Positions 1 to 64,000 of a DNA stretch of 64,000 bases are shown here, piece by piece; the first letter of the stretch is position 1; the number at the start of each line of letters is the position of its first letter. Location of the stretch: the NCBI RefSeq assembly GCF_030282845.1, contig NZ_JASTWE010000016.1, forward strand, positions 1 through 64,000. Reading direction: 5' to 3'. The translations under genes were made by a program, and so were the position numbers. Source of the DNA: Pseudodesulfovibrio pelocollis (GTDB taxonomy: Bacteria > Desulfobacterota > Desulfovibrionia > Desulfovibrionales > Desulfovibrionaceae). The notes under the pieces were generated by a model. The model was given only the letters and a program-made list of their open reading frames with translations, was not told where the DNA came from and ran no database searches.

Positions 1-118
1 TCGTAAAAGCGAAACCCTGTTTACCCACGACCCCTTGAGGTGTCAAGCCCATTTTTCCATTTCTCCCGCAAATATGGAGCACATGAACACCCTGGAATTT
101 TTCGACTAATGGAAAGGC

Positions 119-146
119 TTTACTTTTAGGTCGGTTTTGGTATACC
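119..146 (+). promoter_or_regulatory. Predicted sigma-70 promoter of dksA
   Basis: TTTACT at 119-124 and TATACC at 141-146 are separated by 16 bases. A TG dinucleotide one base before the -10 box makes it an extended -10 promoter. It lies about 75 bases upstream of the dksA start, and the rest of 1-219 shows no gene. The match is by eye. Confidence 0.5.
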
Positions 147-219
147 TACGCGCTTTAATTCGTTGATTTCGGATCAATGAAACCCCTCAACCGACCCGTT
201 GCCCAGTCAGGGGAGATGT

Positions 220-582
220 ATGGACGCGAAAGACCTTCAATACTTCAAGGATACCCTCAATGGCATGCTCGACGACATCCTGCGCAAGAGCGAGGCAACC
301 CTCGAGGACATGACCGAGTCGGGCGAAGTCTACGCCGATCCGGCCGACCGCGCCACAGCAGAATCTGACAGGGCCTTCACCCTGCGCCTGCGCGACCGCG
401 AGCGCAAATTGATCAAGAAGATCCAGAAAGCCATCACCCGCATCGAGGATGGCGACTTCGGCATCTGCGTCGATTGCGGCGATGACATCTCCATCGCCCG
501 CCTCAAGGCCCGGCCCATGACCACGCTGTGCATCAACTGCAAGAGCAAACAGGAAGAGGACGAAGCCGTCCGGGGCGACTAA
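220..582 (+). CDS. dksA: DksA/TraR-family RNA polymerase-binding protein
   Basis: A 120-residue member of the DksA family, which binds in the RNA polymerase secondary channel and works with ppGpp to tune rRNA and amino-acid promoters. The N-terminal half is a charged coiled coil whose tip carries DPADRA, matching the DxxDxA motif of functional DksA. The C-terminal C4 zinc finger has CVDC and CINC pairs. It is shorter than E. coli DksA (151 residues), as is usual in delta-proteobacteria. I chose ATG at 220 because AGGGGAG ends four bases upstream; a longer frame from TTG at 199 has no ribosome site. It is followed 48 bases later by the RqcH gene. Confidence 0.9.
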   Translation: MDAKDLQYFKDTLNGMLDDILRKSEATLEDMTESGEVYADPADRATAESDRAFTLRLRDRERKLIKKIQKAITRIEDGDFGICVDCGDDISIARLKARPMTTLCINCKSKQEEDEAVRGD

Positions 583-630
583 CAGGCCTCTGGTCGCGCC
601 CGCCAGAGTCCGCCAACACCCGGTGAAACC

Positions 631-2145
631 ATGGAAGCCAATTTCTTCCGCTTCCTTGCAGCCGAACTTGGCCAGTTGCTCCATGGCCGCCGCATCGACA
701 AGGTCTTTGCCCCGGCTCCGGGCGTCTGGACCCTGACCATCCAGAACACGGGCGAACCGCTCCATCTGCTTTTCAGACCGGCCAGATCGGCCGGTCTTCT
801 TTTCCTTTCCCCCATCAAGCCGCCCAATCCGCAGGATGCCCCTGCCCAGGCCATGTGGTTTCGCAAGCGGCTGCGCAACCGCAAGATCATCGGCTGGACA
901 GCGGACTGGCCCACCCTGCGGCTGGCCCTCACGCTGACCCCGCGCCATGATCCGCCCGGCGGCACCCATCTGGTCCTCGACCTGCGCGAGGGCATGCGCC
1001 TGGCAGACGAACTGGAGCCCGGCTTCGGTGCCGAACCCGAATGGCCCGCCATCAGCGATGTGCTCGACGATCCCGACATCTGGCGCGACGCGCCGCAGAT
1101 ATCGCCGCTCCTGCGCAGGGCGCTGGCCGACCTGCCGGGTGACGAGGCCCACCGGCTCTACCTGGATACGGCCTCGGGCGCGACGCCTTGCTTCCACCTT
1201 CCGGCCGGGCCGGACGCGCCGCCCCTTGTCTGGCCTTCCGGCCCGGACGACGAGCGCTTCGACTCGGCCCTGGAGGCGGCCAACGCCCATGGCCAGCGCA
1301 CGCTTTTTCCGCTGCTGGAGATGGAGGCCGAGCGGCCGGAGCAGGTGCAGCTCAAGCGCGAACGCAAGAAGATCAAAAGGAATCTCGCCCGGCTGGACGA
1401 GGAAGAGACGCGCCTGCACGCCCTGGCCAGCGAAAAAATCCTGGCAGAGGCGCTCCAGGCCGAACTGTACCGGTTCAAGGACGCCCGGTCCCTGGACGAG
1501 GTCCCCACGACCCATCCCGAGCACGGGCCGATCACCGTCCCCCTCAACCCCCACCTCTCGCCCACGGAGAACATGGCCCTCTATTTCAAGCGGGCGGCCA
1601 AGGCCGAACGGGGGTTTCCCCATGTGCGCAGGCGGCGCGCCGAACTGCTGGACCAGCTCGACCGGCTGGAGCGCGGCGAACTGCGCCCCGCGCCCGGAAG
1701 CGACCACCCCGACATCCCTCTGCCCGGCGGCCCGGCTCCGCTGCCGAAGCGCTACCGGGGGCTGGCGGTATCGGTCTTCCGCTCAAGCGATGGCTTCACC
1801 CTGGTGCGCGGCAAGAACAAACGCGCCAACCACGACATGCTCGGCCGGGCGGCCAGCCCCTTTGACTACTGGTTTCATCTGGCGGACGGGCCCAGTTCCC
1901 ATGTCATCCTCAAGCGCGACCACCCGGCCCAGGAGGTGCCCGAGCAGACCCTGATCGAGGCCGCACGGCTCTGCGCCATCAAGAGCCACAGCCGCAGCGA
2001 CGGCAAGGCCGAGGTCATGTACGCCCTGATCAAGGACGTGCGCAAGGTCAAGGGACTGTCCCACGGCCAGGTGCTGGTGGACAAGCGGCTGGGCACCCTG
2101 CGCGTAGACCTCGACCCGGACATCGAGACAGCCCTTTCGCGATAA
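631..2145 (+). CDS. rqcH: NFACT/RqcH-family protein (ribosome quality control)
   Basis: A 504-residue NFACT protein, the family of bacterial RqcH and eukaryotic Rqc2, which bind stalled 50S-peptidyl-tRNA complexes and add alanine tails. An NFACT-N region is followed by a long charged coiled coil (roughly residues 230-345, rich in KRERKK and EEE runs) and an NFACT-R RNA-binding domain near residues 380-490 with the signature DYWFHLADGPSSH at about 411. It is shorter than B. subtilis RqcH (about 570). By eye alignment the Asp-Arg pair that follows the RKxL helix in NFACT-N appears replaced (WPTLRL), so tailing activity is uncertain. Older annotations call such proteins fibronectin-binding. Confidence 0.85.
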   Translation: MEANFFRFLAAELGQLLHGRRIDKVFAPAPGVWTLTIQNTGEPLHLLFRPARSAGLLFLSPIKPPNPQDAPAQAMWFRKRLRNRKIIGWTADWPTLRLALTLTPRHDPPGGTHLVLDLREGMRLADELEPGFGAEPEWPAISDVLDDPDIWRDAPQISPLLRRALADLPGDEAHRLYLDTASGATPCFHLPAGPDAPPLVWPSGPDDERFDSALEAANAHGQRTLFPLLEMEAERPEQVQLKRERKKIKRNLARLDEEETRLHALASEKILAEALQAELYRFKDARSLDEVPTTHPEHGPITVPLNPHLSPTENMALYFKRAAKAERGFPHVRRRRAELLDQLDRLERGELRPAPGSDHPDIPLPGGPAPLPKRYRGLAVSVFRSSDGFTLVRGKNKRANHDMLGRAASPFDYWFHLADGPSSHVILKRDHPAQEVPEQTLIEAARLCAIKSHSRSDGKAEVMYALIKDVRKVKGLSHGQVLVDKRLGTLRVDLDPDIETALSR

Positions 2146-2168
2146 AAAAAGGCGCGGTTTCCCGCGCC
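2144..2168 (-). terminator. Intrinsic terminator of the lysozyme-like gene
   Basis: GGCGCGG at 2151-2157 pairs with CCGCGCC at 2162-2168 around a four-base loop. Seven A residues at 2144-2150 give a T-run when read on the minus strand, so the hairpin terminates leftward transcription. It also sits right behind the rqcH stop and may help end that transcript. Confidence 0.75.
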
Positions 2169-2255
2169 TCAGGTTGCCGAGAAAGGCCCGAGTGACTCTG
2201 TCAATATCCCGCGGCGCCAGAAAATCGCCCTGCTTCCGACATTTCCCGATGCAAC

Positions 2256-3278
2256 CTACACCATGCGGCTCAGCGGGGTATGGTCCAGCAGGTTCAGGGC
2301 CAGCTGCTTTTCCTCGTTGAGACGGCTGACCACGCTGCGGCGGACCCGGTCCGTGGACGAGCCGAACTGCCCCTTGCGGGTGTCGTACACGCCCTCGATG
2401 AGTTTCTCGTTGAATTCCCCTTCGCCAGCCGAGGTGACGAACCGGTCGATGACCTTGCCGAAAATCCTGGCCGCGCCGGTTGGCCCGTGCTGCACGGCCG
2501 TGCTCCACAGCACCTCGCGCAGGGCCGATGGCGCGTTGTCGAAATCGAGCCCGGTCTGGTCGAGAATCATGGCCCGGGCGGGCGCGTAACTCTGATGGGT
2601 GATGAAGTCGTGCTGCAAGCGGCCGAAGCGCTCCGGGTCCTCGGCCGCAATGGCCTTCCACGCCTCGGGCATGGCCCCCCGGGTGGACCCGGTATCCGCC
2701 TCGCCCGCCCCGCGCAGCCGCTCGGCCCAGGCCGGAGCGCGCTCGTCGAGATAGGTCAACAATCTGTCCATGGTCCCTGGCTTGGACGCAATCTGATAGA
2801 TGCCGTAAGAGGTGCCGCCCACCCGGTCGTACCCGATGGCCGCCACCCCGGCCCCGCCGGACTCGAAACGGGCCGATAGCGCGCCCACCTCCCCGGTGTC
2901 CGCACCAGAACGGGCCACGGGCTGCTTGTCCGCCTGCCCGGTTTCACCGCCATCCTGCCCGGAAGGGCGAATCGCCCCCGACCTCGACGACAGTCCGGCC
3001 TCGTCGCGCATGAGCCGGTTGATGGTGGACAGGGCCTCGAACATCAGGGCGTCGTTGACAATGGAAACGTCCAGCCCGATGCCGCCGGGTTCCGATCCGT
3101 AGCTCCCCTTCTCGCCGAACAGGGTCCGCGCCATGCGCATCTGCGTCTCAAAGGCGGCCTGCATGGCTCCGTCGCGCCGACCGTTGCGGCCCGCGCCTTC
3201 GGCCATCGACTGGTTGGCCTGCCCACTGGTCAGCAAATGAGCGAGGGCGTCATACTCCGCACTGGTGCCCATGGTCAT
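2256..3278 (-). CDS. Lysozyme-like (muramidase-type) domain protein
   Basis: A 340-residue protein without signal peptide or membrane segment. Residues 1-125 are low-complexity and rich in Gly, Ser and Gln. The C-terminal two thirds start with RFESGG (about residue 138), followed by GGTSYGIYQIAS, which resembles the catalytic Glu and GxYQ regions of lysozyme-fold glycosidases. Then come SALREVLWSTAVQHGP and a DTRK/R-rich tail. Similar C-terminal domains are known in VgrG-related and phage-tail proteins, so export through such a route or a role in flagellar wall passage are both possible. ATG at 3278 is chosen because GGGAG lies 6-7 bases upstream; a longer frame has no ribosome site. Confidence 0.5.
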   Translation of the reverse strand: MTMGTSAEYDALAHLLTSGQANQSMAEGAGRNGRRDGAMQAAFETQMRMARTLFGEKGSYGSEPGGIGLDVSIVNDALMFEALSTINRLMRDEAGLSSRSGAIRPSGQDGGETGQADKQPVARSGADTGEVGALSARFESGGAGVAAIGYDRVGGTSYGIYQIASKPGTMDRLLTYLDERAPAWAERLRGAGEADTGSTRGAMPEAWKAIAAEDPERFGRLQHDFITHQSYAPARAMILDQTGLDFDNAPSALREVLWSTAVQHGPTGAARIFGKVIDRFVTSAGEGEFNEKLIEGVYDTRKGQFGSSTDRVRRSVVSRLNEEKQLALNLLDHTPLSRMV

Positions 3279-3409
3279 GGCAATTCTCCCGAGGTCAAAA
3301 TTTTGGCATGAATCCACGCCTCCGCCAGGGACAAAGCAAGGAGTGTGCCTCTTCGGGCAATGAGCAGGAAAGAGGTGAAGATTCGGGATTTTGGATCGAC
3401 AGAGAGGGG

Positions 3410-4492
3410 TCAAGGCAGACGGCGGTCACGCTCCAGAAACTCAATGAGCCGACGGTGCCCGGCCGGAAAGGCGTGGTCGTGCAGCCGGGCCGGGAGGACA
3501 AACCCGCCCTCCACCGCCTCGTTGAACACCGGGCGCGGCTCGCCAGGACCGACATACCGGCACAGGTAGCAGTGCATGGTCACGCGGTATCGGGTGTAGG
3601 CATAGGCCACCACAGTGAGCTTGTCCAAGGGCTCCACGGCCAGCTCCACCTCCTCGTGATACTCGCGCACCAGGGCCTGTCGCGGGGTCTCGCCCGCTTC
3701 GAGGCAGCCGCCCGGGAACTCCCACAGGCCGGGCCAGACATCGCCGGGCCGCCGCTTCTGGATGAGCACCCGCCCCTGGTGGACGAGGACGCCGGTGGCC
3801 ATCTCGATGCGCATGACCGGCCTGGGCGGCCTGAGTACCGGACGCGCCTCGGCCACCCCGGCAGCCCGAGCCAGGCAGTGAGACGCCACCGGGCATAGCC
3901 TGCACCCCGGCCGCCTGGCGCAGATCAGGGCGCCAAGCTCCATGAGGGCCTGATTGAAATCGCCCGGACTGTCATCCGGGATGAGCGAGCGCACGGCCTG
4001 CTCCACGGTCCGGCGGACAGGGGCCTGACTCACCGGCGAATCCAGGTCGAGCAGCCGGGCAAAGACGCGCAGCACGTTGGCGTCCACGGCCGGTTCGGGC
4101 AGACCGAAGGCGATGCTGGCCACGGCCCCAGCAGTATACGCTCCTACCCCGGGCAAGGCGCGTATGGCGGCAGGATCGGACGGAAACACGCCCCCGTGCT
4201 CGCGGGCCAGTATCACGGCTCCATGCAGGATATTACGGGCGCGGGAGTAGTAGCCCAGGCCTTCCCAGGCCTTGAGCACGTCCTCTTCCCTGGCCTGGGC
4301 CAAGGTGACGAGATCGGGAAATCGGTCCATCCAGCGCTCGAAATAGCCCACCACACGGTCAATCTGCGTCTGCTGGGCCATGATCTCGGAGATCCAGACG
4401 GCATAGGGCGACGGATCACGCCGCCAGGGCAGGTCGCGGCCGTTGGCGTGGTACCAGTCGAGCAGGTGGGTTGTGAAGAGTTTCCCGTCCAT
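3410..4492 (-). CDS. mutY: A/G-specific adenine glycosylase MutY with Nudix domain
   Basis: A 360-residue adenine glycosylase that removes A opposite 8-oxoG. The N-terminal part has SEIMAQQTQ with the catalytic Glu, the helix-hairpin-helix LPGVGAYTAG and VDANVLRV with the catalytic Asp. The iron-sulfur loop reads C-x5-C-x2-C-x5-C, one residue shorter than the usual C-x6 first spacing. The C-terminal domain (from about residue 225) has an almost complete Nudix box (GGCLEAGET, REYHEE), unlike E. coli MutY, where this box is degraded. ATG at 4492, 12 bases behind the gpmA stop, is preferred over TTG at 4501. It is probably co-transcribed with gpmA. Confidence 0.9.
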   Translation of the reverse strand: MDGKLFTTHLLDWYHANGRDLPWRRDPSPYAVWISEIMAQQTQIDRVVGYFERWMDRFPDLVTLAQAREEDVLKAWEGLGYYSRARNILHGAVILAREHGGVFPSDPAAIRALPGVGAYTAGAVASIAFGLPEPAVDANVLRVFARLLDLDSPVSQAPVRRTVEQAVRSLIPDDSPGDFNQALMELGALICARRPGCRLCPVASHCLARAAGVAEARPVLRPPRPVMRIEMATGVLVHQGRVLIQKRRPGDVWPGLWEFPGGCLEAGETPRQALVREYHEEVELAVEPLDKLTVVAYAYTRYRVTMHCYLCRYVGPGEPRPVFNEAVEGGFVLPARLHDHAFPAGHRRLIEFLERDRRLP

Positions 4493-4504
4493 GACGGGCA
4501 AGGT

Positions 4505-5251
4505 CTACCCGCCCCGGGCCTGATTGGCAACCGCTTCCGCGGCCCTGGCCGCCTCCTCGGGATCACCCAGATAGTAGCGATTGGTGGCCTTGAGATCGTC
4601 GTCCAGCTCGTAGACCAGGGGCAGGCCGGTGGGGATGTTCAGCTTGGTGATGGCCTCCTCGTCCATGCCGTCGAGGTATTTGACCAGCCCGCGCAGGGAG
4701 TTGCCATGGGCCACGATGAGCACCCGCCTGCCCGCCCGAATCTGCGGGGCCACGGTTTCGAACCAATAGGGCATGGTCCTGGCGATGGTTTCCTTGAGGC
4801 TCTCGCAGAGCGGCAGCTCGCCCGGCGCAAGGGAGGCGTAGCGCCGGTCACGGCCGGGATGGCGCTCGTCGTCCGGATCAAGGGGCGGCGGAGGGGTATC
4901 GAAGCTGCGCCGCCAGACAAAGACCTGCTCGTCGCCGTAACGGGCGGCGGTCTCGGCCTTGTTCAGCCCCTGGAGCGCGCCGTAATGCCGCTCGTTGAGC
5001 CGCCAGGTCTTGAACACTGGCAGCCACATCAGGTCCATTTCCTCCTGGAGCAGCCACAGGGTGCGGATGGCCCGGCGCAGCACCGAGGTATGTGCCAGAT
5101 CGAAATCAAAGCCGCCCTCGCGCAGCAGGCGGGCACCCTCCACGGCCTCGCGCACCCCCTGGGCCGTGAGGTCCACGTCGGTCCAGCCGGTGAACCGGTT
5201 TTCGAGATTCCATTCGCTTTGCCCATGCCGGACCAGAACGAGTTTGTGCAT
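4505..5251 (-). CDS. gpmA: 2,3-bisphosphoglycerate-dependent phosphoglycerate mutase
   Basis: A 248-residue cytosolic enzyme interconverting 3- and 2-phosphoglycerate in glycolysis and gluconeogenesis. It opens with [12 protein letters not shown], whose His is phosphorylated during catalysis, followed by [10 protein letters not shown]. The second catalytic His is in [15 protein letters not shown], and the length fits the dPGM family. ATG at 5251 has GGAGG about five bases upstream; an upstream in-frame extension lacks a ribosome site. mutY follows within 12 bases. Confidence 0.93.
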
Positions 5252-5335
5252 GCCGCCTCCGCTTGCTGAAAAAACATGGCATGCTTTCATTGTTACCCGC
5301 AAATGGCGGCAAATGGAAGGAGTGTGGATGAAGAA

Positions 5336-7987
5336 TCAGTAGCGACGCGGCGCACTCTGGCGCATTTCCTCGTCAAGTTGCTCGAAGAGTTCGCGCTTGC
5401 GTTTCTCGAAGGTGAAGGCGCTCTTGACGGCGGCCAGGGCCAGACACAGGATGCTCAGGATGATGACCAGCCCCTTGGTGAACTCCCACCGCTGGTTTCG
5501 GATCACTTCGAGAATCCAGTTGCCCTGCACATCGCGGGCAAAATAGAGCAGACTCGGAATGGCGATCAGGGCAAGCCCGAGTCCGACAAGCTCGAACCAG
5601 ATGAAATTGCGGCCGAGCATGAGCACGAAGAGGGTGCCGTCCCGAATGATGCGCAGCGTCACCAGCCGCCCCTGCAGGGCGTCGATGCGCTCCTCTATCT
5701 CTTCGAGAAACCGGAGAGACTTGCGAAAATTGTCGGCATCCTTGAGGGGCTGGGTCTTGATCCAGTTGATCTTGTCCACACAGAAGTTGAAGTCCTTGTT
5801 GAACTCCAGCAGCAGCTTGGGAAAGGGGAACCAGGCTGCCTCCTTCTGGATGGTCCTGACGCGGTCGGCCTGGTATTCGATATTGGCAGTGATGCGCTTG
5901 ACCTCGCGCCTGACCTCTTCGTCCAGGCTGGCCGAGAATTTTTCCGCGCCCCGGATCAGGAGCCGGTAGGCCACGAAGTTGGTGGTGGCACCGAGCTTGC
6001 GCAGCCGCTCCAGTTCCTCGTTGGCCGTCTCGAAATAGGCATGGCTCTCGTCGAACCGCTTGCCGATGTCCTCGGTCAGCCGGGTGACGATTTCGCGCGT
6101 CTCCAAGGCCTCCTTCTCCACCTCGCTCCACCACTCCCACAGGGAACTCATGAGCTGGACGCGGCCCCGGTCCAGTTCGGGGTCCACCAGAATGCGGTTG
6201 AATACAAACGGGTCGCGGCCGATCAGGTCCCAGAACATGTCCATGGCCTGACCGGTAAAGCCCATCTTGACCATGCACACGGCCTGCCGATAGACCGGAT
6301 CTATCCAGGTGGGAGAAAAGGTATTGGCGTGTCGATAGCCGTTGATGGCATCCTTGAGGTTGCCCTGCACCTCCATCAACCGGGCCTGGAGGTATGCGAA
6401 ATAGCCCTGCTGGAGCGGGGTATAGCTCATCCGCTCCGCCTCCTGCCAATGGAAGAGGGCCTGATCCAGGTCGCCCCCCTCCACGTTCCAGAACCCGAGC
6501 AGCGAATGCGGCTGGTAGCTGCGCGGATACTTGATCTGCGCCTGCTTGATCAACTCCTCGGTTTGGGCGCGTTCGTTGTCCACCAACCCCTGCATGGCGT
6601 CCCAGACAAACTCCCCCTCCTGGGGGGCCAGTTGCTTGAGGCCCTCGCCCCAATCCTTGCCCCGGGTGCGCCAGACCAGCTTGAGCGTCCTGATCTGCCC
6701 CGGGCAATTGATCTCGTACACGGCCCGGGCCAACAGGCTTTCCAGGGTGTTCTTGGCATGCACCACGTCGTGCATGGCCTGGACAAAATCCTTGCCCTGC
6801 ACCATGGAATCAATCCCGGCGAATCCCTTGGAGAATTCCTTGACATCGGTCTTGGCAAGCAGGTGCCATACCTGGGGCTGGGGCGTGGCCAGATGTTTGG
6901 TCGGGCACAGGTCTGGCGTGTGGTTCTTCTGGCCGCAATAGAAGCATTCGCCTCCGTCGGCCCCGGTGAAGGCCACGGGCAGGGCCACCTGCATGGTGCC
7001 GTGCCCGAACTTCTCGCCACCCTCGCGCAGGGCGATGGTGCACCAGGAGTCAAGAGAGACCGCGTCGGTGCCGTAACGGGCCTCGTTCATGCGGAACCAC
7101 TCGGAGAGCAGGAAGCCGTCCATGAAACGAACATGGGGAAAGTCGGGAGCCAGCCGGTTCCAGTCGAGCCCGATCTTCTTGGGCAGATCGCCGGTGAACT
7201 GAAGGGCGCCCTGGGACACGGCGGCCATGACCACGGGCCAGTACTGCTTGTCCGGGTCATCCTTGACCGACTTGATCAGGGTCAGGATCTCGCTGCAAAA
7301 GGAGCGCAGCAGCCGGAAATTGTCGAGGGGAAAGAAGATGAACCCATCCTTGACATCCAGAATGTAACGCAGCCCGAGCCGCTTGAGCAGCTCGACGATT
7401 TCGGTGGAAAAATCGCGCCAGCCGAGGATGCTGTCCTTGTCCGACATCCGTCCCAGCGGCTTGATGACAAAGAACCATTTGCGCACGGTCTCGTAGTCGA
7501 GCCCCTGGTCGGCGTGCAGACCGAGCCAGTCCACCGGGGCCAGCCCGTCGGCCATCCCGGCCACCGCGGTGGTCAGGCCGGGCACCGAGCTCACCCGCTC
7601 CTTGAGCTTGGGGTGAATGAGCACCTCCAGGTCGTCGGGCACGCGGCACTCCTGCCTGTCCAGCTCCACGGACAGGGACACGGAATACTCCATGTCGTAG
7701 CCCATCAGGAGCGTCAGCGGCACCACTTGCAGGAAGACCGGGACCGGATTGACCCTGGCCCAGATCTGGAGCCGGGCCAGGGCGCGGAAAATCTCGTTGG
7801 TATTGCAGAACCACAGGGCCTGGTCGCTCTCCCGGGCCACAACCAGCGCGCCGTACTCGCGGAAGGTGTTCTCCACCGCGTTGTGCAGCGTGCCCTTCCA
7901 GGCCACCCACACGCCAACCCCGGAGGCGACCAGACGCGACTGGCTGATCTCCGGCAGGTCATCTATGAGCTTGGCAATGGACGGCAC
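5336..7987 (-). CDS. Large TPR-containing membrane protein with CCHC zinc knuckle
   Basis: An 883-residue protein of unknown function. Residues 1-340 contain no recognised domain. At about 348-361 is C-x2-C-x4-H-x4-C, the exact spacing of a CCHC zinc knuckle. Residues about 460-570 look like tetratricopeptide helices (SLLGFWNVEGGDLDQAL, AYLQARLMEVQGNLKDA). A long charged helical region follows, then two hydrophobic segments (about 782-818 and 836-858) and a basic tail, suggesting a C-terminally anchored inner-membrane protein with a cytosolic body. GTG at 7987 is preferred because GAGGGAG sits just upstream; GTG at 8008 has no ribosome site. A glycosyltransferase gene lies 50 bases upstream on the same strand. 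Confidence 0.6.
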   Translation of the reverse strand: MPSIAKLIDDLPEISQSRLVASGVGVWVAWKGTLHNAVENTFREYGALVVARESDQALWFCNTNEIFRALARLQIWARVNPVPVFLQVVPLTLLMGYDMEYSVSLSVELDRQECRVPDDLEVLIHPKLKERVSSVPGLTTAVAGMADGLAPVDWLGLHADQGLDYETVRKWFFVIKPLGRMSDKDSILGWRDFSTEIVELLKRLGLRYILDVKDGFIFFPLDNFRLLRSFCSEILTLIKSVKDDPDKQYWPVVMAAVSQGALQFTGDLPKKIGLDWNRLAPDFPHVRFMDGFLLSEWFRMNEARYGTDAVSLDSWCTIALREGGEKFGHGTMQVALPVAFTGADGGECFYCGQKNHTPDLCPTKHLATPQPQVWHLLAKTDVKEFSKGFAGIDSMVQGKDFVQAMHDVVHAKNTLESLLARAVYEINCPGQIRTLKLVWRTRGKDWGEGLKQLAPQEGEFVWDAMQGLVDNERAQTEELIKQAQIKYPRSYQPHSLLGFWNVEGGDLDQALFHWQEAERMSYTPLQQGYFAYLQARLMEVQGNLKDAINGYRHANTFSPTWIDPVYRQAVCMVKMGFTGQAMDMFWDLIGRDPFVFNRILVDPELDRGRVQLMSSLWEWWSEVEKEALETREIVTRLTEDIGKRFDESHAYFETANEELERLRKLGATTNFVAYRLLIRGAEKFSASLDEEVRREVKRITANIEYQADRVRTIQKEAAWFPFPKLLLEFNKDFNFCVDKINWIKTQPLKDADNFRKSLRFLEEIEERIDALQGRLVTLRIIRDGTLFVLMLGRNFIWFELVGLGLALIAIPSLLYFARDVQGNWILEVIRNQRWEFTKGLVIILSILCLALAAVKSAFTFEKRKRELFEQLDEEMRQSAPRRY

Positions 7988-8039
7988 TGTCTCCCTCTTT
8001 GTCCGCACCGTATTGGCCAGGGCCAGACGGACGGCCGGA

Positions 8040-8894
8040 TCACGGGTTCAGGGGAACTTCTTTCCCTTCACGGACCATGCAAAACAGGGTCCAAACCCGC
8101 TCTGCCTCGTCTTTTCTTCCACGTTTTTCGCACCCTTGCACATAAATGGAGGCCTTGCGCCCCAACTCTGCCAGGGCTGCCTCGCGCTGGCGGGTGTCAA
8201 GTTTTCCGCCTTGCAGAATCTTGAATAGCGCCCGGATGCGATGCCAGTCGGCGCAGGGGACAGCGTTTGAGAGCTGGTCCGGCCTGCCGCCGTGCTTGAT
8301 GGTCAATGGCTCGGCCACCAGCCCCACCGGATAGTGCAGGCAGGCGCGCAACCACATGTCGTAATCCTCGCAGGAAGGCATGGTTTCGTCAAAGGGGCCG
8401 ATGTCCGCCCAGGCGCGCCGGGTGAACATGGTGCATGACGGGCTGATAAGACACATGTGCAGCGACTGCTCGAAGAACCACCCCTCGGGCTTGGCGTACT
8501 TGGCCTTCTGGTTGACCCGGCGTCCGTTGCGCATCCATATCTCGTCGGTCTGGCATATGTCGTAGCCGTGCCTGTCCATGTAGGCCAGTTGGCGCATAAG
8601 CTTGTGCGGCAGCCACTGGTCATCGGAATCAAGCAGCGCCAGCATCCGGCCCGAAGCGGCCTTGATGCCGGCGTTGCGCGCGGCCGAAACCCCCCGGTTC
8701 TCCTGGCGCAGCCGGACCACGCGCGGGTCGTCGTAGCGATCGAGCACGGCCCCGGTCTCGTCCGTGGAGCCGTCGTCGATGACCACCAGCTCCCAGCGCT
8801 GCCAACTCTGGGCGAAGACCGAATCCAGGGCCGCGCCGATAAACCCGGCCCTGTTGTAAGTGGGGAGGATGATGGAAACCAGCGTGTCCGTCAT
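8040..8894 (-). CDS. Family 2 glycosyltransferase
   Basis: A 284-residue GT-A-fold glycosyltransferase transferring a sugar from a nucleotide donor, probably for surface glycan or glycoprotein. It begins with VSIILPTYNRAGFIG, followed by VVIDDGSTDETG and the metal-binding LLDSDDQWL (DxD type). PFDETMPSCEDYDMWLR supplies the ED motif near the acceptor site. No membrane segment is seen, so it is cytosolic. The acceptor cannot be read from sequence. It is transcribed divergently from the GT4 gene, 72 bases away. Confidence 0.85.
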   Translation of the reverse strand: MTDTLVSIILPTYNRAGFIGAALDSVFAQSWQRWELVVIDDGSTDETGAVLDRYDDPRVVRLRQENRGVSAARNAGIKAASGRMLALLDSDDQWLPHKLMRQLAYMDRHGYDICQTDEIWMRNGRRVNQKAKYAKPEGWFFEQSLHMCLISPSCTMFTRRAWADIGPFDETMPSCEDYDMWLRACLHYPVGLVAEPLTIKHGGRPDQLSNAVPCADWHRIRALFKILQGGKLDTRQREAALAELGRKASIYVQGCEKRGRKDEAERVWTLFCMVREGKEVPLNP

Positions 8895-8966
8895 GGGGAT
8901 TGACCCTTGCTTTCGCGGTCGCGACCTGTCATGGTTGCAATCGATAACTCTCGACCGGTGGAATCA

Positions 8967-10076
8967 ATGAAAATATTTCAAGTCATCAACGTGCGCTGGC
9001 ACAACGCCACCGCATGGTACGCCCTGATCTTAAGCCGCCTGCTGGCCGATGCCGGGCACGAGGTGACCGTGCTGACTCAGGGCAACACCAAGCCCGATGA
9101 AATGGCCAGAAGCATGGGCCTGAACACCGTGGCCGTGGACCTGAACACCAACAATCCCCTGCGCTTCGCCGCCGCCACACGACACATCATCCGCCTGCTC
9201 AGAACGCACCGCCCGGACATCGTCAACTGTCACCGGGGCGAAGGGTTCTTCCTGTGGGGCGCGCTCAAGCTGCTGGGTTTCGGGTTCAGGCTCGTACGCA
9301 CCCGGGGCGACCAGCGGCCGCCGCGCAGCGATTTCCTCAACCGGTTCATTCACGCCGACGTGGCCGACGCCGTGGTGGTCACCAACCGACGCATGGCCGA
9401 TTTCTTCCTGCACACCATGCGCACCCCGGCCCACGGGCTCTGGCTCATCCACGGTGGCGTGGATACCGCCCGCTTCGCCTTTGATGCGGCCGGGCGCGAG
9501 CGGGTCCGGGCCGAGTTCGGCTTTGCGCCCCACCATGTGGTCGTCGGCCTTGTGGGCCGCTTCGACCGGGTCAAGGGCCACAAAGAGATCATCGAGGCAG
9601 TATCGAGACTGCGCGACGCCGGACACGCCGATGTCCGCCTCTTCCTCGTCGGATTCGACACGGCCATGACCAGCGACCAGATCCGGGCCACCATCGATGC
9701 GCACAACCTGGGCGACATCACCCGCATCAGCGGCGAGCGCCAGGACGTGCCCGCCTGCATCTCGGCGCTGGACATCGGGGTGGTGGCCTCGCTGTGGTCC
9801 GAAACCATCGCCCGGGCAGGACTCGAAATCATGGCCGCCGAGCGGCCCCTGGTCTCCACCAACGTCGGTGTCATGCCGGACCTGACCGCCCCGGCCATGC
9901 TTGTGGAGCCGGGCGACCCCGTGGGCATGGCCGACACCCTGGCCAGCCTGATCAGAGACACGTCCCTGCGCGACGCGGTGCTTGAGGCGCAGAAAAGGAC
10001 CATGTCACAACTCACCTTCGACGAATTCCTCAAACGCAGCCTGAACCTCTACAACAGCCTCATCGACGGCGACTAG
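8967..10076 (+). CDS. Family 4 glycosyltransferase (GT-B fold)
   Basis: A 369-residue retaining glycosyltransferase. The N-terminal Rossmann half carries VINVRWHNATAWYALILSRLLADAGHEV and VNCHRGEG. The C-terminal half has VGLVGRFDRVKGHKEIIEA (donor-binding GxxGR/VKG) and ETIARAGLEIMAAERPLV, the E-x7-E signature of GT4. ATG at 8967 is preferred (GGTGGA four bases upstream) over ATG at 8931 or the frame start at 8907, because the protein then begins MKIFQVINVRW, as is normal for the family. The stop overlaps the convergent MltB gene by four bases. Confidence 0.85.
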   Translation: MKIFQVINVRWHNATAWYALILSRLLADAGHEVTVLTQGNTKPDEMARSMGLNTVAVDLNTNNPLRFAAATRHIIRLLRTHRPDIVNCHRGEGFFLWGALKLLGFGFRLVRTRGDQRPPRSDFLNRFIHADVADAVVVTNRRMADFFLHTMRTPAHGLWLIHGGVDTARFAFDAAGRERVRAEFGFAPHHVVVGLVGRFDRVKGHKEIIEAVSRLRDAGHADVRLFLVGFDTAMTSDQIRATIDAHNLGDITRISGERQDVPACISALDIGVVASLWSETIARAGLEIMAAERPLVSTNVGVMPDLTAPAMLVEPGDPVGMADTLASLIRDTSLRDAVLEAQKRTMSQLTFDEFLKRSLNLYNSLIDGD

Positions 10077-11029
10077 TTGCCGAAGAACTCGGCGGTCTTC
10101 CGCAGCTTGTCGGCCACGGCCATGATGGTCAGGGCGTAGCTCTCGGAGTGGTTGTAGCGGTAGATGACCTTGAGCTCGGCCTCGCGATCGAGCCCCTCCC
10201 GCCAGCCGTGGCGCTGGATGAAGTAGGCCATGCTGTGCAGGGCGTCGGTCATGTCGAAGAGATCAACCCGGCCGTCGCCATTGCCGTCGCGTCCATAGGC
10301 CACGGCGCTGGACGGAATGAACTGGCACAGGCCGATGGCCCCGTACATGGAGCTTGGCATGGTCAGCGGGTCGAGTCCGTTGCGGTCGGCATAGGTGATG
10401 AGGGATTTCAGCTCCACATACGCCCAGTTGCCCTTCTGTTCCGTGCGCCCGGCCAGCCACGCCTCGTTCTCCGGCGAAAGATCGTCACGACCGATATGGG
10501 AGCGGATCAGTGCGAGGTCGCGGGCTAGGGCCATGTTGGCCAGGATGGTCATGGCCTTGTACTTGCCCACCTGCGTGCCCAGCCGGGTTTCCACGAGCAT
10601 CAGCGCGGTCAGCACCTCTCCGGGCACGCCGTAGCGCGCCTCGATGGTCCTGTACAACTCGTCCTGCTCGCGGTGGAAGGCATAGGCCCCGGCCAGCAGG
10701 ATGGGATTGAGATAGCGCTCCATGACCTGGGGCTTGGGGGCCGGGCCGGGCTTGCGTCCAGCCAGACGCGTCTCCAGCAGGGCGCTCATCTTCCTGGCCA
10801 TGATCTCCGACGAAAACGTCAGATCGTCGCCCGCAAAGAGCGCCTCGACCCGGGCGCGGTCAAGGCCGTCGGCCACCAGCCGCTCCTTGAGGGGCTCCCA
10901 GGAGGGGTCGCCCGCCAGCAGCGGCCCGATCCAGAGCGCGCAAATGAAAACGGCGGCCAACGAAATGACGCTGGCCGCACGTTGCAGGCACCTTTTCAGG
11001 CTGAAATCAAATCCGGTCCATGGGGACAA
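10073..11029 (-). CDS. MltB-type lytic murein transglycosylase
   Basis: A lytic transglycosylase that cleaves peptidoglycan between MurNAc and GlcNAc to leave 1,6-anhydro ends. A signal anchor (SVISLAAVFICALWIGPLLAG) precedes an SLT_2 domain: ALMLVETRLG holds the catalytic Glu, followed by YGAIGLCQFIPSSAVAYG and a calcium-loop-like DGNGDGRVDLFD known in MltB. No lipobox Cys is seen, so it is probably periplasmic or N-terminally anchored. The start is ambiguous: ATG at 11047 contains AGGAGG as codons 2-3, while TTG at 11029 lies nine bases behind that AGGAGG, so I choose TTG. The gene overlaps the upstream zinc-ribbon gene. Confidence 0.8.
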   Translation of the reverse strand: MSPWTGFDFSLKRCLQRAASVISLAAVFICALWIGPLLAGDPSWEPLKERLVADGLDRARVEALFAGDDLTFSSEIMARKMSALLETRLAGRKPGPAPKPQVMERYLNPILLAGAYAFHREQDELYRTIEARYGVPGEVLTALMLVETRLGTQVGKYKAMTILANMALARDLALIRSHIGRDDLSPENEAWLAGRTEQKGNWAYVELKSLITYADRNGLDPLTMPSSMYGAIGLCQFIPSSAVAYGRDGNGDGRVDLFDMTDALHSMAYFIQRHGWREGLDREAELKVIYRYNHSESYALTIMAVADKLRKTAEFFGN

Positions 11030-11174
11030 ATCCCATCTCCTCCTCAAAGTCGTCGTCCATCGCGGGCGCGTATTGATCGAGGGTGTACACCGCGCCGCAG
11101 GAGGGGCAGCGGAGGATCACCTCACGACAACCCCTGTGGGCCGCAAGCTCCAGTCCACACTTTTCGCAGACCAT
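11007..11174 (-). CDS. Small zinc-ribbon protein
   Basis: A 55-residue protein with two CxxC pairs (CEKC and CPSC, about 20 residues apart), typical of a zinc ribbon or rubredoxin-like knuckle, then an acidic DDDFEEE tail. Function is unknown; such proteins often bind nucleic acid or act as metal adaptors. ATG at 11174 makes the protein start just before the first CxxC; an alternative ATG at 11213, five bases behind the tolC stop, would add 13 residues. It lies between tolC and mltB in one leftward transcript and its end overlaps the mltB start. Confidence 0.65.
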   Translation of the reverse strand: MVCEKCGLELAAHRGCREVILRCPSCGAVYTLDQYAPAMDDDFEEEMGFVPMDRI

Positions 11175-11218
11175 GCCCCGCGCCTGCCACGTTCTGGTGC
11201 GGCGGGCGAACATCACGG

Positions 11219-12589
11219 CTACCGCCCGGTGTCCAGGCCGGGATTCTTCTCGCCCATGGCGACATAGAGGGTTGAGATGGCCGTGCCGTAGTCGGCCAGG
11301 GCCTGTGAGAGCTGCGCCTCGCTGGTGGTCAGCCGGGCCTGGGCGTTGAGCACGTCGGTGTTGGTGCCCACCTGGGCCTGATACCGGGCCACGGCCATGC
11401 GGTAGGCCTCCTCGGCCGCCTCCACCGATTTCTGGGCCACGGAGATGCGGTCTGCCGCCTCATTGATGTTGAGCAGCGCCTGCTTGACCTCGAAGCCCGC
11501 GTTGAGCCGGGTATCCTCAAGCTGGGCCTGCACCTGCTTGATGGTCTCCTCGGACTGCTTGTAATCGTAGTAGTCGGCACCCCACTCGAAGATGGACATG
11601 GTGGCACCAACGCCCACGGTCCAATACTCCTTGGAGGTGTAGGGATAGGAATTGCCGCGGTTCAAGCCCGCGTCAACGCCCTTGTTGTAGTAGTTCCAGT
11701 CGGCCTCCACCTGGGGGTAGAAGCTGCTGGCCGCAATGGTGGAGTCCTTCTCGGCGATCTCGACGCTCTTCTGGCCGATGACCAGATCAGGCCGATTCTT
11801 GTAGGCACGGTTCAGGCTCTCCTGCAACGTCAGGTCAAAGGGAATGTGCTCAAGCTCGCCCACGTAATCCACATCCACCTCAAGGGGAATGTTCAGGAGG
11901 GTGTTGAGCTGCGCCTGCTGGGTGAGGACATTGTTGCGAGCGATCAGGAGGTCCTGCCGGGCGGTGGCCAGATCGACCTCGGCGTCGAGCACCTCGGACC
12001 TGGGCTTGAGGCCCACCTCGTAAAAGGCGTCGATGACCCTGAGCTGGGATTCGAGACGGGCCACGGAATCCTCGCCGCTCTTCACGTCCATGCGCGCCTT
12101 GAGCAGCGAAAGGAAGTTGGACTGGACGCTGGCTATGAGGGAAAGCTCCACATTGTCCAGCGACGCCGCATTGGACTCCTCGGTCAGTTTGGACTTCTGC
12201 CAGGTGGCAAGCAGGTTGAATCCCTTGAAGACCGGCTGGTTGACATTGACGTTGGCGACCCAGTCGTCATGCTTGCCCGAAGTGACCTGCCTGCGGTCGT
12301 AGTAGGTGTAACCGTAGCCAGCGCCGACCGAGGGCAGAAACTTGCCAAAGGACGAGCGGGTGCCAAACTGCGAGCCCTTGAGCTGCGCCCGGATGGCGGT
12401 CATGTTCGGGTTGAGGGCCAGGGCTCGCTTGACGGAGCGCTCAAGGTCGAAGGACCCGGAATAATTCTCGGCCGCGGCCTGGGATTCCGCCCCGGGTTCG
12501 GGGTCCGCATCCACAGCCATCGCCGGAGTGCCCAGGGCCGTCAGGGCCGCCAGGGCCAGGGTCATGATCAATGACCGGATAAGGAGCAT
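11219..12589 (-). CDS. TolC-family outer-membrane efflux/secretion protein
   Basis: A 456-residue outer-membrane factor forming the trimeric exit duct of type I secretion or RND efflux. A signal peptide (LIMTLALAALTALGTPAMA) precedes a mature part with two OEP repeats: SFDLERSVKRALALNPN starts the first and LTLQESLNRAYKNRPDL the second. Helical segments such as RLESQLRVIDAFYEVGLK and SVEAAEEAYRMAVARYQAQVGT are typical of the alpha-barrel. ATG at 12589 has AGGAA eight bases upstream. No inner-membrane pump or adaptor is adjacent, so the substrate is unknown. Confidence 0.88.
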   Translation of the reverse strand: MLLIRSLIMTLALAALTALGTPAMAVDADPEPGAESQAAAENYSGSFDLERSVKRALALNPNMTAIRAQLKGSQFGTRSSFGKFLPSVGAGYGYTYYDRRQVTSGKHDDWVANVNVNQPVFKGFNLLATWQKSKLTEESNAASLDNVELSLIASVQSNFLSLLKARMDVKSGEDSVARLESQLRVIDAFYEVGLKPRSEVLDAEVDLATARQDLLIARNNVLTQQAQLNTLLNIPLEVDVDYVGELEHIPFDLTLQESLNRAYKNRPDLVIGQKSVEIAEKDSTIAASSFYPQVEADWNYYNKGVDAGLNRGNSYPYTSKEYWTVGVGATMSIFEWGADYYDYKQSEETIKQVQAQLEDTRLNAGFEVKQALLNINEAADRISVAQKSVEAAEEAYRMAVARYQAQVGTNTDVLNAQARLTTSEAQLSQALADYGTAISTLYVAMGEKNPGLDTGR

Positions 12590-12694
12590 AGTGACATTCC
12601 TGCTATGATTTGGTGTTTCTGTTGCACCAGCAACAATCCATTCCGACATAGTTATCAAGTCTTCCCGGGGTCTGCAACCACAAAAACAATGGAT

Positions 12695-13483
12695 TTACTT
12701 GTGCAAAGCCGCGCAATCCGAGGGGTCGCCCTGGAGTTTTTCCAGGGCGTGACGCAGGGTCGGCAGGAGCGGCTCCAGGCACTCGGCCACGGCCTTGGGA
12801 CTGCCGGGCATGTTGACGATGAGCGCCTGCCCCAGCGTCCCGGCCACGGCGCGCGAGATGGCCCCGTGCGGCGTCTTGGCCAGACTGGCCGAGGTCATGG
12901 CCCGCTCGAATCCGGGCAATCTTTTCTCGATCACGGCCATGGTGGCTTCGGGCGTGACATCGCGGGGGCCGACCCCGGTCCCTCCGGTGGTCAGGATCAG
13001 GTCGAACCCCTGGACCAGGGCCAGATCGGCCATGAGCCCCTTGAGCAGCCCTGCCTCGTCCGGGATGACAAACCCCTGGACCAGGGCCAGATCAAGCCGC
13101 TGCGCCACCATGGTCCCCACCAGCGGGCCGGACTCGTCGGTGCGCTTGCCCGCCGCGCCCTTGTCGCTCAGGGTGATCCAGGCCAGGGCGTAGCCGTCCC
13201 TTTCGACAGACAGGGACATCTCGCCCGCAGGCGCGTCGGCCTCGGCCCGCAGCAGAAGCAGCGGACGCGACGCGCCCGATACACCGACCGGCAGCCAGCC
13301 CACCGAAAGCACCCGCAAGACCGCATCGCCGCCCCGGAGCCGATCCCCGGCGCGCAGGCCGGTCAGCGGGGTCGAGGCGACAGCCCATCCTGTCGGCGCA
13401 CCCTCCCCGGCCGGGCTGAGGTGGACGCACTCGCCCGCAGCGAGCGGGACCGCGAGACGCAGGGTGACGGATCGTTCGGACAT
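12695..13483 (-). CDS. MogA/MoaB-family molybdopterin protein
   Basis: A 262-residue protein with a C-terminal MoCF-biosynthesis domain (about residues 95-262): ITLSDKGAAGKRTDESGP, LILTTGGTGVGPRDVTPEA and VNMPGSPKAVAE match MogA/MoaB, which adenylylates molybdopterin before metal insertion. Residues 1-90 form an extra beta-rich region (VTLRLAVPLAAGECVHLSP) of unknown role. ATG at 13483 has AAGGAG six bases upstream; a longer frame is only a shadow of the neighbouring DUF1614 gene. Molybdenum cofactor synthesis fits formate dehydrogenases in sulfate reducers. The gene follows the DUF1614 gene by 17 bases, so they are likely one transcript. Confidence 0.85.
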   Translation of the reverse strand: MSERSVTLRLAVPLAAGECVHLSPAGEGAPTGWAVASTPLTGLRAGDRLRGGDAVLRVLSVGWLPVGVSGASRPLLLLRAEADAPAGEMSLSVERDGYALAWITLSDKGAAGKRTDESGPLVGTMVAQRLDLALVQGFVIPDEAGLLKGLMADLALVQGFDLILTTGGTGVGPRDVTPEATMAVIEKRLPGFERAMTSASLAKTPHGAISRAVAGTLGQALIVNMPGSPKAVAECLEPLLPTLRHALEKLQGDPSDCAALHK

Positions 13484-13500
13484 GACGACTCCTTGCAGGA

Positions 13501-14232
13501 TCAGGCCAGCAGAACGGCGAGCACCCCGGCCACCAACACGCCGCCAAAGGTGCCAGCCCCACCGATGGAAACCAGCGGCGTGGCGATGCGGTTTCGGATG
13601 CGCGGGGTGAGCAGGGGGGCCAGGTTGCCGCCCAGGATGGTGCCCATGGTTCCGGCCACGTAGGCGGCCAGCGGGCGGATGGGCTCGGGCACGAAGAAAT
13701 AGACGGAGAGAAAGGTCATCAGCGCGGGCATGAAAAGGGGCACGCGCAGCCCGGTCAGGGGATGGGGCCGGGTAATGGCGTAGCAACCGGCCGCCACCAC
13801 GACCAGGGCGAATCCGATCCAGCCCCAGCCCTCGGCGGCCGCGCCCTGGGCCGTGCCCAGCACAAAGGTCAGGCTGAGAAGCAGCGGCAGGACAAAGCCG
13901 CCCACATTGACGGCAAAGACCTGCTTCTTCAACTCGTTGGCGGGTTCCTCGTCCAGGCAGGAGGCGTGTCCGGCCCGGTCCATGGTGCAGGTCACTATTC
14001 TGGGTCGACGCACCATGACCAGCCGCTGGCTGGTGTAGACCGGGATATTCACGCTCCGGCCCACCACGATGGCCAGGAACATGAGCACCCCCTGAAAGGT
14101 GGTCAACCCGAGGCGCGAGAACGCCTCGGCCACGATGCTCATGGGCAGGAAGACCAGGAGGAAGAACAGCGCGGCCAGGAAGAGCAGGGCTCCAAGGATG
14201 CCGCCGGAAAACTGAAAATATGGCGTATTCAT
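13501..14232 (-). CDS. DUF1614 membrane protein
   Basis: A 243-residue polytopic membrane protein of the uncharacterised DUF1614 family. It has about seven hydrophobic segments (for example GALLFLAALFFLLVFLPMS near the start and FGGVLVAGVLAVLLA at the end) and a conserved GRSVNIPVYT stretch. A cytosolic loop holds two Cys (VTCTMDRAGHASCLDE). The start at ATG 14232 is the first ATG of the hydrophobic reading; no strong ribosome site is visible and GTG at 14262 is an alternative. It lies divergent to rfbA and upstream of the MogA/MoaB gene. Confidence 0.7.
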   Translation of the reverse strand: MNTPYFQFSGGILGALLFLAALFFLLVFLPMSIVAEAFSRLGLTTFQGVLMFLAIVVGRSVNIPVYTSQRLVMVRRPRIVTCTMDRAGHASCLDEEPANELKKQVFAVNVGGFVLPLLLSLTFVLGTAQGAAAEGWGWIGFALVVVAAGCYAITRPHPLTGLRVPLFMPALMTFLSVYFFVPEPIRPLAAYVAGTMGTILGGNLAPLLTPRIRNRIATPLVSIGGAGTFGGVLVAGVLAVLLA

Positions 14233-14365
14233 GATGATGATTGGTCCGGACGCTCGGGTCACGGGTTGATTTTTGAACTCTCCCGGACCTATAGTGCAGG
14301 CGTCCGTGCACTGGGGATTACCCCAACTCCCGCGCGAAGTAAATCAAAGGACCAGCGAGGCTCCC

Positions 14366-15256
14366 ATGAAAGGCATCATCCTGGCCGGCGGCTCCGGCAC
14401 CCGGCTGCACCCCCTGACCCGGGTGGTCAGTAAGCAGTTGCTCCCGGTCTACGACAAGCCCATGATCTATTATCCCCTGTCCACCCTCATGCTGGCCGGA
14501 ATCAGGGAAATCCTCGTCATCTCCACCCCGCACGACCTGCCCAGCTTCCGCGAGCTGCTGGGCGACGGCTCCCAGCTCGGCATCACCCTCGAATACCGCG
14601 AGCAGCCGAGCCCGGACGGCCTGGCCCAGGCATTTCTCATCGGCGAGGATTTCATCGGCAACGACACCGTCTGCCTCGTGCTCGGCGACAACATCTTTTA
14701 CGGCCACGGCCTGGGCTCGATCCTCAAGGAGGCTGGCGCCCTGACCCGGGGAGGCATCGTCTTCGCCTATCTGGTCAAGGACCCCGAGCGCTACGGCGTG
14801 GTGGAGTTCGACGCCGCCTACCGCGCCCTGTCCATCGAGGAAAAACCTGTCAAACCCAAGTCCAAGTACGCAGTCACCGGCCTCTACTTCTACGACAACG
14901 ACGTCATCCCCATCGCCAGGGCGCTCAAACCCTCGGCGCGCGGCGAGCTGGAGATCACGGACGTCAACAAGGCCTACCTCGCGCGCGGCGACCTAGAGGT
15001 CCAGACCCTTGGCCGCGGCTACGCATGGCTCGACATGGGCACCCATGAATCGCTCCACGGCGCGGCCAGCTTCGTGCGCGCGGTGCAGGAGCGCCAAGGC
15101 TACATCATCTCAAGCCCGGAGGAAATCGCCTACCGCATGGGCTTCATCGACGCGGACCAACTGCAGCGGCTGGCCTGCGCCATGAGCAAAAACAGCTATG
15201 GCCAATACCTGCTCGACATGGTGCTCGAAGGCCGGGCCACCGCCTGCCAGACCTAG
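14366..15256 (+). CDS. rfbA: Glucose-1-phosphate thymidylyltransferase
   Basis: A 296-residue nucleotidyltransferase (RmlA/RfbA) that makes dTDP-glucose from dTTP and glucose-1-phosphate, the entry step to dTDP-deoxysugars. The pyrophosphorylase signature [25 protein letters not shown] is at the start. [12 protein letters not shown] holds the metal Asp and [13 protein letters not shown] and [11 protein letters not shown] follow as in RmlA. ATG at 14366 has GAGG seven bases upstream. rmlB, rmlC and rmlD are not adjacent. Its product could feed the dTDP-sugar operon at 57.4-61.3 kb. Confidence 0.92.
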
Positions 15257-15280
15257 CCGCTGAGCCTTGAACACGCCAGA

Positions 15281-15316
15281 AAAGGGCCGCATCCCATCCG
15301 GGATGCGGCCCTTTTT
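15281..15316 (+). terminator. Bidirectional intrinsic terminator after rfbA
   Basis: AAAGGGCCGCATCCC pairs with GGGATGCGGCCCTTT across a four-base loop. It has a T-run on the plus strand at 15312-15316 and an A-run before it that acts as a T-run on the minus strand. It can end rfbA and the small minus-strand gene at 15355-15501. Confidence 0.9.
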
Positions 15317-15354
15317 CGAAAAACGCAGGCCGGCGCGAAGCCGCCCGATCATGC

Positions 15355-15501
15355 CTAGTGGTGGTGATCCTCGTCCATGGCTTCCTTGACGCGGATGACG
15401 CCAATGGCCAGAATCCATGCGAGATAGATAAAAATCAGGGACACACCGACAAAACCGGCACCCGTGCTGTGCGCCATCCCGGAAAGCAGCTCGCCAATCA
15501 T
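15355..15501 (-). CDS. 48-residue single-pass membrane protein with His tail
   Basis: A very short gene with a strong ribosome site (GAGGAGG, about seven bases before ATG at 15501) and a proper stop just before a terminator. The peptide has a short amphipathic start (MIGELLSGMAHSTG), one hydrophobic span (FVGVSLIFIYLAWILAIGVI) and a charged end RVKEAMDEDHHH. This is the pattern of a small inner-membrane subunit or regulator, possibly metal-sensitive through the terminal histidines. No family is recognised. It stands alone between rfbA and the PilZ gene. Confidence 0.6.
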   Translation of the reverse strand: MIGELLSGMAHSTGAGFVGVSLIFIYLAWILAIGVIRVKEAMDEDHHH

Positions 15502-15699
15502 GTTATTCCTCCTCGGTCAACCCGTCTGTGGCTTGAAATGCTGTCTTTTCTTTGTCTCTTCAGGCAAGAAATGTCAACCCCTTCCGGGGAAAAATACGCC
15601 TTGCCCGGCCGCCTGAATCTGACCCGGGCCTTGCCAAAGCCCCCTCTTTTGCATAGGGTCTGACGGCGATTGCGCTTCACGACAACACGACGGTGAACC

Positions 15700-16329
15700 A
15701 TGGGTTTCTTCGACTTCTTCACCTCCCTCTTCTCCCGCCGGGCCAAGCCCAAGGCCAGGGGCGGGAAAAAGCCCGCGAGCAAGGCGAAACAATCGTCCAA
15801 ACCGGCGGCGAAATCGACAGCCCCCAGAAAGGGCGGCGAGGAGGCCATTGGTTTCAATGTCGCCAAGACCGCTGAGAAGAAACGGAAAAAAGCGGAAAAG
15901 ATCTCGGCGGCTCCCATCGACGAGAAGGCGCTGGGCTTCAGCATCTCCCTCAAGACCGAGGATGCCCAGTCCAAGAAACGCGAGGCCCTGCGCATCCGGG
16001 TGGACAACCTCTTTGTTCACGTCTCCCGTCTCAACAAACGATACCCTGTCACCGACATCAGCGCCACCGGCCTCGGCTTCGCCTTTGAGAAACCGCGCAT
16101 CAAGGCCGGGGTCGATCTGGTCATGACCATCATCCTCGATGGCAAGGTGATGGCCAAGGACGTGCAGTGCAAGGTCAGACGCCACGACCGGGGCTCGGTG
16201 GGCTGCGCCTTCGTGGACCTCGACCGCGCCCAGGACGACGCTGTCCACGCCATCGTCCTGCGCGGCCAGAAGGAGCAGGCAGCCAGAAAGACCGCCCAGA
16301 GGGACCGCGATTTCAAGGTCCCGGCCTGA
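15700..16329 (+). CDS. PilZ-domain protein (predicted c-di-GMP receptor)
   Basis: A 209-residue protein with a basic, Lys/Ala-rich N-terminal 75 residues and a PilZ domain from about 90. REALR at about 95-99 matches the RxxxR motif and DISATGLGF the D/NxSxxG motif, which together bind cyclic di-GMP. The disordered N-terminus may tether it to a partner. PilZ effectors commonly control motility or polysaccharide output; the target here is unknown. It is monocistronic and convergent with the following minus-strand gene. Confidence 0.85.
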   Translation: MGFFDFFTSLFSRRAKPKARGGKKPASKAKQSSKPAAKSTAPRKGGEEAIGFNVAKTAEKKRKKAEKISAAPIDEKALGFSISLKTEDAQSKKREALRIRVDNLFVHVSRLNKRYPVTDISATGLGFAFEKPRIKAGVDLVMTIILDGKVMAKDVQCKVRRHDRGSVGCAFVDLDRAQDDAVHAIVLRGQKEQAARKTAQRDRDFKVPA

Positions 16330-16344
16330 GAGCCGCCTTCCCGG

Positions 16345-16716
16345 CTATATCTTTCGCTTCAATCCCGCGATGAGCGCTTCGAGGTCGTTGAGCTCGCCCG
16401 GCTTGTGGTCCTCGGGATACAGCAGCGCGGTCATGAAAAAGACGCTGCCGATGCGCAGGGCCGTGCTCGCGCTGGTGGAGAACTGCTCCAGCCGCCGGGC
16501 CACCTCGGTGCCCTTGTCCCCGTCCAGCCGCTCGGTGTATTTCCAGGCGTCTGCGCTCAAGGCGGCGAGCAGTTCGGCCTTGGCCTCGGCCTTGGCCTGA
16601 AAGGCGCGCTGCCCCTCGGCGGCCAGGACGGCCTCGCCCTGGCGCTCCAGCTCCCGCACCCGGGCGGCCCTTTCCTCAAGAAAGGCTATCAGGTCCTCAA
16701 CGGCTTGTTTTTGCAT
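16345..16716 (-). CDS. Hypothetical helical protein
   Basis: A 123-residue protein without recognised family. Its first 70 residues are a charged Ala/Glu-rich helix (EERAARVRELERQGEAVLAA), probably a coiled coil. The end contains a short hydrophobic stretch, ALRIGSVFFMTALLYPED. ATG at 16716 has AGGAG six bases upstream, so the gene looks real. It is divergent from the RdgC-like gene. Confidence 0.6.
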   Translation of the reverse strand: MQKQAVEDLIAFLEERAARVRELERQGEAVLAAEGQRAFQAKAEAKAELLAALSADAWKYTERLDGDKGTEVARRLEQFSTSASTALRIGSVFFMTALLYPEDHKPGELNDLEALIAGLKRKI

Positions 16717-16874
16717 GATGTCTCCTGTTTGGACCAACTGTAGCCGTGTCGGCACGAGAAGACAAGAGGCCCCCGGCAAGTCGGGCGCGCCGACCCGAAA
16801 TTCCCTTTACATCGACCCCGATTGATCATACCTCAAGGGCTCGGAAAAAACGGCCATCTCGGGAGGAAATATAC

Positions 16875-17489
16875 GTGAGCATCCTATCCGCCAGCCTCGG
16901 GCTGACACGCTACCGGGTCATGGAGGACGTGCCCTCGGACCTGCTGCGGCAGGTGCCGGAGAAACTGCGCCAGTTCAGCTTCGTGGACATCGACGCCACG
17001 GCGGAGGAGCGCTCCTTCGGCTGGACCAGCATCGACGACATGCTGGACCTCAACTGGACCCAGTCGCCCCCGGAAAAGGCGGACTACTTCGCCTTTGCCC
17101 TGCGGCTCGACACCCGCCGCATTCCGCCCGCAGTGCTCAAAAAGCACACCACCATCGCCCTGAACAAGGAACTTGCGCAGAACAAGGAGCAGGGCAAGAA
17201 TTTCGTCTCCCGCGACCGCAAGCGCGAGATCAAGGAGCAGGTCACCCTGCGCCTGCGCGCCCGCACCTTTCCCATCCCGGCGGTCTTCGACGCCATCTGG
17301 AACCCGACCGCAAACCGCATCCTGCTGGCCACGACCAACGCCAAGGTTCGCGCCCTGTTCGAGGACTACTTCACCCTCACCTTCGACCTGCACCTTGAGC
17401 CGCTGACCCCGTTCTTCATGGCCATGGACATCCTCGGCGAAGAAGCGGCCCCAAAACTTGAACACCTCGAACCCACCATCTTCGCATAA
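16875..17489 (+). CDS. RdgC-like recombination-associated protein
   Basis: A 204-residue protein resembling RdgC, a ring-forming DNA-binding protein that modulates RecA. The central block VLKKHTTIALNKEL, KREIKEQVTLRLRARTFP and IWNPTANRILLATTNAK follows the order of the RdgC core (VIKQAL, LKDEV, LPRAF, and the W.D..N.L strand). It is about 100 residues shorter than E. coli RdgC. GTG at 16875 is chosen because GGGAGG lies about nine bases upstream; the longer frame from 16746 has no such site. It is followed nine bases later by a co-transcribed partner. Confidence 0.6.
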   Translation: MSILSASLGLTRYRVMEDVPSDLLRQVPEKLRQFSFVDIDATAEERSFGWTSIDDMLDLNWTQSPPEKADYFAFALRLDTRRIPPAVLKKHTTIALNKELAQNKEQGKNFVSRDRKREIKEQVTLRLRARTFPIPAVFDAIWNPTANRILLATTNAKVRALFEDYFTLTFDLHLEPLTPFFMAMDILGEEAAPKLEHLEPTIFA

Positions 17490-17498
17490 GGAAGCGCC

Positions 17499-18020
17499 AT
17501 GGATCTCTCACTCGTCGAACGCGAAAACGTCCTGCTGGGCCAGGATTTCCTGACCTGGCTGTGGTTCAAGACCGACAACGACACGGTCCTCTTCTCCCTG
17601 GCCGACAAGCGCACCTTCACCGTGCACATGGAGCAGCGCGTCTCGGTCCAGGGCGGCGAGGGCGAGGGGATCGAGACGGCCACCGTCTCCAGCCCGCGCG
17701 GCGAACTGACCGAGGCCAAGACCGGGCTGCGCACCGGCAAGAAGGTGAACAAGGCCCAACTGCTCTTCACCATGGACCAGGACCAGTGGCTGGTCCAGGT
17801 CAGCGCCGCCGACTTCGGCCTCTCGGGCCTCAAACCGCCGAAAATATCCGCCAAGGACGACGAGGGCGACGACCCGGACGCCAAGTTTCTGGAGAAAATG
17901 TTCCTGCTTGAACGGTGCCTGGAGATGTTCGACGTGGTCTTCACCCAGTTCCTCGCCCTGCGCATGAGCCGCGACTGGGCCGAGGAGACGGCCAGGGTCG
18001 GCCGCTGGATCAACGGATAG
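17499..18020 (+). CDS. Hypothetical protein encoded with the RdgC-like gene
   Basis: A 173-residue soluble protein, acidic in its second half (DDEGDDPD), with a Trp-rich start (FLTWLWFKTDND). No known domain is recognised. ATG at 17499 follows the RdgC-like stop by nine bases with AAGGAAG upstream, and the GDSL gene begins seven bases after its stop. Tight spacing suggests that it works with, or regulates, the RdgC-like protein; this is inference. Confidence 0.6.
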   Translation: MDLSLVERENVLLGQDFLTWLWFKTDNDTVLFSLADKRTFTVHMEQRVSVQGGEGEGIETATVSSPRGELTEAKTGLRTGKKVNKAQLLFTMDQDQWLVQVSAADFGLSGLKPPKISAKDDEGDDPDAKFLEKMFLLERCLEMFDVVFTQFLALRMSRDWAEETARVGRWING

Positions 18021-18027
18021 GCTCCCC

Positions 18028-18594
18028 GTGGCAGGCCCGGTCCGCATTGCCTGCTTCGGCGACAGCCTGACCGAAGGCTACGGCCTGCATTCCGACGAGG
18101 CACTCCCGGCCGTGCTTGAACGACTGCTCGGCGAAGGTGGCGTGCCCGCCCGCTGCCTCAACTTCGGCGTGTCAGGCGACACCGCCGGGGACGGGCTTGC
18201 CCGCATCCGTCAGGTGCTCGCCGCCCGGCCCGACGCGGCCGTGGTGGCCTTCGGGGCCAACGATTGCTTCATGGGCGAGCCGGTGGAAACGGTGCGGGCG
18301 ACCCTGGCCGCCATCATCGAGACCTTGCGCGCCCGGGCCATCCCGGTGCTGCTCGCGGGCATCTCCGCCACCCTGGCCCAGGACGACGAGTATCGGGACG
18401 CCTTCGAGACCATCTTTCCCTCCCTGGCCGAGCAATACGGGCTCGACCTGTTCCCGGACATCCTGGCCCCCTACTTCGGCAACTCCGACCTGACCCTGCT
18501 CGACGGGCTGCACCCCTCGGCCGCAGGCGTGGAGGCCATGGCCCGCGCCATGCTGCCCCGGGTGGAGCGGCTGGCCCGGTCTGTCGAAGGCTAA
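18028..18594 (+). CDS. GDSL-family esterase/lysophospholipase (TesA-like)
   Basis: A 188-residue SGNH hydrolase. Block I is FGDSLTEGYG with the nucleophilic Ser, block II holds NFGVSGDTAGDG, block III is FGANDC, and block V is DGLHPSAAGVEAMA with the catalytic Asp and His. This is the order of TesA/arylesterase proteins, which cleave thioesters and lysophospholipids. Unlike E. coli TesA it lacks a signal peptide, so it is probably cytosolic. It starts with GTG seven bases behind the previous stop and overlaps the convergent TVP38 gene by four bases. Confidence 0.88.
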   Translation: MAGPVRIACFGDSLTEGYGLHSDEALPAVLERLLGEGGVPARCLNFGVSGDTAGDGLARIRQVLAARPDAAVVAFGANDCFMGEPVETVRATLAAIIETLRARAIPVLLAGISATLAQDDEYRDAFETIFPSLAEQYGLDLFPDILAPYFGNSDLTLLDGLHPSAAGVEAMARAMLPRVERLARSVEG

Positions 18595-19274
18595 TTTCTC
18601 TCCCCGACCTCGCGCACACGCCGGGAAACCCGGTGCGCCACCACCGCAAGGCCGACACCCGCCACCACCACGACCACCGCCGCCTCGGCCGAGGCCCGGC
18701 CGGTGATACCCGAGTGGATCAAGTGGCCGCCCGATGCCAGGAGCATGGTCTCGGGCAGCATGCACAGCCAGGTCAAAAAGACGTACGGCAGCGGCCGGAC
18801 CCCGGTCATGCCCAGCAAATAGCTGGCCAGGGGGAACGGCACCACGGGAATCAGTCGGCTCAGGGCCACCACGCGCAGGGGATGGGTCCGGCTCAGCCGC
18901 TCCATGGCGAGAAACACCGGATGCTGGCCGTAGCGCGCGGCCACCACGCCCCGCAGGCCGTGACGAGCGGCCAGGAACGCGGCCGTGGCCCCCAGGGTCA
19001 TGCCCAGGCTCGCCCAGAGGGTTCCGAATTTCCAGCCGAACAGGGCTCCGGCGGCCACGGTGAAGAGCGACTGGGGCACCAGCAACACGATGGCCAGGGC
19101 GTTGATCGTCAGGAAAACCAGCCCGGCGAACGCGCCCTGGTCCGAAACAAAGGCCAATACCCGGGTCATGGCCCCGCCGCCCCAGTGTTCCATGGCCCAC
19201 GAGGCCGCCCCCAGCGCGGCCAGGGCAGCCCCGATCACGACCACGCGCCATGCGCCACCTTTGCGCCCGTCCAT
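18591..19274 (-). CDS. TVP38/TMEM64-family (VTT domain) membrane protein
   Basis: A 227-residue inner-membrane protein of the VTT/DedA superfamily, whose members are linked to lipid scrambling and undecaprenyl-phosphate recycling. Hydrophobic segments surround the conserved F-x3-AGALFGWKFG loop and SRLIPVVPFPLASYLLGMTGV, the re-entrant signature with Arg and two Pro. ATG at 19274 has GAGG nine bases upstream. It lies divergent from the YcaO gene, separated by 150 bases. Confidence 0.8.
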   Translation of the reverse strand: MDGRKGGAWRVVVIGAALAALGAASWAMEHWGGGAMTRVLAFVSDQGAFAGLVFLTINALAIVLLVPQSLFTVAAGALFGWKFGTLWASLGMTLGATAAFLAARHGLRGVVAARYGQHPVFLAMERLSRTHPLRVVALSRLIPVVPFPLASYLLGMTGVRPLPYVFLTWLCMLPETMLLASGGHLIHSGITGRASAEAAVVVVVAGVGLAVVAHRVSRRVREVGERN

Positions 19275-19424
19275 CACGCGATACCTCTTTTTGCGCTTTT
19301 GCGCCTTGAACTCGTCGCCTCAATACAATAGCCTACCACTCGGGATTTCTCTGTCCGGCCGCCGCTGCCTCCATGTACGGCGAATCGCCAGCAAATTGAA
19401 AGGGGAATCAACCGAAGGACCACC

Positions 19425-21110
19425 ATGCGCTACAAACTGCAAATGATGAACACCGACTACGGGGTGGGAACCTTCGCCGCCCTGCCCGAACCGAACCTGA
19501 GCTTCAATGAAATGGTCGCCCATCTGCGCAAGTTCCCCTACGACGACTTCATGCACGAGTTCGTGCTCCAGGGATTCAAGGAATTCCGGCCCAAAAAGCT
19601 CGAAAAGCAGATCAGGGAGATCATGCGCGACAAGGGCGCGTCCGACCCGGTCATGACAGCCATCATGTTTGAAGCCTGCCTGTGTCACGACCGGCTGGCC
19701 CATCTGCTGCAACTGTTCGACGGGCTGGACCCGGCCGGGCTGCTGCCGCACACCCCGGCCATCCACATCCGCTCCGCCCTGCTTGAGGACCAGCCCCTGC
19801 ACCGGCAGTGGATCGAGCTGTTCTGCGACAACATCTTCAACCTCGCACCCCTGCCCGCACCGGACGTGGCCGGGCTGCCTCTCCTCTATTCGCGGGCCGA
19901 CCTCGACCGACCTGCGCCGGTCCCGGCCGCAGACGCCCGCCGCGCCCTGGCAGACCGACTGCCGCCGGAGAATCCCCGCTGCCCCCTGGCCCAGACCATC
20001 GAGCGCGCCCTGAATGCTCTGGAAAAGGCGGACGCCTTCCTCGGCCCGGCCATGCAGCACAAGGCGTCCCTCTCCCCCGTGGCCCGGCTGCGCCACTGGA
20101 TGCCCAAGACCCGCTGCGTGAACGGCCGCATGAACAACAGCCTCGAAGGCATCCAGACCTGCTATGGCCGGGGCCTGACCCCGGAGCGGGCCGAGGCGTC
20201 CTATGCCATGGAAATGGCCGAGCGCTTTTCGTCCTACGCCAGCTTCGGCCCCAAGGGGGTTCTGGGCTATGCCACGGACTACCCCCTGGTCCACGCCGCG
20301 TTGGACGATCTTGAGGCCGAGACCCTGGACCTGCGCGCCATGCGCCTTGAAGTGCCCTATGCGGGCCAGAAGCTCCACTGGCTCACTGGCCACGCCCCGG
20401 ACGGCCAGGGCGGCACGGCACCGCTGCTCGTGCCCGCCCAGTTGGTGTTCCTCTTCTGCAATCTTGACGAGCAGTCCCTGTTCTCGGCCCTCGGGTCCAC
20501 GGGCCTGGCCTCGGGCAACACCCTGGCCGAGGCCAAGGTGGCCGCCCTGACCGAGGCCATGGAGCGCGACAGCGACGCCACCACGCTTTTCGACCCGGCC
20601 CGCTGCTTCCGCGTCACCAGCGACGACCCGGAGATCGCCCGGCTGCTGGCCGCCTACGAGGCGGACGGCATCCACCTCTGGTTCATGGACGTGACCACCA
20701 AGCTTGGCGTGCCCTGCTACAAGTCCGTGGTCCTCGGGCCCAGGGGCGATGTCAACAAGGGCTCGGGCTGTTCACTCAATGGCCGCGCCGCCCTGCTCTC
20801 GGCCATGACCGAAACGCCGTATCCCCACCCCGGCCCGGCCAGCGGCCCGGCCCCGGAGGGGCTGCACGTGCGACGACTCGAGGACCTGCCCGACCTTTCC
20901 ACCGGCAGCGCCGAGGGCGACCTGATGGTTCTTGAGGCCACCCTGGCGGCCAACGGCCTGCGCCCGGCCTATGTGGACCTGACCCGCAAGGACCTCGGAA
21001 TCCCGGTGGTCCGCGCCCTGATACCCGGCCTGGAGTTCATTTCGGATTTCGACCAGTACTCTCGCGTCAGCCCCCGGCTCTTCGCCAACTACCTGGCCCT
21101 GTTCAATTGA
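19425..21110 (+). CDS. YcaO-family protein
   Basis: A 561-residue protein whose C-terminal part (about 230-555) is a YcaO domain, the ATP-dependent cyclodehydratase/thioamidase fold. ATP-binding motifs are visible: GRGLTPERAEASYAMEMAER at about 243 and EAKVAALTEAMERD at about 370, each with the Glu/Arg pattern. LGVPCYKSVV and VNKGSGCSLNGRAALLSAMTE follow. The end is RLFANYLALFN and not the PxPxP tail of azoline-forming YcaO enzymes. The first 230 residues are an unassigned helical region. No RiPP precursor, TfuA or RimO gene is adjacent, so it may act like E. coli YcaO. AAGGA lies five bases before ATG. Confidence 0.82.
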   Translation: MRYKLQMMNTDYGVGTFAALPEPNLSFNEMVAHLRKFPYDDFMHEFVLQGFKEFRPKKLEKQIREIMRDKGASDPVMTAIMFEACLCHDRLAHLLQLFDGLDPAGLLPHTPAIHIRSALLEDQPLHRQWIELFCDNIFNLAPLPAPDVAGLPLLYSRADLDRPAPVPAADARRALADRLPPENPRCPLAQTIERALNALEKADAFLGPAMQHKASLSPVARLRHWMPKTRCVNGRMNNSLEGIQTCYGRGLTPERAEASYAMEMAERFSSYASFGPKGVLGYATDYPLVHAALDDLEAETLDLRAMRLEVPYAGQKLHWLTGHAPDGQGGTAPLLVPAQLVFLFCNLDEQSLFSALGSTGLASGNTLAEAKVAALTEAMERDSDATTLFDPARCFRVTSDDPEIARLLAAYEADGIHLWFMDVTTKLGVPCYKSVVLGPRGDVNKGSGCSLNGRAALLSAMTETPYPHPGPASGPAPEGLHVRRLEDLPDLSTGSAEGDLMVLEATLAANGLRPAYVDLTRKDLGIPVVRALIPGLEFISDFDQYSRVSPRLFANYLALFN

Positions 21111-21259
21111 TTGTCCGAATCCTGAATTTTTCATGAATCGGACAGCAATTGCGGTATGTTGATAGTCTCCGCGCACAACATGGCGTAGGATTGAATTGTC
21201 AGGTCAACGATGATTGTATACAGTCGAGAAAATAGGAATCTTATTTCACGACCATAGTT

Positions 21260-21369
21260 CAATGAGCACTGCGACCTCCGCGGACCACCATTCTCCTCAG
21301 GAGGCATCCATCCCCTGTGCTCATTGTTCCGAGGGCATTCCCACCTCCCCGGGGATGCCCTCTCTTTTT
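21260..21369 (+). ncRNA. Candidate structured small RNA with its own terminator
   Basis: CAATGAGCAC at 21260-21269 pairs perfectly with GTGCTCATTG at 21317-21326. Inside is a smaller CTCC-TCA-GGAG hairpin and C-rich single strands (ACCTCC, CATCCCC). Directly after it, GAGGGCAT...ATGCCCTC at 21331-21362 with a T-run at 21365-21369 forms an intrinsic terminator. A weak promoter (TTGTCA 21196, TATACA 21217, 15-base spacing) lies upstream. No credible reading frame fits. Exposed CCUCC segments could mask ribosome sites. The remainder of the 400-base gap after the YcaO gene holds only a 7-bp dyad at 21112-21144. Confidence 0.35.
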
Positions 21370-21434
21370 GCCTGATCACAGCGTCTTCCCGCCCTCTCCG
21401 CTCAGCCCTCGCCCCGCCCCATCGGGCAAAACCA

Positions 21435-21462
21435 TTGACGCCGCTCCGCGTTGCGGGATAAT
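21435..21462 (+). promoter_or_regulatory. Promoter of tRNA-Leu
   Basis: TTGACG at 21435-21440 and GATAAT at 21457-21462 are spaced by 16 bases, about 55 bases before the tRNA. This is a near-consensus sigma-70 promoter. Confidence 0.7.
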
Positions 21463-21516
21463 GGGGAAACCCTCGCCGGACAGGGCACCGCAAGGCCAGC
21501 CCACCCGCGCGACCAC

Positions 21517-21603
21517 GCCTGGGTGGTGGAATTGGTAGACACCCGAGACTTAAAATCTCGTAATCCTCGGATTGTGCGGGTTCGATTCCCGCCCCAGGTA
21601 CCA
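21517..21603 (+). tRNA. tRNA-Leu (anticodon UAA)
   Basis: An 87-base class II tRNA. GCCTGGG pairs with CCCAGGT in the acceptor stem (G-T at the first pair). TGGTAGAC marks the D loop. The anticodon stem CGAGA/TCTCG encloses CTTAAAA with anticodon TAA. A long variable arm precedes GGGTTCGATTCCC of the T arm, and CCA is encoded. It reads UUA and UUG codons. Confidence 0.97.
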
Positions 21604-21610
21604 GGGCATC

Positions 21611-21659
21611 ACTCCTCCGGGCCGCCATGACGGACCGCCATGTCGGGCCGGAGGAGTTT
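21611..21659 (+). terminator. Hairpin downstream of tRNA-Leu
   Basis: ACTCCTCCGGGCC (21611-21623) pairs with GGGCCGGAGGAGT (21645-21657) with one mismatch, followed by only TTTC. It is a likely 3' end or processing hairpin of the tRNA transcript. Confidence 0.55.
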
Positions 21660-21757
21660 CGACCCGCCTCAAGGCGCGCTGCAAAGCCGCAACTCTCTTT
21701 ATCTCCATACGTTTCATCCCGCTTCACGGCTCATCGCAGGAGCCGACGGTACATCTT

Positions 21758-21787
21758 CAACCCCGACCAGGGGTTGTTTTATTTTGA
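21758..21787 (+). terminator. Intrinsic terminator upstream of the ORP operon
   Basis: CAACCCC at 21758-21764 pairs with GGGGTTG at 21770-21776 around a five-base loop, followed by TTTTATTTT. It should stop read-through from the tRNA region into the operon that follows. Between 21660 and 21757 I see no gene. Confidence 0.85.
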
Positions 21788-21807
21788 ACATATGCCCATT
21801 TTTGTGC

Positions 21808-21835
21808 TTGACAATCGGAAGCATGGTCGTATCAT
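21808..21835 (+). promoter_or_regulatory. Sigma-70 promoter of the ORP operon
   Basis: TTGACA at 21808-21813 and TATCAT at 21830-21835 with a 16-base spacer. The predicted start near 21842 lies behind the ATG at 21839, so that ATG cannot be the start of the first gene; TTG at 21869 is used instead. In D. vulgaris the orp operons are sigma-54 controlled, and no such site was seen here. Confidence 0.75.
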
Positions 21836-21868
21836 CACATGAACACACGCTCACACAAGGGGGAAGGT

Positions 21869-22279
21869 TTGGGCAGGCGGAAAAAAATGCGGATGGTCGA
21901 GGCGGAGCCCTGCGCGGTGTTCTACAAGCCGCAGGGGATTCCCATGCGCGAACTGGAGAGCCTGGTGCTCTCCGTGGAAGGGCTTGAAGCCCTCCGGCTC
22001 GTGGACGGCGAGCGGATGCAGCAGGTGGAGGCGGCGGGGCGGATGGGCGTATCGCGCCCGACCTTGAGCCGCATCCTGACCGAGGCCCGGACCACCGTGG
22101 CCATGGCCCTATCCGGGGGCAAGGCCATCCGCGTGGACGGCGGCGACTACCTGCTCGCTTCCGAAACCTGCTGCAAACGCAGGCGCAGACGCCGCTGCCA
22201 GATGCCATCCGCACCCGGCGAAACGCCAGACAAAGAAACCACGCCTTCACCAACTGAAGACGGCAACACGGGAGAATGA
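21869..22279 (+). CDS. DUF134 (UPF0251) predicted DNA-binding protein
   Basis: A 136-residue DUF134 protein with a helix-turn-helix: GLEALRLVDGERMQQVEAAGRMGVSRPTLSRILTEAR includes the recognition helix. The start LGRRKKMRMVEAEP matches the family's PRxRK opening, supporting TTG at 21869 with GGGGG six bases upstream. The tail is odd: a CCKRRRRRRC cluster followed by an acidic, Thr-rich end. DUF134 genes often accompany NifX/ORP-type metal-cluster proteins, as here. It is likely the regulator of this operon and may sense metal or redox state through its cysteines; that is inference. Confidence 0.8.
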   Translation: MGRRKKMRMVEAEPCAVFYKPQGIPMRELESLVLSVEGLEALRLVDGERMQQVEAAGRMGVSRPTLSRILTEARTTVAMALSGGKAIRVDGGDYLLASETCCKRRRRRRCQMPSAPGETPDKETTPSPTEDGNTGE

Positions 22280-22281
22280 TC

Positions 22282-22884
22282 ATGCCACAGAACAAGGGAC
22301 TGTCGGGCACCCCGAGGTGCGCAGGCGGCCGAGGCCGCGGAATGGGCGGCGGAGGTGGAGCAGGCGTCGGTGGAGCGGGAGGAGGTCGCGGCATGGGCGG
22401 CGGCGGTCGTGGAATGGGTGGCGGTAATCGCGGCATGACCGCGCAGCCTGACGCCGTTTCCGGAACTGCCCAGGCCGGTCAGGCGCGGCAACGCGCCGCA
22501 ACCGATACCGGCATCCGCAAATTGGCCGTCACCAGCGAAGGCCCGGCCATGACCGACCGGGTCGATCCGCGCTTCGGGCGCGCAGCCGGATTCGTGGTGG
22601 TGGACCTTGAGACCATGGAAACCACCTATGTGGACAACGGCGCGTCACAGGTCCTGGCCCAGGGGGCGGGCATCCAGGCCGCCGAAACCCTGGCCAACGC
22701 GGGCGTCCAGGCCGTGCTCACCGGCTATGTCGGCCCCAAGGCCTTCACCGCCCTGACGGCTGCGGGCATCCGCATCGGGCAAGACGTGGAAAACGTCAGC
22801 GTGGCCGAGGCGGTCAGGCTTTACACCACCGGCGCGGTCTCCTTTGCCGATGCCCCCAACAAACCGGCAGGGGCCAACAAGTGA
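22282..22884 (+). CDS. NifX/NifB-type cofactor protein with Gly-rich N-terminus
   Basis: A 200-residue protein with a C-terminal dinitrogenase Fe-Mo-cofactor-biosynthesis domain (about 80-190): LAVTSEGPAMTDRVDPRFGRAAGFVVVD and ANAGVQAVLTGYVGPKAFTAL are typical of the NifX/MTH1175/ORP fold that carries Mo-Fe-S or Mo-Cu-S clusters. Residues 10-55 are almost all Gly, Arg and Met, with RGMGGG repeated three times and a fourth partial copy. ATG at 22282 has GGGAG upstream; ATG at 22276 overlaps the preceding stop. It overlaps the next gene by four bases. Confidence 0.85.
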   Translation: MPQNKGLSGTPRCAGGRGRGMGGGGGAGVGGAGGGRGMGGGGRGMGGGNRGMTAQPDAVSGTAQAGQARQRAATDTGIRKLAVTSEGPAMTDRVDPRFGRAAGFVVVDLETMETTYVDNGASQVLAQGAGIQAAETLANAGVQAVLTGYVGPKAFTALTAAGIRIGQDVENVSVAEAVRLYTTGAVSFADAPNKPAGANK

Positions 22885-23759
22885 TCTACGCCATTGCCAG
22901 CGGCAAGGGCGGCACGGGCAAGACCACCGTGGCCTCGTCGCTCGTCTCCCTGTGGGACGGCCCGGTCACGGCCGTGGACCTCGACGTGGAAGAGCCGAAC
23001 CTGCATCTCTTCCTCAAGCCGGAAATCCACCGGACCGACCCCGCATACATCGAGATACCCGAGGCGGACGAGTCCAAATGCACCCTGTGCCGCGCCTGCT
23101 CGACCCTGTGCCAGTTCAAGGCCATCACGGTCATGGGCCAGACCCTGCTCATCTTCCCGGAGATGTGCCACGGGTGCGGCGGCTGCCTCACGGTCTGCCC
23201 GGAAGGCGCGCTGACGCCCGGCAGACGACAGCTCGGCGAGATCTGCCACGGCCGCGCGGGCAACGTCCGATTCATCATGGGCCGCCTGCGCGTGGGCGAG
23301 GCCATGAGCCCGCCGCTCATGCGCCAGGTCAAGGCCCTGTTCGCGGACATGGTTGCCGAAGACGACAAGGCCGACATCATAGTGGACGCCCCGCCCGGGG
23401 TCAGCTGCCCGGCCGTGAGCGCGGTGATCGATGCGGACTGCGTGGTCCTCGTCACCGAGCCCACGCCCTTTGGCCTGCACGATTTCAAGCTCGCCTGGGA
23501 GGCCTTCTCGCCCTTTGGCATCCCCATGGGCGCGGTCATCAACCGGGCCGGTATCGGCGACGACTCGGTCCAACGGTTCTGCGCGGACAAGGGCATCCCC
23601 ATCTGGGCGGAGATCCCCTTTGACCGCGCCGTGGCCGAGGCCTATTCGCGCGGCGAGGTGGTGGCCCGGGCCGTGGCTCCCCTCAGGGGGACATTCCGCC
23701 AACTGCGCCGGAACATGCGCGAGGCCGCCATGGCCAGGGAGGCGGCATGCGCGAGATAG
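22881..23759 (+). CDS. ParA/MinD-type ATPase with two ferredoxin clusters (ORP complex)
   Basis: A 292-residue P-loop ATPase with an inserted bacterial ferredoxin module. Residues 8-16 are the deviant Walker A GKGGTGKTT. CTLCRACSTLCQ and CHGCGGCLTVCP at about 70-115 each ligate a [4Fe-4S] cluster. IIVDAPPGVSCP is the switch/Walker B region. The family includes the D. vulgaris ORP-complex ATPases and may load or move metal clusters with ATP. It starts with GTG overlapping the previous stop and overlaps the next gene by 13 bases. Confidence 0.88.
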   Translation: MIYAIASGKGGTGKTTVASSLVSLWDGPVTAVDLDVEEPNLHLFLKPEIHRTDPAYIEIPEADESKCTLCRACSTLCQFKAITVMGQTLLIFPEMCHGCGGCLTVCPEGALTPGRRQLGEICHGRAGNVRFIMGRLRVGEAMSPPLMRQVKALFADMVAEDDKADIIVDAPPGVSCPAVSAVIDADCVVLVTEPTPFGLHDFKLAWEAFSPFGIPMGAVINRAGIGDDSVQRFCADKGIPIWAEIPFDRAVAEAYSRGEVVARAVAPLRGTFRQLRRNMREAAMAREAACAR

Positions 23760-24643
23760 TGGTCATCAGCGGCAAAGGCGGCGCGGGCAAGACGTCCATC
23801 GCCGGGGCCTTTGCCCATCTGGCCGAGGACGCGATCTTCTGCGACCTGGACGTGGATGCCCCGGACCTGCACCTGCTCCTCACCCCGCGCCATCTGGCAG
23901 AGCACCAATTCATGTCCGGCCACGAGGCGGTCATTAATCCCGAGGCATGCACCGGCTGCGGCCAGTGCGCAGAATTGTGCCGGTTTCACGCCATCACCGG
24001 ACCTGAAAACGAAACCGACACCGCCTATCGCGTCCTGCCCTTTCGTTGCGAGGGGTGCAAGGTCTGCGTGGAGCTGTGCCCGGCACAGGCCATCGCCTTT
24101 CCCGAACGGCACTGCGGCGAGTGGTATGTCTCGGACACCCGCTTCGGGACCATGGTCCACGCCCAGCTTTTTCCGGGCGAGGAGAACTCCGGGCGCCTTG
24201 TCACCCTGCTCAAGCGGCAGGCCAGGGCCATCGCCGAGGAACGCGGCCTTGAGCTGGTTCTCTCGGACGGCGCGCCCGGCATCGGCTGCCCGGTGATCAG
24301 CTCCCTGGCCGGGACCAATCTGGCCGTGCTCGTCACCGAGCCCACGCCATCGGGCATCCACGACCTGATGCGCGTGGCCGAGCTGTGCGACGGATTCAAG
24401 GTCAAGGTCGGGGTGATCATCAACAAGTGGGACATCAACCCGGAACAAACGAACGCCATCGAGTCGTACAGCACCGGCAAGGGATACACGGTGATCAGCC
24501 GCATTCCCCACGACCGGGCCGTGACCGACGCCATGGTCAACCGGCAGGTGGTGACCGAATACGAACATGGCGATCTTTCCGCCACACTCAAGGCAGCCTG
24601 GACAGACACCCTGGCCTTGCTCGACGCGGACAAGGCGACCTAA
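23747..24643 (+). CDS. Second ParA/MinD-type ATPase with two ferredoxin clusters
   Basis: A 298-residue paralogue of the preceding ATPase. Walker A is GKGGAGKTS near residue 9. CTGCGQCAELCR and CEGCKVCVELCP around residues 67-110 hold two [4Fe-4S] clusters, and LVLSDGAPGIGCP is the Walker B/switch region. In the D. vulgaris ORP system two such ATPases form a complex with the orange protein. The pair overlaps here by 13 bases, consistent with coupled translation and a heterodimer. Confidence 0.88.
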   Translation: MREIVVISGKGGAGKTSIAGAFAHLAEDAIFCDLDVDAPDLHLLLTPRHLAEHQFMSGHEAVINPEACTGCGQCAELCRFHAITGPENETDTAYRVLPFRCEGCKVCVELCPAQAIAFPERHCGEWYVSDTRFGTMVHAQLFPGEENSGRLVTLLKRQARAIAEERGLELVLSDGAPGIGCPVISSLAGTNLAVLVTEPTPSGIHDLMRVAELCDGFKVKVGVIINKWDINPEQTNAIESYSTGKGYTVISRIPHDRAVTDAMVNRQVVTEYEHGDLSATLKAAWTDTLALLDADKAT

Positions 24644-24724
24644 CGACAATTTTTGGTCCCGGACGCGGCTCGTCCGGAACTTTTCTATTCAACACACAAA
24701 AAAACCTGCCAAGGAGACTCGAAT

Positions 24725-25099
24725 ATGAATACCCTCGTAGCCCTTCCCACCGTCGCCCCCGGCGGCATGGACGCCTCCATCGACGCCCACTTCGGCCACT
24801 GCGACCTGTACACGGTCGTGGAGATCGAGGACGGCAAGGTCAAGGATGTGCGCACCCTGCCCAATGTCCCGCACCAGCAGGGCGGCTGCATGGCTCCGGT
24901 CAACCATCTGGCCCAGAACAACGTCAAGGTGCTCATCGCGGGCGGCATGGGCATGCGCCCGCTCATGGGCTTCCACCAGGTGGGCATCGACGTCTACCAT
25001 GGTAACGGCACGGCCACGGTCTCGGCAGCCATCCGGGCCTTCATCGATGGCTCGCTGCCCCGCTTCTCGCAGGAATACACCTGCGGCGGCGGCCAATAG
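24725..25099 (+). CDS. Orange protein (ORP)-like Mo/Cu-cluster protein
   Basis: A 124-residue NifX/MTH1175-fold protein. GGMDASIDAHFGHCDLYTVVEIEDGKV, VPHQQGGCMAPVNHLAQNNVKVLIAGGMGMRPL and the cysteine near the end (YTCGGGQ) match ORP-like proteins. D. gigas ORP carries a non-covalent Mo-Cu sulfide cluster. ATG at 24725 has AAGGAG eight bases upstream and follows an 80-base gap, so it may also have separate expression. The D. vulgaris homologue has been implicated in cell division and septum placement; the physiological role is open. Confidence 0.85.
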   Translation: MNTLVALPTVAPGGMDASIDAHFGHCDLYTVVEIEDGKVKDVRTLPNVPHQQGGCMAPVNHLAQNNVKVLIAGGMGMRPLMGFHQVGIDVYHGNGTATVSAAIRAFIDGSLPRFSQEYTCGGGQ

Positions 25100-25166
25100 C
25101 GGTTCACGCGCCCGGGACGGCCCGCCACAGGGCCGTCCCGGCGCCGACACCCCAGGGAGGAACGCC

Positions 25167-25433
25167 ATGCCCATCTACGACGTCCGCTGCCCGGAGTGCG
25201 GCTATGACGGCGAGACCATCGTGCTGCACAGCGCGGCCCCGGTGCTGTGCCCCCAGTGCGGCAGCCAGAAAACCCAGAGAGCCATGTCCGCCACTAGTTC
25301 CCTGACCGGCAAGAGCGCCCCGTCCATGCCAGGCCATGGGCCCGGCCCGGGCGACACCGGCTGCTGCGGCTCAGCGCCCGGCCACTCGGGCTGCGCCGGA
25401 CCCGGCTCCTGCTGCGGCCGGAACTCGGGATAA
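25167..25433 (+). CDS. FmdB-type zinc-ribbon protein with Cys-rich tail
   Basis: An 88-residue protein. MPIYDVRCPECGYDGE and CPQCGSQKTQR form an FmdB-like zinc ribbon (two CxxC pairs about 23 residues apart). The C-terminal 35 residues are Gly/Pro-rich with four further Cys groups (GCCG, GCAG, SCCGR), resembling a metal-chelating tail. ATG at 25167 follows GGGAGG. FmdB itself is linked to formamidase/amidase gene regulation; in an ORP operon a role in metal delivery or regulation is more plausible. That is inference. Confidence 0.75.
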   Translation: MPIYDVRCPECGYDGETIVLHSAAPVLCPQCGSQKTQRAMSATSSLTGKSAPSMPGHGPGPGDTGCCGSAPGHSGCAGPGSCCGRNSG

Positions 25434-25488
25434 ACGCCGTGCCGCCATACCCCTCATCACCCATCCGCCACACATCGGAGAAACAACC

Positions 25489-25851
25489 ATGCTCATCGTC
25501 ATAGCATCCCCGCGCGGCCAGGAACTGGGACCGTTCCTGGCTCCGCTCAAACAACTCAAGGGGTGCGAGCTTGTCTTCGCGCCCACCGGCTCGGCCGCCC
25601 TGGAGATCGTGCGGGCGGGCGCGCCCTCCTTTGTCATCATCGACCAGGGACTGCCCGACGCCGAGCCGCTCAAGCTGGTGACCGACATCATGATGGTCAA
25701 TGCCATGGTCAACACGGCCGTGGTCAGCCCGCTCTCCGAAGAGGAATTCCACGAGGCCAGCGAGGGCCTCGGCATCCTGGCCGCCATCCCGCCCGCCCCG
25801 GGCGCGGACGACGGAAAGCGAATCGCCGGGATATTTTCGCGATTCATCTAG
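25489..25851 (+). CDS. Receiver-like protein of the ORP operon
   Basis: A 120-residue protein with the alternating strand-helix pattern of response-regulator receivers. FVIIDQGLPDAEPLKLV occupies the place of the phospho-acceptor strand and VVSPLSEEEFHEASEGLGI that of the conserved Thr/Lys region, but the acidic pocket and the Lys are not clear, so it may be unphosphorylatable. No output domain is present. GGAG lies eight bases before ATG. Hypothetical proteins of this size are known in Desulfovibrio orp operons. Confidence 0.6.
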   Translation: MLIVIASPRGQELGPFLAPLKQLKGCELVFAPTGSAALEIVRAGAPSFVIIDQGLPDAEPLKLVTDIMMVNAMVNTAVVSPLSEEEFHEASEGLGILAAIPPAPGADDGKRIAGIFSRFI

Positions 25852-25908
25852 CCAGCGCGAAGCGGGGAGCCGGAAGCCTCCCCCGCCGGATCGCGCACGG
25901 AGGACACG

Positions 25909-26274
25909 ATGGAGAAGATTCTGATCATCGGCTGTCGAAACACCATGGACGACGTGTGCATCGGCTGCTCGCGGTGCATGGTCGCCTTCAACCGCCGCGA
26001 GGGGTATTTCGATCGCTACAAGGGCATGGACGCCGAGATCATCGGCATCCTCAACTGCGGCGGCTGCCCTGGCACGAGCATCGTCCAGCGGCTGGTCCAG
26101 GTGAAACTGTGGAACCTGCCCCTGCACGAGCAGCCCACCAGGATTCATGTCGGCCCATGTCTGGTGGACCACTGTCCCTATTACGACGACCTGGTCACCA
26201 AGATTCACGCCAAGGCGGGCATCGAAGTCATCGAAGGCGCGCATCCCTACATGCCCGCCACGGTCTTCGCCTGA
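25909..26274 (+). CDS. CGGC-domain putative metal-binding protein
   Basis: A 121-residue CGGC-domain protein. DVCIGCSRCMVAFNRR near residue 17, ILNCGGCPGTS near 47 and VGPCLVDHCPYY near 83 give seven cysteines. The family is predicted to bind metal but is uncharacterised. GGAGG lies seven bases before ATG, and the gene ends the ORP operon. Confidence 0.8.
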   Translation: MEKILIIGCRNTMDDVCIGCSRCMVAFNRREGYFDRYKGMDAEIIGILNCGGCPGTSIVQRLVQVKLWNLPLHEQPTRIHVGPCLVDHCPYYDDLVTKIHAKAGIEVIEGAHPYMPATVFA

Positions 26275-26314
26275 CCGGTCCTGCCTCGGCACCGGAAGAC
26301 AAGCCATTCCCGAC

Positions 26315-26368
26315 GGCTGTTCACCCGGCCCGGCCACGCTTCCGGCGCGACCAGCCTCGTGAACAGCC
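26315..26368. repeat. 10-bp inverted repeat after the ORP operon
   Basis: GGCTGTTCAC at 26315-26324 and GTGAACAGCC at 26359-26368 are perfect inverted copies with a GC-rich 34-base loop. No T-run follows, so it is either a factor-dependent 3' end or a stabilising hairpin. The remainder of 26275-26495 shows no gene. Confidence 0.5.
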
Positions 26369-26495
26369 GATTGGCTGTTGCGTCACGCCTCGCTTCCGAC
26401 ACCTCTGTCGCGCCGCGCCATACCTGCCGATCTGCCTTGCCGAGACCGCGCCGATATGATCATATGCGCGGACACGTCCACCTGATCGAGGCCCC

Positions 26496-27104
26496 ATGAT
26501 GACGCCGACCACGACGAGAAGAACACTGGGCACTTGCGCCCTGGTCCTGGCCGCCCTGACGCTGGCCAACCTGACGCTCTGCGCGGCCCACGCCCGGGCC
26601 GAGGTGGTGGTCACCACCGCCACCGAATTCTACCCGGTGGACGGCCTCACGCCCATGGAAATCGCGGAAAACCTCATGCTCCAGTCGCCCATCGAGCAGG
26701 ACGGCCGCACCTTCCAGGCCCACACCCACTCCACCATCCGCTACGAATTCTCCTGGACGCGGCGCAACGACAGCTGCACCATGAACCAGGCCACCGTCTT
26801 CCTGCACATCGTCTACAAGTATCCCCGGCTGGCGGACTCGCCCGACGCCGAAACCCTGCGCTGGTGGCAGGACCACCTGGACCGGCTCACCGAACACGAA
26901 CTGGTCCACGGCGAGATAGCCCTGCGGACAGCCCGCGAGCTGGACGAAACCCTCAACTCCCTGACCGATCTCCACTGCTCCACGGTCCGCGACGTGGTCA
27001 AGGCCCTGGGCGACGCCGCCCTCAAGACCCTGGAGGCGCGCCAGCGGGCCTATGACGCCCTGACCGACCACGGCCGGAATCAGCAGGCTTACACCGGACA
27101 GTAG
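26496..27104 (+). CDS. DUF922 secreted HExxH protease-like protein
   Basis: A 202-residue protein with a signal peptide (LVLAALTLANLTLCAAHARA) and a DUF922 domain, described as predicted zinc-dependent proteases. The core is WWQDHLDRLTEHELVHGEIALRTA, containing HELVH (HExxH), in which the two His and one Glu would bind zinc. The family's FSWTRRNDSC region lies upstream. It is probably periplasmic. The first of two tandem ATG codons is used; the second (26499) has slightly better spacing to GAGG. Confidence 0.78.
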   Translation: MMTPTTTRRTLGTCALVLAALTLANLTLCAAHARAEVVVTTATEFYPVDGLTPMEIAENLMLQSPIEQDGRTFQAHTHSTIRYEFSWTRRNDSCTMNQATVFLHIVYKYPRLADSPDAETLRWWQDHLDRLTEHELVHGEIALRTARELDETLNSLTDLHCSTVRDVVKALGDAALKTLEARQRAYDALTDHGRNQQAYTGQ

Positions 27105-27108
27105 CACG

Positions 27109-27143
27109 CAAAAAGGACGCCGGAAAAAGCTCCCGACGTCCTT
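27109..27143 (-). terminator. Bidirectional terminator between DUF922 and glutamate synthase genes
   Basis: AAGGACG at 27113-27119 pairs with CGTCCTT at 27137-27143, with a further CCGG/CCCG stretch inside. The A-run at 27109-27114 is a T-run for leftward transcription, so it mainly ends the glutamate synthase operon. Confidence 0.7.
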
Positions 27144-27172
27144 GCTGGCATTTTGACCAATAGGCGGTCCCT

Positions 27173-29500
27173 CTATTCGAGGGGCGCGGCCTCCTTCATG
27201 TCCCAAACGCCGCAGGGGCAGCAGTTGGCGCAGAAACCGCAGGCAATGCACTTGTCCGGGTCCACCACGCGCTCGAAGCCGCCGCCCGCAAGCTCCACCC
27301 GCCGGATGGCCGACTGGGGGCAGACTGTCTCGCACAGGTAGCAGTCGCGGCAGGCGCCGCACGACGAGCACTCGGCCGCGCACTGTTTCATGTCGCTGAA
27401 TTCCACCACGCGCGGGTCAAAATACTCAAGCGTCATGCGCGAGTAGTCGATCATCCGGCGGGTGTCGGAGCACGGGCGGCGGTTGTTCATGAGGTCGTCG
27501 AGGACCTCGGCGGCGCGACGGCCATGGCCGATGGCGTGGGTCAGCAGGCCGGGCCGCACCAGATCGCCGATGGCGAACACCCTGGAATCCGTGGTCTGGA
27601 AATCGTTGTTGACCACCACGTGGCCGCGATCAAGGGCGATGGACTCGGGCAGAAAGGCCACGTCCGGCTGATCGCCGATGGACATGATGACCGTATCCGC
27701 CTCCAGCAGCTCGCCGGACTGGAGCAGTACGCCCTGCTCGGTGATCTCCTTGGTGAAACAGGGCCACTTGAAGCGCGCGCCGACCTCCTCGGCCTCCTTG
27801 CGCTCCTTGCCAAAGGACGCGGGCTCCTGAATGTCGATGAGGGTGATGTCTTCGGCCCCGAGTCCGGCGGCCACGGTGGCCACATCGCAGCCCACGTTGC
27901 CCGCGCCGATGATGACCACCCGCCTGCCGGGCCGGGCCTCGCCCCGCTTGGCCTGCTTGAGGAAGGTCAGGGCGGGCACGATGCGCTCATGGCCCGGCAC
28001 CGGGATGACGCGCGGCTTCTGCGCGCCCACGGCCAGGATCACGTAGTCGAACTCCTCGCGCAGCCGGGTGAAATCCTCGGCCTTGAGTTCCTGGCGCAGG
28101 TGGACATGGGGCAGCACCTCGGCGGCGCGTTTGATCTCCGCCTCCACCACCTCCTTGGGCACCCGGCTGTCCGGGATGGCAGAGGCGATCTTGCCGCCCA
28201 GGGTCTCGGCCATGTCGTAGACCACGGCCTCGTGCCCCTTCATGCGAATCTGCCACGCCACAGAGATGCCCGCCGGGCCGCCGCCGATGACGGCCACGCG
28301 CCCGCCGGACAGGGGGGGCAGCTTGGGAGCCGCGCTCTTGTATCCCTGGCGGCCGAGCTTGGTGATGTCCACCGAGGCCATGTCGCCGGTCTTGCGGGTG
28401 CACCCCTGCATGCACAGGTTGGGGCAGAGATAGCCGCAGACCGTGGCCGGAAACGGGGTATAGGCCAGGGCGAGGTCCATGGCCTCGTCCACCAACCCGT
28501 CGCGCACCAGCCGCCACCGCTCCTGCACGGGCATGCCCGTGGGGCAGCTGGACTGGCACGGGGCCAGATATTTGCGGTGCTCCCACACCGGCACCCTGCG
28601 CCGCAGGTCGCCATGAACGATGAGCGGGATGGGCGAGCGGTCGAGGCGGGTCAGGTCGCCGATGAGGCCGCCCCGGCCCAGTTCGGCGTCCCACACTCCG
28701 GCCCGGAACTCGGCCATGGAACGGCGCGCCTTGCCCTTTTTCTCAAAAGGTGTCCTGGCCCGGATGAGCTGCCACTCCTCGCGCCGGGTCAGCCGCTTGA
28801 GCAGCCGCGTCCGTTTGATCTTGCCCAGAAACTCGGCGAGGTTGGCGGTCAGCCATTCCCAGGAGGCATCGTCGATGGGCTCCATCACGGCATCGGCCTG
28901 GGAGAAACCGTCGATTGGGCCGCGCACGAAGATACGCCCGCCCACCATGCCCACGCAGGGGCGATAACCCAGGACGTTGGCCGGACTCTGGGGCTCGTGC
29001 CCACAGATGACCGCCGTGCCGCCCGCCATGAACTCGGCGAAATAGTCGCCCACCGAGCCGAGGACCCAGAGTTCGGGCGGATCGAAACGGGGGTTGGTCT
29101 TGGTCATGGTCATGCCGCGCGCGCCGAGGTTGCCCGCCACAAGCACCTTGCCCTGAGCCATGGCGTTGCACGCGCCGTTGCTGGCGTGGCCGTGGACAAT
29201 GATCTCCGCGCCCGCGTTGAGCCAGCCCACGTCGTCAGAGATGGGCCCCATGACCTCGATGGTGGTGCCGGGAAAGCCCTTGGAGCCGATGCGCTGGCCC
29301 GCCGAGCCGGTGATGGTGACGTGGATGGGCTCCTCTCTGGATATCCAGAGCCTGCCGCCGATGCCGTGCTGGCCCACGGCCTCCACCTCCAGCCTGCGCG
29401 CGCCCTGGCGCACGGCGCGCTGGATGCGCTCCTCAAGGATGCGCGAATCGACGCGGACCCCGTGGTCGTGCCCACTGATGCGATGTATTCTCTGTGCCAT
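27173..29500 (-). CDS. Glutamate synthase: GXGXG domain fused to GltD-like oxidoreductase and ferredoxin
   Basis: A 775-residue fusion. Residues 1-215 are the GXGXG beta-helix domain normally at the end of GltB (IEVMGPISDDVGWLNAGAEI). Then comes the GltD-type part: Fe-S ligands in CQSSCPTGMP (about 315) and CGYLCPNLCMQGC (about 355), an FAD site IGGGPAGIS (about 403) and an NAD(P)H site IGAGNVGCD (about 527). A C-terminal ferredoxin has CGACRDCYLCETVCP and CIACGFCANCCP. It passes electrons to the FMN subunit for reductive amination of 2-oxoglutarate. It is the last gene of the operon, 27 bases behind the FMN subunit. Confidence 0.88.
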   Translation of the reverse strand: MAQRIHRISGHDHGVRVDSRILEERIQRAVRQGARRLEVEAVGQHGIGGRLWISREEPIHVTITGSAGQRIGSKGFPGTTIEVMGPISDDVGWLNAGAEIIVHGHASNGACNAMAQGKVLVAGNLGARGMTMTKTNPRFDPPELWVLGSVGDYFAEFMAGGTAVICGHEPQSPANVLGYRPCVGMVGGRIFVRGPIDGFSQADAVMEPIDDASWEWLTANLAEFLGKIKRTRLLKRLTRREEWQLIRARTPFEKKGKARRSMAEFRAGVWDAELGRGGLIGDLTRLDRSPIPLIVHGDLRRRVPVWEHRKYLAPCQSSCPTGMPVQERWRLVRDGLVDEAMDLALAYTPFPATVCGYLCPNLCMQGCTRKTGDMASVDITKLGRQGYKSAAPKLPPLSGGRVAVIGGGPAGISVAWQIRMKGHEAVVYDMAETLGGKIASAIPDSRVPKEVVEAEIKRAAEVLPHVHLRQELKAEDFTRLREEFDYVILAVGAQKPRVIPVPGHERIVPALTFLKQAKRGEARPGRRVVIIGAGNVGCDVATVAAGLGAEDITLIDIQEPASFGKERKEAEEVGARFKWPCFTKEITEQGVLLQSGELLEADTVIMSIGDQPDVAFLPESIALDRGHVVVNNDFQTTDSRVFAIGDLVRPGLLTHAIGHGRRAAEVLDDLMNNRRPCSDTRRMIDYSRMTLEYFDPRVVEFSDMKQCAAECSSCGACRDCYLCETVCPQSAIRRVELAGGGFERVVDPDKCIACGFCANCCPCGVWDMKEAAPLE

Positions 29501-29527
29501 TATTTGAACTCCCGTGCTCGCCGGAGC

Positions 29528-31162
29528 CTAGATCACGTATTTGATGTCGAGCCGCTCGGCCACGTCCCTGTCGCCGATGCCCAGGCCGTCGGACATGCCG
29601 ATGGGCAGCGAGGTGGACCGGCCAAGGGGCGCAAAGACCTTGCGCAGCTCGGTGTCGAAGGCGAGGTAGAAATCCACCACCCGCTCGGCCACCTGCTCGG
29701 GGTCCAGGCGGCGGTAGATGCGCGGGTCCTGCGAGGTGATGCCCTTGGGGCAGACGCCGATGTTGCAGACGTTGCAGCGGTCCTTTTCGCTGCCCACGCA
29801 GCCAGCGCCCGCCTGCATGACGTACTTGCCGATCTGGACCATGCTCGCGCCCAGCATGATGAGCGCTGCGGCGTTGGCCGCCAGGTTGCCGTGCTTGCCG
29901 ATGCCGCCGCCCGCGATGAGCGGTATCTCGTTTTGCGCGCCGGCAACGCACAGGGCCTTGTAGCAGTCACGCAGGTTGGAGGCGATGGGGTGGCCCATGT
30001 GGTTCATGGACACGTTGTAGGCCGCGCCCGTGCCGCCGTCCTCGCCGTCGATGGCCAGCCCGGCCGCGTAGGGGTTGCGCACCAGATTGTTGAGCACGGC
30101 CAGGGAGGTGGAAGAGGCGGATATCTTGGGATAGACCGGCACGCGAAAGCCCCAGGCCATGGACATGGACTGGATCATCTTGGCCACGGACTCCTCGATG
30201 GAGTACTGGGTCTGGTGGGTGGGCGGGCTGGGCAGGCTGACGCCCACGGGCACGCCGCGGATGGCCGCGATGAGCTTGTTGACCTTGTACCACATGAGCA
30301 GGCCGCCGTCGCCGGGCTTGGCCCCCTGGCCGTACTTGATCTCTATGGCGCAGGGGTCTTCCTTCATCTCCGGGATGGCGTGGATGATCTCGTCCCAGCC
30401 AAAGTAGCCGGACGCGATCTGGAGGATGACGTATTTCAGGAAGCGCGAGCGCAGCAGACGCGGCGGGCAGCCGCCCTCGCCCGTGCACATGCGCACCGGC
30501 ATGCCCAGTTCCTCGTTGAGGTAGGCCACGCCCATCTGCAAGCCCTCCCACATGTTGGGCGAGAGCGCGCCAAAGGACATGCCGCCGATGACCAGGGGAT
30601 AAATCTCGCGCACGGGCGGCTTCCATCCGTTCTCGCGCTGGCAGCGCAGCTCGTCCTCGGGGGAGAGCACGCGGCCGAGCAGGGTGCGCATGTCGAACTC
30701 GTGGCGGCCCGCGTCAAGGGCGGGGTCCGTGAGCATGGAGATGCGGATGAACTTGATCTGGTCGAGCAGGCTCTCGCCGCTGTTCCTGCGGCCGCCCCGG
30801 GTGCGCGGCTGGCCGCCCCGGTTGTTGTGGAACTCCAGGGTGGTGGAATCGTACTGGCGGACCGGCTCGATGGCGTTGTTGGGGCAGACCATGTTGCACA
30901 TGGCGCAGCCGATGCAGGCATAGGCCGGGTCAGTGCGCTGGCGGATGCCGTGGTACACGGAAAAGGTGTTGGACGGCCTGGCCTGGAGCCCCATGGGCGC
31001 GATGATCTCCCGCTTGCGAAACACACCAAACTCGATGGCGCTTACCGGACAGACGGCGGTGCACCGGCCGCAGTTGGTGCAGGTGGCGATATCCCATTTG
31101 ATCTGCCAGGGAAGATCCTTGACGCCTAGCGTTGCAGGGGTAACGGGTCGTTCTGTGAGCAT
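29528..31162 (-). CDS. Glutamate synthase FMN-domain subunit with N-terminal ferredoxin
   Basis: A 544-residue subunit. CTNCGRCTAVCP (about 28) and CIGCAMCNMVCP (about 80) form a two-cluster ferredoxin. The FMN-binding TIM barrel follows (KYGQGAKPGDGG, IDGEDGGTGAAY, IAGGGIGKHG), where 2-oxoglutarate and ammonia become glutamate. CNVCNIGVCPKG supplies [3Fe-4S] ligands. This layout matches archaeal-type, ferredoxin-bearing glutamate synthases. ATG at 31162 has GGGAGG seven bases upstream and overlaps the amidotransferase gene by 37 bases. Confidence 0.9.
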   Translation of the reverse strand: MLTERPVTPATLGVKDLPWQIKWDIATCTNCGRCTAVCPVSAIEFGVFRKREIIAPMGLQARPSNTFSVYHGIRQRTDPAYACIGCAMCNMVCPNNAIEPVRQYDSTTLEFHNNRGGQPRTRGGRRNSGESLLDQIKFIRISMLTDPALDAGRHEFDMRTLLGRVLSPEDELRCQRENGWKPPVREIYPLVIGGMSFGALSPNMWEGLQMGVAYLNEELGMPVRMCTGEGGCPPRLLRSRFLKYVILQIASGYFGWDEIIHAIPEMKEDPCAIEIKYGQGAKPGDGGLLMWYKVNKLIAAIRGVPVGVSLPSPPTHQTQYSIEESVAKMIQSMSMAWGFRVPVYPKISASSTSLAVLNNLVRNPYAAGLAIDGEDGGTGAAYNVSMNHMGHPIASNLRDCYKALCVAGAQNEIPLIAGGGIGKHGNLAANAAALIMLGASMVQIGKYVMQAGAGCVGSEKDRCNVCNIGVCPKGITSQDPRIYRRLDPEQVAERVVDFYLAFDTELRKVFAPLGRSTSLPIGMSDGLGIGDRDVAERLDIKYVI

Positions 31163-32262
31163 TGGACAACCTCCCGGCAATCGGGTCCGACGATTGCGGT
31201 GTCGAGATGCATGGGTTGGAAATCTTTGCTTTTGTCGCGGTCCGGGATGGCGGCGTTGAGCCCGCATATCTCGGAGGAGAAGGCGAAGACGCCGCTTGCG
31301 GGGTCGCCGCCCACCACGCCGGGGCGCAGCTTCTTGCGGTCCTGGACCATGAACATGGTCCCGTCGGGCAGGCAGCCGATGACGCAGTTGGGACCGTCGA
31401 TGATCAGCTTGCGGCACGAGCGCTTGAGGCTTTGCAGAAACTCCCTGTCAGGGTGCTGGCGCATCTCGTCGTCGCTCAAGGGGGTGATGACGTGCTTGTA
31501 GGCGCGGATGTCGAGCCCCAGCCTGCGGGTGGAGAAATGGGCGATGTGGGTGAAGACCTCGGAATCGGACTGATAGCCCGAGTAGCCCTCCACCCCGCGC
31601 GACATGAGGTACTCGCGGATGGGCACGAAGGCGGTGTTCTCGCCGTTGGTCATGGTGGCCACGCCCTCGATGAAGAAGGGATGGCAGGCATAGAGATTGA
31701 TGGCGTAGTTGGTGTTCTGCCTGCCCTGGGCCAGGATGCGCCGGGCGTGCAGCTCCTCGCGGCCCAGTTCCAGGTAGGCGCCCATCTCAAGGGGATCGCC
31801 CACCTCCTTGATCATGATGGTGTCGGGCCAGAAGGAGAAGACCATCATGTCTCCGGTCTGCTCGCCCTCGGCGCGCAACGCGAGCCGGGTGCGCACCAGA
31901 CGGCGGCCGCGCTCGTCATCGGCCAGTTCGTCCCACGCGGCCGGACACTCGTAGGCGATGGCCGCGTAGGTGCCGCGCCGGGGCGTCCCGGCAGGCGGAT
32001 CGGACCTTGGCGCGAAACGCACGGCATGCCTGATTTCAAACCCCTGTCCCGCCATGTATTCGTCCAGGCGACGCAATCCGGCCTCGGTGAATATGCCTGA
32101 CAGGATGGGGTGGTCCTTCAAATCCTCGAAGGGCCCGCCGAGTCCGCCAAGGTAGAGCCCCACGCCGGAGCCGTCGTGCCCCTCCTTCATCACGTTGAGG
32201 GCGTCGATGGCCCGCATGGGCGACACCGGATCGCGGCTCGTGAGCGCAAATAAACGGCACAT
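31126..32262 (-). CDS. Glutamate synthase glutamine amidotransferase subunit
   Basis: A 378-residue class II (Ntn) glutamine amidotransferase corresponding to the N-terminal domain of GltB. It starts MCRLFA, so Cys2 becomes the N-terminal nucleophile after Met removal. MKEGHDGSGVGLY, NYAINLYACHPF, TNGENTAFVPIREYL and SDSEVFTHIAH are conserved in the family. It releases ammonia from glutamine for the FMN subunit. It is the first gene of the three-gene operon; no convincing promoter was identified in the 308 bases before it. Confidence 0.9.
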   Translation of the reverse strand: MCRLFALTSRDPVSPMRAIDALNVMKEGHDGSGVGLYLGGLGGPFEDLKDHPILSGIFTEAGLRRLDEYMAGQGFEIRHAVRFAPRSDPPAGTPRRGTYAAIAYECPAAWDELADDERGRRLVRTRLALRAEGEQTGDMMVFSFWPDTIMIKEVGDPLEMGAYLELGREELHARRILAQGRQNTNYAINLYACHPFFIEGVATMTNGENTAFVPIREYLMSRGVEGYSGYQSDSEVFTHIAHFSTRRLGLDIRAYKHVITPLSDDEMRQHPDREFLQSLKRSCRKLIIDGPNCVIGCLPDGTMFMVQDRKKLRPGVVGGDPASGVFAFSSEICGLNAAIPDRDKSKDFQPMHLDTAIVGPDCREVVQCSQNDPLPLQR

Positions 32263-32570
32263 GATCTCAAGTCACTCCGCAGTTAGAAATGTCTTCGAAC
32301 ACCCGACAGGAATCCGCCACGGCCGGTGAATCCGGGAAAGACTCGTCATGGCCTGAAAATCTGGAAATTCACATTTTTGCAACGCCTCGCATTGCGAAAC
32401 ACACCCCAGACCCGCGCCAGGCCCTCTGCCCCGGGAGCGGAACGTAGACCAAAACGAAAAAGCCTGCAACCCGGTCGCAAGGGGCAAAATTGACGTTTTT
32501 AGCAACAGGGAGACAGTTCCCCACTGTCTGGGGAACTCATATTGCCGTGGTACGACTTGGCCGGGATGAG
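32263..32570 (-). promoter_or_regulatory. Gene-free leader of the glutamate synthase operon with overlapping dyads
   Basis: No coding sequence is supported here. AGTTCCCC at 32515-32522 and GGGGAACT at 32530-32537 form a perfect 8-bp dyad with a 7-base spacer. GACAG (32511-32515) and CTGTC (32524-32528) form a second dyad nested in it. This resembles an operator more than a terminator because no T-run follows. It could bind a nitrogen- or redox-responsive regulator; the regulator is unknown. Confidence 0.4.
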
Positions 32571-32972
32571 CTATTCGGCCAGAATGTCGGCCCGCAGGGC
32601 GTGACGGGCGGCCACGGAGAGGAAATCGGCCGGAGAGATGCCGCTGTCCCGGCAATATTTCTCGATGCGGCCAAGCAGGTGGACGTGCATGACCACCTCA
32701 AGCTCTGCGAAATCGCCGCCCTCGGCCAGCACGGTGACATTGATGGCCTTCCTGCCCGCGCTTGCGGGAAGGGCCGCCACCGCCTTCTTGGTCATGGGCT
32801 CGGGCAGCGTGCCGCCCTGCTCCAGGAAAAATTCCACATACAGGGCCAGGGCCTCGTGGGCCTGATCCACGGCCTCGTCCATGTCCGCGCCAAAGGTCGT
32901 GCACTCGGAAAAATCGGGAAAGGTCACGGAATAGCCGCGTTTTTCCTGCTCAAGAAGGGCCACGTACTGCAT
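32571..32972 (-). CDS. HicB-like protein, no HicA partner visible
   Basis: A 133-residue protein. The N-terminal half (YVALLEQEKRGYSVTFPDFSECTTFGADMDEAVDQAHEAL) is the partial RNase-H fold of HicB antitoxins. The C-terminal part (GRIEKYCRDSGISPADFLSVAARHALR) looks like a ribbon-helix-helix DNA-binding segment. HicB normally pairs with the small mRNA interferase HicA, but no double-stranded-RNA-binding-type toxin gene lies beside it. It may be an orphan regulator. GGAG is five bases before ATG at 32972. Confidence 0.75.
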   Translation of the reverse strand: MQYVALLEQEKRGYSVTFPDFSECTTFGADMDEAVDQAHEALALYVEFFLEQGGTLPEPMTKKAVAALPASAGRKAINVTVLAEGGDFAELEVVMHVHLLGRIEKYCRDSGISPADFLSVAARHALRADILAE

Positions 32973-33142
32973 GGATTCTCCGCTCAAGCCGGGCCTTGGC
33001 CCGGGCTGTGGGGCGCTGCCCGGGCGACGACGCGCCTTGACGGACATACCCGATTGTCTTACTCATGAATGAAGCCCGGGCGACGGTTCCGGCCGGGTCA
33101 ACCCTTGCGACTGCCGCACCCCCGACACCGGGAACACACTGC

Positions 33143-33565
33143 ATGAAACTCTCCGCACGATCACGCTACGCCGCAAGGCTCCTGCTCGAACTCGCTGTCC
33201 GCGAAGGCGACACGCCCGTGTGCACGGCCGATCTGGCCAAGGGCACCGGCATCACCGCGCCCTTCATTGAGCAGATCATCCGCCCGCTCAAGCAGGCGGG
33301 CATGGTCGCGTCGGTGCGCGGCGCGTCCGGCGGGCACATGCTGGACAGGCCGCCCTCCGACATCACTCTGGGCGAGATCGTGCGCACCATGGAAGGCTCG
33401 GCCAACATCGCCACCTGTCTCGACTGCGACACCGCCTGCGAGCGCTCGGACGACTGTCTGACCCGCACGGCCTGGGAGCGCGCCTCCAGGGCCATGGAAC
33501 GCGAGCTGGACGCCATCACCCTGGCCGACCTGCTCTCCGGCGATCTGCCCGGCGGCATGGACTAG
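33143..33565 (+). CDS. Rrf2-family transcriptional regulator
   Basis: A 140-residue Rrf2/IscR-type regulator. KLSARSRYAARLLLELAVREG and GITAPFIEQIIRPLKQAGMVASVRGASGGHML form the winged helix. CLDCDTACERSDDC in the place of the IscR cluster loop has four Cys, which may bind an Fe-S cluster and sense redox or iron. ATG at 33143 starts at the family-typical MKLS; a longer frame from 33065 has no ribosome site. It is divergent from the HicB-like gene. Confidence 0.85.
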   Translation: MKLSARSRYAARLLLELAVREGDTPVCTADLAKGTGITAPFIEQIIRPLKQAGMVASVRGASGGHMLDRPPSDITLGEIVRTMEGSANIATCLDCDTACERSDDCLTRTAWERASRAMERELDAITLADLLSGDLPGGMD

Positions 33566-33587
33566 CCTCGGCGCTCCCCGGCGAAAA

Positions 33588-33641
33588 TCCACCGCTCACC
33601 GACAGACCAGAACTCCCCTTTCCTCGGTCCACCGCTCACCG
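33588..33641 (+). repeat. 14-bp direct repeat, 40-bp period
   Basis: TCCACCGCTCACCG occurs at 33588-33601 and again at 33628-33641, exactly 40 bases apart (about four helical turns). It lies between the Rrf2 gene and the next small gene. This could be a pair of regulator binding sites; the surrounding 33566-33749 holds no gene. Confidence 0.5.
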
Positions 33642-33749
33642 GCCCGGACCGGCCGTCGGCCAAATGCGCCTTTCGCCCGGCCGACCCCTATCGTATCAGG
33701 GGGCATGGACCGACAAGACGTCAGGTCCAGCCAACCACGGGAGGTCGCC

Positions 33750-33929
33750 ATGTATCTGTACTACTGCAAGGACGCCAATTGCCAGGGGCACACCAAAAGC
33801 TGGGAGCGCTGCTGCGATCTGCGGGCCTTTGCGGGCCGCGCCCGGATGGAATCCTGGCGGCCCGAGGCCCAGCGCCGCCCCGCCGAGCCGGGACGCGCCC
33901 CTGCTCCCTACCGGACAGCCGGAGCCTGA
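33750..33929 (+). CDS. Small Cys-containing hypothetical protein
   Basis: A 59-residue protein. The first 25 residues hold four Cys (YYCKDANCQGH, ERCCDL) with a His, suggesting a small zinc site; the rest is Arg/Pro/Ala-rich and probably disordered. GGGAGG five bases before ATG at 33750 is a strong ribosome site. Its end overlaps the convergent mltA gene by 22 bases. No family is recognised. Confidence 0.55.
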   Translation: MYLYYCKDANCQGHTKSWERCCDLRAFAGRARMESWRPEAQRRPAEPGRAPAPYRTAGA

Positions 33930-35176
33930 TCCGCGCCCGCGACCGCGCCGAGCACCCGGCGGCTGACGAGCATGTACACTTCGGAACGCTCCTGAAGATG
34001 CCCGGCCAGCATCTCGGCCTCGTCGCCCGAGCCACAGAAGAGGTCCATGCGAGTCCCCTGGATGGCTCCGCCCGTGTCCTGGGCCAGGACGATGCCCATG
34101 AACGGCTCGGCCACACCCCGGGCATGGTCCATGAGGGAGGTCTTGAGCGCCAGCACCGAGCCGAGCGGGGTCATGCTCCTGTCCACGGCCACGCTCACCC
34201 TGGGCATGAGGATAGAGTTCATGGCCCCGAAGGGCCCCTCGTCCGAGAGGTGGAAGAAGACGTAGCTCGGATTCTCGAACATGAGCGCGTCGGCCTTGTC
34301 CGGATTGGCCGCCAGGAACTCCCGGATGCGCTGCATGCTCATCTCCTCCCGGGGCACATGCCCCCGGTTGATGAGCACCCTGCCCAGCGAAACATACTCA
34401 TGCCCGTTGCGCCCCCCGTAGAGCACATGCCTGACTGTGCCGTCGGGCAGCACCAGCCGCCCCGACCCCTGAATCTGCAAGAAGAAGATGTCCACCGGGT
34501 CCTTGACCCAGGCGATCTCATGCCCTTTACCCGTCAAGGCTCCCTTGCCGTCGATGGCCTTGCGGTCATGGTACGGCTTGATGCCGCCCTCGTCCACGCG
34601 ATAGACCAATGACTGCCCCTGCCAACGCGGATGAAACACGCCCAGGTCAACGGTCCTCAGGTCGTCGGGCTTGGCATAGATGGGATGGCGAAAGTCGCCC
34701 TGACGGGTCAACGACGCCTCGATCCAGGGCTCGTAATAGCCGGTCAGCAGGGTGCCGGGCATGACCTTGAGCCAGACGAACCGGTCGGCCGCAAGGGTGG
34801 GGTCGATGTCCAGGGCCGAGAGCATCCCGATGAACTCGGCCACGCTATCGCCAAGCTGGGCCCAGGTCAGGGTCAGCCCTGGCCGACTCACGGCAACCGC
34901 CCCTTGCGGCCGCCGCAGGATATAGCGCAGGCTGTCCTCCAGGGGGGAACGAAGCTCGGTCCAGGAGCCGATGCGCTGATTCCCCTTGGACAGCGACGCG
35001 GCCAGCATGCGGGCCTCGTCGCGGCTCACCGCCGCATAGGCCGGGGTCGGGTCCGGCTCCGGGGCCGGTTCGGGGGCGGGAACAGGGGCGGGCTCAGGCA
35101 GCGGCGCATCCTTGGCACACCCCGCAAGGCAGACCGCCAGCACCACGAGAACGAGAATCGAACGGATCAGGGTCAT
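33908..35176 (-). CDS. mltA: Membrane-bound lytic murein transglycosylase A
   Basis: A 422-residue lipoprotein. The signal peptide ends in the lipobox LAGC, followed by a Pro/Glu-Pro linker and the MltA barrel (LLTGYYEPWIEAS, FFLQIQGSGRLVLPDG). The C-terminal 3D domain includes IVLAQDTGGAIQGTRMDLFCGSG with the catalytic Asp region. It cleaves peptidoglycan to 1,6-anhydromuropeptides at the outer-membrane inner face. ATG at 35176 overlaps the upstream permease stop by four bases, so the genes are translationally coupled. Confidence 0.9.
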   Translation of the reverse strand: MTLIRSILVLVVLAVCLAGCAKDAPLPEPAPVPAPEPAPEPDPTPAYAAVSRDEARMLAASLSKGNQRIGSWTELRSPLEDSLRYILRRPQGAVAVSRPGLTLTWAQLGDSVAEFIGMLSALDIDPTLAADRFVWLKVMPGTLLTGYYEPWIEASLTRQGDFRHPIYAKPDDLRTVDLGVFHPRWQGQSLVYRVDEGGIKPYHDRKAIDGKGALTGKGHEIAWVKDPVDIFFLQIQGSGRLVLPDGTVRHVLYGGRNGHEYVSLGRVLINRGHVPREEMSMQRIREFLAANPDKADALMFENPSYVFFHLSDEGPFGAMNSILMPRVSVAVDRSMTPLGSVLALKTSLMDHARGVAEPFMGIVLAQDTGGAIQGTRMDLFCGSGDEAEMLAGHLQERSEVYMLVSRRVLGAVAGADQAPAVR

Positions 35177-36273
35177 TCGCAGCCATCCTTGAGATCCTCG
35201 GCATACTCCTCGACGTAGAGTTGCAGCATGACCATGACCAGACTCAGGATGAGGGGCCCGTAAAAAATGCCGAGCATCCCGAAGGTATAGATGCCGCCAA
35301 GAATGGCCAGGAGGATGTAGAAAGTAGACACGCGCGACGCCTCGCGCATGAAGATGGGCCGCAGGATGGTGTCGATGCCGACCACGACGATGCCGCACCA
35401 GAGGGCGAGCATGATGGCCGCCTTCCATTGGCCAGCCAACACGAGGAAGCCCACGGCGGGCACCCAGACCAGCCCGGTGCCGAGCACGGGAATGAGCGAT
35501 GCCAGGGCCATCATGGCCCCCCAGAAAAAGGCCGGGATGCCCACCACGGCGAGCCCGATGCCACCGGCCACGCCCTGAAGCACGGCCACCAGCAGGCAGC
35601 CCATGAGCACCCCGCGGGCCACGCGCCGCAGGCTGTCGATGATGAAGTCCTCCTGCCGGGGCCGAAGCGGCGAAAGCAGCTTGAGATAGGCCACCATCTT
35701 GGCCCCGTCGCGCAGGAAATAGAAGAGGATGAAGACCATGAGCAGGAAATGGAGCACGCCCTTGGTCGCGTCCCGGACCAACGCGGTGCCCATTCCCAGC
35801 ATGAACTGGGCGAATTCCCTTGAATACTTGACGATGCTTTCCTGAATATCCAGTTGCTCGATGCGCAGGTACGGCAACTCGCGCCGCAGCCACTCCAGGT
35901 ATCCCTCAAGCCGCTCGCCGCTGGTCAGGGTGTCGAGCCCGCCGCCTGTCACCCAGGCGTTGAGGGCCACCAGGGACTCCACTCCCTGGCTGATGAGGGC
36001 CATCACCAGAAAGGTCATGGGCAGGAGCAGGCAGAAGACGATGATGCACACCGTGAGCAGCGAAGCCAGAGCGCGACGCCCCCGTACCACCTTGAGAACC
36101 CAGACGAAAACCGGGGAGAAAAGCACGGCCAACACCGTGGAGAAGATCAGGGTGTGCAGGAAGGGTTCGACGATGGAAAAACCCAGGTACAAGGCGAACA
36201 GCAGCAGCAGGATGAGAAACACCTTGTAGATGCCACCATCCAGCAGGGGCACTGATCCGTTCCGATCGCTCAT
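35173..36273 (-). CDS. AI-2E-family transporter (PerM/TqsA type)
   Basis: A 366-residue membrane protein with about eight transmembrane segments. The order is typical of the family: two N-terminal helices (VFLILLLLFALYLGFSIVEPF, LIFSTVLAVLFSPVFVWVL), a soluble loop around residues 100-160, then a cluster ending in GGIYTFGMLGIFYGPLILSLVMVML. FYGPLI is conserved. Members export autoinducer-2 or act as Na+/H+ antiporters, so the substrate cannot be assigned. The first gene of the pair with mltA. Confidence 0.85.
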   Translation of the reverse strand: MSDRNGSVPLLDGGIYKVFLILLLLFALYLGFSIVEPFLHTLIFSTVLAVLFSPVFVWVLKVVRGRRALASLLTVCIIVFCLLLPMTFLVMALISQGVESLVALNAWVTGGGLDTLTSGERLEGYLEWLRRELPYLRIEQLDIQESIVKYSREFAQFMLGMGTALVRDATKGVLHFLLMVFILFYFLRDGAKMVAYLKLLSPLRPRQEDFIIDSLRRVARGVLMGCLLVAVLQGVAGGIGLAVVGIPAFFWGAMMALASLIPVLGTGLVWVPAVGFLVLAGQWKAAIMLALWCGIVVVGIDTILRPIFMREASRVSTFYILLAILGGIYTFGMLGIFYGPLILSLVMVMLQLYVEEYAEDLKDGCE

Positions 36274-36328
36274 GATACGCTCCGGGTTTTCGCCATTTTC
36301 TTCGTCCTGGTCCTGATCCTCAGAGTGG

Positions 36329-36355
36329 ATTGTATGATTGCCGCCCCGGTGTCAA
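36329..36355 (-). promoter_or_regulatory. Predicted promoter of the AI-2E/mltA operon
   Basis: Read on the minus strand, TTGACA (36355-36350) and TACAAT (36334-36329) are both near consensus, with a 15-base spacer slightly shorter than ideal. It lies about 55 bases before the ATG at 36273. Confidence 0.5.
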
Positions 36356-36743
36356 CAGCAACCCGCGCAAGGACGCCCGGAACGGGGCGCTCCCCTCGTA
36401 GCGCTACGGCTGCCCCCCGCAGCGTGAAAACAAATCGCAACGGGCCGCAAGCGAATTTTTGTCGGAATCGACCCACTCACAGCCCTTGGTGGCCGCACAT
36501 TGTTTGCAGGGTCGTTTTCCACAGCGCACAACCGCCGAAAACGCCCTGACACCCAGCCAACCGCTCCTGACACGCATCTTGTTTTTTCCGACATTTGCGG
36601 CTAAGGGGAAATGTCGCGCTGCGAACAAACCCGCGCAGGGCGACGATCGCGATGGAACCAAAGACCCCGTGCCGCCGTATCAACCCGGACGACGGCTCTG
36701 GGCCAAGGGATACCACTCAACTTTAGTTTCACTGGAGGAAAGG
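36356..36743. other. Intergenic region without recognised gene
   Basis: About 390 bases between the divergent AI-2E gene and the ABC-transporter operon. Reading frames here have no ribosome site or family-like sequence. It must contain the promoter for the transporter operon, but I could not identify boxes with confidence. Confidence 0.4.
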
Positions 36744-37613
36744 ATGAAACGCGTACTCGGTCTCTTGGCGATGCTCGCCACCCTCGTTTTTCTCGTCGCC
36801 TGCGGCCAGCAGCCCGCCAACCAGGATGGATCGCCGGCCCCCAAGCAGGACATCAACGTCCGCCTGGAACTCAGCAAGGGCTCGACCCTTGAGCGCATCA
36901 TGCAGCGCGGCACCCTGCGCGTTGGCCTCGAAGCGGGCTACATGCCCTTTGAGATGACCGACAAGAGGGGCAACATCGTCGGCTTCGACGTGGACATGGT
37001 CACCGAAATGGCCAAGGCCATGGGCGTGAAGCTGGAGCTGGTCAACACCGCCTGGGACGGCATCATCCCGGCCCTGCTCTCCGACAAGTTCGACATCATC
37101 GCCTCGGGCATGACCGTCAACCAGGAGCGCAACCTGAAGATCAACTTCGCCGACCCGTACATCATCGTCGGCCAGACCGTGCTGGTCAACGCCGCCGATG
37201 CCGACCGCATCAACTCCTGGAAAGACCTCAACGCCGAAGGAATCACCGTCACCTCCAAGCTCGGCACCACCGGCGAGCAGGCCGTTCGGCGCATGATGCC
37301 CAAGGCCACCTACAAGTCCTTCGAGACCGAATCCGAGGCCATGCTTGAGGTCCTCAACGGCAAGGCGACCGCCTCTGTCTATGACCTGCCCATGCTCGCC
37401 ATCTTCTACGCCGAGCGCGGCAAGGCTGCGGGCATGAAGTTCCTTGACGAGCCCTTCACCTACGAGCCGCTGGGCTGGGCCATCAACAAGGGCGACCCGG
37501 ACTTCCTGAACTGGCTCAACAACTTCCTGCGCCAGACCAAGAACGACGGCCGCTACGAAGCCATCTACACCAAGTGGTTCGGCAGCAACGACTGGCTCCA
37601 GGACGTTCAATAG
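36744..37613 (+). CDS. Polar amino-acid ABC transporter substrate-binding lipoprotein
   Basis: A 289-residue family 3 solute-binding protein. The signal peptide ends in LVAC, a lipobox. The mature protein has RVGLEAGYMPFEMTDKRGNIVGFDVDM, AWDGIIPALLSDKFDIIASGMTVNQER and LGTTGEQAV, the ligand-contact regions of glutamine/arginine/glutamate binders. It delivers substrate to the permease encoded next. GGAGG lies about six bases before ATG. It is first in a three-gene operon and is followed by a terminator that probably makes it the most abundant product. Confidence 0.92.
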   Translation: MKRVLGLLAMLATLVFLVACGQQPANQDGSPAPKQDINVRLELSKGSTLERIMQRGTLRVGLEAGYMPFEMTDKRGNIVGFDVDMVTEMAKAMGVKLELVNTAWDGIIPALLSDKFDIIASGMTVNQERNLKINFADPYIIVGQTVLVNAADADRINSWKDLNAEGITVTSKLGTTGEQAVRRMMPKATYKSFETESEAMLEVLNGKATASVYDLPMLAIFYAERGKAAGMKFLDEPFTYEPLGWAINKGDPDFLNWLNNFLRQTKNDGRYEAIYTKWFGSNDWLQDVQ

Positions 37614-37628
37614 CCTCATACATTCCCT

Positions 37629-37664
37629 GCCGGGGATCGTGTCAACGATCCCCGGCCTTTTTTT
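37629..37664 (+). terminator. Intercistronic terminator between binding protein and permease
   Basis: GCCGGGGATCG pairs with CGATCCCCGGC around a six-base loop, followed by seven T residues at 37658-37664. It lies only 30 bases before the permease ATG, so partial read-through would set a high ratio of binding protein to permease. Confidence 0.9.
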
Positions 37665-37694
37665 CTATGCACTCAACTCCATAGAGTTTTTTTC

Positions 37695-38702
37695 ATGAAC
37701 GACATCACACAAACCCTTGCCAGGGTCCTTCCGAGCCGGAACACCCTCTGGATGCTCGTGTTCTTCGCCGGACTGTTCGCCCTGGCCTACGGCTTCTACG
37801 TAGCCACCCAGCAGGCCAACTACATCTGGCACTGGAACCGGATTCCCCGATATTTCTACTACACCGACACCATCAAGGTCCGTACCGAGATAGCTGGCAA
37901 GGTCGCCAGCATAACCCACAAAAGCGGCGACGCGGTGGTCATCGTCGAAGGCGACGGCGCTTCCGAGTTCTACACCGTTCCGGGAGCCAACCTGAGAGTG
38001 GGAGAGAACGAAACCCTGTACATGGGCGACGTCATCGGCACGTATGACAAGGGCAGCCTCGGACTCATGGCCCAGGGCATGCTCATCACCATCGAGATCA
38101 GCATCATCGCCATTATTTTCGGCATTGTACTCGGTCTGTTCACGGGCCTTGCGCGAATATCGACCAACCCATGCTTCAAGTGGACGGCCATTACATACAT
38201 AGAAATCATCAGGGGGTCGCCCCTGCTTGTCCAGATTCTCATCTGGTACTATGTCATCGGCACGCTGGTGAACAACCTGCTCGTCACCTCCGGCCTGCCG
38301 CAAATACCTGAGATGTGGTTCGGCATCGCCTCGCTTTCCATCTTTGCCGGGGCCTATGTGGCCGAGATCGTGCGAGCGGGCATCCAGTCCATCCACAAGG
38401 GACAGTCCGAGGCCGCCAGGTCCCTGGGCATGACCAAGTCCATGGCCATGCGCAAGATCATCCTGCCCCAGGCCTTCCGGCGCATCCTGCCGCCGCTGGC
38501 CGGCCAATTCATCAGCCTGATCAAGGACTCCTCGCTGCTGGGCGTCATCGCCATCCGCGAACTGACCAAGGCCACCCGCGAGGCCGTCACCACAAGCCTC
38601 ATGCCTTATGAACTCTACTTCGTGTGCGGCCTGATGTATCTTGTGGTCACCTTCGCCCTGTCCATGTTCGTTCAGTATCTTGAAAAAAGGTCGGTGGAGT
38701 AA
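37695..38702 (+). CDS. Amino-acid ABC transporter permease with periplasmic insertion
   Basis: A 335-residue HisM/GlnP-type permease. TM1 (about 17-38) is followed by roughly 85 mostly polar, beta-rich residues, then the usual five-helix permease core from about 130. [19 protein letters not shown] and the EAA loop ([36 protein letters not shown]), which docks on the ATPase, are present. The insertion is not found in short permeases of this family and may contact the binding protein. It lacks a strong ribosome site. Confidence 0.88.
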
Positions 38703-38703
38703 G

Positions 38704-39435
<732 letters not shown>

Positions 39436-39460
39436 GCCTGCCCGACCGGTTGAGACAGTG

Positions 39461-39495
39461 GACGATCAACGGCCCCGGGCTGCTGATCGTCTTTT
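39461..39495 (+). terminator. Terminator of the ABC-transporter operon
   Basis: GACGATCA at 39461-39468 pairs with TGATCGTC at 39484-39491, followed by TTTT. The gap to the next gene at 39675 holds no supported gene; GTG at 39560 directly behind AGGAG has no spacing and leads to a frame without family-like sequence. Confidence 0.75.
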
Positions 39496-39674
39496 CTTCG
39501 GACCAATGTGCCGCGCCCGGATTGCGGGTGTTGCCGCGCCAGGGCGTGTATGTTAGGAGGTGCGCACCACGGCGCGCGAGAATCTGCCCGGCCTCCGGAA
39601 GCAGCGACCACCGCGTGGAGCGAAACGGCAATCCCGCCACCAAACCCGTCACCACAGGCAGCCACATTCCCGCC

Positions 39675-40793
39675 ATGAACGACGTCACCTTCCCCCGCCC
39701 GGTCCGGTTCAGCGTTGTCGTCCCCTGCTACAACGAGAAGGAGACCCTGCGCGAAAGCGTCGGGCGGCTGCTCGCCATCCAGGACGACATGCTCACCCTC
39801 GAAGTGATCGTGGTGGACGACTGCTCGCGCGACAACAGCCTTGAGATCGCCAGGGAAATGGCGAAGGAACACCCCGAGATCGTGGTCCTGGCCCATGAGG
39901 TGAACCAGGGCAAGGGCGGTGCTCTCCAGACCGGTTTCGCCAGGGCCACGGGCGAGTTTGTCGGCGTCCACGACGCGGACCTGGAGTACGACCCCATGGA
40001 CCTGCGCCACCTCCTGGTGCCCCTGGTGGACGGCCGGGCCGACGCCGTGCTCGGCTCGCGTTATCTCAACGCCACCGGAACCCGCCGCGTCCTGTATTTC
40101 TACCATACCATGATCAACAAGGGGCTGACCCTGCTCTCCAACCTCTTCACCGATCTCGACCTGACGGACATGGAGACCTGCTACAAGCTCTACCGGCGCG
40201 AATTGATCCAGTCCTTCGACCTCAAGGAGAAGCGGTTCGGCATCGAGCCCGAGATGGTCTCGCACCTGGCCCACTCGGGCGCCCGCGTCTATGAACGCGG
40301 CATCTCCTACTCGGGCCGCACCTACGAGGAAGGCAAGAAGATCGGCTGGCGCGACGGCGTGCGCGCCCTGTACTGCCTCTTTCACTACAATGCCCACCGC
40401 GCCCCGCTGCCCCTGCAACTGCTCATCTATTTCTTCATCGGCGTGGCGGCCGCCCTGGTCAACACCGTCTTTTTCCTCGCCCTGCTGCCGATCATGTCCA
40501 CCGGCCTCTCGGCCGCCCTGGCCTATATCGTGGCGGCCGGGGCCAACTACTGGCTGTGCATCAAGATTCTCTTCCGCCACAAAAGCCGCTGGAGCGCCCC
40601 CGGGGAGTTGGCCGTGTACGGTGCCTCCGTGGCCGCGCTCTGCGCCCTGGACGTGGGCATCACCCTGGCCCTGGTGGGCCTCGGGCTTTCGCCCCTTGCG
40701 GCCAAGCTCACAGCCACCCTCATCGGGTTCGTCCTGAACTTCCTGGCGCGCAGGACCCTTGTCTTTCCGGAGAAATCCAGGCTCAACCTCTAG
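39675..40793 (+). CDS. GtrB-like glycosyltransferase fused to a GtrA domain
   Basis: A 372-residue fusion. Residues 1-240 are a dolichol-phosphate-mannose-synthase-like GT2 domain (FSVVVPCYNEKETL, VDDCSRDNS, VHDADLEYDP with the DxD, EGKKIGWRDG). Residues about 245-365 form a GtrA domain with four membrane helices (LIYFFIGVAAALVNTVFFLALLPI, FVLNFLARRTLVF). The GT2 part would load a sugar on undecaprenyl phosphate and the GtrA part help flip it. The following polytopic protein could be the cognate membrane transferase. Confidence 0.88.
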   Translation: MNDVTFPRPVRFSVVVPCYNEKETLRESVGRLLAIQDDMLTLEVIVVDDCSRDNSLEIAREMAKEHPEIVVLAHEVNQGKGGALQTGFARATGEFVGVHDADLEYDPMDLRHLLVPLVDGRADAVLGSRYLNATGTRRVLYFYHTMINKGLTLLSNLFTDLDLTDMETCYKLYRRELIQSFDLKEKRFGIEPEMVSHLAHSGARVYERGISYSGRTYEEGKKIGWRDGVRALYCLFHYNAHRAPLPLQLLIYFFIGVAAALVNTVFFLALLPIMSTGLSAALAYIVAAGANYWLCIKILFRHKSRWSAPGELAVYGASVAALCALDVGITLALVGLGLSPLAAKLTATLIGFVLNFLARRTLVFPEKSRLNL

Positions 40794-40814
40794 GCGAACC
40801 GAACGGAATCCCCC

Positions 40815-42302
40815 ATGCTCACCCGGCACGCCGACGACCGCCGCAAGACGCTGCTGATCATCCTGGGTATCTTCCTGCTCAGCGTGGTCGTGCGCATACT
40901 CACCGCCGAATACATCGACATCGGCGGCGACAACTCCGAGAAATGGCGACAAGCGCACCGGCTCATCGAGGGGCTGGGCTATTCCGTCTGGTATCAGCAG
41001 ACCGTGCGCTGGGCGATCATGCTTCCCCTGGCGGGGATCATGAAGGTCTTCGGACTGAATCCGATCCTGGCCTACATCCAGCCCATCGTTTTCGCATCGG
41101 CGGCAGCGGTGTTCATCTTCCTCATCGGGCAACGGCTGCACAGCAGCGCCCTCGGCCTGACCGCAGCCCTGGCCACCATCGTCTTCCCGCAGATGGCCCA
41201 GACCGGCAGCCAGCTCTGGCCGGGCGTCTTCGAACTGGGGTTCCTTTCGGCGTGCGTCTGGCTCATCCTCGTCTGGCTCGACACGCGCTCCAGGACGGTG
41301 CTGGCCCTGGCCGCACTGGTCTTCGTCCTCGGCTGGGGAAGCCGGGTGACCATGATCTACGCCGCCCCGGGGCTGGCCCTGCTCATCTGGCTGCCCGGCA
41401 GGAACTCCAAGGCCCTGTTCGGCTTCGCGGCCGTGGCGGGCGCGCTCCTGGCCCTCGAATGGGTGGTTTTCTGGCTCATGACGGGCAACCCCTTGGGCCG
41501 CATCGGCATCATCACCGGCACCCATCTCCAGACGGCCGGGCTCGATATCAGCCTCAGGGAATACCTGCTGAACATCCTGAACCTGTCCAAGCTCAAGGGG
41601 CTGCTCGGCGTCTGGATCGCCTGCCTGGGCGGCGCGGCCTGGGTCATCGTCCGGGGCGACAGCCGCTGGCGCGCCCTGGCCCTGCTCTATGTCATCCACT
41701 GCTTCCTGCTGCTCTACATGATCTCCGGGGTCTCGCCGCTGAAGCTGGCCATGCCCGTGGGTACCCGGTTCTGGGGCACCGTCGCCCCCTTTGGGCTGCT
41801 GCTCCTGTTTCGCGCCCTCTTCGACCTCAAGAGCATTCGTCCAAAGACGGCCACGACGCTCATTGCCGTCGTCTTCGCGGCCTTCCTGGGCTTCACGGCC
41901 AAGAAGATTCCGCCCACCAACTCCCTTATCCAGATCAACCGCGACTACGCCCTGCTGGCTCCCATCCTGGCCGAACGCAAGCCGGTGCTCATGCGCTACG
42001 AGCACTGGCAGCCGGACTTCATCGAGGAGCGGGTCATCGCGGCCGTCACCGGCAAGCGCGACACCCGCCCCCCGCGCGAAGACCATGTTCTGGCCGCCAT
42101 CCACCGCAACCACGCGCGCATGATCGCCCTGTTCCTGCCGAACGTCTCGCAAGCCGATGCCTACCGCGACCCCGGCAACCTCAGGATCGTGGACTACACC
42201 ACCTATCTTTTCATCCCGCCCGGAGCGAATCCGGATCAGCCCCCGGCAGCGGAAATCGTGTACGGCCGCAAGCTGCACCGGGCCGAGGCCCTGCCGCAAT
42301 AG
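40815..42302 (+). CDS. Polytopic glycosyltransferase-like membrane protein
   Basis: A 495-residue protein with 9-11 membrane segments. Between TM1 and TM2 is YIDIGGDNSEKWRQAHRL, in the first periplasmic loop where GT39/ArnT/PMT-type transferases keep their catalytic Asp. A soluble C-terminal domain of about 120 residues follows. It likely transfers a sugar from a polyprenyl-phosphate donor to a periplasmic acceptor. It follows the GtrB-GtrA fusion by 21 bases, and the two probably act together. Confidence 0.7.
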   Translation: MLTRHADDRRKTLLIILGIFLLSVVVRILTAEYIDIGGDNSEKWRQAHRLIEGLGYSVWYQQTVRWAIMLPLAGIMKVFGLNPILAYIQPIVFASAAAVFIFLIGQRLHSSALGLTAALATIVFPQMAQTGSQLWPGVFELGFLSACVWLILVWLDTRSRTVLALAALVFVLGWGSRVTMIYAAPGLALLIWLPGRNSKALFGFAAVAGALLALEWVVFWLMTGNPLGRIGIITGTHLQTAGLDISLREYLLNILNLSKLKGLLGVWIACLGGAAWVIVRGDSRWRALALLYVIHCFLLLYMISGVSPLKLAMPVGTRFWGTVAPFGLLLLFRALFDLKSIRPKTATTLIAVVFAAFLGFTAKKIPPTNSLIQINRDYALLAPILAERKPVLMRYEHWQPDFIEERVIAAVTGKRDTRPPREDHVLAAIHRNHARMIALFLPNVSQADAYRDPGNLRIVDYTTYLFIPPGANPDQPPAAEIVYGRKLHRAEALPQ

Positions 42303-42387
42303 GATGACAACCAGGGCATCCGTCACCAGCAATTGCCAATGAAAGCACCATGCGGCACATATCAAACGCCCTGTCAGCCCGTGCGGC

Positions 42388-42415
42388 TTGACACTGCCCT
42401 GACATCGAATACAAT
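42388..42415 (+). promoter_or_regulatory. Promoter of the pseudaminate operon
   Basis: TTGACA at 42388-42393 and TACAAT at 42410-42415 are separated by 16 bases, a near-consensus sigma-70 promoter about 85 bases before pseB. The other bases of 42303-42501 show no gene. Confidence 0.75.
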
Positions 42416-42501
42416 CACCCCATTCGTCTGAACATCCCATCCACGCGGCTTTGACCGGCCGCCGATTTATCCCATAACATTTTTACATCACAGGAAATTC
42501 A

Positions 42502-43488
42502 ATGCTCGACGGGAAAACCATTCTGATCACCGGAGGCACCGGCTCCTTCGGAAAGCGCTTCGTGCAAATCGTCCTGGAACGGTACAAGCCAAAGAAACTC
42601 ATCGTCTTCAGCCGTGATGAGTTGAAGCAGTTCGAAATGGCCCAGGACTACCCGCCCGACAAGTTCGACGCGCTGCGCTTCTTCATCGGCGATGTGCGGG
42701 ACAAGGAGCGCCTCTACCGCGCCTGCCGCGGGGTTGACGTCATTGTCCACGCCGCAGCCATGAAGCATGTTCCGGCCTCGGAGTACAACCCCACCGAGGC
42801 CATCAAGACCAACATCAACGGGGCGCAGAACCTCATCAACGTGGCCGCCGACCTCGGCGTGGAAAAGGTCGTGGCCCTTTCCACGGACAAGGCCGTGGCC
42901 CCGTGCAATCTCTACGGCGCCACCAAGCTCGCCTCGGACAAGCTCTTCGTGGCCGCCAACGGCTTTGCCGTGGGGCCGACATACTCGGTGGTCCGCTACG
43001 GCAACGTCCTGGGCAGCCGGGGCAGCGTCGTTCCCTTCTTTCTGAAAAAGCGCGAGGAAGGCGTCCTGCCCATCACCGATCCGCGCATGACCCGGTTCTG
43101 GATCACCCTGGACGAGGGCATCCAGATGGTGCTCAACGCCATTGAGCATGCGGCGGGCGGCGAAATCTTCGTCCCGCGCATCCCGAGCATGAAGATCACC
43201 GACCTGGCCGAGGCCATTGCCCCGGGCTGCAGGACCGAGATCGTGGGCATCCGCCCGGGCGAAAAACTGCACGAGTGCATGATCCCGGCCGAGGACTCCC
43301 GCAACGTGGTCATCACCGAGACCGGCTACATCATCCTGCCGGAGACCGGGGTGTTCAACTACAAGGGAGACGCATCCGTCCTGCGGCGTGTGCCCGAAGG
43401 TTTCGCATACAGTTCCGATACCAACGACAAGTGGATAAGCGTCGAGGAACTGCGGACCATACTCGCTCAACAAGGCTTCACGCTTTAG
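42502..43488 (+). CDS. pseB: UDP-GlcNAc 4,6-dehydratase (inverting), PseB
   Basis: A 328-residue short-chain dehydrogenase/reductase. TGGTGSFG binds NADP. AAMKHVPASEYNP and LSTDKAVAPCNLYGATK carry the Asp-Lys and Tyr of the PseB active site. It converts UDP-GlcNAc to UDP-2-acetamido-2,6-dideoxy-L-arabino-hexos-4-ulose, the first step of pseudaminic acid synthesis. IRPGEKLHECMI is also typical. AGGAA lies six bases before ATG. It is the first gene of a long operon. Confidence 0.93.
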   Translation: MLDGKTILITGGTGSFGKRFVQIVLERYKPKKLIVFSRDELKQFEMAQDYPPDKFDALRFFIGDVRDKERLYRACRGVDVIVHAAAMKHVPASEYNPTEAIKTNINGAQNLINVAADLGVEKVVALSTDKAVAPCNLYGATKLASDKLFVAANGFAVGPTYSVVRYGNVLGSRGSVVPFFLKKREEGVLPITDPRMTRFWITLDEGIQMVLNAIEHAAGGEIFVPRIPSMKITDLAEAIAPGCRTEIVGIRPGEKLHECMIPAEDSRNVVITETGYIILPETGVFNYKGDASVLRRVPEGFAYSSDTNDKWISVEELRTILAQQGFTL

Positions 43489-43494
43489 GCCGCC

Positions 43495-44616
43495 ATGCGC
43501 AAGATTCCATACGGCAGGCAGCACATCAGCGAGGACGACATCCGCGCCGTGGCCGAGGCCCTCAAGTCCGACTACCTGACGACAGGCCCCCAGGTGGCCG
43601 AATTCGAGTCGAGCGTGGCCGCATGCTGCGGCGCGGGGCACGGTGTTGCCGTGGCCAACGGCACGGCCGCCCTGCACGCCGCCATGTTCGCCCTGAACAT
43701 CGGCCCCGGCGACGAAGTCATCGTCCCGCCCATGACCTTCGCGGCCACGGCCAACTGTGTCCTCTACATGGGAGCCACGCCGGTCTTTGCCGACGTCTGC
43801 CCGGACACCCTGCTCATTGATCCCGACAAGGTCCGGAAACGGGTCACGGACAGGACCAGGGCGATCATCGCCGTGGACTATGCGGGGCAGCCCTGCGACT
43901 GGAACACCCTGCGCGCATTGGCGGACAAACACGGGCTCTCCCTGGTGGCGGACGGCTGCCACGCCCTTGGCGGCACCTACCGGGGTGCCGGAGTCGGAAC
44001 CCTGGCCGACATGACCGTTTTCTCCTTTCACCCGGTCAAGCATGTGGCCACCGGCGAGGGCGGCATGATCATGACCGACCGTGACGACCTCGACCAGCGC
44101 CTGCGGCTCTTCCGAAACCACGGCATCACCACCGACGCCCGCTCCCGCGAGGAGACGGGCCAGTGGTTCTATGAAATGACCGAGCTTGGCTACAACTACC
44201 GCCTGACCGACATCCAGGCGGCGCTAGGCACCAGCCAGATGCGAAGGCTGCCAGACTTCCTCAAGCGCAGGCGCGAGATCGCGGCCTTCTACGACGAGCG
44301 CTTCGCCGGAACCCCGGTCCGCCCCCTGGCCGTGCGCGAGGACGTGGAACACGCCTACCATCTCTATGTCGTCCGCGTGCCTGATCGCGACCGGGTCTTC
44401 AACGAGCTTCGCGCGGCGGGCATCGGCGCGCAGGTGCACTACATCCCGGTCCATCTGCACCCCTACTACCGGAACACCCTGGGCACGGGCGAAGGGCTGT
44501 GCCCGGTGGCGGAAGAGGCGTACCGGCACATTCTCTCGATTCCCATGTTCCCCTCCCTGGAGCGGGACGACATGCGATACGTGGTCTCGACCCTGCTGGA
44601 GACAGTCCATGGCTGA
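43495..44616 (+). CDS. pseC: UDP-4-amino sugar aminotransferase, PseC
   Basis: A 373-residue DegT/DnrJ/EryC1-family PLP enzyme. DYLTTGPQVAEFE at the start, ANGTAALHAAMFAL, and the Schiff-base Lys in FSFHPVKHVATGEGGM are clear. It aminates the 4-keto product of PseB. It starts seven bases after the pseB stop and overlaps the aldo/keto reductase gene by eight bases. Confidence 0.92.
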   Translation: MRKIPYGRQHISEDDIRAVAEALKSDYLTTGPQVAEFESSVAACCGAGHGVAVANGTAALHAAMFALNIGPGDEVIVPPMTFAATANCVLYMGATPVFADVCPDTLLIDPDKVRKRVTDRTRAIIAVDYAGQPCDWNTLRALADKHGLSLVADGCHALGGTYRGAGVGTLADMTVFSFHPVKHVATGEGGMIMTDRDDLDQRLRLFRNHGITTDARSREETGQWFYEMTELGYNYRLTDIQAALGTSQMRRLPDFLKRRREIAAFYDERFAGTPVRPLAVREDVEHAYHLYVVRVPDRDRVFNELRAAGIGAQVHYIPVHLHPYYRNTLGTGEGLCPVAEEAYRHILSIPMFPSLERDDMRYVVSTLLETVHG

Positions 44617-45499
44617 CGCGCGCCTGATCCTCGGCACGGCCCAGCTGGGCATGCGATACGGCGTTGCCAACGATGGCGGGCAGCCCGACCATGCCGCGGC
44701 CATGGACATCGTCCGCACCGCCTGGGAAGGCGGCGTCCGCGAATTCGACACCGCCAGCAGCTACGGCGAGAGCGAGGCCGTTCTCGGCCGCATCCTGCAC
44801 GATCTCGGCATAGCCGACCGCGCACTGGTCAACAGCAAGCCGGACGCGCACTGGGACGGCACGGACATGGGCGCCCTGGACCGCGATCTGGACACGAGCC
44901 TGTCGCGCCTGGGCGTTGACCGGCTGCACACGCTCATCCTGCACAGGGAGTCGCTGCTTGGCGCATGGCCGCGCATGGCCCCTGGCCTCGCCCGCCTTGT
45001 GGACAGCGGCCGGGTCCAACGCATCGGCGTGTCCGTCTACACCCCCGGGGCCGCCCGGGACGCCCTGCTTCTGGACGGGCTTGACGTCGTTCAGATTCCC
45101 TCGAACCTCCTGGACAGGCGCTTCGAGATCGCGGGCATCCGCGAACTGGCCGATGAGCAGGGTAAGCACCTCCAGATTCGCAGCATCTATCTGCAAGGGC
45201 TGATTTTCATGACACCGCAGACACTGCCTGCGGACATGGACTTCGCGCAATCGGTGGTCCGCGATGTCCAGGCACTTTCATCCCGGATGGGGCTCGCCCC
45301 CCTTGAGGCGGCCTTGGGCTATGTCCGCAAGGCGTGGCCCGACAGCACCGTCCTTTTCGGGGCCGAAAAGGCTGCGCAGGTCCACGACAATCTCAAGGCA
45401 TGGCGCAGAGACGTTCCGGATATGCTGATCGACGAGGCCCGGAAGGTGTTCGCCGATCTTCCAGAAAAAATTCTCAACCCGTCACTGTGGGGAAGATGA
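44609..45499 (+). CDS. Aldo/keto reductase
   Basis: A 296-residue TIM-barrel reductase. DTASSYGESEAVLG holds the catalytic Asp and Tyr, VNSKPD the Lys and LILHRES the His. It is not a standard pseudaminate enzyme. Inside this operon it may reduce or modify the precursor or side group of the nonulosonic acid; the substrate is unknown. The start overlaps the pseC stop by eight bases and its stop overlaps the next start. Confidence 0.82.
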   Translation: MADARLILGTAQLGMRYGVANDGGQPDHAAAMDIVRTAWEGGVREFDTASSYGESEAVLGRILHDLGIADRALVNSKPDAHWDGTDMGALDRDLDTSLSRLGVDRLHTLILHRESLLGAWPRMAPGLARLVDSGRVQRIGVSVYTPGAARDALLLDGLDVVQIPSNLLDRRFEIAGIRELADEQGKHLQIRSIYLQGLIFMTPQTLPADMDFAQSVVRDVQALSSRMGLAPLEAALGYVRKAWPDSTVLFGAEKAAQVHDNLKAWRRDVPDMLIDEARKVFADLPEKILNPSLWGR

Positions 45500-46803
45500 T
45501 GAACCGTTCGCTGACGATGCAACAGCGCGCAGAAAAACGCATTCCAGGAATGACCCAGCTGCTGTCCAAGCATCCTGACCGCTTCACCCTTGGCGTGTGG
45601 CCGGGGTATTTCAGCAAGGCCAGCGGCGCGCATGTATGGGACCTGGATGGCAACAAGTTTCTCGACATGTCCATCGGCGGCATCGGCGCCACCGTGCTGG
45701 GTTACGCCGACCCCGACGTGGATCAGGCCGTCAGGCGGGCCATCGACGCGGGCGTGGCCTCCTCCCTCAACTGCGCCGAGGAAGTGGAACTGGCCGACCA
45801 GCTCTGCGAGCTGCATCCCTGGGCGGATCAGGTCCGCTTCGGCCGGGGCGGGGGCGAGACCATGGCCATGGCCGTGCGCATCGCCCGGGCCGCCACGGGC
45901 CGCGACAAGGTGGCATTCTGCGGCTATCACGGCTGGCACGACTGGTATCTCGCCGCCAACATCGGCACGGAAAACGCCCTGGGCGAACACCTCATCGCGG
46001 GCCTCAAGCCCACAGGCGTGCCCAAGGGGCTGGCCGGGACGGCCTTCCCCTTCCGCTACAACCGCATCGACGAGCTTGAGGCGATCATCGCGGCCCACGG
46101 CTCGGAGCTGGCCGCCATTGTCATGGAACCGATCCGCAACGAGGAACCGGCGCCGGGCTTCTTCACCTCGGTCAGGGCTCTGGCCGATTCGACAGGGGCC
46201 GTGCTCATCGTGGACGAAATCTCTGCTGGCCTGCGCTTCAACACCGGAGGGGCGCACATGGTCCTTTTCGATCAGCGCCCAGACATGGCCGTCTTTGCCA
46301 AGGCGCTTGGCAACGGCTACCCCGTCTCCGCTGTCATCGGCCGTCGATCCGTCATGGAGGCGGCCCGCTCCACCTTCATCAGTTCCACCAACTGGACCGA
46401 CCGCATCGGCCCAGTGGCCGCCCTGGCCACCCTGGAAAAACACCAGCGGACCGAAGCGGGCAAGCATCTGGTCAGAATCGGCACCCTGGTGCAGCAAGGC
46501 TGGGCCGAACTTGCCGCACGGCACGGGCTGGACATCCATGTGGGCGGCATCAAGCCCATGAGCCATTTCGCCTTTGACGGCGAGCATCCGCAGGAAAAGA
46601 AAGCCTATTTCATCCAATTGATGCTTGGGCAGGGCATCCTGGCCAGCAACCTCATGTACGCCATGCTGGCCCACACGGACGAGCACGTGGCCACCTACCT
46701 CGCCGCCTGCGACAAGGCGTTCTCCGTCATCGCCGCAGAGCGGGACGTTCCCTCGAAGCTCAAGGGCGCGCCCAGCGCCACGGGGTTTGGTCGGCTGGCA
46801 TGA
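45499..46803 (+). CDS. Glutamate-1-semialdehyde-2,1-aminomutase-like aminotransferase
   Basis: A 434-residue class III PLP aminotransferase. FCGYHGWHDWY, EPIRNEEPAPGF, LIVDEISAGLRF and the Schiff-base Lys in VFAKALGNGYP fit the family. It differs from HemL in sitting within a sugar operon and in its C-terminal part. Related proteins occur beside SpsF-type cytidylyltransferases in nonulosonic acid clusters, but the substrate is unknown. ATG at 45499 has the better ribosome spacing (GGGGA); ATG at 45496 is possible. It overlaps the cytidylyltransferase start by four bases. Confidence 0.82.
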   Translation: MNRSLTMQQRAEKRIPGMTQLLSKHPDRFTLGVWPGYFSKASGAHVWDLDGNKFLDMSIGGIGATVLGYADPDVDQAVRRAIDAGVASSLNCAEEVELADQLCELHPWADQVRFGRGGGETMAMAVRIARAATGRDKVAFCGYHGWHDWYLAANIGTENALGEHLIAGLKPTGVPKGLAGTAFPFRYNRIDELEAIIAAHGSELAAIVMEPIRNEEPAPGFFTSVRALADSTGAVLIVDEISAGLRFNTGGAHMVLFDQRPDMAVFAKALGNGYPVSAVIGRRSVMEAARSTFISSTNWTDRIGPVAALATLEKHQRTEAGKHLVRIGTLVQQGWAELAARHGLDIHVGGIKPMSHFAFDGEHPQEKKAYFIQLMLGQGILASNLMYAMLAHTDEHVATYLAACDKAFSVIAAERDVPSKLKGAPSATGFGRLA

Positions 46804-47564
46804 GCGAGCAGGTCACGGCCATCGTGCAGGCGCGCATGGGCTCGTCGCGGCTGCCGGGCAAGATCCTCAAGCCCGTGCTGGGCCGCCCGCTGCTCGCCCA
46901 CGAGATCGAGCGGCTCAAACGGTGCACGAGCCTGAGGGAAATCGTGCTCGCCACTTCCGACCAGCCCGGGGACGATTCCGTGGCCGCCCTCGGGGCCGAA
47001 CTCGGCGTCCATATATTCCGGGGCAGCGAGTCGGACGTGCTGGACCGCTACACGCAGGCGGCCAGGGCCTTTGATGCCCGGAACGTCATGCGCGTCACCG
47101 GCGACTGCCCCCTCATCGAACCGGCCATCTGCGACCGCACCGTCGCCAGCTTCTTCGACGCGGAAGCGGATTACATCACCACCCCGCCCCGGGTGGCCGA
47201 GGGGCTGGACTGCGAAGTCTTCACCCGCGCCGCCCTGGAAACCGCGTGGACCGAAGCCCGACGCCCCTCGGAGCGCGAGCATGTGACCCTCTTCATCCGC
47301 AACCGCCCGGATCGCTTCAGATGCCTTGAAACGCCGCATGATTCCGATGACAGCGGCTACCGCGTCACCGTGGACGAGCCCGAAGACCTGACCGTGGTCA
47401 CGGCGATCCTCGAAGCCCTTGTCCCGCTGCACGGGCTGGCGTTCACCTTTTCCCACGTCCGGGACTTTCTCGACGCGCACCCGGAGATCCGCGCCCTCAA
47501 CAGCGACATCGTCCGCAACGAGGGGCTGATCAAGTCCCTGCGCCAGGAGGACGCCACCTCATGA
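46800..47564 (+). CDS. SpsF-type cytidylyltransferase
   Basis: A 254-residue nucleotidyltransferase. VTAIVQARMGSSRLPGKILKPVLGRPLL is the nucleotide-binding start and RVTGDCPLIEP the metal-binding stretch. It resembles B. subtilis SpsF and not the PseF/NeuA branch, but in this operon it is the only candidate to activate the nonulosonic acid with CMP. It overlaps both neighbours by four bases. Confidence 0.82.
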   Translation: MSEQVTAIVQARMGSSRLPGKILKPVLGRPLLAHEIERLKRCTSLREIVLATSDQPGDDSVAALGAELGVHIFRGSESDVLDRYTQAARAFDARNVMRVTGDCPLIEPAICDRTVASFFDAEADYITTPPRVAEGLDCEVFTRAALETAWTEARRPSEREHVTLFIRNRPDRFRCLETPHDSDDSGYRVTVDEPEDLTVVTAILEALVPLHGLAFTFSHVRDFLDAHPEIRALNSDIVRNEGLIKSLRQEDATS

Positions 47565-48598
47565 GCATCGGGCTGCTGACCATCCGCGCCGACAGCTCGC
47601 CGACCATGGGCACCGGCCACGTCATGCGCATGATCGCCCTGGGGCAGGCGTGGCAGGATCGCGGCGGCCGGGTCCGCCTCATGGGCTCTGTCGGCGCACT
47701 TGAGGACCGCATCCGCGCCGAGGGATTCGACTTCATCGCCCTGAACGCCCCCCATCCCGACTCCGAAGACCTCGCCCTGGTCACTGCCCACATGCGAAAA
47801 GGCGACTGGCTGGCCATCGACGGCTACCACTTCGACTCCGCCTACCAGAAGGCGCTCCTTGACGCCGGGTTCCGCACCCTGGTCATGGACGACATCTGCG
47901 AGCGAAATCAATACTTTGCAACCGTCTTGCTCAACCAGAACCACGGGGCGGACGCATACCAATATCAAATCAACGAGGACGCCGCCCTGCTCCTGGGCAC
48001 GCGCTTCACGCTCCTGCGGCGGGAGTTCCGCACCGCCGAACCCCGCAAGGACTCCACCCCGGCAAAGGCCGGAAACATCCTCGTCACCCTGGGCGGGGCC
48101 GACCCGGACAACGTCACCAGCGCCGTGCTTGCCGCCATCGCCTCCCTCAAAGACGATTCGCTCCGGGTGAAGGTCGTGGCCGGTGCCGCAAACCCGCACC
48201 TGGACCGGCTCCGAGATGACATGACCGACCTCCCCTGCCCGGCGGAACTGCTGACCGATGTCCGGGACATGCCAGGCCTGATGGCCTGGGCCGACCTGGC
48301 CGTGACCGCCGCAGGCTCCACCTGCTGGGAACTCTGCCGCATGGGGGTGCCCATGCTCGCCCTGCAGACGGCCGCCAACCAAATGGATGTGGGAGCTAGA
48401 TTAAATGAATCCGGCGTGGCAATCTCATTAGACGCCATCAACAAAATCCATCAAAACAACCTTGAAATAACTCTCCATAGATTGATACACGACAAAACCG
48501 TCCGCAATTACTCGTCAAATGTGGCGCAAACCTTAGTTGACAGCAATGGTCCGGAAAGAGTAGTTAATTTTCTTTTAAATAATGAGGATTTCGAATGA
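47561..48598 (+). CDS. pseG: UDP-2,4-diacetamido-2,4,6-trideoxy-altropyranose hydrolase, PseG
   Basis: A 345-residue GT-B-like hydrolase that removes UDP before PseI acts. RADSSPTMGTGHVMRMIALGQAW contains the GTGH catalytic His, and LGGADPDNVT and AAGSTCWELCRMGVPML follow as in PseG. The last 65 codons (from about 48390) turn abruptly AT-rich and use codons unlike the rest of the gene, suggesting a recombination junction. It overlaps the methyltransferase by four bases. Confidence 0.9.
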   Translation: MSIGLLTIRADSSPTMGTGHVMRMIALGQAWQDRGGRVRLMGSVGALEDRIRAEGFDFIALNAPHPDSEDLALVTAHMRKGDWLAIDGYHFDSAYQKALLDAGFRTLVMDDICERNQYFATVLLNQNHGADAYQYQINEDAALLLGTRFTLLRREFRTAEPRKDSTPAKAGNILVTLGGADPDNVTSAVLAAIASLKDDSLRVKVVAGAANPHLDRLRDDMTDLPCPAELLTDVRDMPGLMAWADLAVTAAGSTCWELCRMGVPMLALQTAANQMDVGARLNESGVAISLDAINKIHQNNLEITLHRLIHDKTVRNYSSNVAQTLVDSNGPERVVNFLLNNEDFE

Positions 48599-49365
48599 AA
48601 CCGGATAATATTCAACAATTTTGGGAGCAGAGAGGCAGTCTTGGCGACAGTGCAGGCAGTCAAGATGTATTGGCAAAAAAAATTGAGATGAAAGCCATAT
48701 CTCAATATATTAATGATGGCATGACTATTCTTGAGACTGGCTGTGGCAACGGCCTTACGGCAATCGAATTGGCCACGAAGTTTAAAGTAACTATTCATGC
48801 ATTTGACTATGCATCAAGCATGATCACAGATGCAGTCAAACGACAAAATGAATGCTCTGACAGATTATTGGGCAAGATTATTTTCCAAAAAAAAGACATC
48901 ACGACCGAGCTTTTTGACGATACGCTTTATGACATTGCTATAACGGAACGAATGTTGATCAACTTATCCAGTTGGGAAGACCAGGAAAAGATAATCCGGG
49001 TCATAACGGCAAAGCTTAAACCCGGTGGACGTTATTTGATGTGCGAGGCGAGCACAAAGGGATTACAAGAAATTAACGCAATGCGAATAGGTTTGGGTCT
49101 CTCTGAGATCAATCCCCCGTGGCACAATCTCTATATTGACGACGCCAAGGTCGAACAACTGGTAATCCCAGGAGTCATATTAAAACAAGTCGATCATTTT
49201 TCTGCAACCTATTACTTCCTAAGCAGAGTTGTAAACGCTTGGCTTGCAAAAAATGATGGGATACCACCTGATTACAACGCCCCCATAAACCAACTGGCTG
49301 CACAACTCCCTCCCATGGGAACTTGTGCTCAGAACAAAATATGGGTCTGGGAAAAACAACAATAG
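48595..49365 (+). CDS. SAM-dependent methyltransferase, AT-rich cassette gene
   Basis: A 256-residue class I methyltransferase. ILETGCGNGLTAIEL is motif I and AITERMLINLSSWEDQEKII the middle of the fold. Base composition and codons (ATA, TTA, AAA) differ sharply from neighbours. It lies between pseG and pseI, so it may methylate the nonulosonic acid or its precursor. The start overlaps the pseG stop by four bases and pseI starts 11 bases later, so it sits in the operon as a clean cassette. Confidence 0.8.
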   Translation: MKPDNIQQFWEQRGSLGDSAGSQDVLAKKIEMKAISQYINDGMTILETGCGNGLTAIELATKFKVTIHAFDYASSMITDAVKRQNECSDRLLGKIIFQKKDITTELFDDTLYDIAITERMLINLSSWEDQEKIIRVITAKLKPGGRYLMCEASTKGLQEINAMRIGLGLSEINPPWHNLYIDDAKVEQLVIPGVILKQVDHFSATYYFLSRVVNAWLAKNDGIPPDYNAPINQLAAQLPPMGTCAQNKIWVWEKQQ

Positions 49366-49376
49366 AAGGCAATACG

Positions 49377-50411
49377 ATGTTTTTCCATTCACTTGGGATT
49401 AATCCCAATCTATGTTTTATTGTTGCGGAGTTGTCTGGCAACCACAACCAAGATTTAAATAGTGCCATACGGTTAATCCACGCGGCCCACGCCGCCGGGG
49501 CAGACGCGGTCAAGCTCCAGACCTACACGCCGGACACCATCACTCTGGACTGCGACAACGAATATTTCCGCATCAAGGGCACAATCTGGGATGGGCGTAC
49601 CCTGCATGACCTCTACGGCGAGGCCCACACCCCGTGGGAGTGGCAACCGAAGCTCAAGGCCGTGGCCGACTCGCTGGGGATCATGCTCTTCTCCACCCCC
49701 TTTGACTTCACGGCCGTGGACTTTCTGGAAACCATGGATGTGCCCTGCCACAAGATCGCTTCCTTCGAGATCGTGGACCTGCCCCTCATAAGAAAGGTGG
49801 CGGCCACGGGCAAACCGGTGATCATGTCCACGGGCATGGCCAGCGAGGCGGAGATCGAGGAGGCGGTGACCGCCTTCAGGGGCGCGGGCGGTTCCGAACT
49901 GGTTCTGCTCAAATGCACCTCGGCCTACCCCGCCCCGCCCGAGGAAATGAACCTGAGGACCATCCCCTATCTGGCCGAGCGCTTTGGCGTGGTGGCCGGG
50001 CTGTCCGATCACACCCTGGGCATCGACATGCCCATCGCCGCCGTGGCCCTGGGCGCCCGGGTAATCGAAAAGCACCTGTGCCTCTCCCGCGATCTCGGCG
50101 GGCCGGACGCCGCTTTTTCCCTTGAGCCCGAAGAGTTCGCGGCCATGGTCCGCAGCGTGCGCAACGTGGAAAAAGGACTTGGCACCGTCTGCTTCGAACT
50201 GACCGAAAAGCAGAAGGCGAGTGCCGTGTTCCGCCGCTCCCTCTTTGCGGCGCAGGACATCAAGGCAGGCGAGACGCTGACCCCGGACAACGTCCGGTCC
50301 GTCCGCCCCGGCCACGGCCTGCACCCCAAACATTTCGACGACATCATCGGCCAAACGGCCAAAGCGGCCATCAGGAAGGGCACGCCCCTGTCCTGGGAAC
50401 TCATCAACTGA
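49377..50411 (+). CDS. pseI: Pseudaminic acid synthase, PseI
   Basis: A 344-residue NeuB-family enzyme that condenses phosphoenolpyruvate with the 6-deoxy-AltdiNAc sugar. FIVAELSGNHNQDLNSA starts the barrel. ADAVKLQTYTPDTITLD, FSTPFDFTAVDFLE and VIEKHLCLSRDLGGPDAAFSL contain the PEP and metal ligands, and a SAF/antifreeze-like domain closes the protein (SLFAAQDIKAGETLTPDNVRSVRPG). The first 35 codons are AT-rich like the methyltransferase gene; composition switches near 49480. ATG at 49377 has AGAAGG upstream. Confidence 0.92.
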   Translation: MFFHSLGINPNLCFIVAELSGNHNQDLNSAIRLIHAAHAAGADAVKLQTYTPDTITLDCDNEYFRIKGTIWDGRTLHDLYGEAHTPWEWQPKLKAVADSLGIMLFSTPFDFTAVDFLETMDVPCHKIASFEIVDLPLIRKVAATGKPVIMSTGMASEAEIEEAVTAFRGAGGSELVLLKCTSAYPAPPEEMNLRTIPYLAERFGVVAGLSDHTLGIDMPIAAVALGARVIEKHLCLSRDLGGPDAAFSLEPEEFAAMVRSVRNVEKGLGTVCFELTEKQKASAVFRRSLFAAQDIKAGETLTPDNVRSVRPGHGLHPKHFDDIIGQTAKAAIRKGTPLSWELIN

Positions 50412-50433
50412 CCAGCACACCGGAATCAAGACC

Positions 50434-51609
50434 ATGAGCGACAACAAGAAATTCCCCGAAGTGGAGCGATGCTGCCGATGCGTCCTGCCCATCACCTGGG
50501 AGACCGTCCATTTCGACGACCAGGGCGTGTGCAACATCTGCCGCAACTGGGAAGAGAAATACCACGACGTGGACTGGACGCAGCGGCGCAGGGATCTTGA
50601 CCTCGTCTGCCGGGAGGCCCGGGACGAGGCCAAGGCCAGGGGCAACAAGTATGACTGCATCCTCCCCTTCTCCGGCGGCAAGGACTCGACCTACACCCTG
50701 TATTACGTCGTCAAGGAACTTGGGCTGCGGCCGCTGGTGGTCTCCTTTGACCACGGTTTCTACCGCCCCCGGACCCTGGAGAACAGGCAGCGCACCTTTC
50801 GGACCCTCGGCGTCGATGTCCTAAGCTTCACGCCCAACTGGCATGTGACCAAGAAACTGATGCTCGAATCCCTGATCCGCAAGGGGGATTTCTGCTGGCA
50901 CTGCCACGCCGGGGTGTTCGTCTACCCCATGCAGGAGGCGGTGCGTCAGAACGTGCCCCTGGTCATCTGGGGCGAAGGCGGCGGGGAATACGAGGCGTAT
51001 TTCCGCTTCCAGCAGCTTGAGGAGACGGACGAATGGAAATACAACCGCCGCATCATCATGGGCATGCGGGCGGAAGACATGGCTGGGTTCATCGGCGTTG
51101 ACCTGGAAGAACTCGGCCCCTTCATCTACCCGGAAAAATCCGAGCTGGAGCGGGTGGGCGTGAAAAGCCTCCCCCTGGGAAATTTCACCCCTTGGAACGT
51201 CCAGGAGAACGTGGCCATCATCGAAAAGGAACTGGGCTGGAAAAAGGACTTCATGGAGTCCGCCTTCCACGAGCCGACCTATGAGAAGATCGAATGCCAG
51301 TTCGAGGGAATGCGCGATTACGTCAAGTTCCTCAAGCGCGGTTTCTCGCGCATGACGCACCTGATGACGCTGGACATCCGCCACGGTCGCGTGGGCAGGG
51401 ACGAGGCCATGAAGCACATCCGTGAACACGAATGGCGCAAGCCGAGAAGCCTGGAAGTTTTCCTGGAATACCTCGACCTCAGCGAGCCGGAATTTCACGA
51501 GATCGTGGCCAGACACCTGATAAAGCCCGCCCCGGTCATCGATCCCGCCGACATTCCCTACGGCGAAAAGCTCTGGGACCAGGACCAGTGGTTCAGGGAG
51601 AAGAAATGA
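50434..51609 (+). CDS. N-acetyl sugar amidotransferase (WbpG/PseA family)
   Basis: A 391-residue enzyme. Two Cys pairs (CRC and CNIC) form a zinc site near the start. PFSGGKDSTYTLYYVVKELG at about residue 76 is the N-type ATP-pyrophosphatase loop. WHCHAGVFVYP and IWGEGGGEYE follow as in WbpG. Family members convert an N-acetyl group into an acetamidino group with ammonia from a HisH/HisF-like pair, which is encoded directly downstream. This predicts an amidino-modified pseudaminic acid. It overlaps hisH by four bases. Confidence 0.9.
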   Translation: MSDNKKFPEVERCCRCVLPITWETVHFDDQGVCNICRNWEEKYHDVDWTQRRRDLDLVCREARDEAKARGNKYDCILPFSGGKDSTYTLYYVVKELGLRPLVVSFDHGFYRPRTLENRQRTFRTLGVDVLSFTPNWHVTKKLMLESLIRKGDFCWHCHAGVFVYPMQEAVRQNVPLVIWGEGGGEYEAYFRFQQLEETDEWKYNRRIIMGMRAEDMAGFIGVDLEELGPFIYPEKSELERVGVKSLPLGNFTPWNVQENVAIIEKELGWKKDFMESAFHEPTYEKIECQFEGMRDYVKFLKRGFSRMTHLMTLDIRHGRVGRDEAMKHIREHEWRKPRSLEVFLEYLDLSEPEFHEIVARHLIKPAPVIDPADIPYGEKLWDQDQWFREKK

Positions 51610-52214
51610 AAATCGGCGTTGTGAACATATCCATAGGCAACGTGGGGTCCGTGCTGGAGGCGTTCCGATTTCTCCGCCACGATGCGGTAGCCGTGAGCGA
51701 CCCGACCATGCTTGAGGGTTGCGACCTGCTGGCCCTGGCCGGGGTCGGCAACTACAGCACGGCCATGGGCAAGCTGACGACCCTCGGCTTTGCCGCCGAG
51801 CTTGACAGGCTGGTGAAGGCGGGCACCCCCCTGCTCGGCATCTGCCTTGGCATGCAGCTCTTTGCCGACCAGGGCTTCGAGGACGGCGTCACCAAGGGAT
51901 TCGGCTGGCTGCCGGGCACGGTGGAAAAGATCAGCTCGACCCGGGCCAAGATTCCGCACATGGGCTGGAACACGGTCAACCCCGTGCGGCCCGAGCTTTT
52001 CGAGGGCATTGAGAACAGCACCTTCTACTTCATGCACAGCTATCACTTCCTGGCCGCCAACCCGGAAGATGTCATCGCCACCGTGACCTACGACGACACA
52101 AAGCTCGTGGCCGCAGTCAAAAGGGACAATGTCTACGGCGTCCAGTTCCACCCGGAAAAGAGTCAGGGGGACGGTCTGCGCTTCCTCAAAAACCTCCTGG
52201 AGAGCATCGCATGA
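51606..52214 (+). CDS. HisH-like glutaminase of the sugar amidotransferase
   Basis: A 202-residue class I glutamine amidotransferase. LLGICLGMQLFADQGFED holds the nucleophilic Cys and YGVQFHPEKSQGDG the His-Glu pair. It is the HisH2-type partner in sugar amidination rather than in histidine synthesis, as judged from context: no other his gene is nearby. It overlaps both neighbours by four bases. Confidence 0.88.
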   Translation: MKIGVVNISIGNVGSVLEAFRFLRHDAVAVSDPTMLEGCDLLALAGVGNYSTAMGKLTTLGFAAELDRLVKAGTPLLGICLGMQLFADQGFEDGVTKGFGWLPGTVEKISSTRAKIPHMGWNTVNPVRPELFEGIENSTFYFMHSYHFLAANPEDVIATVTYDDTKLVAAVKRDNVYGVQFHPEKSQGDGLRFLKNLLESIA

Positions 52215-52972
52215 TCGCCAAAAGGATCATTCCCCTCTTCCTGCTCAAGGGCGGGCGGCTGGTCAAGGGCACCCAGTTCTCCGGCCCCTTCGTGGATGTG
52301 GGCGACCCCCTGTCCCAGGCCATGATCTACGACGCCCAGGGTGCCGAGGAAATCGCCATGGTGGACATCGAGGCCACCAGCCAGGGGCGCTGCATCGACG
52401 CTGGCGTCATCAACGCCATGATCCGCAAGTGCAGGCTGCCCATCAGCGCGGGCGGCGGCATCTCCACCCTGGCCCAGGCCAACGCCTGCTTCGCAGCGGG
52501 TGCCGACAAGATAATCGTCAACACCGGCGCAGTCGCCAACCCGGAATTTGTCCGCCAACTCGCCCGCGAATTCGGCGCGCAATCCATCGTGGCCTCGGTC
52601 GATTTCAGGCGCCACGGCGAGGCCCTGGTCCCCTACACCAACTCGGGCACGACGCGGCTCGACCGCGACCTCGCCCCCCTGCTCCAGGAACTCGTCGAGG
52701 CCGGGGCGGGCGAGATCATCCTGACCTCCATAGACCGCGAAGGCACCCTTTCCGGCCCGGATCTCGAGGTGTACGCATCCCTGACCGCCAAGCTCCCGGT
52801 GCCGCTCATCGCCTCGGGCGGCATCGGCTCCTACGACGACATGGTGGATCTGTTCCGCCAGTCCGACTGCTCGGCCTGCGCCCTGGGCAAGATGCTCGTG
52901 CTGCGCGACTACGACATCGTCAGAATCAAGGCCTACCTGACCGGCCGAAAAATCCCCGTGCGGGATGCCTGA
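52211..52972 (+). CDS. HisF-like ammonia-channel subunit of the sugar amidotransferase
   Basis: A 253-residue TIM barrel. VDIEATSQGRCIDAGVI, ISAGGGISTLAQANACFAAGADKIIVNT and LIASGGIGSYDDMVDLF are typical of HisF. The first catalytic Asp of true HisF (in its CLDxxxGRVVKG strand) is missing: here the strand reads PLFLLKGGRLVKG. The second Asp (ASVDFRRHG) remains. This fits a HisF2 paralogue that delivers ammonia to the WbpG-type enzyme and does not make imidazole. It overlaps the GNAT gene by eight bases. Confidence 0.88.
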   Translation: MIAKRIIPLFLLKGGRLVKGTQFSGPFVDVGDPLSQAMIYDAQGAEEIAMVDIEATSQGRCIDAGVINAMIRKCRLPISAGGGISTLAQANACFAAGADKIIVNTGAVANPEFVRQLAREFGAQSIVASVDFRRHGEALVPYTNSGTTRLDRDLAPLLQELVEAGAGEIILTSIDREGTLSGPDLEVYASLTAKLPVPLIASGGIGSYDDMVDLFRQSDCSACALGKMLVLRDYDIVRIKAYLTGRKIPVRDA

Positions 52973-53537
52973 TTCCGGGAAAGTGCAGATGCTCCAAGGC
53001 AAACGTCTCATACTCAGGCCCCTGACCGAGGCCGATGTCACGGACCAGTACATCGCGTGGCTCAACGATCCGGAAGTGAACCGCTTTCTCGAAACCCGCT
53101 TCGAAAGGCACGATGCGGCAACTGTCGCCAGGTTCGTGCGGGACAAGATGGACAGCCCGACAGACCATCTCTTCGGCATGTTCCTTGATCACGGCCAAAG
53201 GCACATCGGCAACATCAAGCTCGGCCCGGTCAATGTTCACCACGCCACAGCCCCCATAAGCCTCTTCATCGGCAACAAGACCGCCTGGGGGAAGGGGTAT
53301 GCCCAGGAGGCCATCGCCCTTGTCACGCGCTTCGGGTTCATGGACAAGGGACTCCACAAACTGGAAGCGGGCTGCTATGAACACAATCAAGGGTCACGGC
53401 GGGCCTTCGAAAAATGCGGATTCCTCGTGGAAGGAACCCTGAAGAGCCACCGCGTCTCCGAAGGCGAACGCACCGACGTCATTCTCCTCGGACTGACCCG
53501 AGATCGATGGGTTTCCACTCACGCAACAGATAGCTAG
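52965..53537 (+). CDS. GNAT N-acetyltransferase (PseH-like)
   Basis: A 190-residue acetyltransferase. GKRLILRPLTEADVTDQYIAWLNDPEVNRFLETR opens the fold, AWGKGYAQEAIALVTRFGF is the acetyl-CoA loop, and HKLEAGCYEHNQGSRRAFEKCGFLVEGTLKSHR ends it, as in PseH and RimJ-like enzymes. It would acetylate N4 of the PseC product and complete the pathway set. ATG at 52965 overlaps hisF; ATG at 52989 is possible. Confidence 0.82.
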   Translation: MPDSGKVQMLQGKRLILRPLTEADVTDQYIAWLNDPEVNRFLETRFERHDAATVARFVRDKMDSPTDHLFGMFLDHGQRHIGNIKLGPVNVHHATAPISLFIGNKTAWGKGYAQEAIALVTRFGFMDKGLHKLEAGCYEHNQGSRRAFEKCGFLVEGTLKSHRVSEGERTDVILLGLTRDRWVSTHATDS

Positions 53538-53544
53538 GATTTTC

Positions 53545-54840
53545 ATGCAGGACAGCCACGACATCCCGCGACGCATGGACGAACTCGCCACGCGGCTTTT
53601 TCCGATATGCCGGAGCCTCACTGGCGACGGCGTGCGAAAAACGCTCGGCATTCTTGGTGAACTCGTCCCCCTTGACGTACACGAGGTGCCCACCGGCACC
53701 CCGGCCTTCGACTGGACAGTGCCCAGGGAATGGAACATCCGCGACGCCTATGTCGAAACGGAAACAGGGAAACGCATCTTAAGCTTCAAGGACAACAATC
53801 TTCATGTCATGGGATACTCGTGCCCGATTGACGAAGTGGTTTCTTACGACACGCTGATGGAGCATCTCCACACCCTGGAGGAGATGCCCGACGCCATCCC
53901 CTACGTCACCTCCTATTATGCGGAGCGCTGGGGATTTTGCTTGGAATACTCCAAGGTCCAGGCCCTCGACCCCGCTGCAACATACAGGGTCTACATCGAC
54001 AGTTCGCTGACCGAAGGTTCACTCACCTACGCCGATCTCGTCATTCCCGGCAACAGCGCCGAGGAGGTGCTTTTCTCCACCTATGTCTGCCATCCGTCCA
54101 TGGGCAACAACGAGCTCTCCGGCCCCATCGTCAACACCTTCCTCGCCCAGTGGATAGCCGCCCTGCCCGAGCGGGAAAAGACCTACCGCTTCGTCTTCAT
54201 CCCGGAGACCATCGGCTCGCTGGTCTACCTCTCGCGCCACCTCGACCACCTGAAAGCTCATACCGTGGCAGGCTTCAACGTCTCCTGCGTGGGTGATAGA
54301 CGCGACTACTCGTTCATACCCAGTCCGGCCGGGACCACCTATGCTGACCGCGTCATCAGCCACGTTCTCAAGGGCCTGAAACTCGATCACACCAAATACT
54401 CATTCCTTGACCGGGGCAGCGACGAAAGGCAATACTGCTCGCCCAAGGTGAATCTGCCCCTGGTCACCTTCTGCCGAAGCCGTTTCGGAACCTATCCCGA
54501 ATACCACACGTCACTGGACAACCTGGACGTCATCAGCGGCGAGGAGATGGCCAACAGCCTGAACGTGCTGAAACACTGCGTCAGAACCGTCGAAGGCAAC
54601 GCCGTCGTGGACAATGTCTTCTGCGGAGAACCCCAGCTGGGCAAGCGCGGTCTGTATCCCTCGACAAGCAAGCTCGGCTCTTACGAAGCGGTACGCGCCA
54701 TGAACGACCTCATCGCCTACGCCGATGGCAACCGCGACCTACTCACCATCGGAGAGATCATCGGCGTCCCGGCCTGGGAGTTGGCCCCTGTCGCCCGACA
54801 GCTTGTTGATGCCGGGGTTCTTTGCAGGGCGAGCGACTAG
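53545..54840 (+). CDS. DUF4910 aminopeptidase-like protein
   Basis: A 431-residue protein related to M28-type aminopeptidases. YVCHPSMGNNELSGP, FIPETIGSLVYL, FLDRGSDERQY and YHTSLDNLDVISGEEM lie where M28 peptidases keep zinc ligands and acidic residues. The C-terminal 70 residues look like a winged helix. Such genes are frequent in polysaccharide loci and may hydrolyse an amide on the sugar or its carrier; no substrate is known. It begins seven bases after the GNAT gene. Confidence 0.75.
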   Translation: MQDSHDIPRRMDELATRLFPICRSLTGDGVRKTLGILGELVPLDVHEVPTGTPAFDWTVPREWNIRDAYVETETGKRILSFKDNNLHVMGYSCPIDEVVSYDTLMEHLHTLEEMPDAIPYVTSYYAERWGFCLEYSKVQALDPAATYRVYIDSSLTEGSLTYADLVIPGNSAEEVLFSTYVCHPSMGNNELSGPIVNTFLAQWIAALPEREKTYRFVFIPETIGSLVYLSRHLDHLKAHTVAGFNVSCVGDRRDYSFIPSPAGTTYADRVISHVLKGLKLDHTKYSFLDRGSDERQYCSPKVNLPLVTFCRSRFGTYPEYHTSLDNLDVISGEEMANSLNVLKHCVRTVEGNAVVDNVFCGEPQLGKRGLYPSTSKLGSYEAVRAMNDLIAYADGNRDLLTIGEIIGVPAWELAPVARQLVDAGVLCRASD

Positions 54841-54910
54841 TAATTTGACAATTGCAATGAGCAGAATACAACAATCAAAGCACTCCAAATCTTAACAGGA
54901 ATTTCCACAA

Positions 54911-55909
54911 ATGAATTACCTAGACAACCCCATTTTCATCTGCGGACATAGAAAGTCAGGCACGACAATGCTGATCAATCTATTGGACGGAAATGACGAG
55001 TTTGTCACATACCCTGATGACAGCGGCTTCTTCTACATGTATTATCCACGCTATGTGTCTGATGTTTTTAATAGTAAAGAAAAGACGGACAGAATATGCA
55101 ACCGGATTATTAACGACAACTTAAAATATGTTCTCAAAAAGATACGCTGCACGCCCCACGAGCTACTTAAACTTGAGTCCAAGGCGGATGCTTTTTGCCA
55201 GCACGTACGTAATGCAGACCTCTCCAAAGCCAGCTTGGCAGATGTGCTTAAAATTTTTATCGACGCTTTCAGGAACTCTTTCTACCCAAAGATAACACAC
55301 CCCCGGGGATGGATCGAAAAAACAACAAGCACTGAAATATATGCGCTTGACATCGTAGATGAATTTCCAAATGCAAAGTTTGTCCATGTAATCCGTGACC
55401 CACGCGACAATTGGGCGTCACTCTGCTCAGGATGGCAAAAAAGATACTGCCAATTCAATGACGAGCCTAACCGCCTCAAGCAAAGCATGATCGAACGTGG
55501 CCGCCTTGGCATGGAGATGGCCATTGAAAACATGGAAGCTCTAGGCAAAAACCATTACAAAATTGTGCTCTTTGAAGATTTGGTTTCGGACCCAGTTTCA
55601 ACGATGAAAGATGTTGCTGGTTTTATCGGCATGTCATTTTGCGACAAGCTTCTTCAGACTTCAACGCTTGGATACACATGGACAGGAAACAATTTCGACG
55701 GGCTCAAATTCACAAAGCCTTCCAATGTCAATGTCAGCCGATGGAAAGAACGTATACCTGCCACAGATGCCATGCTTATGGAATTCCACTTCAAAAATGT
55801 GATGAAGCACTTTGGATATGATTTCTGCTTCACAGCAAAAGAATCTGCCAAGGCAGCATCTGACCACTACAAATGGTTTAACTTTTCCACGCCGTTCTCG
55901 GACAAATAG
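54911..55909 (+). CDS. Sulfotransferase-family protein
   Basis: A 332-residue PAPS-dependent sulfotransferase. FICGHRKSGTTMLINLLDGN is the 5'-phosphosulfate loop with the catalytic basic residues and KFVHVIRDPRDNWASLCSGW the 3'-phosphate site. It probably sulfates the surface glycan. The gene is AT-rich compared with its neighbours, again suggesting acquisition by transfer. No strong ribosome site is seen; AGGAA lies eight bases before ATG. Confidence 0.82.
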   Translation: MNYLDNPIFICGHRKSGTTMLINLLDGNDEFVTYPDDSGFFYMYYPRYVSDVFNSKEKTDRICNRIINDNLKYVLKKIRCTPHELLKLESKADAFCQHVRNADLSKASLADVLKIFIDAFRNSFYPKITHPRGWIEKTTSTEIYALDIVDEFPNAKFVHVIRDPRDNWASLCSGWQKRYCQFNDEPNRLKQSMIERGRLGMEMAIENMEALGKNHYKIVLFEDLVSDPVSTMKDVAGFIGMSFCDKLLQTSTLGYTWTGNNFDGLKFTKPSNVNVSRWKERIPATDAMLMEFHFKNVMKHFGYDFCFTAKESAKAASDHYKWFNFSTPFSDK

Positions 55910-55975
55910 GGATGCGATATCTACCCCCTCCTCGCAATAGACGAAAAATCACTGCCTAGACGAAAAAGAACAAAC

Positions 55976-57325
55976 ATGCTCTGCGCAATCCCCATGGAAA
56001 TCGCCAGCCGCGAACTCGACGGTGTGCTGTATCTCGCCTTGCATCTGGCCAAGCGGGGCCTGCCCACCCTCTTTGGCGAGAGGATGGTGCATGAATATTT
56101 ATTCCGGCTCTGCGACGGTAGGCCCGTGGTCTATTTCGACCAGGACCAGAACGCCTCGGTCAATCAGCGGGTTCTCGATACCGGCGGCCTGGTCATGAAC
56201 CTGAACGCCGAAGGGCAGAATATCGACATCATTCCGCAACTCGTCGATATGTTCGCAAAGGTCGCGCCGACCTTCACGGCCATGTTCGTCCGTGGCGATA
56301 GACAGCGGGAAAGCCTTGCCCGGGCCTTTCCCGAGGACAGGAAACACTGCGTGATCCCCTCGGGCCATCCATCCTTCGACATGCTGGACAGCCGCTTCAA
56401 CGCCTATCATGAGTCGCCTGAAATCGTCGCCAGACATGGTCGGGACTACATCCAGATCAACACCCAGTTTGTCTCCTTCAACCACAAGATGGGCTTTGAC
56501 CACTACCTGAAGCTGCTGGCGACCCTGGATGAGTGGAAGGACCTGTACACCAACGAAGAATTCCTGGCGACCACCAGAAGGCAACGCGATTACGAGGAAA
56601 AAGTCGCGAATGAATTCGTTGACATGGCGCGACAGGTGGCCAGGGCGTTTCCCGGGCGGCACGTCATCGTCCGGCCTCATCCCATGGAAGGGCGGGAATT
56701 CTATGCGAGCCGCCTATCCGGCATCAGCAACCTCTTCATCGAGCCGGGCGGGCCTGTCCGGCCATGGCTCGCCTCGGCCGGGGCATTGATCCACCACAGC
56801 TGCACCACCGGCGTCGAGGCCCTGCTCATGGGCAAGCACGTCATCAGGTTTGAGCCCGTCGGCGAGACGGTCGAGAAGAACATGCAGTCAAACGCGGGCA
56901 TCCCAGCCAAAACGACCGAAGAACTTATTGCGCTGATCGACTCCGAAACCATGGACGAGAATGAACGCCGATCACAGCTGGAGCTTATGCGGCCGCACAT
57001 GGCGAACATAGGCGGTGTGCTGGCCGCGCCGGTCATCGCCGGCCATGTGGCGAGGCTGGCCAAGGGCGGCAGAACCTGGTTGCCGGAAAAGCTCGGACCG
57101 TGGGAGAGCGCCAAATGCTGGCGCAAGTACTACAGCAAGGTGCTGCGCTCCCGCCAGCCCGGCCGGGTCGGCAAAAAGGTCCGGTACGCCCTGGAGAAAT
57201 TCCCCAGGCTCCCCTTCTCGCACGTGCAGCACCTCGTTGACCGACTCAAGGCGGCAGACCCAGGCCTCCCGGCCGTGGAGCTTCGCCATCTGGGGCTGAA
57301 CACCTTTTTGATGAAGCCGAGATAG
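55976..57325 (+). CDS. Surface carbohydrate biosynthesis protein (GT-B-like)
   Basis: A 449-residue protein resembling the surface-carbohydrate family, whose fold is close to capsule and CDP-glycerol transferases. VIVRPHPMEGREFY and SAGALIHHSCTTGVEALLMGKHVIRFEP are the donor-site regions. The N-terminal 200 residues include ELDGVLYLALHLAKRGLPTLFGE. It may transfer or handle the nonulosonic acid; the exact role is unknown. It returns to high GC and is the last plus-strand gene before the convergent dTDP-sugar operon. Confidence 0.7.
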   Translation: MLCAIPMEIASRELDGVLYLALHLAKRGLPTLFGERMVHEYLFRLCDGRPVVYFDQDQNASVNQRVLDTGGLVMNLNAEGQNIDIIPQLVDMFAKVAPTFTAMFVRGDRQRESLARAFPEDRKHCVIPSGHPSFDMLDSRFNAYHESPEIVARHGRDYIQINTQFVSFNHKMGFDHYLKLLATLDEWKDLYTNEEFLATTRRQRDYEEKVANEFVDMARQVARAFPGRHVIVRPHPMEGREFYASRLSGISNLFIEPGGPVRPWLASAGALIHHSCTTGVEALLMGKHVIRFEPVGETVEKNMQSNAGIPAKTTEELIALIDSETMDENERRSQLELMRPHMANIGGVLAAPVIAGHVARLAKGGRTWLPEKLGPWESAKCWRKYYSKVLRSRQPGRVGKKVRYALEKFPRLPFSHVQHLVDRLKAADPGLPAVELRHLGLNTFLMKPR

Positions 57326-57360
57326 TCCCTGATCCTAAGACCTGGGGCGCTCCATGGATA

Positions 57361-58467
57361 TTACAACGACCCCATGATTTTCTTGAGAATGCTGCACACC
57401 CTGTCCTGATCCTCGTTGCTCAACGACGGAAACATGGGAAGCGAGAATATCTCCTGGGCCGCTTTTTCCGTATGCGGCAGATCGCCCTCTTTTCCACCGA
57501 GCCATGCGTAGCCGGCCATGGTGTGGATTGGCCACGGGTAGCTGATGTTCACGAAAACATCATTTTCCTTGAGCTCGGCCATGATCGCATCGCGAGCGGG
57601 GTGCCTGACCACATACAGGTAGTATGCATGATAATTGCCTTCAGCGCATACGGGCAACCCCAGCCCGGTATCCGCAAGCAGCCGGTCATATCGCCCGGCC
57701 AGTTCCCTGCGTCGGGCGAGATAGGCGTCGAGGTGCTTGAGTTTTTTCCGAAGAATGGCTGCATGCAGTTCGTCAAGTCGTGAATTGTATCCATGTTCAT
57801 TGGCGTAATATGTCGATTCCATGCCGTAGAATCGCAATCGTCTCAACTTGTCCTCAACCTGCTCATCCGAAGTCAACACCATGCCACCGTCGCCATAAGT
57901 ACCTAGAATTTTTGTCGGATAGAATGAAAATGCCGAGGCGTGGCCCATAGAGCCCGCCACACGCTCCTTGTATCGGGCGCCGTGGGCCTGGGCGCAGTCT
58001 TCCACTATCCGGATAGCATGTTTTGAGGCCACGTCGCGAACTGCGTCCATGTCCACGCATTGGCCGTACAGATGGACCGGAACAATGCACTTGGTCTTTG
58101 AGGTGACGGCACCTTCAAGCAAGTCGGTATCCATCAGGCACGTGTCGGGCCTTATATCCACGAACCTGGGTACCGCTCCTGCTGACACTATGGCGGACAC
58201 TGTGGGAACGGCGGTATTGGCGACAGTGATCACCTCGTCTCCCGGTTCGACTCCGACTGCCTTCAGAGCAAGAAAAATCGCGTTCGTGCCGTTGTCCACG
58301 CCAACACCATGCCGTGCGCCGCACCACGCTGCAAACTCGGACTCAAACTCCCGAACGTTTGGTCCCAGGATCAGTTGCCCCGATTCAAGCACTCCCTCAA
58401 TGGCCTCAAGTGTCTCCTTGCGTTCAAGCGCGTACTCCTTGAGGTACCCCCAGACGTATATCGACAT
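57361..58467 (-). CDS. DegT/DnrJ/EryC1 sugar aminotransferase
   Basis: A 368-residue PLP enzyme. SGQLILGPNVREFESEFAAWCGARHGVGVDNGTNAIFLAL opens the fold, HLYGQCVDMDAV and VEDCAQAHGARY follow, and FYPTKILGTYGDGGM contains the Schiff-base Lys. It would aminate a keto group on the dTDP-sugar made by the three upstream genes. It is the last gene of that operon, 11 bases behind the oxidoreductase gene. Confidence 0.9.
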   Translation of the reverse strand: MSIYVWGYLKEYALERKETLEAIEGVLESGQLILGPNVREFESEFAAWCGARHGVGVDNGTNAIFLALKAVGVEPGDEVITVANTAVPTVSAIVSAGAVPRFVDIRPDTCLMDTDLLEGAVTSKTKCIVPVHLYGQCVDMDAVRDVASKHAIRIVEDCAQAHGARYKERVAGSMGHASAFSFYPTKILGTYGDGGMVLTSDEQVEDKLRRLRFYGMESTYYANEHGYNSRLDELHAAILRKKLKHLDAYLARRRELAGRYDRLLADTGLGLPVCAEGNYHAYYLYVVRHPARDAIMAELKENDVFVNISYPWPIHTMAGYAWLGGKEGDLPHTEKAAQEIFSLPMFPSLSNEDQDRVCSILKKIMGSL

Positions 58468-58478
58468 GCCCCCTCGCT

Positions 58479-59423
58479 TTATGATTGCGCAGCCCGCCGC
58501 AGAAGATCGACCGACATGGCGTCCTCCAGCATGGTCTCTGCGTGGTGCTGGAAATTTCCGGCCCTGATGTCCCGAACAATGGTTTCAAAATAAATCAGGA
58601 AACTGTCTGCACTCTGCGCTATTTCGGTTTTGGCCTCGTTTTTGTGGATGACATGGATTGCATTCTCCAGATCCGGAGTGGTGGTGAACGCTCGATCAAA
58701 ACGCACACACAAGTCCGGTCCCACCAGTTCGATCCAGTTTCTGTACTCGGTATCAAAACCGAAATGACCGACCAACGACCGACCGCCGCCAAAGTCCATG
58801 AGAAGACTGTAGCCGGTTTCCACATCATCGGCTCGCGCAGTGACACAGGCTTGCACCGTGACCGGCGCGTCGCCAAAAAACAACCGCCCGGGAGCCACCG
58901 CGTACACGCCGGTATCGGCTATCGCTCCGCCGCCCGACCCTCTTCGATAGCGAAAGTTGTCCGCACTAAAGGGGGGAACCGAAAACATCGTCGAAATCCG
59001 TGTTGGCCGAGTGCCGTGTTCGACGAAGATTTCCCGGGCACGACCAATCTGCGGATGCACGGAAAACACCGCTGCCTCAGCAAGACAGAGTCCGCTCCTG
59101 GTGGCCTGCTCCGCCAGCTCGACGGCGTCGGGCAGGTTCAAGACGGCGGGCTTGTCCACGATGATGTGCATGCCTTTGCGCAACGCCAGGCGGGCCAAGG
59201 GGACATGCAGATCATTGGTGGTGGTGATGTAGACGATATCCGCGCCCGACTCCTGCATGGCGTGCCCGTAATCCCGGTACACGTCCCCCACCAGGGCGGA
59301 GTCTTCGGGAATCGGCCTGCCGCTTGCCGTTGCGATGTCGATACTGCGTATTCCGCAGGCCGCCGCAACAGGGAACACGCGGCGCTGAAAAATATTGGAA
59401 TACCCGAGGACCAGCATCCTCAT
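58479..59423 (-). CDS. Gfo/Idh/MocA-family oxidoreductase
   Basis: A 314-residue NAD(P)-dependent oxidoreductase. The Rossmann start is VLGYSNIFQRRVFPVAAACG, IVDKPAVLN is the conserved Lys-Pro motif and RYRRGSGGGAIADTGVYAV the substrate region. In dideoxysugar pathways a Gfo/Idh/MocA protein such as KijD10 reduces the C3 ketone after the 2,3-dehydratase, and that role fits here. It overlaps the dehydratase gene by four bases. Confidence 0.85.
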   Translation of the reverse strand: MRMLVLGYSNIFQRRVFPVAAACGIRSIDIATASGRPIPEDSALVGDVYRDYGHAMQESGADIVYITTTNDLHVPLARLALRKGMHIIVDKPAVLNLPDAVELAEQATRSGLCLAEAAVFSVHPQIGRAREIFVEHGTRPTRISTMFSVPPFSADNFRYRRGSGGGAIADTGVYAVAPGRLFFGDAPVTVQACVTARADDVETGYSLLMDFGGGRSLVGHFGFDTEYRNWIELVGPDLCVRFDRAFTTTPDLENAIHVIHKNEAKTEIAQSADSFLIYFETIVRDIRAGNFQHHAETMLEDAMSVDLLRRAAQS

Positions 59424-60856
59424 GGTTCGGTCTCCATATTCAGGTCAAGACAAGCCAGCAGATTCCTGGCTTCCACGTTGAACAGGCTGAACTTGATCAG
59501 TCGCGATATCTGCGCCAGGGTCATCCACATGTAATTCCCCGGGACGGCAATTTCGCAATCGGCGTCGAGTTCGACAATCATGTACCGGTTCTGAAAATGA
59601 TAAAACCGGCCGCCTTCTTCCGAGTGTATCGTATCGAAAACAATGCTCGCCCCCTCGCTACCAGAAAAAAACTCCGCAAAAGGGGCAGGAGTCATGGTCT
59701 GCCCCTCAGGTACTCCGGAACGGGCAACGGTTGGCCCGAACTCGACGATGTCCCTGTTGCCGGGTTCGACACGTGCGCTGACGAGAAACTGCAAGACCCC
59801 ATCCCGCTCCTGGGTCAGGAATCCGCATAAGCCAACGCCGAAGTGTTCAAGCAACGGTTGCGACCAGCCGACAACCTCTCGATTTGCCGCTCTCACCTCC
59901 ACGCCGATCACCGAGAAATACCGGCCGCTCTTGTGCGCCAGCGAGTCGCCGGTCAGCCTCCAACCCGTCAGCCTGTCCACGGGCTTGCGCCTGACGGACA
60001 TCTCCACGGAGCACTTCAGAGCCGTCAACCACGAGATGATCCGGTCGAAATCGGTCAGATCGGGCAGAAGACTCATGGAAGCAATGAGTTTCCTAGAAAA
60101 TCCACTGATCTCGCCCAAGGAATGGCGCTTGATGAAATCGCAGGAGGATATGTCCTTGTCAGTGAAATACGGCACACAGGACAAAACGGTCCGGGCGTCC
60201 ATGTTTATTATGTTGTCATGGGCAAGTATCTTCTTGATCTGCCCGAGGGTGAGCCAGAAAAAATCAGGATGCGGCCTGACGTCCTCCCCAGTCTCGACAA
60301 TGACATTGCGGTTTCTCTTGGCCAGGAAGCGCGCCCCCTGCTCGGACTGTAGCTGGTCCACTAGAACTCGCGTAGCGCCATGCCCCACGAAATATTCGAG
60401 AAAAGCAGGCGTGTTGCCTTGATGAACCTGGGTGTAGTTGCTTTTGGTGGCTTGCACGGTGGGCGAAATTTGCAGGGTGTTGATGTTGCCCGGCTCCATC
60501 TTGGCCTGCATGAGAAAATGCAGAACTCCATCGAATTTCTTGGCCAGAATCCCGAGAATGCCAATTTCCGGCTGGTTGATGATCGGCTGCTCCCAATTCA
60601 GCGTCGCGCCGCAATTCGTCGTCACCTCAAGCCCCTCAACGGAAAAGAACTTACCCGAATCGTGGGCAAGCCGCAGTGGTTCGCCCCTGAAATTCCACTT
60701 GTCCAGAGCGGAAAACGGAATCCGACGAACACAAAAGACTCCCGACTCAAGCCGGTCCTGATACCAATCGAAGAACTCCCCAAGCGTGTGCCTGCCTTCA
60801 AGAGTCAGTTCCGACTTGAGAAACGACATTTCAGTGGACTCGCCATGGACTCTCAT
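59420..60856 (-). CDS. NDP-hexose 2,3-dehydratase
   Basis: A 478-residue protein built from two homologous halves. The first half has FSVEGLEVTTNCGATLNWEQPIINQPEIGILGILAKKFDGVLHFLMQAKMEPGN; the second repeats SVIGVEVRAANREVVGWSQPLLEHFGVGLCGFLTQERDGVLQFLVSARVEPGN. This tandem pattern is that of EvaA/TylX3-type 2,3-dehydratases, which remove the C2 hydroxyl of dTDP-4-keto-6-deoxyglucose. Such enzymes are best known from actinomycete antibiotics. ATG at 60856 overlaps the FdtA-like stop. Confidence 0.88.
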   Translation of the reverse strand: MRVHGESTEMSFLKSELTLEGRHTLGEFFDWYQDRLESGVFCVRRIPFSALDKWNFRGEPLRLAHDSGKFFSVEGLEVTTNCGATLNWEQPIINQPEIGILGILAKKFDGVLHFLMQAKMEPGNINTLQISPTVQATKSNYTQVHQGNTPAFLEYFVGHGATRVLVDQLQSEQGARFLAKRNRNVIVETGEDVRPHPDFFWLTLGQIKKILAHDNIINMDARTVLSCVPYFTDKDISSCDFIKRHSLGEISGFSRKLIASMSLLPDLTDFDRIISWLTALKCSVEMSVRRKPVDRLTGWRLTGDSLAHKSGRYFSVIGVEVRAANREVVGWSQPLLEHFGVGLCGFLTQERDGVLQFLVSARVEPGNRDIVEFGPTVARSGVPEGQTMTPAPFAEFFSGSEGASIVFDTIHSEEGGRFYHFQNRYMIVELDADCEIAVPGNYMWMTLAQISRLIKFSLFNVEARNLLACLDLNMETEP

Positions 60857-61260
60857 TGCCTGCCCACCACTTCAAGGTATGCTTCCTTCGACCGGATGGA
60901 CCGTGCCATGTCGTAATGGGTATCGGCCAATACCAAGCACACTGCATCGCTTGAAAAATCATAATGACGGACAAACACCATCGGCGGCATGAATATGCCT
61001 TTCGTGGGGTCGCTCATCTGATATGTTCGAGTTTTCTCACCATCAAAAAGCTCCAAGGTAAAGCTTCCGGCCACGGCCATGAGGACCTGGCTCGTGTCAC
61101 GATGCGCGTGTCCTCCACGCTCACTGGTGATATGGTGCATGAAGAAGACCCTGCGAATCTCAAAAGGGATATCCACGCCGCTCTCAATTGCCGTGAGAAC
61201 TCCCCGTTCGTCTTTGATCGAGGGCAGATCAACCCAGGCGACCCTGTCAAGTAATCCCAT
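60853..61260 (-). CDS. dTDP-4-oxo-6-deoxyhexose 3,4-ketoisomerase (FdtA/QdtA-like)
   Basis: A 135-residue cupin. FEIRRVFFMHHITSERGGHAHRDTSQVLMAVAGSFTLELFDG contains the active-site His pair of FdtA/QdtA, and VFVRHYDFSSDAVCLVLADTHYD closes the barrel. It moves the keto group from C4 to C3 of dTDP-4-oxo-6-deoxyglucose. First gene of the minus-strand operon, divergent from the GtrB-like gene by 64 bases. Confidence 0.9.
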   Translation of the reverse strand: MGLLDRVAWVDLPSIKDERGVLTAIESGVDIPFEIRRVFFMHHITSERGGHAHRDTSQVLMAVAGSFTLELFDGEKTRTYQMSDPTKGIFMPPMVFVRHYDFSSDAVCLVLADTHYDMARSIRSKEAYLEVVGRQ

Positions 61261-61324
61261 AGAAATTGCCTTTCCTCCAATTATCTACTATGACGGCAGT
61301 CGAAAAAGAAGGAGCCATCGGTCG

Positions 61325-62257
61325 ATGCAGAAAATCTCAAAAATAAGCATTTCAATTCCAATATATAACTCAGAAAAAACCATTGGGCAACTCGTAAATC
61401 GACTCGTGGAAATTCTGCCCGCCCCCCTGGAGATCGTCCTTGTCAACGACGGAAGCCGGGATGACAGCCACAGCGTCTGTCTCAGCCTTCAGAAAAAACA
61501 CCCGGAAATTGTCACGTATGTGGAATTGTCAAAGAATTTTGGTGAGCACTGTGCGGTGATGGCGGGCCTCTCTTTGACCACCGGAGACTACGTGGTCATC
61601 ATGGACGACGACTTCCAGAACCCCCCCGAGGAAGTGCTGAAACTCGTCGACGAGGCCAGGACGAAGGGGCACGACGTGGTGTACTCATCCTATCCCGTGA
61701 AAAATGACAACTGGTTCAGAAACCTTGCAAGCGACATCAACGGGTTCATGGCCACCATCCTGCTCAAAAAACCCAGAAATCTCTACCTCTCCAGCTTCAA
61801 ATGCCTCAACAGGTTTCTCGTTGATGAAATACTCAAATACACAGGTCCCTACCCCTACATCGACGGCCTGGTTTTCAGGACGACAAACCGGTACGGCGTT
61901 GTGGAGGTTCAGCACGACAAGCGCCTGGACGGGAGATCGGGCTACACCTTGCGAAAGCTTCTGAGCCTCTACCTGAACATGTTCGTAAACTTCTCGCTGT
62001 TGCCGCTCAGATGCACAACATTTATGGGGTTCATCGTCACTTTTTTTGCTCTGCTCTTCACAGTCTATACTTTTATCAGTAAGCTCATCGACCCAGACAT
62101 GCCTGCAGGGTGGGCGACAACAACAATTCTCATAGCATTCTTTGCAGGTCTGCAACTGGTGGTTCTTGGATTGACAGGCGAATATGTAGGCAGAATTTTT
62201 CTCAGTCAAAACAAAACACCACAATTTTGCATCAGAAAAGTTTACAAAGGCGAATGA
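61325..62257 (+). CDS. GtrB/ArnC-like undecaprenyl-phosphate glycosyltransferase
   Basis: A 310-residue GT2 protein with two C-terminal membrane helices (FMGFIVTFFALLFTVYTFIS, ATTTILIAFFAGLQLVVLGL). SISIPIYNSEKTIGQLV, LVNDGSRDDSHSV and VVIMDDDFQNPPEE provide the donor and metal sites. GLTGEYVGRIF is characteristic of GtrB/ArnC. It would attach a sugar, perhaps the dideoxy amino sugar of the neighbouring operon, to undecaprenyl phosphate. ATG at 61325; AAGGAG lies about ten bases upstream. Confidence 0.87.
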   Translation: MQKISKISISIPIYNSEKTIGQLVNRLVEILPAPLEIVLVNDGSRDDSHSVCLSLQKKHPEIVTYVELSKNFGEHCAVMAGLSLTTGDYVVIMDDDFQNPPEEVLKLVDEARTKGHDVVYSSYPVKNDNWFRNLASDINGFMATILLKKPRNLYLSSFKCLNRFLVDEILKYTGPYPYIDGLVFRTTNRYGVVEVQHDKRLDGRSGYTLRKLLSLYLNMFVNFSLLPLRCTTFMGFIVTFFALLFTVYTFISKLIDPDMPAGWATTTILIAFFAGLQLVVLGLTGEYVGRIFLSQNKTPQFCIRKVYKGE

Positions 62258-62673
62258 TGACCGTCCCCTGCAGCAAGTTACAGAAGTATTTCACCTCGGA
62301 CGGTCTCGCTGGCCAGATATGGCGGTTTCTGACTTCTGGCTCTTTGAACGTCGTGATAAGCCTGACAGTCTATGAACTTATGGTCATCAAATTCTCTCCT
62401 ACAGTGTCCTACTTGACCGCCTGGACAATCGGCGTGCTCATCGTAAGCGTTCTCTATCCGCTGTTTGTTTTCAAGAACAAGACACTGCGGTTCAGCAAAT
62501 CGCTCTTTACCACTCTGTACTATGTCGCATATGCTGCTGTTTCCGTTTTTCTGCTGAATTGGGTCATATCTCTCGGAGTGCACAAGGCATTTGCGCCTGT
62601 TGTCGTTCTGTGCATTGTAACGCCTGTCACGTTCATCTTCTCGCGCTTCATCTACAAAGAACCCGTGAAATAG
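62257..62673 (+). CDS. GtrA-family flippase-like membrane protein
   Basis: A 138-residue four-helix membrane protein of the GtrA family, thought to translocate polyprenyl-linked sugars. LAGQIWRFLTSGSLNVVISLTVYELMV starts the first helix and FIFSRFIYKE is the conserved Arg-containing end. Two tandem ATG codons exist; the second (62257) has AAGG at proper distance. It overlaps or abuts the GtrB-like stop. Confidence 0.85.
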   Translation: MTVPCSKLQKYFTSDGLAGQIWRFLTSGSLNVVISLTVYELMVIKFSPTVSYLTAWTIGVLIVSVLYPLFVFKNKTLRFSKSLFTTLYYVAYAAVSVFLLNWVISLGVHKAFAPVVVLCIVTPVTFIFSRFIYKEPVK

Positions 62674-62691
62674 TCACGCTTCGGCCAGCCA

Positions 62692-63417
62692 ATGACACGC
62701 TATACTGACGCCCAGTATGAAGACGCCTACCCGGATGGCATCGAAAGCCATTACTGGCACTCTGCCAGAAACCGGATACTACTCGACCAGCTTGACACCA
62801 TCCGTTTCTCGGGAGTCGGGCTGGATGTCGGCTGCGGCCGTGGCATGGACGTCATGAAATTCCGAGAGGCCGGGTACGACTATCATGGCGTGGAGGTTGG
62901 CAATCCAGCCCCATACCTCCCTGCCGGAGGCCAGTATCTGCATTTGAATCGAAGCTCGTTCGACCTGCCGCAGGATTTTCGCGAACAGGTCACCCTGCTT
63001 TCATTTCTCGATGTTCTTCCCTGCATCAAGGATATGTCCGTTTTTTTGCAGGCACACTACGCACACTTTCCCAATGTGCGATACGTCCTGGCATGGATGG
63101 TTGCACGACAGGAGATATTTTCCAATTACGACGTGCATGTCGGGACCCTCAAGCGATACACTCTGAATGAAGTCAGAGCACTTTTCCCCATAGGAACCAT
63201 TCTCAATGCGCAATACTGCTTTCGGCTTCTCTACCCTCCTGCAAGAATGTTGAGCCTCTTGGGTATCCCCCGGAATACAAAGATTCATCCCCCTGCGAAT
63301 GATTCCCTGGCGACACGGACGGCTCACGCCTTGCTCTCCAGATACTTCGTTCTGGAGTCCGAAATTCTTCCGAAAAACCTCTGGGGCACATCAATTGTGT
63401 GCCTTGTGGAACTTTGA
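62692..63417 (+). CDS. Class I SAM-dependent methyltransferase
   Basis: A 241-residue methyltransferase. GVGLDVGCGRGMDVMKFREAGYDYHGVEVG is motif I and the post-I Glu, and VTLLSFLDVLPCIKDMSVFL the middle motif. It may methylate a glycan residue, as often seen at polysaccharide ends. It follows the GtrA gene by 18 bases in the same transcript. Confidence 0.82.
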   Translation: MTRYTDAQYEDAYPDGIESHYWHSARNRILLDQLDTIRFSGVGLDVGCGRGMDVMKFREAGYDYHGVEVGNPAPYLPAGGQYLHLNRSSFDLPQDFREQVTLLSFLDVLPCIKDMSVFLQAHYAHFPNVRYVLAWMVARQEIFSNYDVHVGTLKRYTLNEVRALFPIGTILNAQYCFRLLYPPARMLSLLGIPRNTKIHPPANDSLATRTAHALLSRYFVLESEILPKNLWGTSIVCLVEL

Positions 63418-63455
63418 GCGCCAGGTTGACTGCTGAAATTGAAAGAGGACGGACC

Positions 63456-64000
63456 ATGTCATCGCCTATAAGCTCTGCCGGAAAACGGCCATATTACTGG
63501 CTGACTTTGGCCGTCAGCGTCATCTCCCTGCTCCCACTGCTGCTCGTCAGAATGGAGACATGGGATTTCGTGCGCATCGAGATGGGCTTTATCAGGCAGG
63601 ACCCATTCCAGTTCCAGGTGTTCAAGGACCACCACTATCTCCGCTACCTGTTGCTGGTCGCAACGAATGAATTCTCTCTCTTCACCGGACTCCCGACCAA
63701 ACTCATCACCAATGTTCTCGCGGTGCTGTCCGTACTCGGCATCGCTCGGGAAAGCTTTGTTCTGTTGCGCAACAAATTCGACTTCAGCTTTCTTCCAGCC
63801 ATGGCGGGTGCATGGGTTGTTCTCGCCTTTCCGACGTGGCACACTCTTGTGTCGGGCGCAGTGCTCAGCTACGCTTTGTTCCTGTGGATTTTCCTGGCTT
63901 CCATCAACTTGTGGGACAAGAAACGACGGATCATCGCCACCGGCCTTTTCCTCATCTCATTGGCCTATTATTCAATATTTGCCATGGTTGTAGGCTTTGC
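63456..64000 (+). CDS. Polytopic membrane protein, truncated by the window end
   Basis: An open frame of 181 residues with no stop before 64000. PYYWLTLAVSVISLLPLLLVRMETWDF begins with a membrane helix, followed by a periplasmic loop (RIEMGFIRQDPFQFQVFKDHHYLRYLL) and further helices (LPAMAGAWVVLAFPTWHTLVSGAVLSYALFLWIFLAS). Position behind GtrB and GtrA genes suggests the third, serotype-specific membrane transferase of a Gtr-like system, but the sequence gives no firm family. AGAGGAC lies upstream of ATG at 63456. Confidence 0.65.
   Translation, partial: MSSPISSAGKRPYYWLTLAVSVISLLPLLLVRMETWDFVRIEMGFIRQDPFQFQVFKDHHYLRYLLLVATNEFSLFTGLPTKLITNVLAVLSVLGIARESFVLLRNKFDFSFLPAMAGAWVVLAFPTWHTLVSGAVLSYALFLWIFLASINLWDKKRRIIATGLFLISLAYYSIFAMVVGF

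Follow-up and report, generated by a model that had tools for sequence, protein, structure and literature searches.

Here we describe an operon for the orange protein (ORP) complex in Pseudodesulfovibrio pelocollis that is probably run by its own DUF134 autoregulator, not by sigma-54, with ORP as the partner or sensor domain of that regulator. ORP belongs to a Mo/Cu-binding complex of sulfate-reducing bacteria, and its Mo-Cu-S cluster is unusual. PMC6650914 calls the function of the protein unknown. The operon was analysed in a 64,000-nucleotide stretch of DNA (the window), where eight genes, all on the + strand, lie inside positions 21808 to 26274.

The preliminary description had recognized eight co-directional genes of an ORP-type operon, and this reading holds. 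Each gene has a profile match, weak for the receiver-like one, and all eight are also found beside ORP-complex genes in relatives, whose gene maps come from tblastn since longest-ORF calling miscalls genes in GC-rich DNA. Judged by sequence, the core of the operon is the known ORP-complex operon. The first gene, g1 (21869..22279, TTG start), encodes a DUF134 (UPF0251) helix-turn-helix protein, the predicted autoregulator, with an SRPT recognition helix (Pfam 7.3e-22; 78.2 bits against a cut-off of 27). The third and fourth, g3 (22881..23759; CbiA 5e-12, Fer4 2.8e-12) and g4 (23747..24643; Fer4 9.6e-13, CbiA 1e-9), encode ferredoxin-MinD ATPases of the Orp3/Orp4 kind. They are 35% identical and are the only ferredoxin-ATPase pair found in the genome. 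A terminator-like hairpin (24659..24677, +) occupies the gap between g4 and g5.

Two genes match Nitro_FeMo-Co in Pfam (3.4e-20 and 4.7e-20), and the labels "Gly-rich NifX" and "orange protein" had been given to them the wrong way round. The true ORP is g2 (22282..22884), which has a Gly-rich N-terminal segment and an ORP domain at about 22513-22863. It matches the D. gigas ORP (2WFB) over the whole ORP length with an E value of 1.2e-39; residues 80-196, numbered in the frame from 22276, align with 2WFB residues 4-120. The match of g5 (24725..25099; 4.7e-20 in Pfam) to 2WFB reaches only 1.2e-4, which rules it out as ORP. Its nearest NCBIfam model is MrpORP, in the C-terminal part (1.8e-15). 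By homology g5 is thus a distant paralogue of the HFGHC type, a second DiNase protein nearest to the MrpORP C-terminal domain, and its family alignment has invariant H and C residues. The start of g2 is more likely the ATG at 22282 than 22276, and no ATG or GTG occurs in the 12 codons ahead of its ORP domain. The Gly-rich segments of the genus gave no family in single-sequence Pfam and NCBIfam scans, where the sole match was to DUF5320, barely above the cut-off, in a small protein of locus L122.

The last three genes encode an FmdB zinc ribbon protein with a Cys-rich tail, a degenerate receiver-like protein and a CGGC protein. The first of these, g6 (25167..25433), matches TIGR02605 (1.9e-12; 47 bits against a cut-off of 31.3) and Zn_ribbon_8/FmdB in Pfam (9.7e-11), and its tail cysteines are invariant across 18 sequences. 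The match of g7 (25489..25851) to Response_reg in Pfam is weak and under the cut-off (0.0015). Its predicted model has a receiver fold (pLDDT 95.2) with Foldseek matches to Spo0F and other receivers, and a profile match to PhoP reaches 1.1e-6. It shares with these receivers the fold and Asp52, which is invariant in 39 of 39 sequences, but inspection showed the acidic pair and the Lys of the phosphorylation site to be absent from their usual places. It has a signature of its own (invariant H88, E92, G93 and G95). The last gene, g8 (25909..26274), is a clear CGGC member (Pfam 8.6e-27; 93.9 bits against a cut-off of 27). These genes had been taken as additions to the ORP set. They are not special to this operon: among 60 neighbourhoods of the order, chosen by the second ATPase, the receiver-like gene is found in 36, FmdB in 16 and CGGC in nine, some of them in loci with a sigma-54 activator. 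The earlier suggestion that the Cys-rich proteins could be cluster scaffolds or metal donors is compatible with their invariant Cys/His residues and with a NifU-type gene near the locus in six relatives, though neither proves it.

The operon has ORP and the two ferredoxin-ATPases in common with the ORP complex of D. vulgaris Hildenborough (Orp3, Orp4, Orp5, Orp8, Orp9/MrpORP). PMC6345978 reports that Orp3, Orp4 and Orp8 co-purify and gives the MrpORP motif as CXHFGHCE; the DiNase domain with HFGHC is in MrpORP there and in g5 here. No MrpORP fusion was found in this genome, where none of the five PF02579 places is in an Mrp fusion and the two strong Mrp genes are on other contigs. D. vulgaris has two divergent operons and an adjacent sigma-54 activator gene, whereas here a single co-directional operon, which includes the receiver-like, FmdB and CGGC genes, follows DUF134 and a sigma-70-like promoter. 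No relative of the sigma-54 activator was detected in the 64-kb window (tblastn with the activator of L130, E 1e-3). Scans for sigma-54 promoters are uninformative, because they gave no clear site in the activator-bearing loci either, as in the window locus. Of the 60 neighbourhoods, 28 have DUF134 and 22 have an adjacent sigma-54 activator (28 matches minus six distant or weaker ones at L089, L090, L091, L092, L097 and L124); one (L103) has both and 11 have neither. The suggestion that control differs from that in D. vulgaris is well supported by the lack of an activator match in the window, by this near-exclusive distribution, and by the operators, their agreement with the DUF134 helix and the DUF134-ORP open frames described below.

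The strong sigma-70 promoter proposed earlier corresponds to a promoter-like TTGACA-16-TATCAT (21808..21835, +; 11/12 match). The layout is common to relatives: in L076, L077 and further loci of the genus, TTGAC(A/G) and a TATC-like -10 occupy the equivalent position. The DUF134 start is most likely the TTG at 21869, which is preceded by AAGGGGGAAGG and begins the GRRKK start common to relatives. It is preferred because the ATG at 21839, four bases past the end of the -10, lies upstream of the expected transcript start.

Around this promoter we predict operators for DUF134. Site O1, TGAACATATGCCCA (21785..21798, +), has one mismatch to TGARCATATGYTCA (13/14), of which exact copies occur in relatives. 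Site O3, TGAACACACGCTCA (21840..21853, +), scores 12/14. Over the -10 lies a weak operator-like site, O2 (21824..21837, +), whose 9/14 is within background here; stronger copies are present in relatives, with 13/14 at G000:C6. The region 21808-21868, suggested earlier for DUF134 binding, thus holds O3 as a good site and O2 as a weak one, and the best site, O1, is just upstream of it. The window has three matches with at most two mismatches to the operator, two of them at the ORP-operon promoter, and 0.27 would be expected.

DUF134 promoters carry palindromes of TGAGCA/TGCTCA half-sites. Exact TGARCATATGYTCA occurs at 28 sites, spread over 22 of the 36 genomes of the genus; the other 14 lack it, as do 13 of the 17 genomes of a further scan. 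By inspection, 25 of the 28 are at promoters of DUF134, ORP or Gly-rich-protein genes and three are elsewhere. Given the length of the pattern and the size of the genomes, we estimate that about two exact sites would be expected in the 36 genomes; a reversed-pattern control gave none. The promoter layout of the ORP operon is also found at a separate Gly/Cys-rich gene. Operator A or B (at least 12/14) lies upstream of 33 of 41 DUF134 genes and of one of 19 operons lacking DUF134. Related species are not independent, and both the motif and the Shine-Dalgarno patterns were defined with these sequences in view. The operator counts are from a replacement scan, since a scan anchored on open-frame starts misses L079, L082, L084 and others; the 19 operons are those scanned among 32 loci without DUF134, omitting five divergent loci, L119, L124 and six without a nearby ORP. 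Operator scores of 12, which make up eight of the 36 operator calls, are weak: when each of the 41 regions was shuffled 100 times, nine regions gave a top score of 12 and one a top score of 13.

An operator was called for 36 of 45 DUF134 genes, and in every one of the 36 its type fits the recognition helix of the protein; the other nine genes have none. Helices of the SR[PA]T type go with operator A (23/26) and never with B, and those of the SR[HQ] type with operator B (13/19) and never with A. Loci with two DUF134 genes (L089-L092, L103, L115) show no crossover either.

In the window, the g1 stop and the g2 start are two bases apart and the genes are separate. A sequencing error behind this split is unlikely, because L076 and L077 show the same split. 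In 20 of 140 loci DUF134 and ORP share one open frame. Such fusions make up 18 of the 28 DUF134-bearing loci of the order; DUF134 is unfused in seven, as in the window, and fused to a g5-type DiNase domain in three (L107, L113, L116). The D. gigas ORP sequence itself (117 identical residues) is inside a DUF134-ORP open frame at L115, a locus that shares with the window the order ORP-ATPase-ATPase-DiNase-receiver and the presence of DUF134. At L115 the ORP part continues the DUF134 frame and has a start inside the gene, whereas in the window ORP has a gene of its own and a Gly-rich N-terminus. An in-frame ATG or GTG precedes ORP in 19 of the 20 fusions, with a strict Shine-Dalgarno sequence at all 19; controls gave 13/386 and 18/778. 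The fusion is also found in another family of the phylum, with an internal ATG in 3/3, a strict Shine-Dalgarno sequence in 2/3 and a B-type site in 2/3. Among lower-identity full-length DUF134-DiNase matches, L267-L270 were inspected.

These unions could reflect tight translational coupling without sensing; DUF134 would still regulate the operon, and the full-length fusion would be a minor product of read-through. The internal ribosome-binding site, which implies free ORP, fits this account, as do the unfused and g5-fused loci, the variable linker length and the moderate confidence of the predicted DUF134-ORP model (mean pLDDT 74.4, linker below 50). Against it, the reading frame is kept open and in phase across linkers of widely differing length in eight labelled genera and another family, and DUF134 is also joined to the other DiNase type; we consider it somewhat unlikely. 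A little less probable still is that the operon is an ordinary one for the ORP complex, serving to handle clusters or position the septum, and that its different regulator means nothing more. Many members of the order have ORP and both ATPases, and the D. vulgaris complex with these proposed roles is described in PMC6345978, PMC3897727 and PMC4672049. This account leaves unexplained the DUF134-ORP unions, the internal start and the promoter layout at the separate Gly/Cys-rich gene.

The palindrome might instead belong to another regulator that DUF134 merely adjoins. L111 has an exact B-type site and no DUF134 within its 16 kb, both motifs are absent at eight of the 41 DUF134 genes, and searches, mostly of titles and abstract openings, found no literature on the function or DNA binding of the DUF134 family. 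That the operator type tracks the DUF134 helix, also within single loci, and that 18 of the 19 scanned operons without DUF134 lack the motif make this very improbable.

In the preferred reading, control by the operon's own DUF134 protein, DUF134 would bind TGAGCA/TGCTCA half-sites, arranged as inverted pairs around the sigma-70-type promoter. It would most likely repress the operon, given that sites overlap the -10 and the start region. The fused gene of relatives would yield two products, DUF134-ORP and, through the internal ribosome-binding site, ORP by itself. A metal-sulfur cluster may be assembled or loaded by the two ferredoxin-ATPases together with g5 and the Cys-rich proteins, and ORP could feed back on DUF134 according to the state of its cluster. 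In many relatives ORP is joined to a DNA-binding protein that appears to control these genes, which suggests that metal sensing may be part of what ORP does. A tentative proposal, about which we are slightly more doubtful than confident, is that ORP serves a DUF134 transcription factor as its metal-sensing domain, through which the state of a Mo/Cu or Fe-S cluster reports to the promoter of the complex that builds it; because the window encodes DUF134 and ORP as separate proteins, the evidence for sensing comes from relatives.

The DUF134 (UPF0251) family, to which g1 belongs by Pfam, gains a predicted operator and partner and a testable recognition-helix code. The predicted regulator, its DNA site, the fusion, which includes the D. 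gigas sequence, and the conserved internal start offer direct and cheap tests of ORP function. If the proposal is true, gene regulation would be at least part of what the D. gigas orange protein does.

The operon comprises eight co-directional genes with DUF134 first, as the preliminary description had it. All lie on the + strand: the predicted regulator gene DUF134 (g1, 21869-22279), the orange protein (ORP) with a Gly-rich N-terminus (g2, 22282-22884), two ferredoxin-MinD ATPases (g3, 22881-23759; g4, 23747-24643), a second Nitro_FeMo-Co protein (g5, 24725-25099), an FmdB zinc-ribbon protein with a Cys-containing tail (g6, 25167-25433), a receiver-like protein (g7, 25489-25851) and a CGGC protein (g8, 25909-26274). 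Genes g1 to g4 overlap or lie 2 bases apart, and the later gaps measure 81, 67, 55 and 57 bases. A terminator-like hairpin with a T-rich tail (24659-24677) sits inside the 81-base g4-g5 gap. Among 11 relatives inspected (L104 and L115 were unusable), L077 and L078 have a clear counterpart, L076 has a weaker one, and six with short gaps have none. The operon is preceded by tRNA-Leu (21517-21603) and another terminator-like hairpin (21758-21776), and is followed after 221 bases by a DUF922 gene at 26496. A YcaO protein (19425-21110) lies upstream of the tRNA and also adjoins the operon in L076, L077 and L136. By eye, genes resembling a split glutamate synthase set occupy 27173-32262 on the - strand.

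The gene at the g5 position had been labelled the orange protein, which the sequence matches contradict. Residues 80-196 of g2 match D. gigas ORP (2WFB) at E 1.2e-39, versus 1.2e-4 for g5, which matches 2YX6 more strongly (1.1e-9). In NCBIfam, the C-terminal part of MrpORP, an Mrp NTPase fused to a Nitro_FeMo-Co domain (PF02579), is nearest to g5 (1.8e-15; g2, 2.7e-5). By these matches, therefore, g2 is ORP and g5 an unfused relative of the MrpORP domain. The g5 residues H22-F-G-H-C26, H50 and C120 are invariant in 57 aligned sequences. In MrpORP, a 3Fe-4S cluster has been suggested to be held by the motifs CXHFGHCE and CDH (PMC6345978). PF02579 occurs at five places in the window's own genome (g2, g5, two in the nif cluster and one small protein), none of them an MrpORP fusion. 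Its two strong Mrp/NBP35 genes sit on contigs other than that of the operon. By eye, contig C27 carries a nitrogenase cluster (NifH, D, K, E, N and B-like) with Nitro_FeMo-Co domains in two frames. On C47 (L007:960-3049), away from the operon, a PAS/sigma-54 activator-like gene, also judged by eye, adjoins a 123-aa Nitro_FeMo-Co protein.

The g7 model folds confidently as a receiver (pLDDT 95.2), Foldseek returned receivers such as Spo0F, and the profile match was to PhoP (1.1e-6). D52, H88, E92, G93 and G95 are invariant in 39 sequences, in which inspection found no acidic pair or Lys. We read g7 as a degenerate receiver, probably a binding module rather than part of a phosphorelay. In g6, none of the five Cys residues of the tail varies across 18 sequences, which include some from loci with an activator. 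In L078 a NifU-type scaffold gene lies between g5 and g6 (L078:8979-9386; Pfam 4.2e-18), with matches in the orp neighbourhoods L110, L115, L130, L131 and L133. A Gly-rich small protein precedes the ATPases at L122:6314-6619, matching DUF5320 barely over the cut-off; it may be an Orp5 counterpart.

At E 0.001 the ORP query had matches in 132 of 150 genomes from the order, a count that includes distant PF02579 proteins. Sixty neighbourhoods of the order, selected by the second ATPase, and 80 further, named ones (the best two Pseudodesulfovibrio) were mapped by tblastn, giving 140 loci. The sixty contain ORP in 54, g5-type genes in 54, receiver-like genes in 36, DUF134 in 28, FmdB in 16 and CGGC in 9; in five, ORP and the ATPases are divergently oriented. 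An adjacent sigma-54 activator (at least 45% identity, no more than about 2 kb from the operon) was found in 22 of the 60, together with DUF134 only in L103, and 11 have neither. The activator has no match at E 1e-3 within the 64-kb window. In D. vulgaris the orp operons require sigma-54, an activator and IHF (PMC3897727). The proposal that control here is unlike the D. vulgaris system is well supported.

DUF134 and ORP share a single open frame in 20 of the 140 loci: seven in the window's genus, five in group g32, two in group g3, one each in groups g10, g12, g15, g19 and g29, and L138. Among the 28 DUF134-bearing loci of the order, 18 are fused to ORP and seven unfused (L076, L077, L078, L084, L085, L097, L100). 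In the other three (L107, L113, L116) an additional gene, located downstream of the operon, joins DUF134 to a g5-type domain; neither operator type occurs in its own upstream region, and the genomes of L107 and L116 have an exact B-type site beside ORP. In L115, which we take to be D. gigas, 117 residues identical to 2WFB follow DUF134 in one frame. A Gly-rich segment accompanies ORP in the window, L076, L077 and L136. In a fold search with a DUF134-ORP model, the ORP part matched 2WFB (1.1e-20); structures of sigma region 4 turned up no better than weakly (E about 0.03-0.07) and ranked beneath chance-like hits to integrases.

Native ORP has a mass of about 12 kDa. In 19 of the 20 fused frames (the exception is L086), an ATG or GTG codon lies just ahead of the ORP domain, with a strict Shine-Dalgarno in all 19, versus 13/386 other in-frame ATG/GTG codons of the same frames and 18/778 in the ATPases. 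This pattern was defined after inspecting these sequences. Fusions found later in another family of the phylum (L267-L269) have the ATG in 3/3 and a strict Shine-Dalgarno in two, the third having a looser GGAG. The internal Met is invariant within a variable linker in 10 aligned fusions, and seven fused frames have an additional internal start at the Gly-rich linker. In the window, no ATG or GTG occurs among the 12 codons that precede the ORP domain.

Two predicted operators were recognized. Type A, TGAGCATATGCTCA, lies upstream of DUF134 in the genus, near -35 or -10. Type B, TGCTCATTTGAGCA, lies near -10 in other genera and has the same half-sites in reversed order. One or the other scores at least 12/14 upstream of 33 of 41 DUF134 genes, versus one of 19 operons without DUF134 (L111). 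When each of the 41 regions was shuffled 100 times, the best shuffled score was 12 for nine of them and 13 for one. The 36 genus genomes hold 28 exact copies of TGARCATATGYTCA, spread over 22 genomes, and none of the reversed pattern. Inspection placed 25 of these sites at promoters of DUF134, ORP or Gly-rich-protein genes, leaving L240, L245 and L250. By eye, the copies at L240:4165 (G087) and L245:4522 (G156) lie upstream of a permease-like and an ArsR-like gene, and are either further targets or chance. Exact TGCTCATWTGAGCA occurs once each, beside ORP, in four of 17 chosen genomes. The window has three matches with at most two mismatches (0.27 expected), including O1 (21785-21798) and O3 (21840-21853). 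The whole genome has five with at most one (control, one): O1, two on contig C6 and two others. The C6 promoter (44148-44199; L238, L222) combines the same operator with TTGACA-16-TATCTT; it drives a small protein rich in Gly and Cys, whose gene is divergent from one that is HypD-like by eye. G085 resembles this arrangement, and behind the equivalent promoter of G087 and G146 lies a second ORP.

In the 45 DUF134 genes compared (window, L076-L138, L267-L269), operator type follows the helix wherever an operator was called. Of 26 genes with an SR[PA]T-type helix, 23 have operator A and none has B; of 19 with an SR[HQ]-type helix, 13 have B and none has A. Nine of the 45 have no operator call, and eight of the 36 calls are at 12/14. 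Where a locus has two DUF134 genes (L089-L092, L103, L115), each obeys the rule.

The operon core is the known ORP complex. Tagged Orp3 of D. vulgaris pulled down Orp4 and Orp8, MrpORP passed Fe-S clusters to them in vitro (PMC6345978), and a division role is a hypothesis (PMC4672049). Neither DUF134 as an ORP-complex regulator with an operator, nor the DUF134-ORP union or the internal start, was found in the open-access literature searched; domain databases may already show the union. Gene content and order, unions, internal starts, the operator and the match between operator and helix type are features of the compared sequences. In the mechanism we consider most likely, DUF134 would act as a repressor from the predicted sites over -10 and the start, ORP would be its partner or sensor, and the ATPases, g5 and the Cys proteins would load the cluster.
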